A DNA stretch of 55,368 nt, taken from the IMG/VR virus record IMGVR_UViG_3300049489_000171, positions 1 through 55,368 of that record, one strand, 5' to 3'. Below are positions 1-55,368 of the stretch, piece by piece. Each line of letters starts with the position of its first letter. Position 1 is the stretch's first letter. Origin of the DNA: a virus. A model generated the notes under the pieces. That model saw only the letters and a program-made list of their open reading frames with translations, did not search any database and had not been told where the DNA came from. The position numbers and the translations under genes are program-made.

Positions 1-186
1 GTACAAGCCTTGGCCGCCAGCGCGCTTGACGCCAAGGCGCAGCTTGGCGCACTTGACGAATTGGTCGACACGCTGACCCGCTTGACGCGTCTGCTTGACA
101 CTGACCAGCCGCTGACACCTGGCGGGCACGTTGACGCGCTTAAGCTGGCCGACGACGCCCTGCGCATCGCGGAGGGGTTGGCATGA
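1..186 (+). CDS. Small helical protein, 3' part (gene begins at 55333)
   Basis: This is the C-terminal 61 residues of a Leu/Asp/Ala-rich, probably helical protein. It reads in frame from base 1 to TGA at 184-186. The fragment starting at ATG 55333 runs off the right end in the same frame, so joining the window ends gives one 73-residue protein. The stop overlaps the ATG of the next gene (183). CTTGAC words are unusually dense here. I do not recognise the family. Confidence 0.75.
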   Translation, partial: VQALAASALDAKAQLGALDELVDTLTRLTRLLDTDQPLTPGGHVDALKLADDALRIAEGLA

Positions 187-347
187 CCGACGCGAACCGG
201 CTTGACGAATTAGAGACCCGACTGAATGCGGCCGAAGCTGCCTTGACCGACGTGGTGAAAATCTTCCGCACGCACAAGATGCGCGTGCCGCCGGCGCTGC
301 TCGCTTGGTACAGTCAGCATCTGCCGCCCGAGGCGCCGCAGCCGTGA
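183..347 (+). CDS. Small protein, 54 aa, unknown
   Basis: The ATG at 183 overlaps the upstream TGA (ATGA), and the gene ends in GTGA, which starts the sigma-like gene. It is thus translationally coupled on both sides. The first ~25 residues are heptad-like and charged (LDELETRLNAAEAAL), suggesting a short coiled coil. The end is Pro-rich (PPEAPQP). Position suggests an early regulatory or accessory protein. Function is not known. Confidence 0.7.
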   Translation: MTDANRLDELETRLNAAEAALTDVVKIFRTHKMRVPPALLAWYSQHLPPEAPQP

Positions 348-994
348 CTGACCCCCGCTGGCTGGAGCACTTGCCCCTTGTACGCTTCACGCTCAACCGC
401 ATGAGGGCGTCAGGCGAGCTACAGCAGCCGCCTGATGATGACCTGCTGCAAGAGGGCCGACTGGCAGTCGGGGAGGCGGTGCGCACCTGGGACGCAGGCA
501 AGGGCGCACTCAGCACCTGGGTCTGCGCACGGGTACGCTACGCCGTGCTGAACTACCTGAACAAGCAGCACAGCGGCGGGATCAATAGTCGGGCGTACAA
601 GGTGCGCATGACCGAGTTGCCGCCGGACGAGGTCGAGAGCGACGGCCTCGAAGACGATGACGCGAGCCGGCGTGCGCACGGGCGGGAGAGCCCGCAGGAG
701 ATGACCTACGCCGATCCGCCGGAAGGCTACGCCAACCCCAGCGAGGAGGCCGCCGGAGCGGTGCTTGTGGACCAGCTGCGCTTCGCCCTTGGACTGTTGA
801 AGGGCCGGGACTACGCCGTGATTGACGCGCTTTACGGTCTGGAGTCTGAGCCGTTGACCGCGACGCGGTTCGCCCAGGACACAGGGCTGTCGCGCGCCGG
901 GGTGTACGTGCGGCTCAACGCGGCCTTGGCGCGCTTGACGACGTTGATGGGGGAAGCGGCGGCAGTTTCGGGGCTTTCAGGGCGCCGTCTGTGA
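344..994 (+). CDS. Sigma-70-like transcription factor
   Basis: A 216-residue protein with a sigma-factor layout. Residues ~10-74 resemble sigma region 2, with DLLQEG, then a Trp/Asp stretch ending STWVCARVRYAVLNYL. After an acidic linker (~95-140), a C-terminal helix-turn-helix at ~172-195 (FAQDTGLSRAGVYVRL) resembles region 4. A GTG start at 344 is preferred over an in-frame TTG at 305 because it overlaps the previous TGA. Inferred role: directs host RNA polymerase core to phage promoters, since no phage polymerase was recognised. The last 80 bp overlap the opposing Cro-like gene, so transcription of either could interfere with the other. Confidence 0.75.
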   Translation: MTDPRWLEHLPLVRFTLNRMRASGELQQPPDDDLLQEGRLAVGEAVRTWDAGKGALSTWVCARVRYAVLNYLNKQHSGGINSRAYKVRMTELPPDEVESDGLEDDDASRRAHGRESPQEMTYADPPEGYANPSEEAAGAVLVDQLRFALGLLKGRDYAVIDALYGLESEPLTATRFAQDTGLSRAGVYVRLNAALARLTTLMGEAAAVSGLSGRRL

Positions 995-1127
995 GCTTCT
1001 CCAGCTCATAGGCACGGCGGGGCGGTACTTCCGGCCCCCATTGGTACACGGCTTCCCTGCGGATGCGCAGGGCGCGGCTAAGGGCGGAGGCCCCGCCGAA
1101 GTGCCTGAGCGCGTCTCTGGTTTTCAT
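915..1127 (-). CDS. Cro-like / YdaS-like repressor
   Basis: A 70-residue protein of the small phage Cro-like type. Residues 1-35 hold the helix-turn-helix typical of the family (ALRHFGGASALSRALRI followed by REAVYQWG), and ELEKLTDGALK is also typical. A Pro/Ser-rich tail follows. The start at 1127 was chosen because the conserved domain begins there; the frame is open further upstream without family features. It is divergent from the gene at 1257 and converges on the sigma-like gene. It probably represses the divergent promoters through dyads at 1147-1159 and 1210-1222. No partner CI repressor or integrase was recognised. Confidence 0.8.
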   Translation of the reverse strand: MKTRDALRHFGGASALSRALRIRREAVYQWGPEVPPRRAYELEKLTDGALKAPKLPPLPPSTSSSAPRPR

Positions 1128-1137
1128 GGCTCGGAAC

Positions 1138-1165
1138 CGTATAGCAGCCCGTAGCGGGCCGTCAA
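1138..1165 (-). promoter_or_regulatory. Promoter of the Cro-like gene, nearly leaderless
   Basis: On the minus strand, -35 TTGACG (1165-1160) and -10 TATACG (1143-1138) are separated by 16 bp. The -10 lies only 10 bp from the ATG at 1127, so the transcript would be leaderless or nearly so. The spacer contains the dyad GCCCG-N3-CGGGC (1147-1159), well placed for autorepression. The boxes are directly visible; activity is inferred. Confidence 0.55.
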
Positions 1166-1198
1166 GGTTTTTATTTTCGCCAAGGATGTGTAGCTGGC

Positions 1199-1227
1199 TT
1201 GACAGGGTGATATGTCGCATATACGGT
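1199..1227 (+). promoter_or_regulatory. Promoter and operator dyad for the rightward small-gene operon
   Basis: A consensus -35 TTGACA (1199-1204) is followed by TATACG (1220-1225, spacing 15) or TACGGT (1222-1227, spacing 17). A perfect dyad ATATG-TCG-CATAT (1210-1222) covers the spacer and -10, as expected of a repressor site. The first gene downstream starts at 1257. The -10 choice is uncertain. Confidence 0.5.
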
Positions 1228-1256
1228 ACGGACAGGACCGAGAAGGGAGAATTGCG

Positions 1257-1508
1257 GTGCTCAAAGACAACCCCTACCGCACCGCTGCCCCTGGCGATCT
1301 GCCGGGCGACTTCGAGAGCGACGGCGACCTGCTCGCCCGCCTGCACCAGCTGGAGGACGAGAACGAACGGCTCACGGCTGAGCTTGAGCAGGCCAAAGGC
1401 GAGAAGGCCGACCTGCTGTTCACCCTGCGCCGGATGCGGCAGATCGGCAAGGCGATGGAAGCAGAGTGCAGCGATGTGCTGCGGGAGTGTGGGGAGAGCG
1501 AGGAATGA
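1257..1508 (+). CDS. Coiled-coil small protein, 83 aa
   Basis: The GTG start at 1257 follows a clear ribosome site (AGAAGGGAGA, 1241-1250). Residues ~25-60 form a regular heptad pattern (LLARLHQLEDENERLTAELE), so a coiled coil is likely. The C-terminal segment MEAECSDVLRECGE is duplicated almost exactly in the small gene at 2469. The stop overlaps the next ATG at 1505. First gene of the rightward operon behind the 1199 promoter. Function unknown. Confidence 0.75.
   Translation: MLKDNPYRTAAPGDLPGDFESDGDLLARLHQLEDENERLTAELEQAKGEKADLLFTLRRMRQIGKAMEAECSDVLRECGESEE
1451..1496 (+). repeat. 46-bp duplicated coding segment, copy 1
   Basis: This segment matches 2543-2588 at 44 of 46 bases and encodes the MEAECSDVLRECGE tail in both copies. 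The other copy lies about 1.1 kb downstream in another small gene. Confidence 0.85.
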
Positions 1509-2269
1509 GCAAATACGAGTTTACCGGCGAGACGATGATTGCTATTGGTGGTCGCGTCCTGAAGCGCATCCGGGCAACAGCATCTTTCGGTTTTGTCGTC
1601 GCCGGCGAGGTCGGCGGATGGATCGAGAGCGAGGCCAATTTGCAGGTTTACGGCGATGCGCAGGTCTACGGCGATGCGTGGGTCTCCGGCAATGCGCAGG
1701 TCTACGGCAATGCGCAGGTCTCCGGCGATGCGCGGGTCTACGGCAACGCGCGAGTCTCCGGCAATGCGTGGGTCTACGGCAACGCGCGAGTCTCCGGCAA
1801 TGCGCAGGTCTACGGCGATGCGCAGGTCTACGACGACGTGCAGGTCTACGGCGATGCGCAGATCTCCGGCGATGCGCAGGTCTCCGGCGATGCGCGGGTC
1901 TACGGCAACGCGCGAGTCTCCGGCGATGCGCAGGTCTACGGCGATGCGTGGGTCTCCGGCAATGCGCAGGTCTACGGCAATGCGCAGGTCTCCGGCGATG
2001 CGCGGGTCTACGGCAACGCGCGAGTCTCCGGCAATGCGTGGGTCTACGGCAATGCGTGGATGCAGATCGGGCCTATCGGGTCACGCTCTGCGACACTGAC
2101 GGCTACGCTGGATGGGGTGATCGGCGTCCGCATCACGACCGGATGCTTCTCCGGCTCGCTTGATGATTTTGAGCGGGCCGTCAACGCCACGCACGGTGAC
2201 AACCAGCACGCACAAGACTACACGCTGGCAATCGCGTTGATACGGTCGCGCTTGGAGGTGCAATCGTGA
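1505..2269 (+). CDS. Hexapeptide-repeat beta-helix protein
   Basis: A 254-residue protein. After a short N-terminal domain ending GGWIESEANLQ, residues ~45-186 consist of 6-residue repeats of the form V-Y/S-G-D/N-A-x. This pattern usually folds as a left-handed beta helix. A globular C-terminal region follows (TLTATLDGVIGVRI, then DFERAVNATHGDN). I recognise the general layout from phage proteins of unknown function. The start at 1505 overlaps the previous stop and was preferred to 1466. The repeats are encoded by 18-bp units and include an exact 132-bp duplication, so repeat number may vary by recombination. Confidence 0.8.
   Translation: MSKYEFTGETMIAIGGRVLKRIRATASFGFVVAGEVGGWIESEANLQVYGDAQVYGDAWVSGNAQVYGNAQVSGDARVYGNARVSGNAWVYGNARVSGNAQVYGDAQVYDDVQVYGDAQISGDAQVSGDARVYGNARVSGDAQVYGDAWVSGNAQVYGNAQVSGDARVYGNARVSGNAWVYGNAWMQIGPIGSRSATLTATLDGVIGVRITTGCFSGSLDDFERAVNATHGDNQHAQDYTLAIALIRSRLEVQS
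1639..2059 (+). repeat. 18-bp tandem repeat array
   Basis: Units encoding V(Y/S)G(D/N)A-x run in tandem. Bases 1651-1782 are identical to 1921-2052 (132 bp, offset 270), which points to recent duplication. The array also keeps other frames open, so overlapping open frames here are shadows. Confidence 0.9.
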
Positions 2270-2472
2270 ATGCCATCGAACTGAAGCGGCTGCCGGGGCA
2301 TGAAGGCGAGCCTGAGATGAATTCTGGATTTGATGAAGTTTACTGGGTATCGCAAGGTGCAAACGAATTCAACACCCGCCGGGTGCTGAGTAAATCTTGC
2401 CCCACCGAAGCAGAAGCCGCCGCCGACTGGAACGCCATGATTGACCGGATAATTGAGGAGTGCAGGAAATGA
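2266..2472 (+). CDS. Small protein, 68 aa, Lar-like C-terminal pattern
   Basis: The GTG start at 2266 overlaps the upstream TGA. The protein has LKRLPGHEGEPE near the start, VYWVSQG in the middle, and ends with a TEAEAAADWNAMIDRI pattern. This resembles the end of Lar-type phage proteins (EA..WN) but lacks their zinc Cys pairs. It is a diverged paralogue of the product at 3615. Function unknown. Confidence 0.65.
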   Translation: MNAIELKRLPGHEGEPEMNSGFDEVYWVSQGANEFNTRRVLSKSCPTEAEAAADWNAMIDRIIEECRK

Positions 2473-2612
2473 AAACTGAAGCTGAGGCGCGGGAGTCAAT
2501 TTGCCCGATTACTATGCATCCCTGCATGGGCAGGGTCTGCATGGCGATGGAGGCAGAGTGCAGCGATGTGCTGCGGGAGTGCGGGGAGGGAGGTGACAAT
2601 GAACAGGTTTAG
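2469..2612 (+). CDS. Small Cys-containing protein, 47 aa, chimeric
   Basis: The ATG at 2469 overlaps the previous stop and follows GAGGAGTGCAGGAA. The N-terminal part (ICPITMHPCMGRVCMA) resembles short phage proteins with a CP...C...CMAW pattern. The rest is the 46-bp segment also found at 1451-1496. It overlaps the start of the 2599 gene by 14 bp. It looks like a fusion or remnant made by local recombination; whether it is functional is uncertain. Confidence 0.45.
   Translation: MKTEAEARESICPITMHPCMGRVCMAMEAECSDVLRECGEGGDNEQV
2543..2588 (+). repeat. 46-bp duplicated coding segment, copy 2
   Basis: Second copy of the segment at 1451-1496, with 2 mismatches. Here it ends a different small gene (2469-2612). 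Confidence 0.85.
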
Positions 2613-2817
2613 CGGTTCGGCCACTGTGCCGATGGACTACGAGGTTGCGATCAGCGGCATCAACGTCGAGGATGGCGAGTGCTGCCACTGCGACTGCCGC
2701 ACGCGCCGCATGTTTGTGAACGTGATGGGCAAGCGGATCGCCTACGCCTGCTGCTTTGAGCATTTGCAGACGGTGTACCCGCAGTACACGACTGACGCAA
2801 CGGAGTGGACGGAATGA
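2599..2817 (+). CDS. Cys-rich small protein, 72 aa, possible zinc binder
   Basis: The ATG at 2599 follows GGGAGGTGACA, a good ribosome site, so it is preferred to the in-frame ATG at 2566. The cluster ECCHCDCRTRR in mid-protein, together with CC and H later (YACCFEHLQ), suggests metal binding. The stop overlaps the next start. Family not recognised. Confidence 0.7.
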   Translation: MNRFSGSATVPMDYEVAISGINVEDGECCHCDCRTRRMFVNVMGKRIAYACCFEHLQTVYPQYTTDATEWTE

Positions 2818-3062
2818 CCAAACTAGAACAAGCCCGCAAGCTGCTGGCGGAGGCGGCGAAGGTGACTCGCAGTGCTGATTTGTGCTATCGCGCAGCAGCG
2901 AACGCGATGGCAAGTGATGCCGTTCGCCAGTACGCCGCCCTGCTGGACGTGGTGGAGGCGGCTCAGGGCATCCACATCAAACGCGACCGCGACGGGCAGC
3001 CGGTGATTACCGGGATGCTTGCGCTGAGTAAGGCGGTGAGGAAATGGGAGGAGATGGCATGA
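2814..3062 (+). CDS. Small helical protein, 82 aa
   Basis: The ATG at 2814 overlaps the previous stop. The sequence is mostly Ala/Leu-rich helix (LEQARKLLAEAAKV), with a short basic middle (IHIKRDRDGQP). The stop overlaps the ATG at 3059. Coupled translation places it in the rightward early operon. Function unknown. Confidence 0.65.
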   Translation: MTKLEQARKLLAEAAKVTRSADLCYRAAANAMASDAVRQYAALLDVVEAAQGIHIKRDRDGQPVITGMLALSKAVRKWEEMA

Positions 3063-3508
3063 AATACACAACCCTGAACAAAATCCGCGAGCACAACCCA
3101 TGTAAAGCTGGTTGGCAGATGTTGCTCACCAGTCTCGGCAAAGCTTCTGCTGACGACGAGCCGCTGGCGTTCATGACTATCCTCGACAGCAACGGGCTGG
3201 ATGATGCGCTTTGGTGTTTGCGGTCTGCGCCAGAGTACAACAAAGACTGGCGACTGTTCGCCGACTGGTGCGCCCGACAGGTGCAGGACCTGATGACAGA
3301 CCAGCGCAGTCTGGATACGCTCGATGTGCCCGAGCGGTACGCGCACGGACAGGCGACCGACGCCGAACTGGCAGCAGCGAGGGCCGCAGCAATGACCGCA
3401 GCGTGGGCCGCAGCAATGACCGCAGCGTGCGCCTGCCTTGCCGGCACAGCGAGGGCCGCAGCGCGGGCCGCACAAGCCAGCGAACTGCGCCGGGTGTTTG
3501 AATCATGA
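3059..3508 (+). CDS. Conserved phage protein with Ala-rich tail, 149 aa
   Basis: The N-terminal ~95 residues belong to a phage protein type I recognise by its opening (MKYTTLNKIREHNPC) and by LDSNGLDDALWCLR. It continues with WCARQVQDLMTD and an Ala/Arg-rich tail of low complexity (AAARAAAMTAAWAAAM). No biochemical role is known to me. The start at 3059 overlaps the previous stop. The tail likely varies in length between phages. Confidence 0.75.
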   Translation: MKYTTLNKIREHNPCKAGWQMLLTSLGKASADDEPLAFMTILDSNGLDDALWCLRSAPEYNKDWRLFADWCARQVQDLMTDQRSLDTLDVPERYAHGQATDAELAAARAAAMTAAWAAAMTAACACLAGTARAAARAAQASELRRVFES

Positions 3509-3618
3509 CAAAGGTAGACGCGGCTAAATTTTCACAACCAGAAGGAGACGTGACTATGGATAACCAACACCAGAAGATCATCAGCATCATCCTGAAGCAC
3601 AAGGATGAACTGAAATGA
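3505..3618 (+). CDS. Very small protein, 37 aa
   Basis: The ATG at 3505 overlaps the upstream TGA, and the stop overlaps the ATG at 3615. An internal ATG at 3556 has a stronger ribosome site (AAGGAGACGTGACT), giving a 20-residue version (MDNQHQKIISIILKHKDELK). Both are possible. The end is a basic amphipathic helix. Function unknown. Confidence 0.5.
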   Translation: MTKVDAAKFSQPEGDVTMDNQHQKIISIILKHKDELK

Positions 3619-3812
3619 AAATCGAACGCCTAGCAGGAATCCCCGGGAAGCCGGAGGTTGCCCTAACAACCGGAGCAGTCTACCGCGTACTGCAAGGCGT
3701 GGAGCGCGGGTGGATAGCAGGCCCGCGTCGGTTTAGTGAGCGCGAGGCCATCAGCGCATGGAACACGATGGTACGCAGGATCAGGAAGCTGAATGCGGGA
3801 GGTGTGAAGTGA
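3615..3812 (+). CDS. Small protein, 65 aa, paralogue of the 2266 gene
   Basis: It shares with the 2266 product the pattern LxGxPGxPE near the start, VYxVxQG in the middle, R(x)xS(x)xEAxxxWNxMxxRI at the end, and similar length. This supports an old duplication within the operon. The GTG of the next gene overlaps its stop. Function unknown. Confidence 0.65.
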   Translation: MKIERLAGIPGKPEVALTTGAVYRVLQGVERGWIAGPRRFSEREAISAWNTMVRRIRKLNAGGVK

Positions 3813-3994
3813 CCACCCTACAATCCCTGCCAAACGACGTTGCCCGCTGCCGTGGACACAACTACGGGTATCCCTGCACCGACTGCCTGCGCCGGACAGC
3901 TCCGGTCAGCGGCGACAGGGCCGTGATGATGGAGCCACCGCCGCTTGTGCAGGATGGTAACTGTGAGGAGAGGATAGCCCCATGGCCGACCTAA
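3809..3994 (+). CDS. Small Cys protein, 61 aa
   Basis: GTG start at 3809 overlapping the stop upstream. It has one Cys early, then CTDCLRRTAP, a MMEPPPLVQDG stretch, and a final C-E-ERIAPW. Spaced Cys pairs around a basic DCLRRT motif recur in small phage proteins of unknown role; zinc binding is possible. It overlaps the next gene by 13 bp. Confidence 0.65.
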   Translation: MTTLQSLPNDVARCRGHNYGYPCTDCLRRTAPVSGDRAVMMEPPPLVQDGNCEERIAPWPT

Positions 3995-4206
3995 TCACCC
4001 GCGCCCGGGCGGTGGCGCTGAACGAGCGACTGGCCGAAGCCGTTCGCTACCTGCAAGACCAGATCGAAGCCCTGACCACACTCTGCAACGATCTGGAAGA
4101 GTTCGCGCAGCATGACGGCGGCTGTTACCTGCGGCACTCTGGCGACAAGTGCGACTGCGGCCTGCTGTCCACCATCAAGCGGCTCAACGAGAGGATGGGG
4201 TTGTGA
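3982..4206 (+). CDS. Small protein, 74 aa, coiled coil plus Cys/His
   Basis: Starts inside the end of the previous gene (13-bp overlap). Residues ~10-45 are heptad-like (LNERLAEAVRYLQDQIEAL). The second half contains CYLRHSGDKCDCGL, a possible metal site. The stop overlaps the GTG of the next gene. Function unknown. Confidence 0.65.
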   Translation: MADLITRARAVALNERLAEAVRYLQDQIEALTTLCNDLEEFAQHDGGCYLRHSGDKCDCGLLSTIKRLNERMGL

Positions 4207-4451
4207 CCCGCGCCCGTCAAGCCCAGGAGTGGCTGCGGCAGCACGGTCCTGCCACAATGGCGCAGCTGAAAGCTGCCGGGTTTTCCTGCATGGCGGGCGG
4301 TATGCGTGAAGTAATGCGCGAGGAAGGCTCGATCCGAATGTTCATGGCCCCGGTGCCGCGGCAAGGGAAAGGGTCTAGAGCGTACATGATGCACTACGCA
4401 GCGACGGACATAGACCACGTACCGAAGAAGAAGAAGGGGCGGCGGAGATGA
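4203..4451 (+). CDS. Possible winged-helix DNA-binding protein, 82 aa
   Basis: GTG start at 4203 overlapping the previous TGA. Residues 1-45 read as a small helical domain (AQEWLRQHGPATMAQLKAAG) of the kind used in winged helices. The tail is strongly basic (PKKKKGRRR), which suits nucleic-acid binding. The stop overlaps the next ATG. The DNA-binding call is inference. Confidence 0.55.
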   Translation: MTRARQAQEWLRQHGPATMAQLKAAGFSCMAGGMREVMREEGSIRMFMAPVPRQGKGSRAYMMHYAATDIDHVPKKKKGRRR

Positions 4452-4558
4452 TCACAGGGCTGTTGATTCTCGGGGGCATAGTGCTCGGCCTCGCAGGGCT
4501 TTACCTCCTGGCTCGTTTCGCGGTGTGGCTGATAATCGACATCATGGGGTTTGAATGA
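4448..4558 (+). CDS. Single-span membrane peptide, 36 aa
   Basis: The ATG at 4448 overlaps the upstream stop, and the TGA overlaps the ATG of the primase-helicase at 4555. Nearly the whole chain is one hydrophobic helix (LLILGGIVLGLAGLYLLA, then WLIIDIM). A tiny inner-membrane peptide coupled to the replication gene. Role unknown. Confidence 0.6.
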   Translation: MITGLLILGGIVLGLAGLYLLARFAVWLIIDIMGFE

Positions 4559-6681
4559 GCCGCGAACTGACCGTCGCCTTCGGCGGCAAGCACATGGCAC
4601 AGATCGAGCGCACGGTCACCATCCCGTGGGACCGTTACGCTGACCTGTTCACCAAGACCCCGGACGAGGCCACAGACAAAGCCGCAGCCGGCTGGTCGAT
4701 ACCGGCGCGCTTTGAGCCCGCCTACCGGGACAGCAAGAACCTTGTCGAGCGCCACGCCCTGACGCTGGACTATGACAACATCACTCGGGCCGACGTGGCG
4801 ACCATCGAGAAAGCCTTTGCCGACATCGAGTATGTTGTTTACACCACGGCCAGCCACACCGCCGCCAAGCCCCGCCTGAGAGTCATCATCCCGACCAACC
4901 GACCCATGAGCCCGGACGAGTTCGGCGCCGTGTCGCGCAAGGTGGCAGCACGGGCAGGCATCGAACTGGCATCAAGAGAGTCACACGTCCCAGGGCAGAT
5001 GATGTTCCTTGCGACGCGCAAACCTGGCGGACCGTTCAAGGCGAGGCGGCATGTCGGTGAGTGGCTGGACGTGGACTCGGTGCTGGCGGAGTACCGCAAC
5101 TGGGAGGACCGCAACGAGTGGCCGCGGCGAGCTGATGGCGACTCGACGCACACAGCGGCGACGGCTATACCGCCAGCAGAGAAGCCGGGGATCGTCGGTG
5201 ATTTCTGCCGTGCCTTTGACATTTACGCGGCGATAGAGAAGTTCAATCTGCCGTATGAACCGACCTCGATTCGAGGTCGCATGACTTACACAGGAGGCAG
5301 CCGACCCGAAGGGGCGGTGGTTTACGACAATGGGCAAAAACTCCACTCTCACCATGATACTGACCCGGCACGAGGACAACACAATTCGTTTGACCTCGTG
5401 CGACTCCATCGCTTTAGCGGACATGATGCAGGGGTTGTACCGGGTGGACCGGTTACCGATCTCCCGAGTTTCAAGGCTATGGCATCTCTTGCTGCGGCGG
5501 AGCCCGCCGTGCGCGCAGTACAAGCTGAGCAGGATTTCGAAGTTCTCCCTGACCCCTCCCCCGCTGAAGCCGCCCAAGCCGAAGCGATAAGGGCAGCGAA
5601 CCCGAAGCCCGCCCTGCCCAAAGACCCGAACCGTTTCACCGTTATTCCGCCCACCGAGTTCGCCGCCAAGGGGGATTTGGAGTGGATCGTCAAGGGGGTG
5701 CTGCCCAAAGCCGGCTTGGCCGTGGTCTACGGCGAGTCGGGCAGCGGCAAGTCGTTCTGGATACTGGACCTCGTGGCCCGCATCCAGCAAGGAGAGCCGT
5801 GGCGCAAGCACAAGACCCGGCAAGGCCGCTCGGTCATGGTGGTGGCCGAGGGGGCTGGTGGCTTCCGTCAACGGCTCAAGGCATACGTCGCGCAGACCGG
5901 CGTGCCGATGGCCGCCATGCCCGGGGTGGTGCCTGACGCCCCCAACCTGCTGCTGCTGGATGACACCGACGCCCTGATCCGCGGGGTGCTGGCATGGGGG
6001 CAGGTCAGCCTCGTGGTGGTCGACACGCTCAGCGCCACTACGCCGGGGGCGAACGAGAACGCTGGCGAGGACATGGGTAAGGTGCTGAACCACTGCCAGC
6101 GGCTCCATAAAGCCACTGAGAAGGCATGGGGCGAGGGCAACGGCGCGATGGTGGTCCTGATCCACCACTCCGGCAAGGATGCGTCACGCGGCGCCAGAGG
6201 CTGGTCTGGCCTCAAGGCCGCCGCAGATGTCGAGATCGAAGTCACCCGCAATGGCGAGTTCCGGTCAGCCCGCCTCTCCAAGCTGAAAGACGGCGAGGAC
6301 GGCGCTACCTGGGACTTCCGACTCCTGCCCATACCGGTCGGGGTGGATGATGACGGCGACACCATAACGTCGTGCGTCGTGGAGCATGTTGAACTGCCGC
6401 CGGCTGACGCTCGGCGCAAGCCACCCACCGGTCAGAAGGCCACCGTTTACTACGCGGCCACCGAGTTGATGGCTCCGGGCGAGGTGATCACGGTGACCGA
6501 CTTGCTGGACCGAGCCATTACCCAGATGCCGCACGAGGAGGGCAAACGCGACCTGCGCCGCCAGTACGCCAACCGGTCGTTGCAACGGTTGGTGGCTGAA
6601 GGCTACCTGTACCTGCCGACCGCCGAAACGGTGTCGCTGATCAGTGCAGCGACAGTCACTGATGAGACGTTTGAGAGTTAG
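4555..6681 (+). CDS. Primase-helicase (primase-like N-terminus plus RepA/DnaB-type ATPase)
   Basis: A 708-residue replication protein. The N-terminal third has a primase-polymerase-like pattern: LDYDN with Asp72/Asp74, the YTTASHTAAKPRLRVI stretch, and VPGQMMF. The second half is a RecA-like ATPase with Walker A GESGSGKS (393-400), a Walker B strand ending in Asp490 (LVVVDT), and IHHSGKDASRGARGWSGL, typical of RepA/AAA_25 hexameric helicases. It probably unwinds and primes DNA at the fork for the phage polymerase. Start overlaps the upstream stop. Primase activity is inferred; the ATPase is clear. Confidence 0.85.
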   Translation: MSRELTVAFGGKHMAQIERTVTIPWDRYADLFTKTPDEATDKAAAGWSIPARFEPAYRDSKNLVERHALTLDYDNITRADVATIEKAFADIEYVVYTTASHTAAKPRLRVIIPTNRPMSPDEFGAVSRKVAARAGIELASRESHVPGQMMFLATRKPGGPFKARRHVGEWLDVDSVLAEYRNWEDRNEWPRRADGDSTHTAATAIPPAEKPGIVGDFCRAFDIYAAIEKFNLPYEPTSIRGRMTYTGGSRPEGAVVYDNGQKLHSHHDTDPARGQHNSFDLVRLHRFSGHDAGVVPGGPVTDLPSFKAMASLAAAEPAVRAVQAEQDFEVLPDPSPAEAAQAEAIRAANPKPALPKDPNRFTVIPPTEFAAKGDLEWIVKGVLPKAGLAVVYGESGSGKSFWILDLVARIQQGEPWRKHKTRQGRSVMVVAEGAGGFRQRLKAYVAQTGVPMAAMPGVVPDAPNLLLLDDTDALIRGVLAWGQVSLVVVDTLSATTPGANENAGEDMGKVLNHCQRLHKATEKAWGEGNGAMVVLIHHSGKDASRGARGWSGLKAAADVEIEVTRNGEFRSARLSKLKDGEDGATWDFRLLPIPVGVDDDGDTITSCVVEHVELPPADARRKPPTGQKATVYYAATELMAPGEVITVTDLLDRAITQMPHEEGKRDLRRQYANRSLQRLVAEGYLYLPTAETVSLISAATVTDETFES

Positions 6682-6686
6682 GGCAC

Positions 6687-6851
6687 ATGAACTACGAAAA
6701 GCTGTTGGATATGGCGCGGGAACGGGCCACCCGAGAGTCGAGAGATATGTGGCCGCCGTCGGTGGCGCGTATCCAGGCTCAGCGCGAGCTAACCGTCAGG
6801 TACTACTTGGAGTACATCAGCCCGATCGTGGTGCCGGAGGCGTACCAGTGA
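6687..6851 (+). CDS. Small protein, 54 aa
   Basis: ATG at 6687, six bases after the helicase stop. The stop overlaps the GTG at 6848. The protein is helical and charged (LLDMARERATRESRDMW), with a hydrophobic end (YYLEYISPIVVPEAYQ). Position suggests a replication accessory. Family not recognised. Confidence 0.6.
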   Translation: MNYEKLLDMARERATRESRDMWPPSVARIQAQRELTVRYYLEYISPIVVPEAYQ

Positions 6852-7420
6852 GCGACGAACGCGAACTACGGCTTTTCCGCGCACTGATCAACAGCAACTT
6901 GTCGCGTATGGTGGAGCGGGCCGGAAGGGTGACGCTTGGTCGCGGCGGGGTTTACCGTGAGGCGTTGGTCCGCCAGGCGATTGCGATGGCGTGGCACCGC
7001 CGCGATACGTTTGACCCGACGATGGGCGCGTGGGTGACATGGTTTGAGGATCTGCTGATCGAGGCGCGAAAGGCGTTGTCGCCGGTCGTGGAGCCCGAGG
7101 AGTTGTTTCGCTACCTGGCCGGCGATGACAAACCGAAAGCCGTGTCGCCGCGTCGCCGTGGGCCGGAATTCGGCACGGCAGGCACGCCACTAAACCTCAA
7201 CGCCCTCCCACGGGGCAGCAAAGACTGCCCTCCGTGTTGGCGTTGCCGCTACTTCGACGGCTGGTTGCCCGCTGACGAGGACGCGGTTGATGCGTCCAGC
7301 AGTGCAGCCCTCGAGCCGGAGATCGCCGAGTCCTGCCTGCGATTGGATCGGAACAAGGTGCGCGTCGCCAAATGGGTGCGCGGAATGGGTTGGGAGAACT
7401 TGGAGGAAGATGATGAGTAG
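6848..7420 (+). CDS. Sigma-region-2-like protein, 190 aa
   Basis: GTG start at 6848 overlapping the previous stop. Residues ~8-70 resemble a sigma-factor region 2 core (YREALVRQAIAMAWHRRDTF, then DPTMGAWVTWFEDLL). The second half has a possible zinc site (CPPCWRCRYFDGW) and an acidic end. No region 4 is visible, so it may be a reduced sigma-like or anti-sigma-like regulator. It lies in the replication block, and a second sigma-like gene is at 344. Similarity is by pattern only. Confidence 0.6.
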   Translation: MSDERELRLFRALINSNLSRMVERAGRVTLGRGGVYREALVRQAIAMAWHRRDTFDPTMGAWVTWFEDLLIEARKALSPVVEPEELFRYLAGDDKPKAVSPRRRGPEFGTAGTPLNLNALPRGSKDCPPCWRCRYFDGWLPADEDAVDASSSAALEPEIAESCLRLDRNKVRVAKWVRGMGWENLEEDDE

Positions 7421-7670
7421 CTGGACTATTGTTGAGAAGGAACAAACGGGCATCGAGAGCCTGCGCAAGCCGAGTGTCGTGCAGGTAGGCGGGGATCACT
7501 ACAAAAACTTTGCCATCCAACCTGCCGAGTTCATCACGCGAAATAACCTGGGCTTTCTGGAAGGCAACGTGATCAAGTATGTCTGCCGGCACGGGCACAA
7601 AGGCGGCGTGCAGGACATCGACAAGGCAATTCACTATCTACAACTGCTGAAGGAGTACAAATATCCTTGA
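7413..7670 (+). CDS. DUF3310 family protein
   Basis: An 85-residue protein with the DUF3310 signature: GGDHYKNF, IQPAEFI, then GNVIKYVCRHGHKGG and DIDKAIHYLQLL. These proteins are widespread in phage replication regions and are sometimes called nucleotide kinase without proof. ATG 7413 is preferred to 7410 because GGAGG at 7402-7406 is better spaced. A promoter-like pair overlaps its stop. Confidence 0.85.
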   Translation: MSSWTIVEKEQTGIESLRKPSVVQVGGDHYKNFAIQPAEFITRNNLGFLEGNVIKYVCRHGHKGGVQDIDKAIHYLQLLKEYKYP

Positions 7671-7694
7671 CCGCCTCTTGCGGCGTGTGATAGC
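7667..7694 (+). promoter_or_regulatory. Possible promoter for the AT-hook gene
   Basis: TTGACC (7667-7672) and GATAGC (7689-7694) are 16 bp apart, and TG precedes the -10. With the terminator at 8177 this would make the 7736 gene a separate transcript. The -10 is weak. Confidence 0.35.
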
Positions 7695-7735
7695 GTCGCG
7701 TCGTATTACGTTTACCCACATGGAGAACTGTCGTC

Positions 7736-8170
7736 ATGTCTATTGAAGCATTGCTTGAGCGTATCGCTGTGGCCGCCGAAGCCACCCATGAACTGCTGCG
7801 TGTCTACGGCGTGCCCACGGGGCCCGCACCCGCCACGCAAGCAGCCCCTCCGGTCGAGCCGCGCAAGCGCGGTCGTCCGGCCAAGGTTGAGGCACTGGAG
7901 GCCCCGACGGCCCCGCCGGTTGACACCGGTATCGACTTCGGTGACGCGCCCAGCGAGGGGTCGTTCCTCGATGAAGATCCGGTGGACGCCCCCGCAGCCG
8001 TGGTCTACACCCGGGAAGACGTGCGCTCGGCACTGGTCGCGCTGCAGAAGAAGCACGGCAACCCGGAACTGGCGCGGAAAGTCCTGAAGGACGCCGGGGG
8101 TTGCGACACGTTGAAGTCGCTGGACGAGTCCAAGTTCACTGCGGTCGTCGAAGCGGCCGCCAAGGCGTAG
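7736..8170 (+). CDS. AT-hook DNA-binding protein, 144 aa
   Basis: Residues ~43-50 contain the AT-hook core RKRGRPAK. It sits in a Pro/Ala-rich linker between an N-terminal helix (SIEALLERIAVAAEATHELL) and a folded C-terminal domain (VRSALVALQKKHGNPELARKVL). The likely role is binding AT-rich minor groove, perhaps as a nucleoid or replication accessory factor. It is flanked by its own promoter-like site and a strong terminator, so it may be made in high amounts. The hook is clear; the role is inferred. Confidence 0.7.
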   Translation: MSIEALLERIAVAAEATHELLRVYGVPTGPAPATQAAPPVEPRKRGRPAKVEALEAPTAPPVDTGIDFGDAPSEGSFLDEDPVDAPAAVVYTREDVRSALVALQKKHGNPELARKVLKDAGGCDTLKSLDESKFTAVVEAAAKA

Positions 8171-8176
8171 CCCCGC

Positions 8177-8210
8177 AAGCGACCCGTCTGGGAGGGCGGG
8201 TCGCTTTTTC
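8177..8210 (+). terminator. Rho-independent terminator
   Basis: Stem AAGCGACCCG (8177-8186) pairs perfectly with CGGGTCGCTT (8197-8206) around a 10-base loop, followed by TTTTC. It lies 7 bp after the stop of the AT-hook gene. Downstream genes need readthrough or another start. Confidence 0.8.
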
Positions 8211-8233
8211 ACTGCACTACCAGGAGAACAACG

Positions 8234-8818
8234 ATGCCTACCGGATATACGGCAGCAATTGCCAAAGGGATTGACTTCAAGACGTTCGCGCTGGATTGCG
8301 CTCGGGCGTTTGGGGCTTGCGTCCTGCTTCGCGATGAGCCGGGGGGCGGTGAGATCATCCCCGAGCAGTTTGATCCTTCTGACTACCACGCCAAGGCGCT
8401 GATCGCGGTAGAGGCGCGTCTTGCCGAACTGGAAGGTATGGGCCCCCTCGATCTGGCGCGCGAGGCCAAGGCGTACAACGCTGCAGCGGAAGCATCGTGG
8501 AGGCAGTCGGCCGCAAAGATCGCCGATCTTCGGCAGAAGTACGAAGCCATGCTGGCCAAAGTCGAGGCTTGGGTGCCGCCGACTCTAGACCATTACGGAT
8601 TGCGCGAGTTCATGCGCGAGCAGATACGCCAGAGCATCGACTTTGACTGCTATGATCTAGCCAAGCCGCGGCCGGTCTCTGGTGTAGAGTGGTTTGCCAG
8701 CGAATACGACAAGGCCCGCAGGGGCGTGCAGTACCACACGGCCGAAAACGCGAAAGAGGTTGCCCGTGCCAACCAGCGTACCGCGTGGGTTAAGGCCCTT
8801 CGGGAGTCGCTGACGTGA
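8234..8818 (+). CDS. Conserved phage protein, 194 aa, unknown
   Basis: Good ribosome site (CAGGAGAACAACG) before ATG 8234. An N-terminal domain (IDFKTFALDCARAFGACVLL) is followed by a coiled-coil stretch (~75-115) and a C-terminal tail with YHTAENAKEVARANQRTAWV. This type is common next to DUF2800/DUF2815 genes in phages, without known activity. The stop overlaps the GTG at 8815. Confidence 0.7.
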   Translation: MPTGYTAAIAKGIDFKTFALDCARAFGACVLLRDEPGGGEIIPEQFDPSDYHAKALIAVEARLAELEGMGPLDLAREAKAYNAAAEASWRQSAAKIADLRQKYEAMLAKVEAWVPPTLDHYGLREFMREQIRQSIDFDCYDLAKPRPVSGVEWFASEYDKARRGVQYHTAENAKEVARANQRTAWVKALRESLT

Positions 8819-9972
8819 CCGCCCACTCACCCCTCGGCCCGTCAAGCGCCGAACGCTGGCTCAATTGCCCCGGCTCTGTCGCCCTCACCGCGGGGGCGCC
8901 TGACACAGAGAGCAGCCATGCCAAAGAGGGCACGGTCGCCCACAACCTGACCGAAGGGCTGCGCCTGCACGGCACGTCGCCCGCTGTCGGCTCCATCATC
9001 GACGGTGTCGAGGTCACGCAAGAGATGCTCGACTGCGTCGAGGCGTTCGTTGAATACGTCAACGAAAGTCCCGGCGACCGGCTTGTCGAGGTCAGGGTTT
9101 GCTTTGACCGTTGGGTGCCGAACGGCTTCGGCACTCTCGACGACGCCCGGATGCAGCCAGGCAAGGCGGTGGTCACCGACTTCAAATACGGCAAGGGTGT
9201 GCAGGTCTTCGCCACGGACAACTCACAGTTGAAGCTCTACGCATTGGGCTTGCTGCAGGAGTGGGACTGGCTCTACGACTTCCAGAGTTTCACGCTCTGC
9301 GTACACCAGCCCCGGCTGGACCATATCGACACCTGGTCGATTGACCGCGCCTCGCTCCTTGCGTGGGCGGATTCGATCGTCCGCCCCGGAGCGGCAGCGA
9401 CTTGCGACCGCGACGCCGCAGTACGGGCAGGGTCGTGGTGTCAGTGGTGCCGGATCAAGACGACCTGCAGGGTACGCGCAGAAGCTGTTTTCCAAACCGT
9501 GGTGGGCGAGTTCGAGAGTATTGAGGACGCTGCAACCAAGACCGCTACGCCGCGTGCCTTGCTCACCAACGACGAAGTGGCCGCGGCCCTCACCGCCATC
9601 GGCAACGTCAAGAAGTGGTGCGCCGAGGTCGAGGCTTATGCGCTCGCCGAGATCGGGCATGGCCGCCGGGTCGGGGACTGGAAGCTGGTCGAAGGGCGCA
9701 GCAACCGCAAGTGGGGGCTGACGGAGCCTGAGCTGATCAAGGTGTGGAGCGATGCTGGGCTCAGCGTCACCGACCTTTACGAGAAGAAACTGAAGACCCC
9801 GCCTGCTGCGGAGAAGGTGGCAGGCAAGAAGCATGCTTTGTGGAAGAAGGCCGACTTGGTCGTGAAGCCGCAGGGCAAACCCACCTTGGCACCGGGCTCT
9901 GATCCGCGGCCTGTCATGGTGCTCGATCCAAATGCGGAGTTTGATGGCATAGGAGAAGATGACAATGGCTAA
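8815..9972 (+). CDS. DUF2800 protein, RecB/Cas4-like PD-(D/E)xK nuclease
   Basis: A 385-residue protein of the DUF2800 type. It opens with PLGPSSAERWLNCPGSVAL and continues KEGTVAHNLTEGL; VVTDFKYGKG provides the D...DxK nuclease core. Four Cys near residues 200-220 (C-D..., WCQWCRIKTTC) fit the iron-sulfur cluster of Cas4/AddB-like nucleases. It pairs with the DUF2815 gene downstream, as in many phages, pointing to DNA end processing and recombination. GTG start overlaps the previous stop. Confidence 0.8.
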   Translation: MTAHSPLGPSSAERWLNCPGSVALTAGAPDTESSHAKEGTVAHNLTEGLRLHGTSPAVGSIIDGVEVTQEMLDCVEAFVEYVNESPGDRLVEVRVCFDRWVPNGFGTLDDARMQPGKAVVTDFKYGKGVQVFATDNSQLKLYALGLLQEWDWLYDFQSFTLCVHQPRLDHIDTWSIDRASLLAWADSIVRPGAAATCDRDAAVRAGSWCQWCRIKTTCRVRAEAVFQTVVGEFESIEDAATKTATPRALLTNDEVAAALTAIGNVKKWCAEVEAYALAEIGHGRRVGDWKLVEGRSNRKWGLTEPELIKVWSDAGLSVTDLYEKKLKTPPAAEKVAGKKHALWKKADLVVKPQGKPTLAPGSDPRPVMVLDPNAEFDGIGEDDNG

Positions 9973-10537
9973 ATCCATTACCAGTGACGTGATCAAGCTC
10001 AAGGACGTAAGGCTGTCGTTTGCCGATCTGTTCGTCGCCAAGGCGTTCTCGCCGGGGCTGAAGCCCACCTACCGGGCATCGTTCATCCTCGACCCGAGCA
10101 ACACGGCTCACGCTGCGACTATCGCGGAGATCAAGGCGGCAATGCAGAAGCTGGCGGGGGAAGCGTTCCCCGGCGAGAAGCTGGGCGCCGACCGGGTGTG
10201 CCTCAAGAACGGCAACACCAAGAGCTACGACGGGTGGAAGGACATGATCATCCTGACCGCGTCCAACACCAATCGCCCGGTGGTGGTCAACGGCAAGCGC
10301 GACCCGGTGGCTGAAGGGGATCGGGGTGCGCCCTACTCAGGGTGTTACGTCAACGCGACGGTAACCCTGTGGACGCAGAACAACTCGTTCGGCAAGCGCA
10401 TCAACTGCAACCTGCGCGCCGTGCAGTTTGTACGCGATGGCCAGGCGTTTGGCGTGGCTCCGGTGGACGCAGAGGCCGAGTTCGAGGCACTGGGCGACAC
10501 CGCTGACACTGGCGCTGGGGCCGACTTCGACATCTGA
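9965..10537 (+). CDS. DUF2815 protein, probable single-strand DNA-binding protein
   Basis: Family features are VRLSFADLF, the RASFILDPSN stretch, the YDGWKDMIILTASN strand and GCYVNATVTLW. It ends in an acidic tail (DTADTGAGADFDI), as in T7 gp2.5-like proteins. The likely role is binding or annealing single-stranded DNA at the fork with the primase-helicase and polymerase. ATG 9965 is preferred over 9959 because AGGAG (9951-9955) is 9 bases away instead of 3. It overlaps the DUF2800 stop. Confidence 0.75.
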   Translation: MAKSITSDVIKLKDVRLSFADLFVAKAFSPGLKPTYRASFILDPSNTAHAATIAEIKAAMQKLAGEAFPGEKLGADRVCLKNGNTKSYDGWKDMIILTASNTNRPVVVNGKRDPVAEGDRGAPYSGCYVNATVTLWTQNNSFGKRINCNLRAVQFVRDGQAFGVAPVDAEAEFEALGDTADTGAGADFDI

Positions 10538-10544
10538 GGGTTTG

Positions 10545-10572
10545 GCGGGGCTACGGCCCCGCTTTCTTTTTC
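10545..10572 (+). terminator. Rho-independent terminator
   Basis: Perfect stem GCGGGGC (10545-10551) / GCCCCGC (10556-10562) with a TACG loop, followed by TTTCTTTTTC. Placed right after the DUF2815 stop. Confidence 0.8.
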
Positions 10573-10583
10573 TGGAGAGCGAG

Positions 10584-10823
10584 ATGAAGCTGTATTTGCT
10601 GACGCAAGACGAGAGCAGAAACTACGACGCTTACGATTCGTGCGTCGTGGTCGCCCCGACTGCAGGCAAGGCGCGGAAGATTCGCCCGTCGCCGTACGGT
10701 GAGTGGGGCGATGACAGCACATGGGCCAAGTCCCCTGCGAACGTCACGGTCAAGTTCATCGGCACCGCAGCCAAAGGGCTCAAAGAAGGGCTGGTCGTTT
10801 GTTCGTCCTTCAACGCAGGGTAA
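10584..10823 (+). CDS. Small protein, 79 aa
   Basis: ATG 10584 has a GGAGAGCGAG site upstream; the open frame extends further upstream across the terminator, so the internal start is favoured. The N-terminus MKLYLLTQDESRNYDAYDSC, then VVVAPTAGKARKI, looks like a small alpha/beta protein common in phages. Function unknown. Confidence 0.65.
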   Translation: MKLYLLTQDESRNYDAYDSCVVVAPTAGKARKIRPSPYGEWGDDSTWAKSPANVTVKFIGTAAKGLKEGLVVCSSFNAG

Positions 10824-10827
10824 GGGC

Positions 10828-11034
10828 ATGACCGAACCGCAACTGTACATCGTGCGATACCTGATTCCCTGCAAAGACGTGATCTTCGCCACCAGCCCTG
10901 CTGACGCGGTGAAGGGGATCAGTGCCGCGCGCAACATCCCTTACGGCTCAGTGATCCAAGGGGCGTACCCAGCCAGCGGCCCGCTTCCCGAGGCGTTTGG
11001 CGGGCCGCCCGAACCGCCCAAGGCGGCGGCATGA
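10828..11034 (+). CDS. Small protein, 68 aa
   Basis: ATG 10828 lies 4 bp after the previous stop. A core (LYIVRYLIPCKDVIFATSPA) is followed by a Pro-rich tail (GPPEPPKAAA). The stop overlaps the ATG of the PAPS-reductase-like gene. Function unknown. Confidence 0.6.
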   Translation: MTEPQLYIVRYLIPCKDVIFATSPADAVKGISAARNIPYGSVIQGAYPASGPLPEAFGGPPEPPKAAA

Positions 11035-11819
11035 TCACCGCCGAAGGCGCGGGCCGCGTGAGCGACGTTCTTCATGGAGACACCATCGCGGTCTGGTTCT
11101 CTTGCGGGGCTGCGTCTGCCGTTGCGGCTAAAAAGACCATCGAATACTACGGCGCACTGGCGACAATTCGAGTGGTCAACAACCCGGTCGCCGAGGAAGA
11201 CGAGGACAACCGGCGTTTCTTGAAAGATGTAGAGCGGTGGCTTGGCGTCACTGTAGAGACGGCGGTAAACAGCAAATACCCGATGGCGTCAGCGGTGGAG
11301 GTGTGGGGTGATCGGCGGTTCATGTCCGGGCCGACGGGCGCCCCCTGCACCATTGAATTGAAAAAGCGCGCCAGGCAGGAGTGGGAGGAGAGCAACCACG
11401 CGGACTGGCACGTCCTTGGATTCACGGCGGACGAGCGCGGCAGGTACGACCGCTTTCGGCTGACGGAGCGGGACAACGTCCTGCCCATACTGCTCGACGC
11501 TTTCATCTCCAAACAAGAATGCTTTCGCATCCTCAAGGCAGCAGGCATTGCGCTTCCCCGCGTCTACGCGCAGGGCTATCCGAACGCGAACTGTATCGGC
11601 TGTGTCAAGGCCACGAGCCCGACGTACTGGAACCACGTCAGACAGCAGCACCCCGACGTGTTCGCGCACCGCGCTGCGCAGTCACGCGACATTGGCGCCC
11701 GCTTGGTTCGGCACAAGGGCAAGCGCCTGTTCTTGGATGAGTTGCCGCCAGACGCCAAAGGGCGAAGCATGAAAAGCATGACTGTCGAGTGCGGTATCTT
11801 TTGCGAGGAAAGGTCATGA
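11031..11819 (+). CDS. PAPS-reductase-like PP-loop protein
   Basis: A 262-residue member of the phage PAPS reductase-like group. The PP-loop is SCGAAS (24-29) in VWFSCGAASAVAAK. RRFLKDVERWLG, GAPCTIELKKRARQEW and ANCIGCVKATSPTYWN supply the conserved Cys residues seen in phage members. The family activates substrates with ATP. In phages it may serve DNA or RNA modification rather than sulfate reduction, and its neighbour is a DNA methyltransferase. The actual substrate is unknown. Confidence 0.75.
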   Translation: MITAEGAGRVSDVLHGDTIAVWFSCGAASAVAAKKTIEYYGALATIRVVNNPVAEEDEDNRRFLKDVERWLGVTVETAVNSKYPMASAVEVWGDRRFMSGPTGAPCTIELKKRARQEWEESNHADWHVLGFTADERGRYDRFRLTERDNVLPILLDAFISKQECFRILKAAGIALPRVYAQGYPNANCIGCVKATSPTYWNHVRQQHPDVFAHRAAQSRDIGARLVRHKGKRLFLDELPPDAKGRSMKSMTVECGIFCEERS

Positions 11820-11998
11820 TCACCGCCCTTGGCGAGTTCGTCGAGATCCCAGCGGGCAACTGGTCGGCGTCGCTGTGTGTCGAGGACGGCGTGAACGCGA
11901 TCCTGCTGGTTGACGACGCGCAGGAACCTCTGCTGCTCAAAGCGTTGAACGGGCAGTTGTACATCAAGCTGCTGGAGCCGGCGGAGGGGGAGCAGTGA
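11816..11998 (+). CDS. Small protein, 60 aa
   Basis: ATG 11816 overlaps the stop of the previous gene, and its own stop overlaps the methyltransferase start. Beta-rich and acidic (ILLVDDAQEPLLLKALNG). Its position between two modification genes suggests an accessory role, but nothing in the sequence shows it. Confidence 0.6.
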   Translation: MITALGEFVEIPAGNWSASLCVEDGVNAILLVDDAQEPLLLKALNGQLYIKLLEPAEGEQ

Positions 11999-13632
11999 GC
12001 GCGTACTACAACGAACACGATCCTGGCGCAGCCGCGTGGCTGCGTGAACTGATAAAGCAGGGCCACATCGCAGACGGCGTGGTCGATGAACGGAGTATCG
12101 AAGATGTCCTCCCAAGCGAACTGGCTGGATTTACCCAGTGCCACTTCTTCGCCGGTATCGGTGGCTGGAGCTACGCCCTTCGACTGGCTGGATGGCCCGA
12201 CGACAAGCCAGTCTGGACAGGCTCCTGCCCCTGTCAACCTTTCAGCGTCGCAGGCAAAGGAAAAGGGACTGCTGACGAGCGACACCTCTGGCCTGCCTTC
12301 GCCTGGCTCATCCGCCAGTGTCGCCCTTCAGTCGTCTTTGGCGAACAGGTTGCGAGTCGTGCTGGCCGGGGTTGGCTCGCCGGAGTACGCACTGACCTGG
12401 AAGCAATGGGATATGCAGTCGGGGCCGCCGATCTGTGCGCTGCGGGCGTCGGCGCACCGCATATCCGGCAGCGATTGTTTTGGGTGGGGAACGCCGACCG
12501 TGCAGGACGGAAAGCATTCAACACTCAGCCCATCGGAACTGAAACGGGATCCAGCGAACTTGCGACTGCGGGCTCATTCGGCTGGCGGCGCGTATCCTTC
12601 GCAGCCGACTGTCTCGGAGGTGACCCCGGAGAACTCGGTGACGAATGCTCAATCTGTGGACTCGACTACAGCAACGACTGCGAATGTCCAGGGCCAACGC
12701 AAGATGACGAATACGAATACACAGAACTCGACGGAATCCTTCTCGCTCGCAGGTTGGGTCACGCCATCGACGAGGGACTGGAAGGATACGCCGGGCATGG
12801 CGACGACGGGCACGAACCCGGATGGCTCGACACGGACCAGGATCGACCAGTTGCCGAGGCAGGCGGCGATAGCTGGTCAAACAGCGTCTGGATTCCCTGC
12901 GCAGACGGGAAATCGCGGCGCATTGTCGCCCGTCTTGCCTTGCTTCCTGATGGGATACCCCATACAATGGCTTCACTGCGTTCCACGCAAGGAGAAGTGA
13001 ATGCCGAGGCCACCGTTACCCGTCCCGACGAAGCACTGCAAATCCTGCGGCATGAAGATGGAGCGGAAGCGGTACGGAGCCGCGCTGGAAGATCGCCCGA
13101 CCTTCATGCGTCGGACGTTTTGCAACCGTGCGTGCATGGCAGCGTGGATGGAGGGACAGATCAAGGTTCCAACCCCAAAGAACAGCCGTCGCCAGTCGGC
13201 CAAGGAGAAAGCAGCGGCGTGCGCGAAGTGCGGATCAATGAAGCGGCTCCAAGTGCACCACAAAGACGAGAACCCGCTAAACAACGACCGCTCGAATTTG
13301 GAGACGTTGTGCGCTACTTGCCACATGCGTACTCACTGGCAATCTTGGAAGGAGACGACGCGACGGCCCAGGGTCTGCTCCGTGTGTATGAAGCCTGCCC
13401 GTCACTTGGGTCTGTGCAACACGCACTACAGTCGGTTCCGTCGCTACGGCGATCCGCTTGTGGTCAAGAGGTTCAACGGGCATGGGACGCCGGTCTTTTT
13501 GAAGGCTTCGGAATCATGGCCTGCAACCCGCTCACCAAAGCGTTCCCGTCTCGATCCGTCGCCCTGAAGGGGCTTGGCAATGCCATCGTCCCGCAAGTCG
13601 CGGCGGCGTTCATCGAAGCCTGCGGACTCTGA
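11995..13632 (+). CDS. C5-cytosine DNA methyltransferase with nested insertion
   Basis: Motif I FAGIGGWSYAL, motif IV GSCPCQPFS with catalytic Cys, a motif VI variant FGEQV, HIRQRLFWVG, WIPCADGKSRRI and the final LKGLGNAIVPQVAAAFI define a phage C5 methyltransferase. It would methylate cytosine in a short target, probably for protection from host restriction. The ~183 residues between GIPHTM and ACNPL (12967-13516) have no methyltransferase features and coincide with an HNH gene in the +1 frame. Removing them restores a normal ~362-residue enzyme. Residues ~36-335 are also overlapped by a companion gene. Whether the 545-residue form is active is unknown. Confidence 0.85.
   Translation: MSAYYNEHDPGAAAWLRELIKQGHIADGVVDERSIEDVLPSELAGFTQCHFFAGIGGWSYALRLAGWPDDKPVWTGSCPCQPFSVAGKGKGTADERHLWPAFAWLIRQCRPSVVFGEQVASRAGRGWLAGVRTDLEAMGYAVGAADLCAAGVGAPHIRQRLFWVGNADRAGRKAFNTQPIGTETGSSELATAGSFGWRRVSFAADCLGGDPGELGDECSICGLDYSNDCECPGPTQDDEYEYTELDGILLARRLGHAIDEGLEGYAGHGDDGHEPGWLDTDQDRPVAEAGGDSWSNSVWIPCADGKSRRIVARLALLPDGIPHTMASLRSTQGEVNAEATVTRPDEALQILRHEDGAEAVRSRAGRSPDLHASDVLQPCVHGSVDGGTDQGSNPKEQPSPVGQGESSGVREVRINEAAPSAPQRREPAKQRPLEFGDVVRYLPHAYSLAILEGDDATAQGLLRVYEACPSLGSVQHALQSVPSLRRSACGQEVQRAWDAGLFEGFGIMACNPLTKAFPSRSVALKGLGNAIVPQVAAAFIEACGL
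12104..13000 (+). CDS. Methyltransferase companion protein, nested in +1 frame
   Basis: A 298-residue protein wholly inside the methyltransferase gene, in the +1 frame. It matches a phage protein type I recognise beside or overlapping C5 methyltransferases: SSLANRLRVVLAGVGSPEYA, LTWKQWDM, PPICALRASAHR, WVTPSTRDWKDTPGM, RIDQLPRQAA and FLMGYPIQW. ATG 12104 follows CGGAG with 8-base spacing and is preferred to 12086. Its role is unknown. The normal tail seems displaced: the frame stops after VPRKEK at 13000, and a tail-like sequence (PATRSPKRSR) now ends the HNH gene. Confidence 0.7.
   Translation: MSSQANWLDLPSATSSPVSVAGATPFDWLDGPTTSQSGQAPAPVNLSASQAKEKGLLTSDTSGLPSPGSSASVALQSSLANRLRVVLAGVGSPEYALTWKQWDMQSGPPICALRASAHRISGSDCFGWGTPTVQDGKHSTLSPSELKRDPANLRLRAHSAGGAYPSQPTVSEVTPENSVTNAQSVDSTTATTANVQGQRKMTNTNTQNSTESFSLAGWVTPSTRDWKDTPGMATTGTNPDGSTRTRIDQLPRQAAIAGQTASGFPAQTGNRGALSPVLPCFLMGYPIQWLHCVPRKEK
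12967..13520 (+). mobile_element. Inferred HNH-carrying insertion in the methyltransferase/companion pair
   Basis: ATGGC occurs at 12967-12971 and 13516-13520. The 549-bp interval is 183 codons, so both host frames keep register. Joining the ATGGC copies gives ...DGIPHTM-ACNPLTKAF... for the methyltransferase and ...MGYPIQW-PATRSPKR... for the companion. The insert holds little more than a ribosome site and the HNH gene, so a group I intron core is unlikely. Boundaries are inferred without an uninterrupted relative. Confidence 0.55.
13001..13567 (+). CDS. HNH homing-type endonuclease, nested in +1 frame
   Basis: A 188-residue protein with its own ribosome site (AAGGAGAAGTGA before ATG 13001), starting at once after the companion stop. 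N-terminal Cys pairs (C13/C16, C41/C45, C74/C77) suggest zinc binding. The HNH core is LQVHHKDENPLNNDRSNLET with CATCHMRTHW (H86, H87, N99, H108). LGLCNTHYSRFRRYGDP is common at the end of such phage endonucleases. The last ~16 residues look like the former tail of the companion protein. Such enzymes spread by cutting alleles that lack them. Confidence 0.8.
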   Translation: MPRPPLPVPTKHCKSCGMKMERKRYGAALEDRPTFMRRTFCNRACMAAWMEGQIKVPTPKNSRRQSAKEKAAACAKCGSMKRLQVHHKDENPLNNDRSNLETLCATCHMRTHWQSWKETTRRPRVCSVCMKPARHLGLCNTHYSRFRRYGDPLVVKRFNGHGTPVFLKASESWPATRSPKRSRLDPSP

Positions 13633-13647
13633 GGACTGGCTGGCGAT

Positions 13648-16509
13648 ATGAAGGTCCACATCGACATCGAGACCTACAGCGAAGCGGACCTCAAGAAAGA
13701 AGGACTCTACCGCCACGCCAACGACTACAGCACCGAACTGCTGGTCGTCTGCTACGCCATCGACGACGGGCCTGTGATGACTTGGTGGCCGGTTCCAGAC
13801 GTGCCCGCCGCGCTGAGGGTGCCCCCCGCGCACGTTGGCGAGCAGGCGCCGGCAGACCTTCTCGCCGCTCTCGAAGCCGGCGCCACGGTCTACGCACACA
13901 ACGCGAGTTTCGAGAGAGCCGTTCTCTCTGGTCACGTCGGACGGCGTCACGGCTTCCCGGTCCTGCGGCCAAGCCGCATGGTCTGCACCGCAGCCAAAGC
14001 GGCGGCACACGGCCTGCCGCGCTCCCTGGAGGACGCCTGCAAGGCTATTGGCACCCGACCCAAGATGGCCAGCGGCAGAGCCAACATGCTTCAGTTGGCC
14101 AAGCCGCGTACTGGCAAGCAGCACCGCTACGAGATGGCGGACTACCCGGAGAAGTACGCGGACCTGGCCGCGTATTGCGTGGACGACGTGCGGGCCGAAC
14201 GTGACCTCGACCGCCGGCTCCCTGACCTCACCCCGAGAGAGCAGGCGGTCTGGGAGCTCGACCAGTTGATCAACGACCGCGGCGTGCGGCTGGACCGCAA
14301 AGCCATTGCCGACGTGCAGTTTCTGATCGCCGAGTACAAGGCTGAACTGAAGAAACTGTGCATCGAGTGGACGGGCTGCAACCCGACCCAGACCGCCGAG
14401 ATCGCCAATTGGGTGCGCAAGCACGGCTACCCGCAGTTGGTCGATCTGCAGAAAGCCTCGGTCGACGTGGCACTGCAGGACGAGGCGTGTCCTGAGAACG
14501 TGCGCCAGGTGCTGCGCCTTCGGTCGACCTATGCGATGGCCGCGGTCGCCAAGTACACGGCGATGGAGACCTCGGTTGGCGATGACGACCGCCTGCGCGG
14601 GATGCTCTTGTACCACGGAGCGGCAACCGGCCGCTGGGCCTCGCTGCTCGTGCAGCTTCAAAACATGTTCCGCCCGGTGATCAAGGACGTGCCGACCGCG
14701 ATCGAGGCGTTCGCCTTGCGTGACCTGCAGTGGGTCAAAGATCTGTACCCGGCCGACCCTATGAAGGTCTTCGCCTCGGCGGTCAGGGGCATGATCATCC
14801 CCGCTGAGGGGAAAGACCTGATGGCGTTGGACTTCAGCGCCATTGAGGCCCGGGTGCTGGCATGGCTCGCGGGTCAACGCGACATCCTCGCCGTGTTCGC
14901 CACCCACGGCAAGGTCTACGAGTACACCGCGGGGCAGATTTACCGGGTGCCGCTGGAGAAGGTCACCGAGGCCCAGCGGTTCATCGGCAAGGTCGCCGTG
15001 CTGGCACTGGGCTACCAGGGTGGTCAGGCAGCGTTCGCCAAGATGGCCAAGAACTTCGGCGTTGACATCCCCGAGGAGCGGGCCAACGAGATCAAGAACG
15101 ACTGGCGCAAGGCCAACAACTTCATCGTCCAGTTCTGGTACGACATCGAGACCGCGGCCAAAGCAGCGGTCGGTAACCCTGGGCAGGCGTTCGGTGTGCC
15201 GTCCAAGCGGATCGTCTTCTGTGTGAAAGACCGTTGGTTGGTGATGCGCCTGCCGTCGGGCCGCAAGCTGTACTACCTCGACCCGGAGATCGACGAGAAC
15301 GGCCAAGTCACATACATGGGCGTGGACACGTACACGCGCCGCTGGTGCAGGGTCGGAACGTATGGCGGGAAGCTCTGCCTTGCGGGGGACACGGAAGTGC
15401 TCACTGATAAAGGGTGGCTGCCGATTAGCCAGTACCGTGAGGGGGCCAGACTGTGGGACGGAGCGGCTTGGGTTTACGGTGGTAAGCTACTTGATCAAGG
15501 GGTCAAGCCTGTAATACGCTACGCGGGCGTTTGGATGACTTCTGATCACGAGGTACTGTCGAATGAAGGCTGGAAAACCGCCGAAGCTATGGCATCGGGC
15601 CAAGGACTTGAGCGGGCGCAAGTTCGCCTACCTGACTGTTCTCCGGTACTCTCACAGCGAGCGTGGCAAGACGTTCTGGGTTCTGCGGTGCGAGTGCGGG
15701 AAAGAGACGGTGGCCGAGGGGGCCGGATTGACTCGAGCCCGCGGCCCTTCACCGAAGTCATGTGGGTGCAAGACCGGCGCGTTGATTGCCGCGGGCAACA
15801 CGCAACACGGCCTGTCCAAGCACCCGGCGTACTGGGTGTATCGAAGCATGATCGACCGCTGTCGGCTGCCGTCTCATCAGGCATGGCACAACTATGGCGG
15901 CAGGGGTATACGGGTTTGCGCACGCTGGCGGAAAGGCTTTGCGTTCTTCTGGGCAGACATGGAGCGCGGATATCAGCCAGGGCTGTGCTTGGAGCGGGTG
16001 AACAACGCGAAGGGGTATTCGCCCGAGAACTGTCGGTGGGCTACGTACAGGGAGCAGGCCAACAATACGCGCATGAACCGAAAGATAAATACCCTTTGGG
16101 GGCTGATGACGGTCACTCAAGCCGGCAGAAAGGCCGGGCTTCTGAATACAACGATCCTCGAAAGGATCAAAAGAGGTTGGCCGGAGAGCAGACTGCTCGA
16201 ACCTACGACATAGCCAACGTCGGGCCGCGCAATCGCTTCACGGTTCGTGGCGACGCCGGAGAGGTGTTTATCGTCCACAACTGCGAAAACAGTGTGCAAG
16301 CTATTGCGCGCGACCTGCTGGTCAACGGTATGTTCGAGTTGGAGGCGGCCGGCTACCCCCTGGTCCTGACCGTGCATGACGAGGTGGTCATGGAAGTGGA
16401 CTCTGGCGATCTGGACGAGGCGGCGGCGCTGATGTGCCGGTTGCCAGAATGGGCGAAGGGGCTGCCAGTTAAGGCTGAAGGTTGGGTTGGGGTTCGTTAC
16501 AGGAAGTAA
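13648..16509 (+). CDS. polA-like: DNA polymerase A family, interrupted by an intein
   Basis: A 953-residue precursor; 651 residues without the intein, typical for phage family A polymerases. 3'-5' exonuclease motifs: IDIET (Asp6, Glu8), AHNASFERA and YCVDDVRAE. Polymerase motif A is LDFSAIEARVL (Asp395), motif B is RFIGKVAVLALGYQGG, and motif C is VHDEVV (Asp911 of the precursor). The intein interrupts GGKL/CENSVQAIARDL, a conserved active-site region, so the enzyme should need splicing. It replicates phage DNA with the primase-helicase. ATG 13648 directly opens the exonuclease domain. Confidence 0.92.
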   Translation: MKVHIDIETYSEADLKKEGLYRHANDYSTELLVVCYAIDDGPVMTWWPVPDVPAALRVPPAHVGEQAPADLLAALEAGATVYAHNASFERAVLSGHVGRRHGFPVLRPSRMVCTAAKAAAHGLPRSLEDACKAIGTRPKMASGRANMLQLAKPRTGKQHRYEMADYPEKYADLAAYCVDDVRAERDLDRRLPDLTPREQAVWELDQLINDRGVRLDRKAIADVQFLIAEYKAELKKLCIEWTGCNPTQTAEIANWVRKHGYPQLVDLQKASVDVALQDEACPENVRQVLRLRSTYAMAAVAKYTAMETSVGDDDRLRGMLLYHGAATGRWASLLVQLQNMFRPVIKDVPTAIEAFALRDLQWVKDLYPADPMKVFASAVRGMIIPAEGKDLMALDFSAIEARVLAWLAGQRDILAVFATHGKVYEYTAGQIYRVPLEKVTEAQRFIGKVAVLALGYQGGQAAFAKMAKNFGVDIPEERANEIKNDWRKANNFIVQFWYDIETAAKAAVGNPGQAFGVPSKRIVFCVKDRWLVMRLPSGRKLYYLDPEIDENGQVTYMGVDTYTRRWCRVGTYGGKLCLAGDTEVLTDKGWLPISQYREGARLWDGAAWVYGGKLLDQGVKPVIRYAGVWMTSDHEVLSNEGWKTAEAMASGQGLERAQVRLPDCSPVLSQRAWQDVLGSAVRVRERDGGRGGRIDSSPRPFTEVMWVQDRRVDCRGQHATRPVQAPGVLGVSKHDRPLSAAVSSGMAQLWRQGYTGLRTLAERLCVLLGRHGARISARAVLGAGEQREGVFARELSVGYVQGAGQQYAHEPKDKYPLGADDGHSSRQKGRASEYNDPRKDQKRLAGEQTARTYDIANVGPRNRFTVRGDAGEVFIVHNCENSVQAIARDLLVNGMFELEAAGYPLVLTVHDEVVMEVDSGDLDEAAALMCRLPEWAKGLPVKAEGWVGVRYRK
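15376..16281 (+). mobile_element. Intein in DNA polymerase (302 aa)
   Basis: Residues 577-878 of the precursor. Block A starts with Cys577 (CLAGDTEVLTDKGWLPI), block B contains TSDHE (His634), block F reads TYDIANVGPRNRFTVRG, and block G ends VFIVHN before Cys879. These are the nucleophile, His and Asn-plus-Cys needed for class 1 splicing. The middle (~170-200 residues) shows no in-frame endonuclease motif I recognise. Instead an endonuclease gene lies there in the +1 frame. Confidence 0.9.
15563..16213 (+). CDS. Homing endonuclease nested in the intein, +1 frame
   Basis: A 216-residue HNH/AP2-type phage endonuclease. A CECGKE...SCGC zinc-like region is followed by WVYRSMIDRCR, NYGGRGIRVC, LERVNNAKGYSPENCRWAT and REQANNTRMN, the core of the family. 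A NUMOD-like end (TVTQAGRKAGLLNTTILERI) suits DNA recognition. ATG 15563 has GAGG 9 bases upstream. The gene begins just after intein block B and stops within block F, exactly where an in-frame endonuclease domain normally sits. It likely drives spread of the intein as a separate protein. Confidence 0.85.
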   Translation: MKAGKPPKLWHRAKDLSGRKFAYLTVLRYSHSERGKTFWVLRCECGKETVAEGAGLTRARGPSPKSCGCKTGALIAAGNTQHGLSKHPAYWVYRSMIDRCRLPSHQAWHNYGGRGIRVCARWRKGFAFFWADMERGYQPGLCLERVNNAKGYSPENCRWATYREQANNTRMNRKINTLWGLMTVTQAGRKAGLLNTTILERIKRGWPESRLLEPTT

Positions 16510-16510
16510 A

Positions 16511-16783
16511 ATGAGAGAAGGCCCCATTCAAAAGAACGTGGTCGCCTATGCCCGCAAGAAAGGTTTCTGGGCGCGCAAGTTCGTCAGCCAGCATCGCCGG
16601 TCGGCGCCTGACTTCATCTTCGGGTGGGATCGCCAAATCTGGTTCATCGAGTTTAAGGCGACAGGCGAGCAGCCTACCGAGTTGCAGGCCAAGGAGCACA
16701 AAGAGATGCGCGATGTCGGGCTGACCGTCTACGTTGTTGACGACATCGACACAGGGCGCGCCATCATAGACTCGTATGCTTAG
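16511..16783 (+). CDS. VRR-NUC domain nuclease
   Basis: A 90-residue stand-alone VRR-NUC domain. PDFIFGW (Asp34) and FIEFKATG (Glu47, Lys49) form the PD-(D/E)xK active site, preceded by Q-N-VV-YARKKGFW. Phage members cut branched DNA, and the usual neighbour is an SNF2-like helicase, as here. ATG 16511 is one base after the polymerase stop; the longer frame from 16487 overlaps the polymerase end. Confidence 0.85.
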   Translation: MREGPIQKNVVAYARKKGFWARKFVSQHRRSAPDFIFGWDRQIWFIEFKATGEQPTELQAKEHKEMRDVGLTVYVVDDIDTGRAIIDSYA

Positions 16784-18179
16784 CCGCTCTGACTTCCGCC
16801 CCTACCAGACCCGCGCCGTCGAGTGGTTCAAGGACCACACGCATTGCGCCGGGTGGATTTTCCTTGGGGGCGGGAAAACGATTTCCACCCTCACCGCCTA
16901 CGACGAACTGCGTCAGGCCGGCGAGGTCAAGAAGATGCTCGTGGTGGCCCCCTTGCGCGTGGCTCGCTCGGTCTGGCACGAACAAGCCGCCGAGTGGGAG
17001 CATACCCGCCACCTCAAGGTCAGCAAGATCCTCGGCACGCCCGAACAGCGGCTGGCCGCGCTGCGCGCCAAGGCCGACGTCTACACCATCAACCGCGAGA
17101 ACCTGTGCTGGCTGCGCGACCTGATCATCCAGAACAAGAAGCAGGTCAAGGCGTGGCCCTTCGACATGGTGGTGCTGGACGAGTCATCGAGCTACAAGAC
17201 GCAAGGGTCAAACCGCTTCAAGGCGATGCGGCAACTCCGTGTGCTGTGCAAGCGCCTGGTCGAACTCACCGGGACGCCAGCCCCCAACCGCCTGCCGGAC
17301 CTGTGGGCGCAGATGTACCTGATCGACCGGGGCCAGCGGCTCGGGGCCACCGAGACAGCGTACCGTGAGCGGTGGTTCAACAAACCAGGGTATGGCGAGT
17401 ACAAGTGGACGCTGAAGAAGGGCGCGCAGGAGGCGATCTACGCGGCGGTGGCTGACGTGGTGCTCTCGCTGAACGAGTCTGACTACATGGACTTGCCGCG
17501 GGTCATTCCGGTGCCGGTGCTGGTGCGACTCAGCCCGAAGGCTATGGCTGAGTACAAGCGCTTTGAGCGCACGTTCGTCATGCAGGCTGGGGAGCGTCAG
17601 GTCAGCGCGGTCAGCGCCGGAGCCCTGCACGGCAAGCTCTGCCAGCTGGCAAACGGCGCGGTCTACACCGATGACAAGGGAACGTTCCACGAATTTCACG
17701 ACGAGAAGCTGGACGCGCTGATCGAGCAGGTCGATGGCGCCAGCGGGCCGATGATCGTGGTGTACTCGTTCCGGTCAGAGCTTGCGCGCATACAGGCGCG
17801 GCTCGCCAAAGAGTACGGCGATGGCTTAAGGGTCGAGGTTTTGGATTCGCAAGCCAGCGAGGACCGCTGGAATCGAGGTGAGACGGATGTGCTCCTGCTG
17901 CACCCGGAGTCGGCGGGGCACGGACTAAACCTGCAGCACAGCGGGGCGGAGCTTATAGTTTGGATGTCAGCTACGGCCAACCTGGAGCATTTTGATCAAG
18001 TCAACGCCCGGTTAGCCGGAGGGCATCGGCGCCGCGGTGGGTTGGTGGTGGCCTATATATCAGCGGTCGACACGGTCGATGATAAGTTGGTCAGGCTTCT
18101 GAAGGAGAAGACGGTGGAGCAAGACGCATTGCGGGTTGGCGTGGCGCGGTTGAACAACGACGATTGGTTGGCGATATGA
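16776..18179 (+). CDS. SNF2-type DEAD/H helicase
   Basis: A 467-residue superfamily 2 ATPase. Motif Ia region FRPYQTRAVEWF, Walker A variant FLGGGKT (29-35), LVVAPLRVARSVWHEQ, motif II DESS, motif III LTGTPAPN, and C-terminal LLHPESAGHGLNLQ with QVNARLAGGHRR. The Gly in place of Ala in Walker A (GGGKT) is a mild variant. It overlaps the VRR-NUC gene by 8 bp. It probably remodels replication or recombination intermediates for that nuclease. Confidence 0.88.
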   Translation: MLSRSDFRPYQTRAVEWFKDHTHCAGWIFLGGGKTISTLTAYDELRQAGEVKKMLVVAPLRVARSVWHEQAAEWEHTRHLKVSKILGTPEQRLAALRAKADVYTINRENLCWLRDLIIQNKKQVKAWPFDMVVLDESSSYKTQGSNRFKAMRQLRVLCKRLVELTGTPAPNRLPDLWAQMYLIDRGQRLGATETAYRERWFNKPGYGEYKWTLKKGAQEAIYAAVADVVLSLNESDYMDLPRVIPVPVLVRLSPKAMAEYKRFERTFVMQAGERQVSAVSAGALHGKLCQLANGAVYTDDKGTFHEFHDEKLDALIEQVDGASGPMIVVYSFRSELARIQARLAKEYGDGLRVEVLDSQASEDRWNRGETDVLLLHPESAGHGLNLQHSGAELIVWMSATANLEHFDQVNARLAGGHRRRGGLVVAYISAVDTVDDKLVRLLKEKTVEQDALRVGVARLNNDDWLAI

Positions 18180-18337
18180 GTTGCGGGAAAATGTCGTTTG
18201 AGACCAAATCGACCTGCCGGGAGTACGCGCGGCGGGCTCGTAAGCGGGTCGGCCATCAGCTGCGGCCGTACCAGTGCCCGCGCTGCGGCTACTGGCACAC
18301 GACCAGTCAGCGACCCGCCATCCCTAGAAAGGGCTGA
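18176..18337 (+). CDS. Small zinc-ribbon-like protein, 53 aa
   Basis: The ATG at 18176 overlaps the helicase stop. It is very basic (YARRARKRVG) with one complete CPRCGYWH half-site and two earlier Cys (C3, C13), suggesting a small zinc and nucleic-acid binding protein. It is the last gene of the rightward arm; its stop lies in the hairpin shared with the convergent late operon. Confidence 0.65.
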   Translation: MSCGKMSFETKSTCREYARRARKRVGHQLRPYQCPRCGYWHTTSQRPAIPRKG

Positions 18338-18356
18338 CCGCGTCCTGAGTCAGCCC
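18331..18356. terminator. Hairpin between the convergent arms
   Basis: Perfect 8-bp stem GGGCTGAC (18331-18338) / GTCAGCCC (18349-18356) with a 10-base loop. It covers the stop codons of both convergent genes. There is no good T-tract on the + strand; the minus strand continues TTTCTAG. Termination here is plausible but weak. Confidence 0.45.
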
Positions 18357-18730
18357 GGATACTTGCGCCTCGGCAACTGCCAATGAGGCATGTCCCACTG
18401 CCACAGATCGAAGCCCCACTGGATAGGAACGCCCACGTTGACCGCTGCGGCCTTCACGGCCAGTGCCAACTGGTGATACGGGGTGGGTTCCCACCTGATC
18501 GTCCCGAGCCACACAGCAAGGTCTACGGCATGCCCAGTCAGGTGCCTGGATCGCATCGTCCGGCTGGCTCCGGCTTTGACCAGCTCCCGCTGGCGCTCGA
18601 CTGACCGCAGCCCTTCGATCACCACGAAATCAATCGGCGTGATCTGGATTGCCCGCTTGACCACGGCCACGAGGTCGGGATGCACGCCTTCTAGGGACTT
18701 CAGGCTCCGTTTTGACAGCTTGAAACTCAT
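18350..18730 (-). CDS. Endolysin, M15 (VanY/L-alanyl-D-glutamate) peptidase
   Basis: A 126-residue enzyme with the M15 zinc site: SRHLTGHAVDLA (His63, Asp70) and DMPHWQL (His116). VVIEGLRSVERQRELV precedes it, as in T5-type endolysins. It cuts peptide cross-links of peptidoglycan at lysis. No signal peptide is seen, so release needs a holin. It is the last gene of the late operon, after the spanins, which is an unusual order. It overlaps the preceding gene by 4 bp. Confidence 0.9.
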   Translation of the reverse strand: MSFKLSKRSLKSLEGVHPDLVAVVKRAIQITPIDFVVIEGLRSVERQRELVKAGASRTMRSRHLTGHAVDLAVWLGTIRWEPTPYHQLALAVKAAAVNVGVPIQWGFDLWQWDMPHWQLPRRKYPG

Positions 18731-18963
18731 TTCAACCCTCTAATCGCCTCAAACCGTGTGTTGCACTGCGCAATAACCAGCTTGGCATCCTCGTAGGCTT
18801 CCAACAGTTCCCCATTCGTCGCCGGGCTGGCTGTATGGACGCAGGGCGCGGTTAAACCGGCAGGCACTGCCATAGGACGGTAGATGATCCGCGTGCAGCC
18901 TGAGACATTTAACGCTGCCAGGATCGCGGGCAGGCAATAGGCTGCTCTGACCATGCTTTGCAC
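18727..18963 (-). CDS. Rz1-like outer-membrane spanin lipoprotein
   Basis: A signal sequence ends in a lipobox-like LNVSGC with Cys22. The mature part is short with Pro and Cys (RPMAVPAGLTAPC). It starts inside the Rz gene in another frame, the classic Rz/Rz1 arrangement. With Rz it would fuse the inner and outer membranes at lysis, which implies a Gram-negative host. A second ATG at 18954 is possible. Confidence 0.8.
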   Translation of the reverse strand: MQSMVRAAYCLPAILAALNVSGCTRIIYRPMAVPAGLTAPCVHTASPATNGELLEAYEDAKLVIAQCNTRFEAIRGLK

Positions 18964-19226
18964 TCCGGGTCGGTTCGTACCGCATCGCGGTAGATGATTT
19001 TGACCTTGCCCTTTTGGGCTTCCAGGTCCGCCACCAGGTCATTCGTCGCCTCGATCACGGTCTCCCTGCGGGCCACCGCAGCCACCCCCGCCTCCAGCAT
19101 CCGGCGCAGTTCCTCGCCGTGCTTGTTGTTCAGCCGCCAGCCGTTCGCAAGCCACCCGGCAGCAAAGACAAATATCAGGGCTGCGACAGCGATACCCAAG
19201 CGGGCGGATGCAGTGAACGGGGTCAC
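18909..19226 (-). CDS. Rz-like inner-membrane spanin
   Basis: A 105-residue protein with one N-terminal membrane span (LGIAVAALIFVFAAGWLANG), then a coiled-coil periplasmic region (~35-85) and a Cys near the end. It overlaps the Rz1-like gene by 55 bp and the holin-like gene by 4 bp. Type II membrane topology fits an i-spanin. Confidence 0.85.
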   Translation of the reverse strand: MTPFTASARLGIAVAALIFVFAAGWLANGWRLNNKHGEELRRMLEAGVAAVARRETVIEATNDLVADLEAQKGKVKIIYRDAVRTDPECKAWSEQPIACPRSWQR

Positions 19227-19447
19227 TGCTCACCGTACTTGGTCAGGACGTGATCGGAAGCCCGCTTGCTCAGCCGGTCAGCCCATTGCAGTGCTGCGGT
19301 CAGGATCGTCGTCAACGCCGCACCCTCTGCCCCGGTCAGCGGGGGCTTGTCGGCCAGCCAGCCGTTCCATGCCCACAACAGCATCTGCACGACCGCGCCT
19401 GCGATCAGGCCGATGGTGACGATGTTAGGTCGCGTTTCGGTGTTCAT
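19223..19447 (-). CDS. Probable holin, 74 aa
   Basis: Two hydrophobic segments (IVTIGLIAGAVVQMLLWAW; GAEGAALTTILTAALQW), charged ends and a position directly before Rz fit a small holin. ATG 19447 follows GGGAGGAG and is preferred over 19474. No sequence family was confirmed; the 126-aa membrane protein at 20137 is an alternative. Confidence 0.6.
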   Translation of the reverse strand: MNTETRPNIVTIGLIAGAVVQMLLWAWNGWLADKPPLTGAEGAALTTILTAALQWADRLSKRASDHVLTKYGEQ

Positions 19448-19610
19448 GTCTCCTCCCGTATATCCGCCCGACATAGCTCGGACTGGTCGGCTTGCGCGGC
19501 TTCTTGCGCGGGGCGTTGATAGTCCGATTGTTCACCCGCAAACAGTCCGGTACTCGTTTGCCGGTCAGTTCTTCCCATCGAATCCACCACGGCTTCAACC
19601 CGGCCCGCAC
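19425..19610 (-). CDS. Small basic protein, 61 aa, uncertain
   Basis: GTG start at 19610 overlapping the end of the Fn3 gene. It fills an otherwise empty 118-bp gap and overlaps the start of the holin-like gene. It is very basic, Trp-rich early (KPWWIRWEELTGKRVPD). The start has a poor ribosome site. It may be real because late genes here leave few gaps, but no family is recognised. Confidence 0.4.
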   Translation of the reverse strand: MRAGLKPWWIRWEELTGKRVPDCLRVNNRTINAPRKKPRKPTSPSYVGRIYGRRHEHRNAT

Positions 19611-20140
19611 TTGCCAACCCTATCGCCGACGATGCCGTAGCCCGTCAGACCGGGGATCGGCGCGCATTCAACCCCGAGCGGCAAAACCCCCGTCGCCCGT
19701 ACCAACCTGAGCGAGCCGCCGGAGTACATGCGGAACTCGTAGGCAGTCGTGGCCACCGTCACAATCACAGGCGGATTCGGCGGTGCGACCGGAACGACCT
19801 TGCTGGCGATGCTCGACCAGTCTGAGACGTTATTGGCAGTGTCATGCGTCCTCGCTCGGAAGCAGTATGTCCCTGGCGCAAGGTTGGATATGGTCAGGCT
19901 CGTACCTGCGCCCGTGGTCGCTGAAGTCCCCGTGACCGTGCCGAATGCCGTACCGGAGCAAGTGCCGTACTCGACTTCGGTGCTGCCGATCTGCGCCGAC
20001 GTGAGCGCCGAACCGTCCGTGCGGGTTGTCGGGTTAGTCCACGTCACGACAGCCTGACCGGCGAACGCGCTACCGGCCAGCAGGAACAGCGCCACGGCGC
20101 CTAGCATGATGAGCGCCATCAGTATTTTCTCGTATTTCAC
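19595..20140 (-). CDS. Secreted fibronectin type III domain protein
   Basis: A signal peptide (residues ~1-27, ending SAFA) is followed by one Fn3-like domain (~30-115; VVTWTNPTTRTDGS, LAPGTYCFRARTHD). A second beta-rich region follows (APPNPPVIVTVATTAYEF). It should be exported to the periplasm during infection rather than built into the virion. It sits inside the lysis group, so a role in lysis or at the cell envelope is possible. It overlaps the upstream gene by 4 bp. Confidence 0.75.
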   Translation of the reverse strand: MKYEKILMALIMLGAVALFLLAGSAFAGQAVVTWTNPTTRTDGSALTSAQIGSTEVEYGTCSGTAFGTVTGTSATTGAGTSLTISNLAPGTYCFRARTHDTANNVSDWSSIASKVVPVAPPNPPVIVTVATTAYEFRMYSGGSLRLVRATGVLPLGVECAPIPGLTGYGIVGDRVGKCGPG

Positions 20141-20517
20141 GATTTATCTCCCGCCATCAGTTGAAGGATCTTGTCCACCCGCTGCGTGAGCAACCCATGC
20201 TGTGTAGACATCTGGGCACTCAGCGCGTCGTACCGTCCAGCCGCCCGTTCGTTGTAGGCGTCGATTTTCACGTTGACTTCCTTCAGCTCAGTCGCCAACT
20301 CCTTGCGGATGTCGTCGTGACTGCGTGCATCTGCGACGGCGTGCTGGTTCAGGTCGTGAGAACACTTCTGCTCCAACTCGTCCTGGCGTTCTTCCAGCTT
20401 CCGCCACGTCCTGCGCATCATGGCTGTCACCGCAGCGGCCAGCGTGGCAATGATCCACCCGGCTGCATCCCATAGACCGGATTCCAGCACGTCCTTTGCA
20501 TGTGTTCCTTCATTCAT
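20137..20517 (-). CDS. Membrane-anchored coiled-coil protein, possible holin or antiholin
   Basis: A 126-residue protein with one membrane span (DAAGWIIATLAAAVTAMM) and then a long heptad-patterned helix (~40-125). Its single span and position in the lysis group suggest a pinholin-like or regulatory membrane protein. The identity is not settled by sequence. Confidence 0.6.
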   Translation of the reverse strand: MNEGTHAKDVLESGLWDAAGWIIATLAAAVTAMMRRTWRKLEERQDELEQKCSHDLNQHAVADARSHDDIRKELATELKEVNVKIDAYNERAAGRYDALSAQMSTQHGLLTQRVDKILQLMAGDKS

Positions 20518-20523
20518 CGTGCC

Positions 20524-20886
20524 TCACCAGTTATTTGCCGTTGTTGCGAGATAGACGAGCGCCGCCCAAGCAGCGATCACAAACATCTGAACCCGTTTAC
20601 TGCACTCTACCGAACCCCAGAGTGGCGGGCCTGCGAGCGCGCCGTGCTGTTCGTCGAAATGCTCGAGGACATCCAGCAGCTTGTCCCATGCCCAACCGGA
20701 GCGGTGATCCTGCGCCCTGCGGGAGACGGTGCAGACTGCGCCGCCCGTGAGGACGTTCAAGCCCACGTCGAACAGGTAGACGGGCGCGAACTTCCATGCG
20801 TTCCAGCCGGGCTTGTAGGCGAGCGTGCCGAGCTTGAAAAAGCCGGTCAGCCAGAGAGTGAGGTTGTGGATGTAGTTGGTCATCAT
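20524..20886 (-). CDS. Phage protein of unknown function, 120 aa
   Basis: It starts MMTNYIHNLTLWLTGFFKLG and continues with hydrophobic stretches (FAPVYLFDVGLNVLTGGAV and a C-terminal VQMFVIAAWAALVYL span). Two possible ATGs lie at 20886 and 20883. It is probably an inner-membrane protein made late, between spikes and lysis genes. I do not know a function. Confidence 0.65.
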   Translation of the reverse strand: MMTNYIHNLTLWLTGFFKLGTLAYKPGWNAWKFAPVYLFDVGLNVLTGGAVCTVSRRAQDHRSGWAWDKLLDVLEHFDEQHGALAGPPLWGSVECSKRVQMFVIAAWAALVYLATTANNW

Positions 20887-20889
20887 TGT

Positions 20890-23232
20890 TTACGCCAGTG
20901 TTATGGGGATTCCTGCCGAAGCAGTGCCAGCGGCGCTAACAACGTACACCCAGTTTGCGCCCGCGCTCAACAACCCTTTTTGGGCTATAGCAGTTATCGA
21001 CGTATCCTCCCAAGTCAGGTGCGGCTGCACTTCACGGCGGGTACACGCAGCCCACGTCGGGGCGTTACCTATCTCTACTCGTGCGCGGGTGTTGTCTACG
21101 TAGACATTGTCCATATGCACTTCAGACCACGCCAGGTAGGAAGGTCCGCCATCAACCTCCTCGGTCGACGAGTACGCTCCGATCCAGAGATTCTGCCAGT
21201 ATGAGTCCGCAGCCGTGCGCGTTGATGTCGCATTAGCGTTGAGCTGCAACGTGATGCTCGGGCTGGTCGTGCGGTGAACAGTAACCTCGGCCACGCCGTT
21301 TGCCGTGTTCGGCGCTGACTGCTTCAGATACACCTCAAACCTGATCCACTCCCCGTTAATGAGGTCCAGTTGTGTGTCGGCGTCCCACGGCACATATTGA
21401 TCTATGCCGTTGAACCGCAACTCGCCGTTGCCTGCGTCGGGGTTGCCCATACCGATATAGACGAAAGGCGCAGAGCCTTCAGAGGCAGGCCAGAAGTCAA
21501 AAGGCTTGGTGTTCCTTGACCACGCCTGCGTCCCGGTATGCGAGAACGACGTATCCTCATACCGCCACCAATAGGTGAAGTACAGTTCGTCGCCCGTGTC
21601 GGGCATCGGCTGGTTGACTTTCAGAGCGCATGTCCACGCGCTTGCCTCGCCGCTGTTGCCCCCGTACTTCAACAGGACGTTGTTTGACCCTGCTGTACGT
21701 CGGTTCGCATTGGAGTATTTCGGTTGGTCGTGCCCAGAACTGGCAACGTCCCACGTCCATGCGGCGTCGTCCTTCCGGGTAAGCGTCGGCGGTTGCCCGT
21801 ATACGTCGGCGCCGACTACGCCGCTGGCGAAGTTGTCAAACACCAGCGGGAAGTCTGGGCGCGTTCCGAAACCAGAACCTGTAACCGTCAGGATGCCGTC
21901 GGTTATAGACGCCCCCGGAGAGCCAACAGCCTCGACAGCGATCGCCCCTGCTGACCGCACAGCAACGGCCTGCAAAGCCCCTGAGAGGCTGCGGTTGTTA
22001 GCCGCTGCATCGGCAGGCGTCGTCACTGTCCTGGCATTGGAGGCTGGCGACTGGTTGCCGTCTATGTCAAACGCCCGTACCGTGAACGTGTAAGTGGTGC
22101 TGGGGGCGAGGCCAGACGCAACTATGTCAAGATCTAGCGCCCAGTCGTGGTAGACGCCGTTGATATACAGCACATAGTGCTCGACGCCAATGTCGTCATC
22201 AGCCGCAAGATACGTAATCCTGTAACTGCTCGGCGTCACCTGCACCGGCTCGAGCTGGAACGGCGCGGTCGGCGACTGCGTATCCAACTGCGTCGTTGAG
22301 GTGAAGGTGCGCGAGATGCCAGCTATGGTGACCGTCGTAGTGACGGACTGCAATGATCCAGCGCCGGATGTATGCTGTAGCCGCACCGTTTGCCCGTTGG
22401 AAATGGTCCCCGGAGACGCCGTGTACGCGGCGCCATTAATCGAGTACGTCCCGCCAGAGACAGATATGGCGACAGGCACGTTGATGCCGGTGATCGTGGC
22501 AGGCAGGGATGTCGCGGGGATGCCTGGAAGCATCCCCGTGAGACTGGCGAAGCTGAAGTCGTTAGGGACCGCATCCGCGGGGGCGGTTGTGCTGGTAAAC
22601 ACCGCCTGCACGCCGCCGACGGTCAGTGTGCTGTTCACCGACTCGTTCACGTTCGCTGAGCTGGTGTGGCGGACCCGAACCGTGTCGTTATTGACAACCG
22701 ACCCCGCTGAGGTGGTCCACGCGCCTGCCGAGTTCTTGTCCCACTCACCGACAAGCACAGTGACAGCCACCGGCCCGTTGATGCCGGTGATCGTCACGGG
22801 GTCGGAAGTCGTCAGCGTTGATTGTGCGACACCTGTTTTCGGCGCGATAGTGAACGGGTCTGGAACCAGGTCGGTGGCGAGCGTCGAGGCGACAAGGTTG
22901 GCAGATGCTGCCGAGTCCAGTGCCGACGTATAGCCGACGACATGAAACGTGTAAGACGTTCCGGGGGTCAGGCCAGTCACGGCCCGGCTGGTGCCTGTCT
23001 GTGCCGACAGTAGCTGCCCGTCCTGGTACACCCGGTATCCAATCACCGCCAACCCGTCTGTAGACACTGAAGCGGTCCACCTGAACGTGATGGACGTCAG
23101 GCTGGTGGCTGTCACCTGCAACTCTGTCGGTGCAGTCGGCGCGGTGTTAGGCGCGGGCGGGGCTACCGGCTGGTCGGGTGTGAGCCGAGTCCTGCCCGCG
23201 AAACATCGTCTGACTGCGGCTGAAACCCACAT
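20890..23232 (-). CDS. Multi-domain adhesin-like tail protein (Fn3, beta repeats, lectin-like end)
   Basis: A 780-residue protein. An Fn3 domain (~30-115; TAPTELQVTATSLTSITFRW) is followed by two related beta repeats (DPFTIAPKTGV..., NDFSFASLTGM...), each with VTITGI-type strands. A second Fn3 domain (~320-410) and a long C-terminal beta domain follow, similar to laminin-G or polysaccharide-binding folds (YFTYWWRYEDTSF, WIRFEVYLKQ). It probably binds surface glycan on the host. It overlaps the preceding gene by one base (TGATG). Confidence 0.75.
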   Translation of the reverse strand: MWVSAAVRRCFAGRTRLTPDQPVAPPAPNTAPTAPTELQVTATSLTSITFRWTASVSTDGLAVIGYRVYQDGQLLSAQTGTSRAVTGLTPGTSYTFHVVGYTSALDSAASANLVASTLATDLVPDPFTIAPKTGVAQSTLTTSDPVTITGINGPVAVTVLVGEWDKNSAGAWTTSAGSVVNNDTVRVRHTSSANVNESVNSTLTVGGVQAVFTSTTAPADAVPNDFSFASLTGMLPGIPATSLPATITGINVPVAISVSGGTYSINGAAYTASPGTISNGQTVRLQHTSGAGSLQSVTTTVTIAGISRTFTSTTQLDTQSPTAPFQLEPVQVTPSSYRITYLAADDDIGVEHYVLYINGVYHDWALDLDIVASGLAPSTTYTFTVRAFDIDGNQSPASNARTVTTPADAAANNRSLSGALQAVAVRSAGAIAVEAVGSPGASITDGILTVTGSGFGTRPDFPLVFDNFASGVVGADVYGQPPTLTRKDDAAWTWDVASSGHDQPKYSNANRRTAGSNNVLLKYGGNSGEASAWTCALKVNQPMPDTGDELYFTYWWRYEDTSFSHTGTQAWSRNTKPFDFWPASEGSAPFVYIGMGNPDAGNGELRFNGIDQYVPWDADTQLDLINGEWIRFEVYLKQSAPNTANGVAEVTVHRTTSPSITLQLNANATSTRTAADSYWQNLWIGAYSSTEEVDGGPSYLAWSEVHMDNVYVDNTRARVEIGNAPTWAACTRREVQPHLTWEDTSITAIAQKGLLSAGANWVYVVSAAGTASAGIPITLA

Positions 23233-23639
23233 CAGAGAACCGTCAACGTGAGTGTGCCGGGGGTCACCGTGGCCCCGAGAATGATCGTGGTGTTGTCCAT
23301 CGTCAGGTCGCCCCCGCCACCTGTTGCCGTCACACTCATATCACAGACAAACACGTCAGCCGACGTGGTGAGCCGCGCCCAGGTGCACGCCGTGCCTGCC
23401 CCGCCGCTCGTGGCTGCTGCTGCCGGTAGCGCGTTGAGCGTGCCGACCGCCCCGGAGGTCGATGCGAACAGTGCGCCGGTTACAGTGAGAGTAACAAGCG
23501 GCGTCGGCGTGGTTGCGCCGTTGGCTGGCCGGGTGCCCGAACACAGCAGGAGTTTCGCGTTCGACCCTGCCGCTGCACCAATATCCGTCAGCACCGTCGA
23601 GGCGATGCTGTTTTGAAGCGTTGTTGCGAATGAGATCAT
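23232..23639 (-). CDS. Virion-associated protein, 135 aa
   Basis: Thr/Ala/Gly-rich beta protein (LLLCSGTRPANGATTPTPLV, LTTSADVFVCDMSV). This kind occurs next to spike genes in tailed phages and is usually annotated as a structural protein. Placement between the beta-helix spike and adhesin supports a tail or baseplate role, without proof. Confidence 0.65.
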   Translation of the reverse strand: MISFATTLQNSIASTVLTDIGAAAGSNAKLLLCSGTRPANGATTPTPLVTLTVTGALFASTSGAVGTLNALPAAAATSGGAGTACTWARLTTSADVFVCDMSVTATGGGGDLTMDNTTIILGATVTPGTLTLTVL

Positions 23640-23648
23640 CAGGGCTCC

Positions 23649-26111
23649 TTACGCTATCTGTTCCCACACCGAGCCGACCGCCCGATAGGCGGCCCATGTG
23701 TCAGCGGCTATAGTCGTCGCACCGTTTATCGTACCCGCTGCGGCAGACAAGGTGATGTCCCCTGCGCCCAGCCCCTGATGTTTGATGGTCACTGTCTGGC
23801 CAGGGACAAGCGCTGGGTTGGGTATCGAGAATGCCATCGTGGTCGAGGTGCGAGCGCCCAGAACCGTGGTGACACCAGGCAGCACCGCAACGCCAGATGC
23901 CGCTGTTATGGTGGCTATATAGTCGTCGTCCTTGACGGTCAGGAACCCTTGTGCGGAGTAATGCCTGACGTGCGTGCCGGCGCCGCCGCCCGTCAGACCG
24001 AAGTACGTCCCCGCCACTCTGTTTCCAGATACAAATGTCGAGCAGGTCGGGGCTGCTGTTGCAAACGCGGTAAGCGTGAATCCAGCCGCGTTGCAGGTAA
24101 AACCGACGGCAACGGCGCTCCATGCGTCTCCCGCAGTTGTTGTGTCGTTGCCAAGAACCACGTTATCGCAGACATTGATGAGATAGCTGTCAGTTGACTG
24201 TATAACGACCGTCCGGGCTGACGCTGCTCCGTCGCAGCCTGGGTTGTTTTCCCTGATCGTGTTGCCTGTGACGTTCACCGCCGCGCTGATCGAGCAGAAA
24301 ACGCCGTGCGCTGATCCATACGGAATGTCAGAAGCGTCACGCTGCCAACCATTGCGGTGCAAGCTGTTGCCAGAGATCGTACCGTTGATAGCGTATGACG
24401 TGAGGATTCCAACGGTCGGGCAATGCGTGACTGTGTTGCCGGTTACGGCGAAGTCCTCAACAGGGCCGGAAACTCCCGTACCAAAGATGAGGATGCCGTG
24501 GGCGCTGCCGAGATCGTTGTTTTTTGCTTTGTGGATGTTCGCCGAGCCATCAACGTCGTAGTCGGTGTTGTTCCACGTTTCCTGCGGGCTCAGGAAGTTG
24601 ACCACGTTACCTGACACCACAATATCGCGGGCTTCATACGCAGACTTGTCGGTGCCCACGTCAATGCCGTTGTGGTTACAGGAGCCTGCTGTCACCAGCG
24701 CGCCGTTCAGCGCGCCTGGTGCCGCCACCACGTCTGTCAAGGTAACTGTCGAACCTGTCGGCGTGCCGTTTATTGTCGTCGTGTGGACGCTGGCGTCGGA
24801 CAAAACGATGCTGATAGTGGCGTCGTCGTCCAACCCTTCTATGGACGCAACCGTTAGCGTCGCCGCGCCAGTTATCGCCGCAGCGGTCAGTGTCGTGCTG
24901 ATATTGGCGCAGAGGAACCCGTGAATCACGTTGCCGGATATATTGACGTTGCGCAGGTAGCTGTTGGCGCTGGCGTTCGACCGTACCCGCGCCTCAATAC
25001 CACTCAGGCCGCAACTGGTCAGAGTGTTGCCTCGGATCACCACGTCTGTAATCGGCTTGGAGGCTGCGCGGATGAGAATTGACGTACCGCCAGTCGCCTC
25101 GATGTGGTTGTTCTCTATGGTGATGTGCTTGTTGTTGTTGCCGCTGATCGCCGCCACGTTTGCCCAGTCAGCGTAGGCGCGATCAACGCCAACAAACTCG
25201 ATACGGTTGCCGCTGATCTTGGTGTTCTCGTTGTTCGGGACAAACAACGCCGTGGATGTCGTGTCGGATATGTAGCAGCCGTGAATGGCGAGATTCTGAC
25301 AGCCAACCACTACCCACGAATTGCCGCCGTCCTGCCGGCAGTCCATGATCTTGATGTCTGCGCCGACGATGCTTCCGCCTGTCGTTCCTGAGTCACCTAT
25401 CCCGATAAGGCCGACTGTGGCGAGGTCTGTCTCAAGCGTCAACCCTTCGACGGTCAACCGTGATACGTCGCCATCAGTCTTGTAGATAAGGCCGTTGTCA
25501 TAAGTGTAGGTGTCTGTGGCAGATGCGTCCCGAACGGTTACGCCAACGGAGGGGACATAGATCGTCGCACCGTAGCCACTGACGGTCAGCCCGTCAAAGG
25601 CTTCAATCAAGCTGGCGTCCAGCACCCTGTACCGCCCCCCTGCTCTGAACAGGAGCGTTGGCGCGATAGAACTTGCTGCCGCCGCATTACGCGCCGCTTT
25701 GATTGCTGCTGTGTCGTCTGTCGTTCCGTCGCCAGACGCGCCAAAATCGTCGACCACGAAGACTCGCTCGCTAGAGCCAATGACGATCTCCCAAGCACCA
25801 TCGGCGCGGCAGGCCAGGACAGTGGTTGAGCGGCTTTGCAACAGTATAGCCCCCGCGCCCCCTCTGATCGTGTCGCTACCATCAGGCTCCACGGTCACTG
25901 CGTATGGCGACACTCGCTGGATGGCAAACTCCATCCCTGCCACAGCAGGCGGCAGCGTCAACGTGATGGCGTTTGGCGATCCGCTGTTGGTGATCAGCGC
26001 CCCGTCTTGCGCAGCGGTCAGTACGGTGCTGGTAACGTAGTCGTATTGCGTGCCGTAGCCGGGGCCGGGATCAACGCGACCGTAGAAGCCCGTGTTGCGT
26101 GCGTTGGTCAT
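23649..26111 (-). CDS. Tailspike with right-handed beta-helix, 820 aa
   Basis: An N-terminal adaptor (MTNARNTGFYG...) leads into VDDFGASGDGTTDDTAAIKA, the usual entry of pectate-lyase-like spikes. Many short beta-helix rungs follow (NLAIHGCYISDT, ITIENNHIEATG, DVVIRGNTLTSCG). The C-terminal region (TSTTMAFSIPNPALVPGQTV) is a likely trimerisation or capping domain. It probably binds or cleaves host polysaccharide. It overlaps the neighbour spike start/stop by one base. Confidence 0.85.
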   Translation of the reverse strand: MTNARNTGFYGRVDPGPGYGTQYDYVTSTVLTAAQDGALITNSGSPNAITLTLPPAVAGMEFAIQRVSPYAVTVEPDGSDTIRGGAGAILLQSRSTTVLACRADGAWEIVIGSSERVFVVDDFGASGDGTTDDTAAIKAARNAAAASSIAPTLLFRAGGRYRVLDASLIEAFDGLTVSGYGATIYVPSVGVTVRDASATDTYTYDNGLIYKTDGDVSRLTVEGLTLETDLATVGLIGIGDSGTTGGSIVGADIKIMDCRQDGGNSWVVVGCQNLAIHGCYISDTTSTALFVPNNENTKISGNRIEFVGVDRAYADWANVAAISGNNNKHITIENNHIEATGGTSILIRAASKPITDVVIRGNTLTSCGLSGIEARVRSNASANSYLRNVNISGNVIHGFLCANISTTLTAAAITGAATLTVASIEGLDDDATISIVLSDASVHTTTINGTPTGSTVTLTDVVAAPGALNGALVTAGSCNHNGIDVGTDKSAYEARDIVVSGNVVNFLSPQETWNNTDYDVDGSANIHKAKNNDLGSAHGILIFGTGVSGPVEDFAVTGNTVTHCPTVGILTSYAINGTISGNSLHRNGWQRDASDIPYGSAHGVFCSISAAVNVTGNTIRENNPGCDGAASARTVVIQSTDSYLINVCDNVVLGNDTTTAGDAWSAVAVGFTCNAAGFTLTAFATAAPTCSTFVSGNRVAGTYFGLTGGGAGTHVRHYSAQGFLTVKDDDYIATITAASGVAVLPGVTTVLGARTSTTMAFSIPNPALVPGQTVTIKHQGLGAGDITLSAAAGTINGATTIAADTWAAYRAVGSVWEQIA

Positions 26112-28600
26112 CAGTTCATGCTCCGATCTGTTTCGTACCAGACAGCCGACCTGTACTGCAGCGTGAGGATGTCGTCTACTGTGCCTGTGAAGTTGGACCC
26201 GCCAGAGAGCTGCATCGCTGCTGCATTAACCACTGTCGAGTTACCGTTTGCGAACCGCAATTGGATCGTCTGCCCCTCAACCGCGTGACGGAACGAAGTG
26301 ATGCTTGTAGCGCCGCCGTTGTTCACCAGGAACCGGTTAAACCCGGCAACCGACGGAGTGGCTCCGGTCAGGGTTATCTCGTCTACAAGGTCGGATTTCG
26401 TGGGGATGTCGGTGAACTCTGCTACCTGAGTAAGCCCGCCATCGAACACGTTACCGGCCAACGTGATGCCTGAAGGCAGCGGCAGAGTCGCTCCGTCCAC
26501 ATACAGCGCAGAACGTATCGACGCACCGCCATCAGACCGAACACCGGATACGAAAAGCCCGGTCAGAGCGGTTGTCCCGTCTGAACCGACGATCATGTTC
26601 GATATAAAGCCGGGGTTGGACGTCCCGCAGAACGACACCACGCCGCCGGATATGGACGGGCGGGTAAGCCCTTTGAGTGATATGCCTTCCTGGGCAGCGG
26701 AGTACACTGCCAGATCCGTGCAAGTGAAGTCAGTGATGGCGCCCCCTGTGGCGTTCGCCAAAAGACCCCAGTACGAGGAATTGACGCTTCGGCAGTCATT
26801 GACGAACGGGCGCGTAAGCGCCGCAGCAAGAGAAAAGCTGCCGTCAAGAGCCGTTGGCTTGGCGCAGCAACTTCGTGCCAAACACCTTGAAAAGCCGCTA
26901 TCAACCGCAGGAAACCCCGGCAACGAGCCGTTCAGGAAGAAACCGGAAAGCCAGAACCCTGTCGCGTAGCAATCAACAGCCACACATCTTCGCGAGTACC
27001 CGTCGAACACGACCGCCCGACGACCCCCTGTCGCACCGGCAGTAAACGAGCTGTTGGACACCGTGCAGTCAACAGAGTTGATTGAGTACACCCCGTACCC
27101 GGAATCAGCGTCGGTTCCGATCAGGTTGGTAACGGCGATACGGTCGATCTTCAGCATTGACGCAGCGGAGGCATACACCGCCACGTTCAGCCCGGTTGAC
27201 GCCCCTGTGCCGCTGAACTTCATGCGGCTGATAACCGTACCGCTGCGCCCTCCGCTGGAGTAGATACCGTAATGCGCCGCAAACGACGATGTCGCTCCGC
27301 CCAATATGGCGAAATCCTCAAGCGTCACGTCATTGGCCGCAATGGAGAAAATAGCCCCTGCGTCCATTCCAGAAGACACGCCAGACTGCGTGCCAGTACC
27401 GTAGATACGCTGGCCTGCCCTTGTCACTGCCAGCGTAGTGCTGACAGTACACAGGAACGGGAAGAATACTTCGTCGGCAGCAAGCAGCGCGTTTGCGACG
27501 GCCTGTGTTGAGTCGCCCGTTGTGTTTGCCCCATACCGCCGCACGTCACCCCACGCATACGCATAGTCGGTAGGCGTGACGCCAGCAGCGATCTCGGCGG
27601 CAGACTGCGGGTAGAGCGCGGTTCCGACCTGAGCCCGACTGACGTATACGGCGTTGGAAGCCCGCCCCACGATCACCCTGATCTGGTCAGAGACAACCGG
27701 GGTAAATCCCAGCGTGATCGTGGTCGAGTTGGTCTCCGTGTAGTCAGAAGGCGACAGCAGCGCCCCGTTGAAGAACACATCGAGTTCATGCGCCCCTGGC
27801 GTGTAGGATGCTGTGGTCAGGGTGATGGTCGCGGAAGTCAGGCCAGTGAACGACTGTTCCTCGCGGTTTACCCGTGGCAGCGTGACGTCGAACACTCCCC
27901 CGATCGAGAACTCGATGATGTCCCCGGTTGTGGCAGCGGATGTCAACGTGATGAGGTTGGCTGCAGACTCGACATAATCAACGCCAACAACCAACTTCAG
28001 GCCATTGAGGTACACCGACAGATCGTAGGAGCCCGGCGTGTAGTCGGCGGGAACCGGAATGGCGGTCTGCCCCGTTACCGGATAGGACAGAAAGACGTTG
28101 TGAGTTACAGGCTGCGAAGGGTCGCCTGTGACGAACGTCGGCTCGCCGCTGGCGTTGAAGAACAAGAATTTGCTGGCGCGGGATGCTGCCGAGGCCATCT
28201 CGCCAATGGCGCCATCCTTGACCGCGCCGCGAAGCGACCGGCCGACGCGCTGCGCCAGGTCTTGAACCAGTACGACCAGCCGGTTCATCTCGGCGTTGGC
28301 GCGGGCGCTGGTCCACGGGCCACTCTGCGTGTATTCCGTGGTCCGCTCAATCGGGGTGTCGGTATAGATGGTGATGACGTCACCAGCCGAGCGCCCGGTA
28401 GCGAACACCACGTTGCCGCCGCTACTGCCCCCCGCTCCGGTGACCGTGTAGAGGGCGTTCAGCGTGCAAAGCGTGTCGTTGGAGTAAACGACAAGATCCC
28501 TGTCCTCGAAGATCGGGAAGGGGTATGGAAACACAGTCTGGCCCGCAGTCGCGGTGTACTGCTTGCGGCGAGACAGGTCGTCGAGATCGTCAAATGCCAT
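26111..28600 (-). CDS. Tail fibre/spike with T7 gp17-type N-terminus, 829 aa
   Basis: Residues 1-100 resemble the T7 tail-fibre anchoring domain (YTATAGQTVFPYPFPIFEDR, GRSAGDVITIYTDTPIERTT, SARANAEMNRLVVLVQDLA). The middle has repeated FFNGALL/YLNGLKL adaptor modules. The rest is beta-helix with VTLEDFAILGG and later rungs. It would attach to the connector and carry the second spike. A good start lies at 28600. Confidence 0.85.
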   Translation of the reverse strand: MAFDDLDDLSRRKQYTATAGQTVFPYPFPIFEDRDLVVYSNDTLCTLNALYTVTGAGGSSGGNVVFATGRSAGDVITIYTDTPIERTTEYTQSGPWTSARANAEMNRLVVLVQDLAQRVGRSLRGAVKDGAIGEMASAASRASKFLFFNASGEPTFVTGDPSQPVTHNVFLSYPVTGQTAIPVPADYTPGSYDLSVYLNGLKLVVGVDYVESAANLITLTSAATTGDIIEFSIGGVFDVTLPRVNREEQSFTGLTSATITLTTASYTPGAHELDVFFNGALLSPSDYTETNSTTITLGFTPVVSDQIRVIVGRASNAVYVSRAQVGTALYPQSAAEIAAGVTPTDYAYAWGDVRRYGANTTGDSTQAVANALLAADEVFFPFLCTVSTTLAVTRAGQRIYGTGTQSGVSSGMDAGAIFSIAANDVTLEDFAILGGATSSFAAHYGIYSSGGRSGTVISRMKFSGTGASTGLNVAVYASAASMLKIDRIAVTNLIGTDADSGYGVYSINSVDCTVSNSSFTAGATGGRRAVVFDGYSRRCVAVDCYATGFWLSGFFLNGSLPGFPAVDSGFSRCLARSCCAKPTALDGSFSLAAALTRPFVNDCRSVNSSYWGLLANATGGAITDFTCTDLAVYSAAQEGISLKGLTRPSISGGVVSFCGTSNPGFISNMIVGSDGTTALTGLFVSGVRSDGGASIRSALYVDGATLPLPSGITLAGNVFDGGLTQVAEFTDIPTKSDLVDEITLTGATPSVAGFNRFLVNNGGATSITSFRHAVEGQTIQLRFANGNSTVVNAAAMQLSGGSNFTGTVDDILTLQYRSAVWYETDRSMN

Positions 28601-28608
28601 GTGCGTTC

Positions 28609-31600
28609 CTATTTAACCTTGGCCGGTTCTTCGGCCGTAACCCGATCCCAGAAGTCCTGTGATGTGGCACCTTCAGCGCCCATCGCTTCAGCGGTCTCAC
28701 CTTCAACCGCGTTGATGATCCGACGCAGATACGCGAGGTTCTGTAATGGGACTATCTTCCGCAGCTTGTGGATGTCCGACGCGGTAAGGCTTGGCGTCAT
28801 GTCCTCGTCACTGGTGGGCCCGGTGGCGTTGCTCAACGCGAGAAAAAGGTCGGAAGCCGTACCGAACGACGGGCCGAGGAAGGTTTCAAACGGCGCGCGG
28901 TCGGAGAACCGCGACAGCCTCATCTTCGACCGAATCGGCTCCGGCATGACTGACGCCGCGGGGTCCGACAGGTCGGGCAGGAAACCCATTACACCGGACC
29001 ATGCCAATGATTCTTTGGCGACAGTCTCTGGACTCAGGTCAGGGGCGCGGCCTGCGGCTTTCTCCTTCGTGTAGTAGGTCAGCGCGCCCAGCCCCAGCAT
29101 GACAGCCAGGCCGTTAGCGGCGGCCACGTCACCGTGCGCCAGCCCCTGCGCCACCGGGATCATCAGCCGATTCACCGAGGCCATACCGAAGCTCTTGAAC
29201 TGCAGCAGTGTCTTGGCCATCTCCGAGTCCATCGTCAGCGGCAAGTCGCCCGCGCCGCGCGCGATAGCCATCTGCTCGCCGGCGTCGATGATGAACGCTT
29301 CAAACTTCTTGGCCAGCGCCTTGTCCGTCCACTCGCCCGTGGCCGCGCGCATCAGCCCATCAGTCTCGCCGTGCTTGGCGAACTGCGCCGCAACGCGCTC
29401 AAGCTCGTCGTCGGTGAACGGGATCTTGGCCCGCTGGTAAGGGGTCAACTTCTTCGGGTTCTGCGCCGCGCGGATTATCGCGTCCTGCTCGAGGATCGAC
29501 GTCAGGTTCTTGATCGTCGAGTTCCACGTCGACATCAGCGTCAGTCGCGTGAACTTGGCTGACGTGGTCCGCCCCGCGCGCTCGACGCCAGCCCAGAAGC
29601 CGGTGCCGCCGCTCAAGTCATCCGCGATGTCGGCAATGCTCCCGGTACGGGTGTCCAGAATCCAGTCAACCGCGGTGCCGAGGCGCTGGTTGTCTGCCCG
29701 AGTCATCTTGTTGTACGAGATGTTAGTCAGGAACTTGGCGGTGGCCTTGCCCGTCTTCACCAGCCCGTACTTCGAGATGACGTGGCCGTAGTCCGACAGT
29801 GACGACATGGTCTGGCCCCCCAGCAGCCGCACATAGTTGTACTGGCGGGCAATGCGCGCCGCGCGGACCCAGCCAACGTTCTCGCGCCCTGTGGGGCCGA
29901 TCTCATTCATCACCCGGCGGCGCATGCCTTCGAGGTCGCGCTGCACCTTGCCGGCTTCTTCTTTGAGCCGCTGCGCCTCTTTGTTGCTTTTCGCATTGGC
30001 GATCTTCACGTTGTAGGCTTCGTTGACCTCTTTCTTCTCGATCGCCAGATCGGTGCTGCCGAACGTCTTCCGCATTTCGATGTTCGGGGTGACCGTGCGG
30101 ATATAGCCCTGCATGACCTGCTCGAAGTCAGAGACCAGGAAAGGCTCAAGCACTTCGTCTGGAACGTCCAGAACGCGAGACTTTAACGGCCTCGGGTTGC
30201 TGATCCGGCCAAGATCCGCGCCGTTGCGCATCGTGCCGAGGATGCTGTCGATAGTGTCCTGCACAGCGCTTTCGATCTCCGCGGGGTCACGCTGGGTGTT
30301 GAGGGCTTCGCGTTGACGCTTGTCGAAGTCTTTGATCAGCGCGGCGTCGTCTGCCGCGCGCTGGGCTGCGTCTTCGGCGTCGTCGACCGCCTTGCCCAGC
30401 GCCCGTGCCTCCGTGCGCGCTCTCGCGGCGCGGACGTCAGCGGTTTCTTCCAGCCGCTTCGGGTTGTTGGTGAACCACTCGCGAAGCCGGGCGGAGAACC
30501 CCAATTGGTCTTTCATGATGGCGTTGTGGTCATAGACGCGAGGGAAGTACGACCGGGCGCCCAACGTGCCGATCTCCTCCGGCAGCACGCCCAACTCCTC
30601 GAACGCCTTGCGGTCTTCTTCAAACATCTTGCGCATGTGCCGGGCGAACTCGGACGCCTCGGAGATGTCGCTGATGTCGCCACGGCGCATGGCCTGGCTG
30701 ACTTTCACACCAAATTCGCGCAGGCTGAGGGCGTCAGCCCCGGCGCTCTGGCGGTACTTGTTGTAGGCGTGGTCAAAATTCTGCACGACGAACAAGCGGC
30801 TCTGCACCGCGCGCTGCCCGATGCGACTCTCGACGGACTGCTCCAGCGGAACCCCGCGCAGGTTCTTCTGCTTCATGAACGGTATGTTGACCAGCCGTTC
30901 CGCCAGCACCCGCGCTTCCTTGGTGCTTGAACTCAGCGTGCGGACCAGCGGGCTGATCTGGCCCATCGTGCGGGCGAGGAACTTGCCGCCTTTGGCGATG
31001 CCTTCGTCGTCAAGAGTGGTCTCGCCACCGACTCGGGCGGCGCCGACGGATGGGTTGTCGGGGGCGCCCATGTCGCGCTGCAAGTCCCGAGCCATCGTGT
31101 CGAACTCAGACTTCGGCATCCGGGTGGCCCAGGCGCCGACCGCCGAACTCAAGAACACCCCCGCGCCGACGTTGAGCAGCGAGTCTTGTATCGTCCGCAG
31201 GTCTTGCGACTCGTGCAGCGCGGCCTCGACCGTGAGGTCCGTAGCCGCGGTAGCTGCGACCGCCGCCGCGATGCGCTCGGCGCGAGAGCCCCAAGCGACC
31301 GGAGCCGCTGCCGGGATAGCCATTGACAGCAGCGTAAGCGGATCAGTGACTGCGAACGCGCCGACCAGGGCCTTGCCGAGAAACCCACTGCGAGCGACCG
31401 TCTCAACGTCCCGGCGTTCGGCGGCCTGCTTGCGGATGTGAAACGCCGTCTCCTCGGGCGACCGGCTGCGCAGGAACAGGTGAAAGTCGTCCGGGTCTAC
31501 GGACTCCAGTTGCGGGTCGGCAAACGGCGAGTAGTCTTTGATGTCCTCAAGACTCGGCGGCTTTACCCAGCCGAGGTCTTCTGCACCCAACCCACGGGCT

Positions 31601-31794
31601 GTCCACCGGTCCATCCAAGGGGCTGCGGCTCTGTTGAACATCATTGGCATGTAACTGCCGAGCCGGGCGGCAGCGACAGCCGTGTCCCGCAGAGACGGCG
31701 CCTCACCCTCGCCCAAGGCGGTAGGCTCGTCTTCAGGCCGAGTCAGCTGCAGGTTGGGGGTGGCGTTGGCCTGCTCCCAGGTGACAAAAGGCAC
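28609..31794 (-). CDS. Large internal virion (ejection) protein, 1061 aa
   Basis: Position and size match the T7 gp16-type ejection protein. It is rich in long helices and contains hydrophobic stretches (VGAFAVTDPLTLLSMAIPAAA; AVMLGLGALTYYT). No lytic transglycosylase motif was found at the N-terminus, unlike T7 gp16. It probably enters the cell envelope with the DNA. It overlaps the upstream gene by one base. Confidence 0.75.
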   Translation of the reverse strand: MPFVTWEQANATPNLQLTRPEDEPTALGEGEAPSLRDTAVAAARLGSYMPMMFNRAAAPWMDRWTARGLGAEDLGWVKPPSLEDIKDYSPFADPQLESVDPDDFHLFLRSRSPEETAFHIRKQAAERRDVETVARSGFLGKALVGAFAVTDPLTLLSMAIPAAAPVAWGSRAERIAAAVAATAATDLTVEAALHESQDLRTIQDSLLNVGAGVFLSSAVGAWATRMPKSEFDTMARDLQRDMGAPDNPSVGAARVGGETTLDDEGIAKGGKFLARTMGQISPLVRTLSSSTKEARVLAERLVNIPFMKQKNLRGVPLEQSVESRIGQRAVQSRLFVVQNFDHAYNKYRQSAGADALSLREFGVKVSQAMRRGDISDISEASEFARHMRKMFEEDRKAFEELGVLPEEIGTLGARSYFPRVYDHNAIMKDQLGFSARLREWFTNNPKRLEETADVRAARARTEARALGKAVDDAEDAAQRAADDAALIKDFDKRQREALNTQRDPAEIESAVQDTIDSILGTMRNGADLGRISNPRPLKSRVLDVPDEVLEPFLVSDFEQVMQGYIRTVTPNIEMRKTFGSTDLAIEKKEVNEAYNVKIANAKSNKEAQRLKEEAGKVQRDLEGMRRRVMNEIGPTGRENVGWVRAARIARQYNYVRLLGGQTMSSLSDYGHVISKYGLVKTGKATAKFLTNISYNKMTRADNQRLGTAVDWILDTRTGSIADIADDLSGGTGFWAGVERAGRTTSAKFTRLTLMSTWNSTIKNLTSILEQDAIIRAAQNPKKLTPYQRAKIPFTDDELERVAAQFAKHGETDGLMRAATGEWTDKALAKKFEAFIIDAGEQMAIARGAGDLPLTMDSEMAKTLLQFKSFGMASVNRLMIPVAQGLAHGDVAAANGLAVMLGLGALTYYTKEKAAGRAPDLSPETVAKESLAWSGVMGFLPDLSDPAASVMPEPIRSKMRLSRFSDRAPFETFLGPSFGTASDLFLALSNATGPTSDEDMTPSLTASDIHKLRKIVPLQNLAYLRRIINAVEGETAEAMGAEGATSQDFWDRVTAEEPAKVK

Positions 31795-33950
31795 TAGGGC
31801 GCCCCCACCGGGATTGGAGACTGGTACTGGCGCATGATCTCGCGAGTTCGCTCCTGCTCCTGCCTTGTCGCTTCTTCATCCTGCAGCCGCTTCGAGCGCA
31901 GCTCGTCACGCGCCTTCTTGTAGCGGTCTGCGTTTGGTATCGAGTACAGCAGCGGCCGGTTGTCTGGACCGCGGACGACGTCAAACACGAAACCGTTCTC
32001 GTCCTCCGGCACCACCGACCAGAACACGCCGCGGCTACGCTCAGTCTCGGTGTTGGGCACAAGTTTTAGCTTCGTCTTGTCTCCGGTAAAGCCTTTGGCA
32101 TCCAACGCGGTGTTCAGATCCTGCCGCACAACCTCGTCCTTACTTGGATCTATACCCCACTTCATGATCTCGGGCTTACCGTTGATCGTGGTGTACCTGT
32201 ACGTCGACATGACCTGCTCAGCCGCCTGCTCACGCGCGGCTTGCTTGTCGCCTCCATTCAGCATGAAATTAGCCTTCACTCTGGCGTTAAACTCAGCGTC
32301 CATCTCCGGCGGGGTTGCCGGAGCGCCGCCTCCGATCCGGTACCAAGGGCTGCGGTCAAACTTGGACCCGCTGTTCAGGAAGCCGCGAAGGGCAAGGCTG
32401 TTGCCTTCCTGCACCTTGTCCTTGGCGTACCGACGCTCCAGCTCATCGCGCAGCGCCTTGTTGTTGGCCTGCTCGGCGTTACGGTGGGCGAGACCAACGG
32501 CCTCCTCCACAGGGGCGCCAGACGCGATCCCTTCGTGAACTTGCCAAACCAGCGACTGCAGCCTTGAATCCTCAGCAGTGTACTGCGCCGCAGTCGGGTT
32601 GGCCGCCCACGCCTTGGCCAGAAACTCCGCGCCAAGGGCAACGGTGGCTGGGTCTTGGCTCAAAGCACTGATCCGGCCCCACGACAGCACAGTGGCCGGC
32701 AGGATGTTGCTCTGGCGGAACGTCTCGATGGCCAACTCTTGCCACTGGCGTGATCCCGGCAGCAGCCCTTCTTCTCCTGCCCGTGCCTGAAACAGCGTGT
32801 CGACCGCCTTCTTCGCATCGGGGTCAGTCGGATCGAGCCCCTGCCCGCTGGCAAGCGCCGCCCGAACAGCGGCCATGTCGTCCGCTTTCTCAGCGTTGGC
32901 CTTGGCGTTGCGGACATTGCCAGACAGCCGCGAGCTAAAGCCCTCTTGCGTCAACGCCCCGAGGCGAAACAGCCGGCGAGCTTCGTTCTCGATACCGACG
33001 CTCGATTCTTCCGAGGCGAGACGCTTGTCCAGCGCTGCGATGTCTTCCGCGTACAGCCGCGACCGGGTCGAGTGGACGTCAGAGAACACGGCCTCCGCGC
33101 CTTTCTGGACCGCCAGTTTCTGCTCATCCGTCAGGTCGTCGCGCTTCCAAAGCTGCTCCAACGCCGCCGCGCCAACCTCGACGTCCTCGCGAATGAGGTC
33201 CGTCAGATCCTCAATCGCCGCATTGACCGGCGCGTCCGTCAGCCCTTTCTCCAAGGCGTCACGAAACATGCCGTCGTATTTCACAACGTCGGTCGGCTGG
33301 ATCAGCCCCTCGCGAGCCATGACCTCCAGCCGGCGGCGGTTCTCGATGGCAAAGCCGATGGCGTAGGCGTCGCCCTCGCGCCCTGGCAGCTTGGTCGCCC
33401 CTTCAACAGCCATCTTCAGGGCTGAGTCCATGCCCTCCAGGTGGCTGGCAACGATCTGGTTGCCCTCGCGGATCTTCAGCTGCGCCTGCGCCCGGGCGAC
33501 TGCGACAGCGGTCTTGCCTTTGAGCATCACCGCGACCTGCGGGCGATATGCCTCGGGCACTGAGTCATGGATCGCTGCGCCATAGCTGTCAATGGCGAAC
33601 TGCAGCCCTGCAGGGTCGGCCTCGCGGTCAAGCGCCAGACGCTCAATCGTGGTCTGGATGTCGGTCTGGATCTTGGCGCTGTAGGCCGCCTCCGCAGCCG
33701 AGTTGTACCCGCGGCCAAACGGCGTCAACGCCGACATCCCGGTGCGCGGGTCCGGCGTGCCGGTCAACCCGGCCTGCTGGCCCTGCTCGATGCCTTGCTG
33801 CTCGACCAGCGCCGCGCCCGTGGAGTACGCCGCGCCCGCGACCTCCTTGGCCGCCCGAGACAGTTGCGTGGCGAGATCCACCCCACCGGAATCCGGGAGT
33901 CCGACCTGAACCCTTTCAGGGCCGATGTGCTGACGATACCGCTCTGCCAT
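31794..33950 (-). CDS. Internal virion protein, gp15-like, 718 aa
   Basis: Mainly helical, Ala/Gln/Glu-rich protein (ALVEQQGIEQGQQAGLTG; ALDREADPAGLQFAIDSYG). It sits in the T7 order between the gp14-like and gp16-like genes. Size is near T7 gp15 (747). The assignment is by order and composition rather than by a shared motif. Confidence 0.7.
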   Translation of the reverse strand: MAERYRQHIGPERVQVGLPDSGGVDLATQLSRAAKEVAGAAYSTGAALVEQQGIEQGQQAGLTGTPDPRTGMSALTPFGRGYNSAAEAAYSAKIQTDIQTTIERLALDREADPAGLQFAIDSYGAAIHDSVPEAYRPQVAVMLKGKTAVAVARAQAQLKIREGNQIVASHLEGMDSALKMAVEGATKLPGREGDAYAIGFAIENRRRLEVMAREGLIQPTDVVKYDGMFRDALEKGLTDAPVNAAIEDLTDLIREDVEVGAAALEQLWKRDDLTDEQKLAVQKGAEAVFSDVHSTRSRLYAEDIAALDKRLASEESSVGIENEARRLFRLGALTQEGFSSRLSGNVRNAKANAEKADDMAAVRAALASGQGLDPTDPDAKKAVDTLFQARAGEEGLLPGSRQWQELAIETFRQSNILPATVLSWGRISALSQDPATVALGAEFLAKAWAANPTAAQYTAEDSRLQSLVWQVHEGIASGAPVEEAVGLAHRNAEQANNKALRDELERRYAKDKVQEGNSLALRGFLNSGSKFDRSPWYRIGGGAPATPPEMDAEFNARVKANFMLNGGDKQAAREQAAEQVMSTYRYTTINGKPEIMKWGIDPSKDEVVRQDLNTALDAKGFTGDKTKLKLVPNTETERSRGVFWSVVPEDENGFVFDVVRGPDNRPLLYSIPNADRYKKARDELRSKRLQDEEATRQEQERTREIMRQYQSPIPVGAP

Positions 33951-34390
33951 CAGGGTTTCTTCGGCTTGTTCCAGTACTTGCCGTCGCCCAGCCCGTAAAC
34001 GGACTGCGCGCCATCCAGCAGCGTCATGACCCCTTGGACCCGTCCCGCGCGCTTGGCGTTCTTGCCCTGCAGCCGCAGCATGGCTTGGGTCGACGCCGTG
34101 TTGGCCTGGTCCGTGTACCAGTCATCGGCGGCGTACTGAATGTCCGCGTTGGCGAGGGTTGCGTTGGGGTCGACACCCGCTGCACCTGCGGCAGCGCTTT
34201 GCGATGAGAGGGACCGAAGCAGCGCCCGGCGGCGTTCGATCTCGCGCTGGCGAGCCGCGTCGCCCTCCCGGTTGGCGGCGATCTTGGCCTCGGCGTTGGC
34301 GACCTTGCCGGCATCACTCGACGCTTTTATCGAGTAAGCCGTCGAGGCGACCGTCAAACCAACCATTATCGGGACTGCGGCTGCGCCCAT
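33950..34390 (-). CDS. Internal virion protein, gp14-like, 146 aa
   Basis: An N-terminal hydrophobic start (VPIMVGLTVASTAYSI) leads into a long helix with EGDAARQREIERRRALLRS. Small ejection proteins of T7-like phages look like this, and it lies directly before the gp15-like gene. It overlaps the next gene by one base. Confidence 0.7.
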   Translation of the reverse strand: MGAAAVPIMVGLTVASTAYSIKASSDAGKVANAEAKIAANREGDAARQREIERRRALLRSLSSQSAAAGAAGVDPNATLANADIQYAADDWYTDQANTASTQAMLRLQGKNAKRAGRVQGVMTLLDGAQSVYGLGDGKYWNKPKKP

Positions 34391-34391
34391 G

Positions 34392-36875
34392 CTATTCGTT
34401 GCTCTCTATTCTGACGTCAATACCGAGGATGTTCATGGGCACCGGATCGACCTGGGTAAACTCAACCAGCAGGTCTCCGTCCGTCCAGTTGGTGGTCTCC
34501 TCCGTGCCAAGCGCGCCGGAGTACGGTGTGCGCACCGCGTCGTCAAACCGCCCCACGTCAAGGCTGCGGTCTTCCAGCACCCGACCGTTCATCAGCAGCC
34601 CCAGCGTGTCCTTGACTCTCACCCGCACCTTGACGATGCGCTTCTTGCGCATCAGGTTCGATGTGCCGGCGCTGGCGTTGGTGGTGGTTTGAAGCGGCAT
34701 CGGCGTCAAGCGCGGGTTGAAGTTCAGCCCGACCTCGACGTTGGCGCTGCTGCGGTCAATCGTAATCTGCCCTGCCGAGGGGGTGGCGTTCTCCAGCACG
34801 AAACCGTCGGCCCGCACCCGGCACAAGGCGCCGTTCAGGTGCCCGAGACCGGTGACTGTCGTGGATGCTGGGGTCGCCTGCTTGGCGCAGTCCGTGTAGG
34901 CGTCACTGTCTGCCTGCTCGATAAAGACCTTGTCTGCATTGTTGATACGGCGCTGGACGGCGAAATACAAGTCCTCCAGCACAGTGGCGCCACCCTTGAA
35001 CAACCCGTCGGTCGTCCAGTTAAACCACGCCTGGACGTTGGCTTCCCGCCGTGAGTTCAATACCGCCACGGTCCCGTCGCCGTTGACCACGAACACCATG
35101 CTGATCTCGTCGCTTCGTGAACCGTTCCAGACGAACAGGTCAACGACGTCATTCAAGAGGTGAGGGGCCAGCGCCGAAACGCCGATAGAGTCAAAGGCGT
35201 CTTCCTCATAGTTGTACTTGAAATCGCGGATTGACTTGCTGTTGCGCTGCACGAACAGGGTCGCGCCGTCTATCGCACAAGGACGGATCTTGGCAGCGCC
35301 GTACTGCGTCTGGTTGACCGGCGCGTCAGCCGGGGTCACGGGCGTGCCGGGAGGCTTTATGTAGCGGAACTCCCCGCCGCTGGTGAACACCTGCAGCGAC
35401 CGCCCCGCGTACAAGGCGTTGATGGCGTTCAGGTTCTGCCCACGGAGCGTGACCTGCAGCGCCTCGTCATCCAGTCCCTCGACCTGTTCGAAGTCCAGCA
35501 ATGCCGCAACCGTGCTGCCGAACAGCGTCTGCTGTCGGCTTTTGGTGCCACCGAAGAACAGCCGCCCCTCAAAGAAGGTCACCGTTCTGGGGTAGCCTCT
35601 GGTGCTGCTCCAAACCGGCTCGTGGCGGCTGGTGCCGTCCGCCGTCTTGACGACCGTGTGCTTGCCCGAGCCCGTAGCCACAGTGGTGCTCATCAGCTCG
35701 TAGTCGTCCGCCGAGGCACCCCCGAGGGTCACGGTATACTCACCCGTGCCGGTGCGAGTACAGGACACGCCAGTGTACCCTTTGACCGTGTACAGCGACT
35801 GCACCGCCTTCTGGATGTTGAGGGCGGTCGCTGCCTGGGCGTCGGCTGTGCCGTCGCCGGCATAGACCACGGCGCCAGACCGGGCGCCGTTCAGCTCGAT
35901 CTGGAAGGTATCGCCCTGCGTCCACGTCCCTGTCTGGGTCAGCACCTGGACGTCGCTGACCGGGGTGGGGGATTGGGCGTCGTTGTAGTCATAAGTCGGC
36001 ACGTTGTCGAATACGACCGGCGTGCTCTGAAAGTTGCTGTCTGACTCCCTGACGAAGAACCACGGTGGGTAGTCCTCGTGGACCAGCACCATGTCCTCAG
36101 CGTCGTTGGCTGCGTCCACCCCTGCAAGGTCGGCGCTCGAGTACGGCATAGGCGCGACACAGACAACCACGCCGTCTTTCAGTACGGTGGCGCTCCGGTC
36201 GGTGAGCGCAACGATGTAGCGGGCCTCGGTGCTGACCTCAAACGGAAACACTCGAACGGCCGACGGGGTTTGGTCCTCGATCCACAGGTCGAACCCGTCG
36301 ATGGTGATGACCGCAGTACTCATGTCCGTGCCGCCGACCTTGGCCACACGCCAGTACCGAGCCGGGACCGACGCCTCGCGGCGGTAGGATCGCGGGTCTT
36401 GGTAGTCAACGGCCTCAAGGGCGGCGCCGAGTGCCATCCACGTCACGTTGTCGGTGCTGTACTGGATGTAGAACTGCGTGCTGGTCCCAAGGTCGCTCTG
36501 AATACCGATCACGTCAGCGTACTTTATCGTCTGGTCCGACCCCAGATCATAGTGAACCACAACGTAGGGGTCCGTGGTGCTGACCCCTGCCGTGGTGACC
36601 AGCGAGGTCGTGTCATCATCGTCGTAGGCGTGGAGCGCAGTACCCCCATTCGGGGCCGTGGCGGCGCTGTACGTCGAAGCGAGCGACAGCGTCCCGGGGA
36701 GCGTGGCCCGGTGAACCAGCCCGCGGCGGCGGCGAGCCCCGCCGAGGTGGTGCAGCTCGATGTTCTCGCCGTAGAGCAGGGCGTTGTTGTAGGCTTCAGT
36801 TTCGACACGCGCTGCTGCCCGCGAGTCGATGACGCCGGAAAGGAAGCTCGATTGGACAACGTGACTCTTGGCCAA
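34392..36875 (-). CDS. Tail tubular protein B (gp12-like)
   Basis: An 827-residue nozzle-type protein. SFLSGVIDSRAAARVETEAY, then GGARRRRGLVHRATLP, is the typical N-terminus of phage tubular protein B. TVTFFEGRLFFGGTKSRQQT and FTSGGEFRYIKPPG are also conserved. It forms the distal nozzle below tubular protein A. It follows that gene in transcription with a one-base gap. Confidence 0.88.
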   Translation of the reverse strand: MAKSHVVQSSFLSGVIDSRAAARVETEAYNNALLYGENIELHHLGGARRRRGLVHRATLPGTLSLASTYSAATAPNGGTALHAYDDDDTTSLVTTAGVSTTDPYVVVHYDLGSDQTIKYADVIGIQSDLGTSTQFYIQYSTDNVTWMALGAALEAVDYQDPRSYRREASVPARYWRVAKVGGTDMSTAVITIDGFDLWIEDQTPSAVRVFPFEVSTEARYIVALTDRSATVLKDGVVVCVAPMPYSSADLAGVDAANDAEDMVLVHEDYPPWFFVRESDSNFQSTPVVFDNVPTYDYNDAQSPTPVSDVQVLTQTGTWTQGDTFQIELNGARSGAVVYAGDGTADAQAATALNIQKAVQSLYTVKGYTGVSCTRTGTGEYTVTLGGASADDYELMSTTVATGSGKHTVVKTADGTSRHEPVWSSTRGYPRTVTFFEGRLFFGGTKSRQQTLFGSTVAALLDFEQVEGLDDEALQVTLRGQNLNAINALYAGRSLQVFTSGGEFRYIKPPGTPVTPADAPVNQTQYGAAKIRPCAIDGATLFVQRNSKSIRDFKYNYEEDAFDSIGVSALAPHLLNDVVDLFVWNGSRSDEISMVFVVNGDGTVAVLNSRREANVQAWFNWTTDGLFKGGATVLEDLYFAVQRRINNADKVFIEQADSDAYTDCAKQATPASTTVTGLGHLNGALCRVRADGFVLENATPSAGQITIDRSSANVEVGLNFNPRLTPMPLQTTTNASAGTSNLMRKKRIVKVRVRVKDTLGLLMNGRVLEDRSLDVGRFDDAVRTPYSGALGTEETTNWTDGDLLVEFTQVDPVPMNILGIDVRIESNE

Positions 36876-36876
36876 G

Positions 36877-37440
36877 CTACCGGACGTCCGTGAAGGGGCT
36901 ACGCTGAATCGGCGTCGATGGCCGCCCCTGCGCGTCGGCGAACATGGCCCGGTCGCGCTGCTGCTGGTACTTGCGATGCATCACGGCGATCGACTCGCCC
37001 TTGTCCTCAGTAACCGGCTTCAGCATGTCCCGCGCCAGGGCGTATGTCAGCAGTGCGCAGAAGTAGGCCGGCAGCTGGCTGATCTCAGGCTTGAACACGT
37101 AGTCCATCTCGACCGTCGTCTCGTTGGTGTAGACGCGGTCGCCGTAGATCTCATAGGGCGCAACCGGGTAGATGTGCAGGGGCAGGAGGCAGTCGCTCGG
37201 GAGTTGATAGGCGTACTGCCACTGGTTCTGTGGGACGTCGACGAGGCGGGCGAGTTGTTCCTTCTTGACGGCAAACCGCCAACGATTGGACTGCAACTCG
37301 TTCTCGTAGGTCATCTCGAACATCTCGGCGCCGACCGTCACGCCATAACGGTCATCGTCGAGCGCCTGCGCCGGCTTTTCGCCGATGAGCAAAAGTGCTC
37401 GGCTGATCAATCCGATTTTGGTGTTCGTTTCGATGGCCAA
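36877..37440 (-). CDS. Tail tubular protein A (gp11-like)
   Basis: 187 residues with MAIETNTKIGLISRALLLIG, then ELQSNRWRFAVKKEQLARL and WQYAYQLPSDCLLPLHIYP, the standard gp11-like pattern. It forms the gatekeeper ring between connector and nozzle. It lies next to the gp12-like gene as in T7-type phages. Confidence 0.88.
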   Translation of the reverse strand: MAIETNTKIGLISRALLLIGEKPAQALDDDRYGVTVGAEMFEMTYENELQSNRWRFAVKKEQLARLVDVPQNQWQYAYQLPSDCLLPLHIYPVAPYEIYGDRVYTNETTVEMDYVFKPEISQLPAYFCALLTYALARDMLKPVTEDKGESIAVMHRKYQQQRDRAMFADAQGRPSTPIQRSPFTDVR

Positions 37441-37441
37441 A

Positions 37442-38068
37442 TTAATATCCTGCCGCCTTATATAGTGGGTGGTTTGGGGTCAGCGCCCAAGGCCGAGGCT
37501 TGCCGTGGAATGCGACGAGCCGTGCGTCTGCGGGCACCCCGTCACCGTGTTTGCGAATGTCGGCCTTGTAGCTCACGACCTGGCCGGGGAGAACGTCCTG
37601 CCACCGGGCAGCCTTGTCGAGCCACAACGTCTCCAGAAACTTTTGATCACCCCCTCCCCTGTGCCACCGCATGTGTCGTTGCGGAGACATCATCCATGCT
37701 TCCCAGACTTCCGCCCGGTCGGCTTCTGGCAGAAACATGACCCCCGAGCCAAGGTGCTCGGGCTTGTAGAAGTCGCGCAAAAGCGTCAATGAACGCACGG
37801 CGGCGAGATCGTCAAGCGGCCCGACGATGACAGTGTCGAGGTCCATGAACAGGATGTCGCCGATGATATCGGGCCGGAACAACTCCATCTTGCTCCACCA
37901 CCCCGGCCAGTCGTGGCGAAGCGGCACGGTTCTTACTCCATGTACGTCGACGTCTGAAAGGCAAACGGTGTCGACGCAAGGCAGCCACTCGGTTATCTGT
38001 CGGTGCAAGGCCCGAACATGTTTCGCTTGGTACTCGCGCCCGACGCGCAGGACGGTTACAACGCGCAT
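37442..38068 (-). CDS. Glycosyltransferase, DxD type
   Basis: A 208-residue protein starting MRVVTVLRVG. The motif GDILFMDLDTVIVGPLDDL contains a DxD metal site, with GSGVMFLPEA and GGGDQKFLETL downstream as in GT8-like enzymes, and FHGKPRPW near the end. ATG 38068 overlaps the previous gene by 13 bp; a longer frame to 38131 is less likely. With the two genes before it, it may modify a virion protein or a host surface glycan. The acceptor is unknown. Confidence 0.75.
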   Translation of the reverse strand: MRVVTVLRVGREYQAKHVRALHRQITEWLPCVDTVCLSDVDVHGVRTVPLRHDWPGWWSKMELFRPDIIGDILFMDLDTVIVGPLDDLAAVRSLTLLRDFYKPEHLGSGVMFLPEADRAEVWEAWMMSPQRHMRWHRGGGDQKFLETLWLDKAARWQDVLPGQVVSYKADIRKHGDGVPADARLVAFHGKPRPWALTPNHPLYKAAGY

Positions 38069-38679
38069 CGGTAGATGACGTCGCGCTTCGACTTGGCGAC
38101 CTGCACATAGCCGAAGTTGCGCGCCAGCCACTTGCCGGCGCCGCCCTTCTCCGTGCCGAAGCGCTCTGACAACCCGTTGTCCTCGATGGCGATGACGGGG
38201 CGAGACAACGCGATGGTCTCAGCCGCCCCTTTTAGTGCCAACAGCTCCGACCCTTCGATGTCGAGATAGATCAGGTCGCAGTCGGTTACGCCGAGGCTGT
38301 CTATGCGTACGGCCGGCACTTCGTTTCCGGGCACGATGTACTGCTGCCCCAAGTTGTCCGTGCTGGGCCGGCAGATCGCCACGGTGCCCGGAGCGTCACT
38401 GAAGGCCGCATTCAGCTTTTCGACGTTGTGCTCCCTGACATTCTGGTCAAGGTACGCGAAGCAGCGCGGATCGGCTTCAGCGGTAACTACATGGGCGAAC
38501 TTGGCCGCCAGCTTCCACGGAAACGCGCCCATGTTCCCTCCCGCCTGGATCGCGGTGCGCGCCGAGCGGAGAAACGGGTACGTGGCTTTCAGCGAGACAA
38601 AAGAGTCAAAAACGACTGCAAGGCACTTCGTGTCGGCGTCAGGCCACGCCCACTCGCGGCCAGCCCGGGTGACGATCAC
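38056..38679 (-). CDS. FkbM-type SAM methyltransferase
   Basis: A 207-residue protein. RTAIQAGGNMGAFPWKLA is the SAM-binding loop, VVTAEADPRCFAYLDQNV the next motif, and CDLIYLDIEGSELLALKGA the FkbM signature. These enzymes usually O-methylate sugars. It overlaps the glycosyltransferase and the upstream gene by a few bases, forming a tight trio. Confidence 0.82.
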   Translation of the reverse strand: MIVTRAGREWAWPDADTKCLAVVFDSFVSLKATYPFLRSARTAIQAGGNMGAFPWKLAAKFAHVVTAEADPRCFAYLDQNVREHNVEKLNAAFSDAPGTVAICRPSTDNLGQQYIVPGNEVPAVRIDSLGVTDCDLIYLDIEGSELLALKGAAETIALSRPVIAIEDNGLSERFGTEKGGAGKWLARNFGYVQVAKSKRDVIYRCAL

Positions 38680-39275
38680 GTCAAGAAATCAGTCGGCGAC
38701 CCCAGACACTCCCGGGTGAAGCCGCTCATGGAGAACACGCGACCAGCGAACTCGGTCTTCGCCAGACGGGCGAACTTGTCCCGATATCCCACGATCGTCC
38801 GGTGGTTTTGCTGGGCGGCGTCCCCGACCCGGCGGCAGTCGTGTTTGATCTGGACCCCGGCAACGGACTCGCCGGGGAAATACCCCGACCCGTCCATTGG
38901 CGCGCCGCAGATGACAATTGGGTGGTAGCCCATCGCAAAGCCAATGCGTACTCCTTTGCCGATGCTCGTGGCGCCGGTCGACATGCTTTTGTCCCAGAAG
39001 TCCGTGACTGACGGCGTCTCGGCCTTGCGGGGGGCATCCAGCTTGTGGCCGTTGACGTGCAGTCGCCAAGGCTTGGCGTCAGGGAACACCGTGCGCCGTG
39101 CCGCTGCAAAGTGTTCAGCCTTCTCGCGATGCCCCGACAATACGTGCTCCGCATCTTCAACCGCCACGCAGGCTCCGTTGACCAGCATGACGTGGGCGTC
39201 CGGGTAGATGGCTTTGGCTTTGGCGATGTCCTCGTGAAGACAAGGCGCGCTGCCCACGACCAGCAGTGCCGGCAT
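38676..39275 (-). CDS. Phage DUF115-like / sugar-metabolism-type protein, 199 aa
   Basis: Starts MPALLVVGSAPCLHEDIAKA, with VMLVNGACVAVEDAEHVLSG, GFAMGYHPIVICGAPMDG and FSMSGFTRECLG. This type occurs in phages beside FkbM and glycosyltransferase genes. A nucleotide-binding alpha/beta fold is likely. The reaction is unknown. It is the first gene of the trio and starts ~20 bp after a terminator. Confidence 0.6.
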   Translation of the reverse strand: MPALLVVGSAPCLHEDIAKAKAIYPDAHVMLVNGACVAVEDAEHVLSGHREKAEHFAAARRTVFPDAKPWRLHVNGHKLDAPRKAETPSVTDFWDKSMSTGATSIGKGVRIGFAMGYHPIVICGAPMDGSGYFPGESVAGVQIKHDCRRVGDAAQQNHRTIVGYRDKFARLAKTEFAGRVFSMSGFTRECLGSPTDFLT

Positions 39276-39285
39276 CTACCCTCCG

Positions 39286-39317
39286 CAGAAAAGATGGCGG
39301 GGTCCGAAGACCCCGCC
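39286..39317 (-). terminator. Rho-independent terminator with UUCG loop
   Basis: Minus-strand stem GGCGGGGTC / GACCCCGCC (39317-39296) with a TTCG loop, then ATCTTTTCT. It follows the small gene after the capsid. It would lower expression of the modification trio and tail genes relative to capsid. Confidence 0.8.
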
Positions 39318-39331
39318 GAAAGAGACTCCGA

Positions 39332-39625
39332 TCAGTCGCTGTCGATAGTGGAGAGCGCCAGCGTGTTGTTGCAGTCAACCACGCCCTCGACCGGCGGCGA
39401 AGCCGTCATGTCGCGGGTGTTGCCGCTGACCCACAGGAGACCAGGGACGCCGTTGCCGACGCAGTAGATCAGGTCGCCGACCTGCAGCTTGCCAGCGTCC
39501 AGGTTGAAGTACCCAGAGCCGTCAATGGTTGCGATGGCATCGCCATCCGCATACGTCCAGATGGTGGGGCCGCCGGAGTTTTGCGGGCCGACCCGACGAA
39601 TCGGGTTTGAAAGTTCGTAAGCCAT
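39332..39625 (-). CDS. Small virion protein after capsid, 97 aa
   Basis: A beta-rich sequence (TIWTYADGDAIATIDGSGYF, LQVGDLIYCVGNG, LLWVSGNTRD). Small genes placed just after the major capsid often encode decoration or head-fibre proteins. Isolated between two terminators. The decoration role is inference. Confidence 0.65.
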   Translation of the reverse strand: MAYELSNPIRRVGPQNSGGPTIWTYADGDAIATIDGSGYFNLDAGKLQVGDLIYCVGNGVPGLLWVSGNTRDMTASPPVEGVVDCNNTLALSTIDSD

Positions 39626-39657
39626 GAAGTGTTTCCTCGAATGAAAGAAGTGAAGAA

Positions 39658-39681
39658 CGGGCGGGGTGTTACCCCCGCCCG
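39658..39681 (-). terminator. Terminator after the major capsid gene
   Basis: Stem CGGGCGGGG (39658-39666) / CCCCGCCCG (39673-39681). On the minus strand it is followed by TTCTTCACTTCTTTC. Downstream expression would need partial readthrough. Confidence 0.65.
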
Positions 39682-39686
39682 GTCAA

Positions 39687-40562
39687 TTAGTCAGACGCCC
39701 AGCTCTGAACCTCAACCACGCCCTTGCTGTCGATGACAGCGGCGCCGGCTTTGAGGATGCCCTGCGACAGCCACGAGTAGCGCTCCGCGATGAAGTCCAC
39801 GCGGGTCGACGGCTCGATAGCGGTAGCGAGACCGACGGCAGCGCGGTCAAACGCGAAGCACTGCTGGATGTCGGCAGAGATGGAAGGCAGGCCGCCCTCA
39901 AGGCGGTCTTCGATGACCACCCAAGTGAAGCCAAACGCCTTCTTGTTGTTGAGGTCCGCGTCGACCAGGGCACGCATCGTCTGGTAGTCAGCCGACGTCA
40001 CCTCGGTCTCGGCCAGAGCGCCCTCGAGGCCGGCAGCGTTGATCAGAAGGGTGTGGTCAGACCCAACGACCTGCTGTGCCAGAAGGTAGCGCTTGGCGCG
40101 CCGCAGCTTGGTGGCGTTGATCGGGCTGTTGGTGCCGCCCAGATCCTCGTCCACCGTGCCAGCCAGAGACGAGGCGGCGTCCAGAGCGTCGATGATCAGC
40201 TGATCCTCGGCGCGGCCTAGGGCCATCGCGTTGCTCTTGGCGAGGTCCGCACGCTCGTCGACCGTGGTCTCGGCCTGGTCGAACAGGTCGGTGTATTCAC
40301 CGATGCGCCAGTTCGACAGGGTGGCCGCCACCTTGGTGTGCGTGTAGTCCTGCGGAGTGATGAGTTCAGCCGACGTGTGCTGAAGCGCAACGCCGGAGCC
40401 CATCTTGCGGAAGAAGTGCGTCTGGCCCGTGACGCCACTCTTGACCTTGACCCGGGACTTCAGCGAGCTGGAGCCCTGGTAGGCGAGTTTGACTTCGGTG
40501 TCGTAAGACGCGATTGCAGCGTTGGTGGTCGTACTGTAGACACCACCCAAGTTGATAGACAT
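39687..40562 (-). CDS. Major capsid protein
   Basis: 291 residues, starting MSINLGGVYSTTTNAAIASY, with HFFRKMGSGVALQHTSAELI, WRIGEYTDLFDQAETTVDER and LGRAEDQLIIDALDAA. This matches the HK97/P22-like podophage capsid type (Phage_capsid_2-like). Ribosome site AAGAGGAATGATAA. A structured 183-bp leader precedes it, and it lies downstream of scaffold as expected. Confidence 0.88.
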   Translation of the reverse strand: MSINLGGVYSTTTNAAIASYDTEVKLAYQGSSSLKSRVKVKSGVTGQTHFFRKMGSGVALQHTSAELITPQDYTHTKVAATLSNWRIGEYTDLFDQAETTVDERADLAKSNAMALGRAEDQLIIDALDAASSLAGTVDEDLGGTNSPINATKLRRAKRYLLAQQVVGSDHTLLINAAGLEGALAETEVTSADYQTMRALVDADLNNKKAFGFTWVVIEDRLEGGLPSISADIQQCFAFDRAAVGLATAIEPSTRVDFIAERYSWLSQGILKAGAAVIDSKGVVEVQSWASD

Positions 40563-40753
40563 TTATCATTCCTCTTGAAATTGATAGGTAAGTTGACTCG
40601 GCCTTCCAGCCGCCCGAGTTCGATTGGGGTCCCGGTTTACCGGCCCGCTCTCACCTTTGCCCCGTGCGTGGGGCTCGCGACGCATCCGTCTCCCGGCTCT
40701 TGCGAGGTCCCGGGCGGGAGGCGTGAAATTCTGTTGGCAGTCGCTTTAGCGAC
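40563..40753 (-). promoter_or_regulatory. Structured leader of the capsid gene (five hairpins)
   Basis: In minus-strand order: GTCGCT/AGCGAC (40753-40740), CTCCCG/CGGGAG (40720-40690), GCCCC/GGGGC (40674-40659), CCGG-TAAA-CCGG (40643-40632) and ACTCGG/CCGAGT (40619-40596). They fill a gene-free stretch unusual in this packed operon. A role in capsid mRNA stability or translation is likely. No known RNA family was recognised. Confidence 0.55.
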
Positions 40754-40778
40754 GGATGTTGCGAAGGTAGTTGCTCAT
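40746..40778 (-). CDS. Possible 10-residue peptide (MSNYLRNIRR)
   Basis: The ATG at 40778 overlaps the stop of the preceding gene as ATGA, the coupling used throughout this genome. Ten codons later TAA lies in the first leader hairpin. It could be a leader peptide affecting the capsid leader, or chance. Confidence 0.25.
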   Translation of the reverse strand: MSNYLRNIRR

Positions 40779-42070
40779 TGCGGGAACGGTCTCATCAACG
40801 GATCGCCTGTGGCGAGGTGCGTGTATTCCAGCGTGCACCACGCGGCTTCGCAAAGCGTGCGTCCACTCAGCAGCACGCGGAATGCGTCAAGGTATTTACT
40901 CTGCGGTTTCGGAGTTTGGTGGAACCCACCCTCGTTCGTCCCCATGTGCGAGATCGCCGAGAACCCCGCCGAACGCAGCGACGCTGCCCACCGGCTGCCG
41001 TAGGATGCCCCGCCGAGGAACAGTCCGCCGCTCGTCGAGCCGGCCATGTCGCCAGCCCACGTCGATTGTTTGCCGTTCTGAAAGCCGGTGCCGAGACCGA
41101 TCTGGAACGTGACTGTCGGTGTCGCTGTACCGTCATCCAGCGTCGCGGAAGTCCAACCCAAGCCGCTGGCTGCGGGCAGCAGGTCTTCCGCAATCCCGGT
41201 CGGGGTTGCTGAGTGCCAGTAATCTACGTCCAGCCCGAGGTCGATCAACTTCTTGCCCATCAGCGCCTGTTTCGCCGCTCTACCCCATGATGAATCCAAC
41301 TCGGTAACAGCGACCAGCACCTTGCGAGCCGATTGCAGGCTGGCAGGAATCTGGAAATTGCCCGCCTTGCCGAGAAGCACCCGGCTGTTATCCCACAGCG
41401 TCGTCGTCGCAGCGTGGCTGGCGTCCTCGTGGGTGTAGTAGCCGATCACGCCGGTCAGCAGGTTGTCCATGATGGAGTAGTCGCCAGACCAGCTTGATTT
41501 GAACTGCGTGAACTTATCTGATGTTTCGGTGCCTCCACCTGCTTCTAGCCAATCGTCATCGTCCACCACTTCCAGCGCAGACGTGACATTCGCGGTGTCA
41601 TAGCCTGATGTCGGGCTGCCCTTGTGGCTGGCCACGCTATCGCCAAAGCTCACGATTGTGTCGGCTGCCCTCATGGGGTAGTACCCGTCGCCAGTGCTGA
41701 GCATCAGCGGCTCTGCGTTCTGCGCGATGATGCGCTTAACCAGTCCGACCATCAGCGCGAAGTTTGCATTGACGCTGACGGTATCAGTCGTGTCGCGGAA
41801 CTCCATCTTGACGGGGCAACCAGCAGTGCAGAACACGGCATAGGCATCGACTGCGACGACCTTCGCGTACAGGTCAGCCCAAAAGCCAGCCAATCGCCCG
41901 GCGGCGTATGCCCATGTCGTTGCCGAGCCAAGCGCATAGACGAACTGATTGCTGGTCGGTATGCCGTACATCGCGCAGTAGCGGTCAGCAATCGTCTGGC
42001 TGTCAGCGTGATCGCTGTTCACGACCACAACCGCATGGGCTGCGATGTCGAGCTTGTCGCGCACGGTCAT
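40775..42070 (-). CDS. TIGR03790-like protein in the head operon, 431 aa
   Basis: The N-terminus HAVVVVNSDHADSQTIADRY, followed by CAMYGIP, resembles the TIGR03790 pattern (NsnspdS..iA.yY...R.IP). The end, EYTHLATGDPLMRPF, matches that family's GDPLyrPF close. VIGYYTHEDASH and GGLFLGGASYG lie between. The family is of unknown function in bacteria. Its place between scaffold and capsid suggests a virion or assembly role here. It overlaps the upstream gene by 4 bp. Pattern-based call. Confidence 0.6.
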   Translation of the reverse strand: MTVRDKLDIAAHAVVVVNSDHADSQTIADRYCAMYGIPTSNQFVYALGSATTWAYAAGRLAGFWADLYAKVVAVDAYAVFCTAGCPVKMEFRDTTDTVSVNANFALMVGLVKRIIAQNAEPLMLSTGDGYYPMRAADTIVSFGDSVASHKGSPTSGYDTANVTSALEVVDDDDWLEAGGGTETSDKFTQFKSSWSGDYSIMDNLLTGVIGYYTHEDASHAATTTLWDNSRVLLGKAGNFQIPASLQSARKVLVAVTELDSSWGRAAKQALMGKKLIDLGLDVDYWHSATPTGIAEDLLPAASGLGWTSATLDDGTATPTVTFQIGLGTGFQNGKQSTWAGDMAGSTSGGLFLGGASYGSRWAASLRSAGFSAISHMGTNEGGFHQTPKPQSKYLDAFRVLLSGRTLCEAAWCTLEYTHLATGDPLMRPFPQ

Positions 42071-42891
42071 GTCGTGCCGTCGCCGTTCATGGTCCAGTCT
42101 GCGCCCGAGCCTTGGTTGGCCCCGGCGTTCCAGTCAGCCGCGACCTGCGTGCCCCCGTAGAACACAATCGGCGTGACGCCCGGCGCAGAGCCATCAACGC
42201 CCAAATCTCGCTCGTTGCCAAAGTCGTAGTCGGTCGGTGTGATGTAGTGGGCGGCGGTATCGCCTGCGGTGATCCATGCCAGCTTGACCTCACCGGGGAA
42301 CCACGCGCCGGGGGTATTGTTTGCAAACAAATACCACGAGGCATAGGTGCCGAAGGTCATGCCGGTGGCAGTCACAATGTCGCCGCTCCCGCTCAAAGCA
42401 CCATCTACCCATACGAAAGCGCGTGTGACTGATCCATCGTTGTACGCCGCAAAATGCACCGTATTATCCTGCCCGACGACCAGCGGGACAGTGCCTGCAC
42501 TCGTATTCGGCCCGTTGATATTCACGAAGTTAAGCGTCGGTGCGCCACCGGCTATCATTGTCAACCGCACTAGCGGGTTCGCAAACAAAAACTGCTTCTG
42601 TGCCGCCACGCTGGTCGGGTTGACGATGAATACAGCGGTGAAATAACTATGCGTCCCACCGAACGGATCGGACGGTGAGGTCATATAATCACTCGTCCCG
42701 TCAAAGACGACAGCGTTGTGGCCGGGGTAGGACGCAGGCGCGCCGTACTCCCATACCGCCTTCCCGCTGCCTGGGTCGGCCACATAAGACCCAGTGAACT
42801 CCTGGTCCTCGTAGGTGGCCTCCCAGATGCGCTTGCCGCCGCCGGGATCAGCGACGTAACCTGCGCCTGTCCGAACCCGGCGGGTTACCAT
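42067..42891 (-). CDS. LamG/concanavalin-like lectin, probable head decoration
   Basis: A 274-residue protein. A short N-terminal repeat (YVADPGGGKRIWE / YVADPGSGKAVWE) is followed by a jelly-roll-like domain: NAVVFDGTSDYMTSPSD, YFTAVFIVNPTSV, GEVKLAWITAGDTA. Such domains bind carbohydrate. Located in the head gene group, it may decorate the capsid. The initiating codon overlaps the scaffold end closely. Confidence 0.65.
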   Translation of the reverse strand: MVTRRVRTGAGYVADPGGGKRIWEATYEDQEFTGSYVADPGSGKAVWEYGAPASYPGHNAVVFDGTSDYMTSPSDPFGGTHSYFTAVFIVNPTSVAAQKQFLFANPLVRLTMIAGGAPTLNFVNINGPNTSAGTVPLVVGQDNTVHFAAYNDGSVTRAFVWVDGALSGSGDIVTATGMTFGTYASWYLFANNTPGAWFPGEVKLAWITAGDTAAHYITPTDYDFGNERDLGVDGSAPGVTPIVFYGGTQVAADWNAGANQGSGADWTMNGDGTT

Positions 42892-43776
42892 TTAGGCTGC
42901 TTTCGCCTGCGAGTTGTAGTAGTCGATCCGCATCCGCTCGACCATGCTGCGGTACGCCGCGTCGGTCTCGTACAACCGCTTGCCGTCGGGGCCGAGCTTG
43001 GCCTGTGCTGCGTTGATGGCCGCCTCGCCGGTCGGCTGGCCTGCGGGCACGTCGGCCCCCGGCTTCGCCGTTCGCGGCTGTCGCGACTTGGCGATCAGCG
43101 TTTCGAACGTCTTGAACACCGCAGCGGCGTTGGGGCCGGCCGTGGCCTGACGCAGCGTCTCATACTGGTCGAGGGCGAGGTTGGCCTTGGCCCACTGCGC
43201 GACGTTGCGGATGCGCGTGTCGGCGTCGTCGCCGAGTTCAGCCTTGATGGTTGCAGGGTCAGGCGCCAGCTCAGCCTCATAGGCCGCCAGCATCCCCACC
43301 ACCTCGTTGAACGCCTCGTTGCTCATCTGCTTCTCGCCCGCCCACTTCTGGAAGGTCTGCAGCAGCGGATGCTCCATGTCCAGCGCGCCGTCAAGCGCCT
43401 CAGGGAGCTTCACCTCGTACTTGCCGTCCTTGGGCGCACCAGTGAAGGCGCCCATGCGCTTCTCGAGTTCGGCGTAGGCTTTCGCCTGTTCGCCGACGTT
43501 CTTGTACTTGTCGGCCTTGTACCACTCAGGGGCCTTGCCCTCGCCCTTCACCCCCTCAAGCAGAAACCAGTCAGACTCGTCCTGGCTGACCGCTGGCTTC
43601 TCGGCGGCAGGCGCCGGAGGCGTGACTTCAGCCTCTACCTTGTCCGCCTCAGGCAACAAAGATTCAGGCGCTGGCGCAGCGGCCGGAGTTTCAGGGGTAG
43701 CCGCTACCGGAGTCGTCGGTGCTGCGGCCGCGGGTGTCGCCGGATCGGCGGCTGCGGGTGTCGCTTCAGTGGTCAT
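42892..43776 (-). CDS. Scaffolding protein
   Basis: 294 residues with a long Ala/Pro/Thr-rich N-terminus (~1-70), a helical acidic middle (KAYAELEKRMGAFTGAPKDG), and a basic helical end (YRSMVERMRIDYYNSQAK) of the type that binds capsid. It sits between connector and capsid genes as in T7-type phages. It directs procapsid assembly and leaves before DNA packaging. Confidence 0.78.
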   Translation of the reverse strand: MTTEATPAAADPATPAAAAPTTPVAATPETPAAAPAPESLLPEADKVEAEVTPPAPAAEKPAVSQDESDWFLLEGVKGEGKAPEWYKADKYKNVGEQAKAYAELEKRMGAFTGAPKDGKYEVKLPEALDGALDMEHPLLQTFQKWAGEKQMSNEAFNEVVGMLAAYEAELAPDPATIKAELGDDADTRIRNVAQWAKANLALDQYETLRQATAGPNAAAVFKTFETLIAKSRQPRTAKPGADVPAGQPTGEAAINAAQAKLGPDGKRLYETDAAYRSMVERMRIDYYNSQAKAA

Positions 43777-43786
43777 GGGTGCCCTC

Positions 43787-44035
43787 TCAGACAGTTTTCG
43801 CCAGTTTTATCTGGCGGTGGATGCCGCGAACAAACGCGCGGCGCGCTTCGTAGTAGGCGTACTTGGCGATGGACGAGTCAGGCGGTACGTCTTGCGCCTC
43901 TATCTGGTCTGTCCACAGTGCCAGCAACTCGCGGGCGCGGACATCGGTCTCGAACACCGAGTACAGCGACAGCAGGCGGCGGTGTTCGTCTATGTTCTTC
44001 TGATCTGGCTTTGCGATGTCGAGAAAGTCACTCAC
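43787..44035 (-). CDS. Small protein between connector and scaffold, 82 aa
   Basis: Mostly helical (IDEHRRLLSLYSVFETDVRA; AYYEARRAFVRGIHRQIKLA). It overlaps the connector gene by 4 bp. Small genes at this spot occur in several podophages and are of unknown role, perhaps in assembly. Confidence 0.65.
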   Translation of the reverse strand: MSDFLDIAKPDQKNIDEHRRLLSLYSVFETDVRARELLALWTDQIEAQDVPPDSSIAKYAYYEARRAFVRGIHRQIKLAKTV

Positions 44036-45597
44036 TGCGCCGGCTCCTGCATCTGCCGCATGGCCTGGGCGTTGGCCATCGCCTTCTCAGCCAACTCCTT
44101 CTTTTCTTCCTCAGTGCGCAGCAAGCCCATGTCACCGCCGAACTTCTCCATGAAGAACTTCGGCAGGTTCTCGACCTTCATCTCCTGCACGAGCAACTGC
44201 GCAGCGACCTCTGGCCCCAGCATGGCCATCGCGCTCATCGTGTTCTGCACCGCCAGCGCGTCCTGCGCGCCCTGCGTCTGGGCAAACGGCGACGTGTACT
44301 TGATGTTGACCTGCCGGCCGTCGACCTTGTACTTGGAGATGATGCCCCGCCGTTGCAGGATGTACACCCCGCGGCGGACGACCTTGGCCAGCCACTCGGC
44401 CTGGATGCGGCCCATCTCGCCGTTCATCGCCCACAGGCGGTTGCGGTCGTTGACGCTGACCTCGGTGGCGCTGCGTACAGCCCCTTCAGTGGGCTCCGGC
44501 CCCAGCATCGTGCGCCGCACGCGCTGGCGCAGGTCGGTCATCAGGTTCTCGGTGATGGCGAAGTTGCCGCCGATGTCGAGTACCCGGAGCGACGGGTTGC
44601 CGTTGTCGTTGGTGGCCACCGGCAGGATCGTGTTGGGGGCGAGCACTGCCGTGTACGGGTTCAACACGCCGTCTGACACCCCCGTGACCGGCGGCGCCAC
44701 TGACAAAGCCGAGTGGCGCAGGACGAACTCCTGCATCTTGTCCAAGGTCCGGGCATCCGAGAGTGCCAGCAGCACCCGACCGCGGCCGTAGGCTTCGCCA
44801 GCGGTCTTGGTGGCGCGGGCCACGATCCGCGGGCAACTCGGGCCGTAGTCATAGCGCCAGATGATCGCCTTGTCCTCGCAGACGATCACGATGCCGTAAT
44901 ACTTCTTGGTCTCCGGGTGGTAGACCTCGGCCTGCACCACCTCAACCGGCTCGTCCGGCTTCTCGCGGATCTTCTGCGCCAGAGTGTCCGGCAGGTCGAT
45001 CTCCTCGAGCCCGGCGTACATCCGCAGCAGGTTGCGCCCCGTCGGCTTGCGCAGCATGAAGGTCGTCTCAACCTCACCGTTCGGCCCTTCCTCGATCTCG
45101 ATGGTGCTGGAAGGCACCGCAGAGAAAACGAACGGGTTCTGGTCGTCGCCTTCGTCAAAATCCATTGCGCCGGTACCGACCATCAGGTCCAGCGCCATCT
45201 CGTTCGCCACCTGGGCGAAGTTGCTGTGGTTCAGGTAGTCGAAGAAGATCTCGGTGTCGTTGCGCAGCCCTGCCAGGATCTCGGGCGTGATCTTGCGCTT
45301 GTCGATGTCCCCGCCGGGAGTCAATTCAGCCCAGCGGGTCCAGCCTGGGAACAGCAGCGCGCACATGGTGTTGGCCGCGGTATACGTCGACTCCTGCAGC
45401 GTGGAGTCGTACAGGACGTTGTTGCGCACCTGCCCTTCCGTGTACCAGTGGAAGGTCTCTCGCGACGGCATGGCGAAGCGGTAGGCATCCGCATAGGTGG
45501 AGCGCCACAACTCCTTGCGCTCAGCCGCCTTCCCCCGCCGCTTCAGCAGCGCTTCAGCGTCTTCGAGGTCTGTCGGCAGCTCGGTGATCAGGGCCAT
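44032..45597 (-). CDS. Head-to-tail connector (portal)
   Basis: 521 residues of the podovirus connector family: WRSTYADAYRFAMPSRE, ANTMCALLFPGWTRWAELTP, AYGRGRVLLALSDARTLDKM, and EVSVNDRNRLWAMNGEMGRI. It forms the dodecamer at the packaging vertex. The size agrees with T7 gp8 (536). Confidence 0.92.
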   Translation of the reverse strand: MALITELPTDLEDAEALLKRRGKAAERKELWRSTYADAYRFAMPSRETFHWYTEGQVRNNVLYDSTLQESTYTAANTMCALLFPGWTRWAELTPGGDIDKRKITPEILAGLRNDTEIFFDYLNHSNFAQVANEMALDLMVGTGAMDFDEGDDQNPFVFSAVPSSTIEIEEGPNGEVETTFMLRKPTGRNLLRMYAGLEEIDLPDTLAQKIREKPDEPVEVVQAEVYHPETKKYYGIVIVCEDKAIIWRYDYGPSCPRIVARATKTAGEAYGRGRVLLALSDARTLDKMQEFVLRHSALSVAPPVTGVSDGVLNPYTAVLAPNTILPVATNDNGNPSLRVLDIGGNFAITENLMTDLRQRVRRTMLGPEPTEGAVRSATEVSVNDRNRLWAMNGEMGRIQAEWLAKVVRRGVYILQRRGIISKYKVDGRQVNIKYTSPFAQTQGAQDALAVQNTMSAMAMLGPEVAAQLLVQEMKVENLPKFFMEKFGGDMGLLRTEEEKKELAEKAMANAQAMRQMQEPAQ

Positions 45598-45900
45598 CTA
45601 GATGCCGCCGAACCGACGGGCAGCGCGGACCCGGCGTTTGCCCCCGCTTTGGGCGCCATACCCCCTCGCGTTCGACTGCGCCAACCCATAGTTGTCCGCC
45701 GCAGGGCCGTTGGTTGAGTCGCCACGAGGCAGCCGCGAGTCCGCCGAGCCACGCGCGATACGCAGTCCCTGGGCCGCGGTGTACATCCGTTTGATGCGGA
45801 TGTTGGCGTCCTCGTCCAGGTCCATCAGCTGCGCTACCTGCCGCTTGCGGAGTGCCTTCGCGGACGGGTCTTCTTTCGGTGTGTCCGGTGACGAGCCCAT
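45598..45900 (-). CDS. Small protein before the connector, 100 aa
   Basis: Start ATG 45900 (MGSSPDTPKEDPSAKA) is chosen because it abuts the upstream stop; the frame is open further. The N-terminal half is helical and charged, the end Gly/Arg-rich and probably disordered (GYGAQSGGKRRVRAARRFGG). It could be virion-associated. Family unknown. Confidence 0.65.
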   Translation of the reverse strand: MGSSPDTPKEDPSAKALRKRQVAQLMDLDEDANIRIKRMYTAAQGLRIARGSADSRLPRGDSTNGPAADNYGLAQSNARGYGAQSGGKRRVRAARRFGGI

Positions 45901-46286
45901 TACAGTCCTCTGGTCATGTGTGCGTACAGTTGGTACGGCGTGTGAACAAGCGGCAGGCGCAGCCCAAGGGCCATCTTCACCGCGTCGACGCAGGTCAGCG
46001 GGCCGAAGTGCCACGCCAGCGAGGTAACCCCGAGCTGAATCCTCGTGTTGACTGGCACGAACGTGGGCTTCAGCGCGGCCGGCAGGTAGTCTTCCGGCGA
46101 CACCAGATGCGCCTGCAGCGTCAGCAACTCGTATGCCGGGTCGATCCGCACCCACACGTCCCGGTCGTTAAGCCACAACTCGACGTGCTTGAACCCGTCT
46201 TTCAGCCAGCGCATGTACCACTTGCCGTCGTCAGCGTCAGGCAAGTTGCGGAAGACCACGACAGCGTCGATCGGGTACTCAGACAC
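45900..46286 (-). CDS. Conserved phage protein, 128 aa, NlpC/papain-like call possible
   Basis: GTG 46286 overlaps the terminase stop. The sequence EYPIDAVVVFRNLP is followed by GFKHVELWLNDRDVWVRID and LAWHFGPLTCVDAVKMALG. A His late in the first half and a Cys in the TCVD motif might form a papain-like pair, as in some phage proteins next to terminase. The pairing is speculative. Function unknown. Confidence 0.6.
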   Translation of the reverse strand: MSEYPIDAVVVFRNLPDADDGKWYMRWLKDGFKHVELWLNDRDVWVRIDPAYELLTLQAHLVSPEDYLPAALKPTFVPVNTRIQLGVTSLAWHFGPLTCVDAVKMALGLRLPLVHTPYQLYAHMTRGL

Positions 46287-47748
46287 CGAAAACGTTCCAA
46301 TTCGCGTTGGCCCGAATCGGCCCCGTCGGTCGAGTAATCGGCGCCGTGGTGTTGGCGTTGACGATCTCATGCTCGCCGGCGTCCATCAGGCCGTACTCCG
46401 CTGCTTCAGCGACGTGCGAGAACATGTCCTTCACCGGCACGTCGCGGTAGCGCGAGTCGTCGGTCAGCAGCTTGATGCGGGCGTAGTGGTAGCCTCCGGC
46501 CAGCGCCTTGCGCAAGTGCTTCATCTTCGGCGACAGCAGCAGTCCGGGTTTGCCGCCCACCGTGCGGGTCAGGGGTCGATCCAGCGCCGCGCGGCGGATC
46601 TCCGGGTCGTTGGTCGTACACGGCAATGCCGGCACGCCGTTGGCCCGCAGCACCCGGAACGCCGTGTCACTGTCGGTCTGCGCCCGGATGTCGCCAGACG
46701 GGTCACCACGAAAGACGAAAGTTATGGCCCCTGCGCACTTGGCCTGCATCTCGGCGCAGCGAACCTTGATCTCGTTGGCCAGCATCTTGGCATCACCGTC
46801 CTCGATGACGATTTCCTCGAGGCCGTACCACTGGTTGTTGACCTGCCGCTGCCAGAAGACCGCGGCCGGGGTGAGCCCGAAGTCGAGGCCCACGTAGCAG
46901 ACCCCCGGCACCGGGTTCAGGATCTCCTTGGCCAGATGGACCGACTCCGCGTAGTCCGGGTGCACCGGCTTGCCGTCAAAGCTCAGCCCGATCTGGTTGG
47001 CAAGGTTGACCTTGATCCAGTCTTCCTTCTTGCCCTGCATCTGCCGCTGGTAGTAGCTATCGCGGATGCTGGGGGTGCCCTCGCAATCCGGGTTCACCAC
47101 CCACTTGTCGTCGACCTTGATGACACCGGGGGGTTGTGTGAAGAACTCCCAGTCCGGCAAGTCGCCCAGGTCCCACAAGTCCTGCATCCGCTGCAACCAG
47201 TGGTCGCCGTCCCAGGCGTTGGTGTCCGCCAGGATGCCTGACCAGTTGTGCCAGCCGAAGCCCTTGAACCGACCCGTGCGTGAGTGCAGGGTGTCGATCA
47301 CGGACTTGGGCTGCTGCTTGATCTCGTTGGCCCACGCACCGGTCAGGTTCGCACCGCGAATCCGCTCAGCCGCCTTCTCGGAGTCCAGCGCGATGAACAT
47401 GACGTTGGCCAGCACGCGGGTGCCGTCATCAAGGTCGAAGTCCAGGCGGTGTTCGGGTGGCGGGCCAAACGTGAAACTGCCGCAACCCTTGGGCACCACC
47501 GACATCCAGTCACGGATCGTCGTCGACTTCAACTGCGGCAGCGTGCCGCGAGTCACCATCCAGTTCGACTCACGGACGTCTTGCTTGTTGGGCTTCTCGC
47601 TGCAGATCAACTTGAACAGTTTGACCGCGGTAGCGATCGTCTTGCCGGCGCCCAGCGGCCCGCGCAGGATCTGCACGTTCTTCGTCGACTCGCCAAAGCG
47701 CTCCAGCGTCGGCCCTTGCGGCTTGTAGACCAGCTGCGCCTTGCTCAA
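46279..47748 (-). CDS. terL: Terminase large subunit
   Basis: 489 residues. Walker A GPLGAGKT (30-37), NWMVTRGTLPQLKSTTI, FIALDSEKAAERIRGANLTG with GAWANEI as Walker B, and a nuclease domain beginning YVGLDFGLTPAAVF, with MDAGEHEIVNA late. It packages DNA into the procapsid. It overlaps the small-subunit gene by 4 bp. Confidence 0.93.
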   Translation of the reverse strand: MSKAQLVYKPQGPTLERFGESTKNVQILRGPLGAGKTIATAVKLFKLICSEKPNKQDVRESNWMVTRGTLPQLKSTTIRDWMSVVPKGCGSFTFGPPPEHRLDFDLDDGTRVLANVMFIALDSEKAAERIRGANLTGAWANEIKQQPKSVIDTLHSRTGRFKGFGWHNWSGILADTNAWDGDHWLQRMQDLWDLGDLPDWEFFTQPPGVIKVDDKWVVNPDCEGTPSIRDSYYQRQMQGKKEDWIKVNLANQIGLSFDGKPVHPDYAESVHLAKEILNPVPGVCYVGLDFGLTPAAVFWQRQVNNQWYGLEEIVIEDGDAKMLANEIKVRCAEMQAKCAGAITFVFRGDPSGDIRAQTDSDTAFRVLRANGVPALPCTTNDPEIRRAALDRPLTRTVGGKPGLLLSPKMKHLRKALAGGYHYARIKLLTDDSRYRDVPVKDMFSHVAEAAEYGLMDAGEHEIVNANTTAPITRPTGPIRANANWNVFGV

Positions 47749-48395
47749 TTGTCGTCCTCGGCGCCCTGCGTGAACTCGCCGTCCATGATCGGTGTGGCCT
47801 GCTGGTCGCCCGCCAGGTTGACGATCTGAACCGTCACCCGGGCCTGCTCCTCGTCAGTACCCCACAGCTTCTTGTTCTTGCCCAGCAACTCGGCAGCCTT
47901 CAGCGCCAGTTCGGGGTCTCGCAGCGCCTCGAGCGCGTCGCCCTTCTCGTCGGTCAGCAACTCGCCATTGCGCCCCCGGAGCTTGATCCTGTCCATCCCG
48001 TAGTCGTGAAGCTCTTTGACCCGGACCAGCACGCCGTCGCCACTCAGCCCCAGCACGGCCTCGGAGTAGCGCTTGGCTGTCTCGATCGCGGCAGCCATAT
48101 CCTTGCGCTGCCGCCAGCGGGTGTACGTGCTCTTGTCGAGCCGGTAGCCCAACCCGTACATGATCTGCTGGGCGTTGGTCAGGTGAAAGTTGGTCTGCAT
48201 CAGCGCGTCCAGGTAGTGCCGATGCTGCAGCCCCAGCGCCTTCTTCAGCTGCAGGTACTGCCGGCGCATCCCTTCCGCGGTGCCGTTGTGGTTCTTGACC
48301 GGCGTCGAAACCGGCTTGGCCTTGCGTGGGTGCCGCGTGAAGTGCCACGCCGGTACGGTCGACGGCTCGTCAACAGCCAACCAGTCGTCGCTCAC
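47745..48395 (-). CDS. terS: Terminase small subunit
   Basis: 216 residues. GTG 48395 overlaps the upstream TGA. The middle shows a helix-turn-helix-like part (LTNAQQIMYGLGYRLDKSTY, TRWRQRKDM), typical of DNA recognition in small terminases, then a helical region (GKNKKLWGTDEEQARVTVQI). Directly before terL. Confidence 0.75.
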   Translation of the reverse strand: MSDDWLAVDEPSTVPAWHFTRHPRKAKPVSTPVKNHNGTAEGMRRQYLQLKKALGLQHRHYLDALMQTNFHLTNAQQIMYGLGYRLDKSTYTRWRQRKDMAAAIETAKRYSEAVLGLSGDGVLVRVKELHDYGMDRIKLRGRNGELLTDEKGDALEALRDPELALKAAELLGKNKKLWGTDEEQARVTVQIVNLAGDQQATPIMDGEFTQGAEDDN

Positions 48396-49033
48396 GCCGC
48401 CCGGCCTTGCGGCAACATGATGACCTTGCCGCTGTTCATGCCCCGTCGAGCGCGCACGTTGGACATCCCGGCGGCGCACTCACCGGGTGTCGGCCCGCCG
48501 CGCATCGAGATCAGGGTGGCGATGTAGCTCAACTGGTCGTCGTAGATCTGCTTGGCCATGCCGGGGTCGTAGCGCCCCTTGATCCGACCGGCCATCTCCT
48601 CAAGGCAGTCGACGTACAACGGCCAGTCCCGCGCGCAGGCGGCCAAAGCCACAGCCCGCCGGACGTCAGAGTCTTTCAGCTCGCCGAGGTAGAAGCCCTT
48701 GCGAGCAAACGCCGAGCCTTCGTTGACCCGGTATATCTCGACGTCGTCCTGGGTCTCGACGTGGGTGTACTGCCCTTCACTCAGGAAGCGGTTGTGCCGC
48801 GCCAGCGTGGTCGGGTTGGCCACCACCGTCTTGACGCCGTCGATAACCCGGGTGGGGCGGAAATAGACGTACTCGCCGTCGCAGACCCACATCCGCGAGA
48901 TCCCCGACAGCTTCTTGATCATCGCGTGCGCCCGCTTGTTCTCGAAGGGCAGCTTGGCGCCAGGTTCAACCTTGACAGCCTTCTTGCGCCGTTTCTTCGG
49001 CGGTGATATGTCCAGCCAGTCGGTGTCGTTCAT
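48392..49033 (-). CDS. First late gene, 213 aa, unknown
   Basis: Ribosome site GGAGAA before ATG 49033. A basic N-terminus (PPKKRRKKAVKVEPG) is followed by WVCDGEYVYFRPTRVIDG and MAKQIYDDQLSYIATLISMR. It precedes terminase and may take part in packaging or late regulation. I do not recognise the family. It is the first gene after the leader terminator. Confidence 0.65.
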   Translation of the reverse strand: MNDTDWLDISPPKKRRKKAVKVEPGAKLPFENKRAHAMIKKLSGISRMWVCDGEYVYFRPTRVIDGVKTVVANPTTLARHNRFLSEGQYTHVETQDDVEIYRVNEGSAFARKGFYLGELKDSDVRRAVALAACARDWPLYVDCLEEMAGRIKGRYDPGMAKQIYDDQLSYIATLISMRGGPTPGECAAGMSNVRARRGMNSGKVIMLPQGRAA

Positions 49034-49080
49034 GCGGTTCTCCGGGATTGGGTGTCGCTTTCGCGGCCAATAGGCACGGC

Positions 49081-49123
49081 AAAAAGAACCCCCGATGGTG
49101 CGCTACGTGGAAGCGTCGGGGGT
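49081..49123 (-). terminator. Terminator in the late-operon leader (possible attenuator)
   Basis: On the minus strand the stem ACCCCCGA (49123-49116) pairs with TCGGGGGT (49095-49088), followed by TCTTTTT. It lies ~50 bp before the first late gene, so late transcription must read through it. This fits control by antitermination. Confidence 0.6.
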
Positions 49124-49144
49124 GTTGTTTACTTGTGCGAGAGG

Positions 49145-49227
49145 TCCAACCCCCGGCCCCGCGCTCCGGTGCAGCCGGGAGAACGCGGCGCGGGAGGCCC
49201 GGGTTTTCGCCGGAACCGGGGGTTGGA
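49145..49227 (-). other. Large branched inverted repeat in the late leader
   Basis: A perfect 12-bp inverted repeat, TCCAACCCCCGG (49145-49156) / CCGGGGGTTGGA (49216-49227), encloses a second one, CCCGCGC (49158-49164) / GCGCGGG (49188-49194). The RNA would be strongly folded just upstream of the leader terminator. Confidence 0.6.
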
Positions 49228-49245
49228 TGTTCGAAATAGCAGAGG

Positions 49246-55332: not shown

Positions 55333-55368
55333 ATGCTTTTGGCGCACTTGACCGACGACGACCTGAAC
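55333..55368 (+). CDS. Small helical protein, 5' part (continues at base 1)
   Basis: ATG 55333 has GGGAGGACCATC upstream and reads MLLAHLTDDDLN to the last base, ending on a codon boundary. The reading frame at base 1 continues it to the stop at 186. Confidence 0.7.
   Translation, partial: MLLAHLTDDDLN

Follow-up and report, generated by a model that had tools for sequence, protein, structure and literature searches.

In the viral DNA analysed here (IMG/VR record IMGVR_UViG_3300049489_000171; the whole stretch of 55,368 nucleotides is called the window), the ORF of a C5-cytosine DNA methyltransferase (alpha) wholly encloses a companion gene (beta) read in its +1 frame. Both frames are coding, motif IX of the enzyme is found in beta and not in alpha, and there are relatives in which the two parts are fused into a single chain. 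Judging from sequence comparisons, beta is, with a probability of roughly 0.88, the small subunit of a C5 methyltransferase that, like M.EcoHK31I, is built of two polypeptides.

Two coding frames in one methyltransferase ORF

The alpha ORF (11995–13632, + strand; 545 aa, GTG start) harbors motifs I, IV, VI (GEQV), VIII and X but no motif IX. It matches PF00145 (E 2.8e-15, passing the cut-off), phrog_363 (E 1e-77) and M.HhaI (E 5e-9); alignment with the latter places motif IV, the PCQ with the catalytic cysteine, at 12229–12237. Motif X (LGNAIVPQVAAAFIEACGL, 13573–13629, with GNAIVPQ at about 13573–13600) is located behind an HNH insert (see below). The homologs retain PCQ in 236 and EQV or ENV in 230 of the 239 scorable loci, which identifies the family as C5-cytosine DNA methyltransferases.

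The beta ORF (12086–13000, + strand) codes for 304 aa if read from ATG 12086 and for 298 aa from ATG 12104. The latter start is preceded, 8 nt upstream, by a Shine–Dalgarno-like GGAG (12092–12095, + strand) embedded in the alpha codons for DERSIED. The arginine at this site is encoded by AGG or CGG in 133 of 199 homologs, the share of AGG being 39% vs. 8% elsewhere in these methyltransferase genes. The beta protein matches PHROG 1008, labelled DNA methyltransferase (E 4e-15, residues 19–149), and also phrog_31772; tblastn at 1e-5 matches it to 106 phage records, none of them reaching 60% identity, while Pfam, NCBIfam and PDB sequences yielded no match. Its hallmarks are two W-x-T-P modules evident from the alignments (WGTPTVQD, 12485–12508, and WVTPSTRD, 12755–12778, both + strand) and a terminal motif-IX equivalent (LSPVLPCFLMGYPIQW, 12923–12970, + strand). 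The first-pass annotation had described a recognisable phage protein of about 300 residues opened by an ATG with CGGAG; the profile and tblastn matches, the size and the start agree with this description, and the strings it listed are all present (LTWKQWDM, STRDWKDTPGM, QLPRQAA, MGYPIQW and, for its “RLRASAHR-like”, ALRASAHR).

The length of the ORF is too weak as evidence for beta: among 5000 synonymous shuffles of the alpha codons up to the end of beta, 81 (1.6%) kept a +1 frame equally long. Hence, the reality of the gene was decided by conservation, i.e., by the PHROG 1008 match, the tblastn relatives and the purifying selection acting on the +1 frame. For the latter, codon-position shares were obtained from 56 independent pairs of related loci. 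Ahead of the overlap, 13/14/73% of the changes fell on alpha codon positions 1/2/3; the shares were 29/14/56% in the 5′ part of the overlap, 45/24/32% in the 3′ part and 26/23/51% past its end. Thus, in the 3′ half of the overlap, substitutions are led by alpha position 1, which is position 3 of beta.

Overlap-aware dN/dS estimates (45 pairs, bootstrap intervals; codon alignments built on alpha, gap-free blocks only) were obtained by region. Constraint on beta is not detectable in its codons 1–45 (omega 1.13 [0.83–1.66]); the values are 0.60 [0.47–0.73] for codons 46–90, 0.27 [0.19–0.37] for codons 91–135, 0.13 [0.09–0.18] in the W-x-T-P region and 0.41 [0.32–0.50] around motif IX. The corresponding alpha values are 0.10, 0.29, 0.29, 1.18 [0.91–1.61] and 0.42. 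According to these regional values, alpha rules the 5′ end of the overlap; the middle of its 5′ half is under constraint in both frames, and the W-x-T-P region in that of beta only, alpha resembling a neutral linker there. The pair represents a clean case of mutual overprinting, in which the 5′ part is governed by the methyltransferase frame and the middle by that of the partner.

A non-functional shadow held open by the composition of alpha would agree with the open frames arising in shuffles of the window gene and with the unconstrained first 45 codons of beta. Beyond codon 45, however, the omega of beta (0.13 to 0.60) is well below that given by the same statistic in non-overlapping controls (1.68 and 1.04), and the conserved motifs of beta span phages of Proteobacteria, Firmicutes and Actinobacteria. 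The codon-position and dN/dS tests refute this reading, whose probability is negligible; the overlap is confirmed as real and functional.

The association of the two genes was followed in best-scoring relatives: 80 viral and 80 bacterial loci gathered via beta and 79 more viral loci gathered via alpha, making up, together with phage records and the window, 246 loci. The genes overlap at all 246, including 79/79 of those fetched with alpha only, and beta occupies the +1 frame at 244; the two remaining loci (L121 and L199) have their frames swapped by an indel. Long same-strand overlap of two conserved proteins, initially considered rare, is therefore present within this family at every locus examined. 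Both checks proposed in the first-pass annotation, co-occurrence and codon-position substitution, gave a positive outcome. Judged by its annotation, the phage Cr-LKS3 (L004) seemed to possess a non-overlapping companion; there as well, however, the companion is overlapped by a methyltransferase frame that had not been annotated. The indels at L121 and L199 (around 3600–4200), as well as at a further locus, L301, move motif IX of beta into the methyltransferase frame; they can reflect a mutation or a mistake in assembly, or belong to a chimeric enzyme. Within one bacterial class, a sample of 185 genomes contained, besides the seed, two weak matches only, so the pair seems to be sporadic in bacterial genomes.

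Members of the beta family nested in the same way have already been annotated as internal genes without a mechanism, e.g., gp51 of Paenibacillus phage Rani (“g50 Internal gene”) and ORF30 of Escherichia phage K1G (“Mte8-like”). No report of a phage nested methyltransferase subunit, or of an out-of-frame HNH gene in a methyltransferase, was found in the openly accessible literature.

Distribution of the motifs between the polypeptides

Canonical motif IX was found in none of the 239 alphas. The IX-like string LNPxxxxWLMGxP is present in alpha at 2 and in beta at 210 of these loci; motif X resides in alpha at 208. In the window, hhalign superimposes LSPVLPCFLMGYPIQW of beta on RLSARFVEWMMGLPDG, which directly precedes motif X of single-chain enzymes. 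Hence, the large polypeptide carries motifs I–VIII and X without IX, motif IX belongs to the small polypeptide, and the gene of the latter lies inside that of the former (in the +1 frame at 244/246 loci), as is characteristic of the M.EcoHK31I type.

The beta gene of M.EcoHK31I is reportedly located inside its alpha gene in another frame. In this enzyme (specificity YGGCCR), the large subunit comprises motifs I–VIII and X, motif IX occurs only in the small subunit, and the predicted target-recognition domain was assigned to alpha (PMC3404938). The window pair displays the same split, a likeness in reported motif composition. It differs from M.EcoHK31I in the lack of a recognised adjoining restriction enzyme gene, in a longer beta (298 aa) whose W-x-T-P modules evolve under strong selection, in a third gene nested in alpha, and in the neutral evolution of the alpha stretch corresponding to the predicted recognition domain. 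Another split C5 methyltransferase, M.AquI (CYCGRG), has motifs I–VIII in alpha and IX–X in beta (PMC3404938). There too, two polypeptides form one C5 enzyme, but the window differs in that alpha retains motif X and encloses beta completely.

The arrangement of M.AquI is resembled by that of certain actinophages. In mycobacteriophage Eagle (gp78/gp77) and Streptomyces phage Heather (35/36), the catalytic ORF ends after motif VIII, and the next ORF, in the +1 frame and with a short overlap, holds LPTP modules, an IX-like string (LNAAFSEWMMGW and LSPEFAEWLMGL, respectively) and motif X. FoulBall features a similar split with an overlap of 209 nt. The actinophage loci L262, L264 and L330 possess split methyltransferases with both motif IX and motif X in the +1 ORF, whose overlap with the catalytic one ranges from a few tens of nucleotides to about 200 nt; they grade from the split into the nested arrangement.

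Single-chain relatives comprise gp78 of Trax and gp88 of CheeseTouch (Gordonia phages), gp45 of Propionibacterium phage PFR1 and gp92 of Mycobacterium phage KyMonks1A. As in the window, a phrog_363 part (the alpha family) is followed by a phrog_1008 part (E 3e-29 to 6e-43) but, unlike in the window, within one ORF without overlap. In hhalign comparisons, the window family is linked to the split and nested families at 99.9% and these to the single chains at 99.8%; the direct alignment of the window family with the single chains covers 19 columns and lies precisely on motif IX (probability 66%, E 6e-5). It is the split and single-chain relatives that reveal the identity of the LNPxxxxWLMGxP string as the motif-IX equivalent. 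PFR1 gp45 also has its motifs VIII and IX separated by an LPTPTARD module, which occupies the place of the target-recognition region; beta probably holds target recognition and may set the sequence specificity.

Since the two parts of the Eagle and Heather enzymes lie in successive ORFs that overlap briefly, the second in +1, the +1 protein could be thought to be joined to the catalytic part of alpha by programmed frameshifting, giving one chain with motifs I–VIII, W-x-T-P modules and motif IX; the frame-swapped loci L121 and L199 would yield such a chain directly. This is improbable: beta has its own ATG at 203 of the 239 loci, most commonly 109 nt after the alpha start, a Shine–Dalgarno-like sequence precedes this ATG in most examples read, and motif X is kept in the frame of alpha. 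Nested genes elsewhere can encode regulators, and nothing in the single-chain enzymes corresponds to the N-terminal half of beta; both points would suit an independent regulator or anti-restriction protein sharing its DNA with alpha for compactness. This possibility appears even more remote, since single-chain methyltransferases join the C-terminal family of beta to the catalytic domain and alpha lacks a motif IX of its own. The earlier suggestion of a separate anti-restriction factor is, accordingly, unsupported; the suggestion that the companion modulates methylation pointed in the right direction, but beta looks like an integral subunit bearing motif IX and, probably, target recognition, not like a modulator.

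A third nested gene encoding an HNH endonuclease

The overlap extends beyond 13000, a circumstance missed in the first-pass annotation. Right behind the stop of beta and in the same frame (+1 relative to alpha), an ORF of 188 aa begins (13001–13567, + strand), preceded by a Shine–Dalgarno-like AGGAG (12990–12994, + strand) and situated between the motif-IX DNA and motif X. It encodes an HNH endonuclease, as follows from its match to phrog_1271 (E 2.9e-16) and from the residues invariant in the family alignment (H86, H87, N95, N99, C104, C107 and H108); the Pfam HNH match is just under its cut-off. The alpha frame, having passed through beta, stays open across the HNH gene up to motif X, as do 7 of 3000 shuffles. 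A group I intron or an intein carrying the nuclease was considered and rejected: no Rfam intron was found around the gene at E 5, nor any other useful Rfam match, and the HNH gene is in the +1 frame of its host.

The same arrangement, with alpha open to motif X, is found at L164, L174 and in Komagataeibacter phage phiKX1, and at L339 the HNH gene lies in +1 inside beta, between motifs IX and X. In Staphylococcus phage CUB-EPI_14, it resides within a single-chain HhaI-like methyltransferase whose frame has no stops vs. 11 expected at 35% GC. An HNH-similarity scan combined with six known cases provided 85 loci; at 72 of them (the window, L006, L164, L174, L339, L345 and most of L346–L424) the gene is nested with the host frame open, nearly always in ORFs with C5 motifs. 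In the majority of HNH relatives further removed, stops occur in that frame. Among 30 clusters of the subfamily at 60% identity, 29 lack a host-frame stop vs. 0.94 expected. Purifying selection acts on the HNH frame (0.27–0.39), and the host frame across it is weakly constrained or not at all (0.7–1.0; 10–20 pairs, no intervals).

The gene is inserted either between motifs IX and X or immediately ahead of IX, and canonical enzymes (L363 and L370) show this as well. HNH-less relatives align to both flanks of the gene, often with short flank overlaps; these candidate empty sites suggest that the HNH gene is an inserted, apparently mobile, element, and homing activity may be supposed. On balance, we favor the view that the family consists of mobile out-of-frame “pass-through” homing genes in C5-methyltransferase ORFs, the host frame being kept free of stops. 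The insertion in the IX–X region is proposed to lengthen the host protein by 100–190 residues without breaking it, so neither an intron nor an intein would be needed.

HNH endonuclease genes are known to insert in phage enzyme genes, e.g., mobE in the split nrdA of phage Aeh1, likewise at a conserved site. In contrast to the Aeh1 nrdA, the host frame in the window is unsplit and open through a nuclease gene in another frame. The nested HNH genes suggest how a nuclease gene might invade a coding sequence without splitting it.

The putative enzyme and its surroundings

In the proposed model, alpha would supply the AdoMet-binding and catalytic motifs I–VIII together with motif X. Beta, translated from its own internal ribosome-binding site, would contribute the motif-IX equivalent and the W-x-T-P modules, placed where single-chain relatives have their target-recognition region. 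The two polypeptides are expected to associate into one active enzyme, which would methylate the DNA of the phage itself and might protect it from host restriction. If so, target recognition would be the task of a protein overlooked in many annotations. Probably, many phage genes listed as a single DNA methyltransferase give rise to two proteins, and cloning only the annotated ORF without the internal start would then likely result in a dead enzyme or in a wrong specificity.

Next to the window pair, no restriction enzyme gene was recognised, making self-modification of the phage DNA its likely purpose. In a plasmid search with the epsilon15 methyltransferase (18 records), the three regions examined had no neighbor annotated as a restriction enzyme. 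The pair is flanked by a PAPS-reductase-like phage gene just upstream of alpha (11031–11819; phrog_424, E 3e-45) and by a DNA polymerase ORF (13648–16509). The latter seemingly harbors an intein at approximately 15376–16281: the polymerase matches break off at residue 576 and restart at 879, and the probable intein starts with CLAGDTEVLTDKGW and ends with VFIVHN/C.

Follow-up and report, generated by a model that had tools for sequence, protein, structure and literature searches.

The window analysed here is the whole 55,368-nucleotide stretch of viral DNA (IMG/VR record IMGVR_UViG_3300049489_000171), and positions 13648-16509 of its plus strand constitute a polymerase frame that is open over 953 codons. 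The frame encodes the precursor of a phage family A DNA polymerase that is interrupted by an intein, and in the DNA of this intein a gene for an HNH endonuclease is found in a second frame of the same strand. The following features are relevant for all further considerations:

13648..16509, plus strand: gene for the precursor of a phage family A DNA polymerase, including the in-frame intein (open frame; DNA_pol_A matched in two stretches)
15376..16281, plus strand: intein of 302 residues, Cys1 to Asn302, followed by the +1 Cys (block residues; AlphaFold2 Hint domain; Foldseek)
15526..15582, plus strand: Hint block B region (GVWMTSDHEVLSNEGWKTA) with its His at 15547-15549 (invariant T55, H58, W66)
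15536..15538, plus strand: TGA closing the HNH frame 8 codons 5' of the ATG (sequence; open stretch of 224 codons)
15550..15554, plus strand: GAGGT, a Shine-Dalgarno-like site 8 nt 5' of the HNH ATG (sequence; codon choice across 103 loci)
15563..16213, plus strand: overprinted HNH endonuclease gene, starting with ATG, 216 aa, +1 frame relative to the intein (PHROG 374/3377; dN/dS 0.16 across the family; model mean pLDDT 91)
15640..16176, plus strand: intein-frame linker, residues 89-267, spanning the HNH gene; predicted to be disordered, open, unconserved as protein (pLDDT mostly <50; dN/dS 1.74)
16201..16284, plus strand: Hint blocks F and G (TYDIANVGPRNRFTV ... FIVHN) and the +1 Cys (invariant D278, G283, F288, N302, C303)

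The intein corresponds to polymerase residues 577-878, with Cys577 at its start, His634 within the TSDHEV motif, and His877-Asn878 directly before Cys879, and the residue criteria of inteins of the Hint superfamily are satisfied (a nucleophile at position 1, the block-B TxxH, an (H)N end, and C, S or T at +1). DNA_pol_A matches lie on both sides, which marks an in-frame insertion in a conserved motif of the host protein, and intein-less homologues exist, as most of the 1637 matching phage records are without the middle part. Cys1 and the [HS]N before C, S or T are retained in 106 of 106 non-redundant relatives, and the polymerase is predicted to have a length of 651 aa once the intein is spliced out. 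Taken by itself, the window intein matches the Pfam Hint profile weakly (E 0.19); in the AlphaFold2 model, both Hint halves mostly reach pLDDT values of 94-98, residues 89-267 being mostly below 50, and inteins are the best Foldseek matches of this model (E 1.7e-4 and above). The profile search of the window gave no family match for the intein-frame middle, and the canonical criterion of an in-frame endonuclease is thus not met. On the basis of the splicing residues and the predicted Hint fold, it is likely that the polymerase carries a genuine intein; splicing itself is inferred from sequence alone.

The first base of the HNH ORF is position 2 of an intein codon (phase 1), and its protein is matched by the HNH profile of PHROG 374 at E=8e-54, with matches also to other HNH families. 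A structure search with the model of this protein found no PDB match at E<=0.001. To I-HmuI (PDB 1u3e), an HNH nicking endonuclease that is encoded by a phage intron, there is only a weak profile match over the HNH motif, and the motif His of I-HmuI is replaced by Arg in the window's family, so that catalysis has to be assumed from family membership.

The codons of block B double as carriers of the Shine-Dalgarno site and start codon of the HNH gene, with GAGGT being encoded by the 'HEV' codons, and the HNH stop codon falls inside block F. Anti-Shine-Dalgarno binding 5' of the HNH start amounts to -7.1 kcal/mol, as compared to -5.6 kcal/mol in synonymous shuffles (n=103, p=8.5e-12), and control windows show no excess of such binding. 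This p-value is too small, because the loci are related, and in the window alone the effect is weak, with 28% of the shuffles binding equally well. Going 5' from the HNH start, the first stop in this frame is reached after a median of 6 codons across the family (8 in the window), and this speaks against a frameshift fusion. The HNH protein is therefore probably made by separate internal initiation, and its translation is inferred from sequence alone, not shown. The first-pass annotation had described an out-of-frame endonuclease gene nested between the splicing blocks, and this held, coordinates and residue numbers included. For its label 'AP2-type' no support was found, the protein being an HNH enzyme of PHROGs 374/3377, and the separate production of intein and endonuclease that it envisaged remains an inference.

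Distribution of the arrangement and openness of the intein frame

A tblastn search with the precursor detected the whole intein in the polymerases of the Caulobacter phages GB2A, RW, RLK and KcrB, of Shewanella phage SFCi1 and of APSE phages, and the HNH protein as query hits the same places. In all three isolates that were fully read (Caulobacter RLK, Shewanella SFCi1, APSE-1), the HNH gene is shifted by one base against the intein frame, and the same geometry recurs in more than 100 viral and prophage contigs. As isolated, independently sequenced phages and so many contigs share it, the geometry is not an assembly error; an assembly frameshift as source of the overlap, which would have refuted the first-pass annotation, is thereby ruled out. 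The presence in more than 100 other phages and prophages also indicates a lasting form of a mobile element and not a sequence accident. In public records, the nested gene is annotated as a shortened P46 in APSE-1 (3743-4165 of L002, the longer HNH ORF being 3515-4162), and it is unannotated in Caulobacter RLK and Shewanella SFCi1 (L003 and L004). The APSE-1 overlap is thus already in the databases, seemingly without its meaning having been recognised.

Two contig surveys were carried out, the counts of which include redundant contigs. The first one took from viral and prophage contigs those inteins in which both Hint blocks share a single open frame, and comprised 142 inteins, with the HNH gene in phase 1 in 134, in phase 2 in 3, in frame in 0, and no HNH in 5. 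The query of the second survey omitted the linker, and of its 84 inteins, 44 had the HNH gene in phase 1, 13 in phase 2, one had two HNH matches (both phase 1), and 26 had no HNH match. Not a single HNH match in the intein frame was found across both surveys. The 26 HNH-less inteins are mini-inteins of 110-180 aa, several of them at the same polymerase and helicase sites. Single polymerase genes can carry two dual-coded inteins, as observed in L017 (4214-5080 and 5459-6382, HNH in phase 2 and then phase 1) and also in L226 and L230. On L324, a contig of L226, an SNF2-type helicase gene (reverse strand, 378-2673) has an intein at another site (HPA/C ... HN/S), which contains a divergent HNH ORF in phase 1.

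Is the intein frame open by chance, or is it kept open? Over the window's HNH gene, the intein frame has 0 stops, where the HNH codon usage predicts 8.7, and the other shadow frame has 12. The intein frame is open in 103 of 103 non-redundant phase-1 HNH genes (median of 11 stops in the third frame), whereas the equivalent frame is open in only 1 of 171 free-standing HNH homologues (median 15 stops). This one case is L158, in which no intein motifs were seen. As T at a third HNH codon position followed by AA, AG or GA creates an intein-frame stop, expected numbers can be given: 0 stops were observed in the 103 nested genes versus about 929 expected, and 494 versus 635 in GC-rich free-standing HNH genes in the same codon test. 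The 44 free-standing genes above 55% GC have 1-13 stops each in the equivalent frame, some of them as few as 1-3; nested HNH genes are open even down to 39% GC.

Because the inteins had first been chosen by openness, the count was redone from HNH genes flanked by both Hint blocks without any openness filter, and 137 of 138 share one open intein frame, which rules out a selection bias from choosing open loci. The sole exception, L225, is a fractured intein at another, upstream polymerase site, and L191 looks alike. Relatives whose intein frame is regularly interrupted by stops, which likewise would have refuted the first annotation, were thus looked for and not seen, and its reading as a dual-coded intein held in every test run, on comparative counts. 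As to the fractured inteins themselves (L191:1823-2820, L225:135-1139), each is a second intein (GRWSG/C ... HN/S) with its N and C halves in separate ORFs and an HNH gene between them that overlaps both, and the same polymerase gene contains an intact dual-coded intein.

Selection was assessed with 25 independent close pairs. Their dN/dS is 0.159 for the HNH frame; for the intein frame, it is 0.154 within the Hint blocks and 1.74 where this frame runs over the HNH gene. The first, second and third positions of the HNH codons show 749, 586 and 1852 substitutions, respectively. Calculations of dN/dS in overlapping frames ignore the mutual constraint and can serve as a guide only. By sequence comparison, the HNH frame is under purifying selection, and the intein frame is constrained in the Hint blocks and not across the HNH gene. 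Together with the structure predictions, this means that the linker must stay open yet need not fold, and that the overprinted frame encodes a conserved protein.

Clades, transfer and loss

In the FastTree analysis, 115 phase-1 HNH proteins form one clade (SH 91) and 13 phase-2 proteins another (SH 99), and neither clade includes any free-standing gene. The phase-2 inteins that were read are all positioned directly after the GK motif of the polymerase. Phase-1 inteins occur in the polymerase and also in the neighbouring SNF2-type helicase, the site of which is empty in the window. The simplest reading is that dual coding had at least two origins, and that each was afterwards inherited as a unit.

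At 76 polymerase loci, Hint distances correlate with HNH distances at 0.42 and with extein distances at 0.22, the latter correlation being reduced to 0.09 when HNH distances are held fixed. The Hint parts of L007 and L016 are 94% identical and their exteins 46%, and both this pair and the discordance of Hint and extein distances point to horizontal transfer. L016 and L019 are two contigs from one metagenome with about 99.8% identity, and L019 lacks a stretch of exactly 531 bp, or 177 codons, of the HNH gene. The deletion in L019 occurred at an ACCG microhomology, both frames are still in register, and the splicing blocks are intact. Provided that the difference is not an artefact of assembly, L019 thus represents an intein allele from which the endonuclease was naturally deleted. 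Mini-inteins and the HNH-deleted allele indicate that the HNH gene is dispensable. For a separate loss of intein and endonuclease, which the first-pass annotation envisaged, there is support in one direction only, namely from mini-inteins at the same sites and from the HNH loss in L019.

Known systems, proposed mechanism and meaning

The usual description of an intein is that of a splicing domain and an endonuclease domain in one frame. The nearest published precedent of the arrangement is not an intein. It is known as ShiLan: a phage methylase contains an HNH gene that is out of frame, and the authors judged this insertion to be neither intein nor intron (PMC11855218). In both cases, an out-of-frame HNH gene lies in a host gene whose own frame has no stops, but the ShiLan insertion has no splicing blocks, its host protein is thought to retain the insert, and no Shine-Dalgarno site was found by its authors, whereas the window has a complete flanking Hint domain with block-B codons that supply such a site. 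Just 5' of the window's polymerase, a C5-cytosine methylase ORF (11995-13632) holds a second out-of-frame HNH ORF (13001-13567, phase 1, with zinc fingers and AAGGAG before its ATG) that resembles the ShiLan insertion. A nested homologue of this HNH ORF (41% identity, same phase) is found in the methylase of Staphylococcus phage CUB-EPI_14, and in L327, with which the window methylase was also compared, the deposited CDS is in another frame.

In canonical inteins, the endonuclease is inserted at a conserved position (PMC6801210), and in PI-SceI and PI-MtuI it interrupts the Hint domain between blocks B and F as in the window, but there it is an in-frame domain of the same polypeptide and not a separate overlapping gene. 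In fractured genes, the intein is reported to be split, its two halves being separated by a free-standing endonuclease gene (Dassa 2009). They share with the window a complete endonuclease gene with its own start between N and C parts of the intein, but the window's intein/polymerase frame is continuous, and intein halves on separate ORFs are present instead in L191 and L225. APSE P45 holds an intein of the window's kind, overlapped by the HNH ORF in phase 1. No description of dual coding of APSE P45/P46, or of APSE in connection with its polymerase intein, was found in the literature searched; related cases may be covered by a preprint of 2025 that deals with actinobacteriophage inteins of 'non-canonical architecture'. 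In the Felix O1 genome paper, an out-of-frame nuclease was used to rule out inteins (PMC3185647).

The locus is most likely a mobile cis-splicing intein, the homing endonuclease of which is encoded by an overprinted gene that is translated separately. Reading of the polymerase frame would give a 953-aa precursor in which the Hint halves fold together around an unstructured linker of about 180 aa, and the intein would splice out in cis from one polypeptide to yield the 651-aa polymerase. Initiation at the internal ATG, aided by the Shine-Dalgarno site that is lent by the block-B codons, would give the 216-aa HNH endonuclease, which may nick or cut the conserved insertion motif in polymerase alleles that have no intein, and intein and HNH gene would be copied together into the cut alleles. 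The need for an uninterrupted polymerase would keep the shadow frame free of stops, and the need for endonuclease activity would keep the HNH protein conserved. Both frames with their conservation, the two kinds of selection, the separate clade for each phase, the horizontal movement and the HNH loss can be read from the sequences. Splicing, HNH translation, cleavage and homing are inferred only, and the copying into empty alleles rests on discordant distances alone.

What alternatives exist for this mechanism? The intein could in principle be dual-coded but domesticated and no longer homing, with the HNH protein being kept for another task such as cutting the DNA of competitor phages or helping replication. 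HNH distances partly follow the exteins (partial correlation 0.29), and the history may thus be largely vertical. However, Hint distances do not agree with extein distances, a recent transfer seems to have occurred in some cases (L007/L016), the same clade is found in polymerase and helicase genes, and mini-inteins and the HNH-deleted allele show that the HNH gene can be dispensed with, which together make this alternative unlikely. A second possibility is that the insert is removed at the RNA level, or that ribosomes enter the HNH frame from the polymerase frame by a programmed frameshift, in which case the overlap would be only apparent. HNH genes are common in group I introns, and a cyanophage DNA polymerase gene has a group I intron carrying one (PMC3428280). 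Nevertheless, this explanation is very unlikely, as the Rfam search of 13600-16600 found no match to any intron family, Hint blocks ending with HN/C flank the HNH gene, and a stop closes the HNH frame so shortly before its start. A chance or decaying overlap, with an HNH gene recently dropped into a mini-intein whose frame is open merely by accident, the genome being GC-rich, could be favoured by the fairly open shadow frames at high GC, but is practically excluded by the open frame in every nested phase-1 gene versus one free-standing gene, the absence of the roughly 929 expected stops, the one phase per clade, and the nested genes that are open at 39% GC.

The mobile dual-coded intein also permits a bolder reading, which is conceivable but for which the balance tips slightly to the negative. 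Overprinting might be a strategy and not a relic of insertion, with two or more origins within this nuclease family (the phase-1 and the phase-2 clade), and might slow the decay phase of the homing cycle. An endonuclease gene that lies across an essential polymerase or helicase frame would be shielded from decay by frameshifts and most deletions, because such mutations also break the host gene. If this were true, the arrangement would be a natural counterpart of engineered gene entanglement.

Irrespective of the bolder reading, widespread inteins with an endonuclease hidden in another frame would pass for endonuclease-less inteins, and their nucleases remain unannotated. Dual coding would separate the expression of splicing from that of cutting, and it provides a same-strand overlap of about 650 nt in which the roles of both frames are readable. 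The idea that an overlap protects a selfish gene from decay thereby becomes directly testable.
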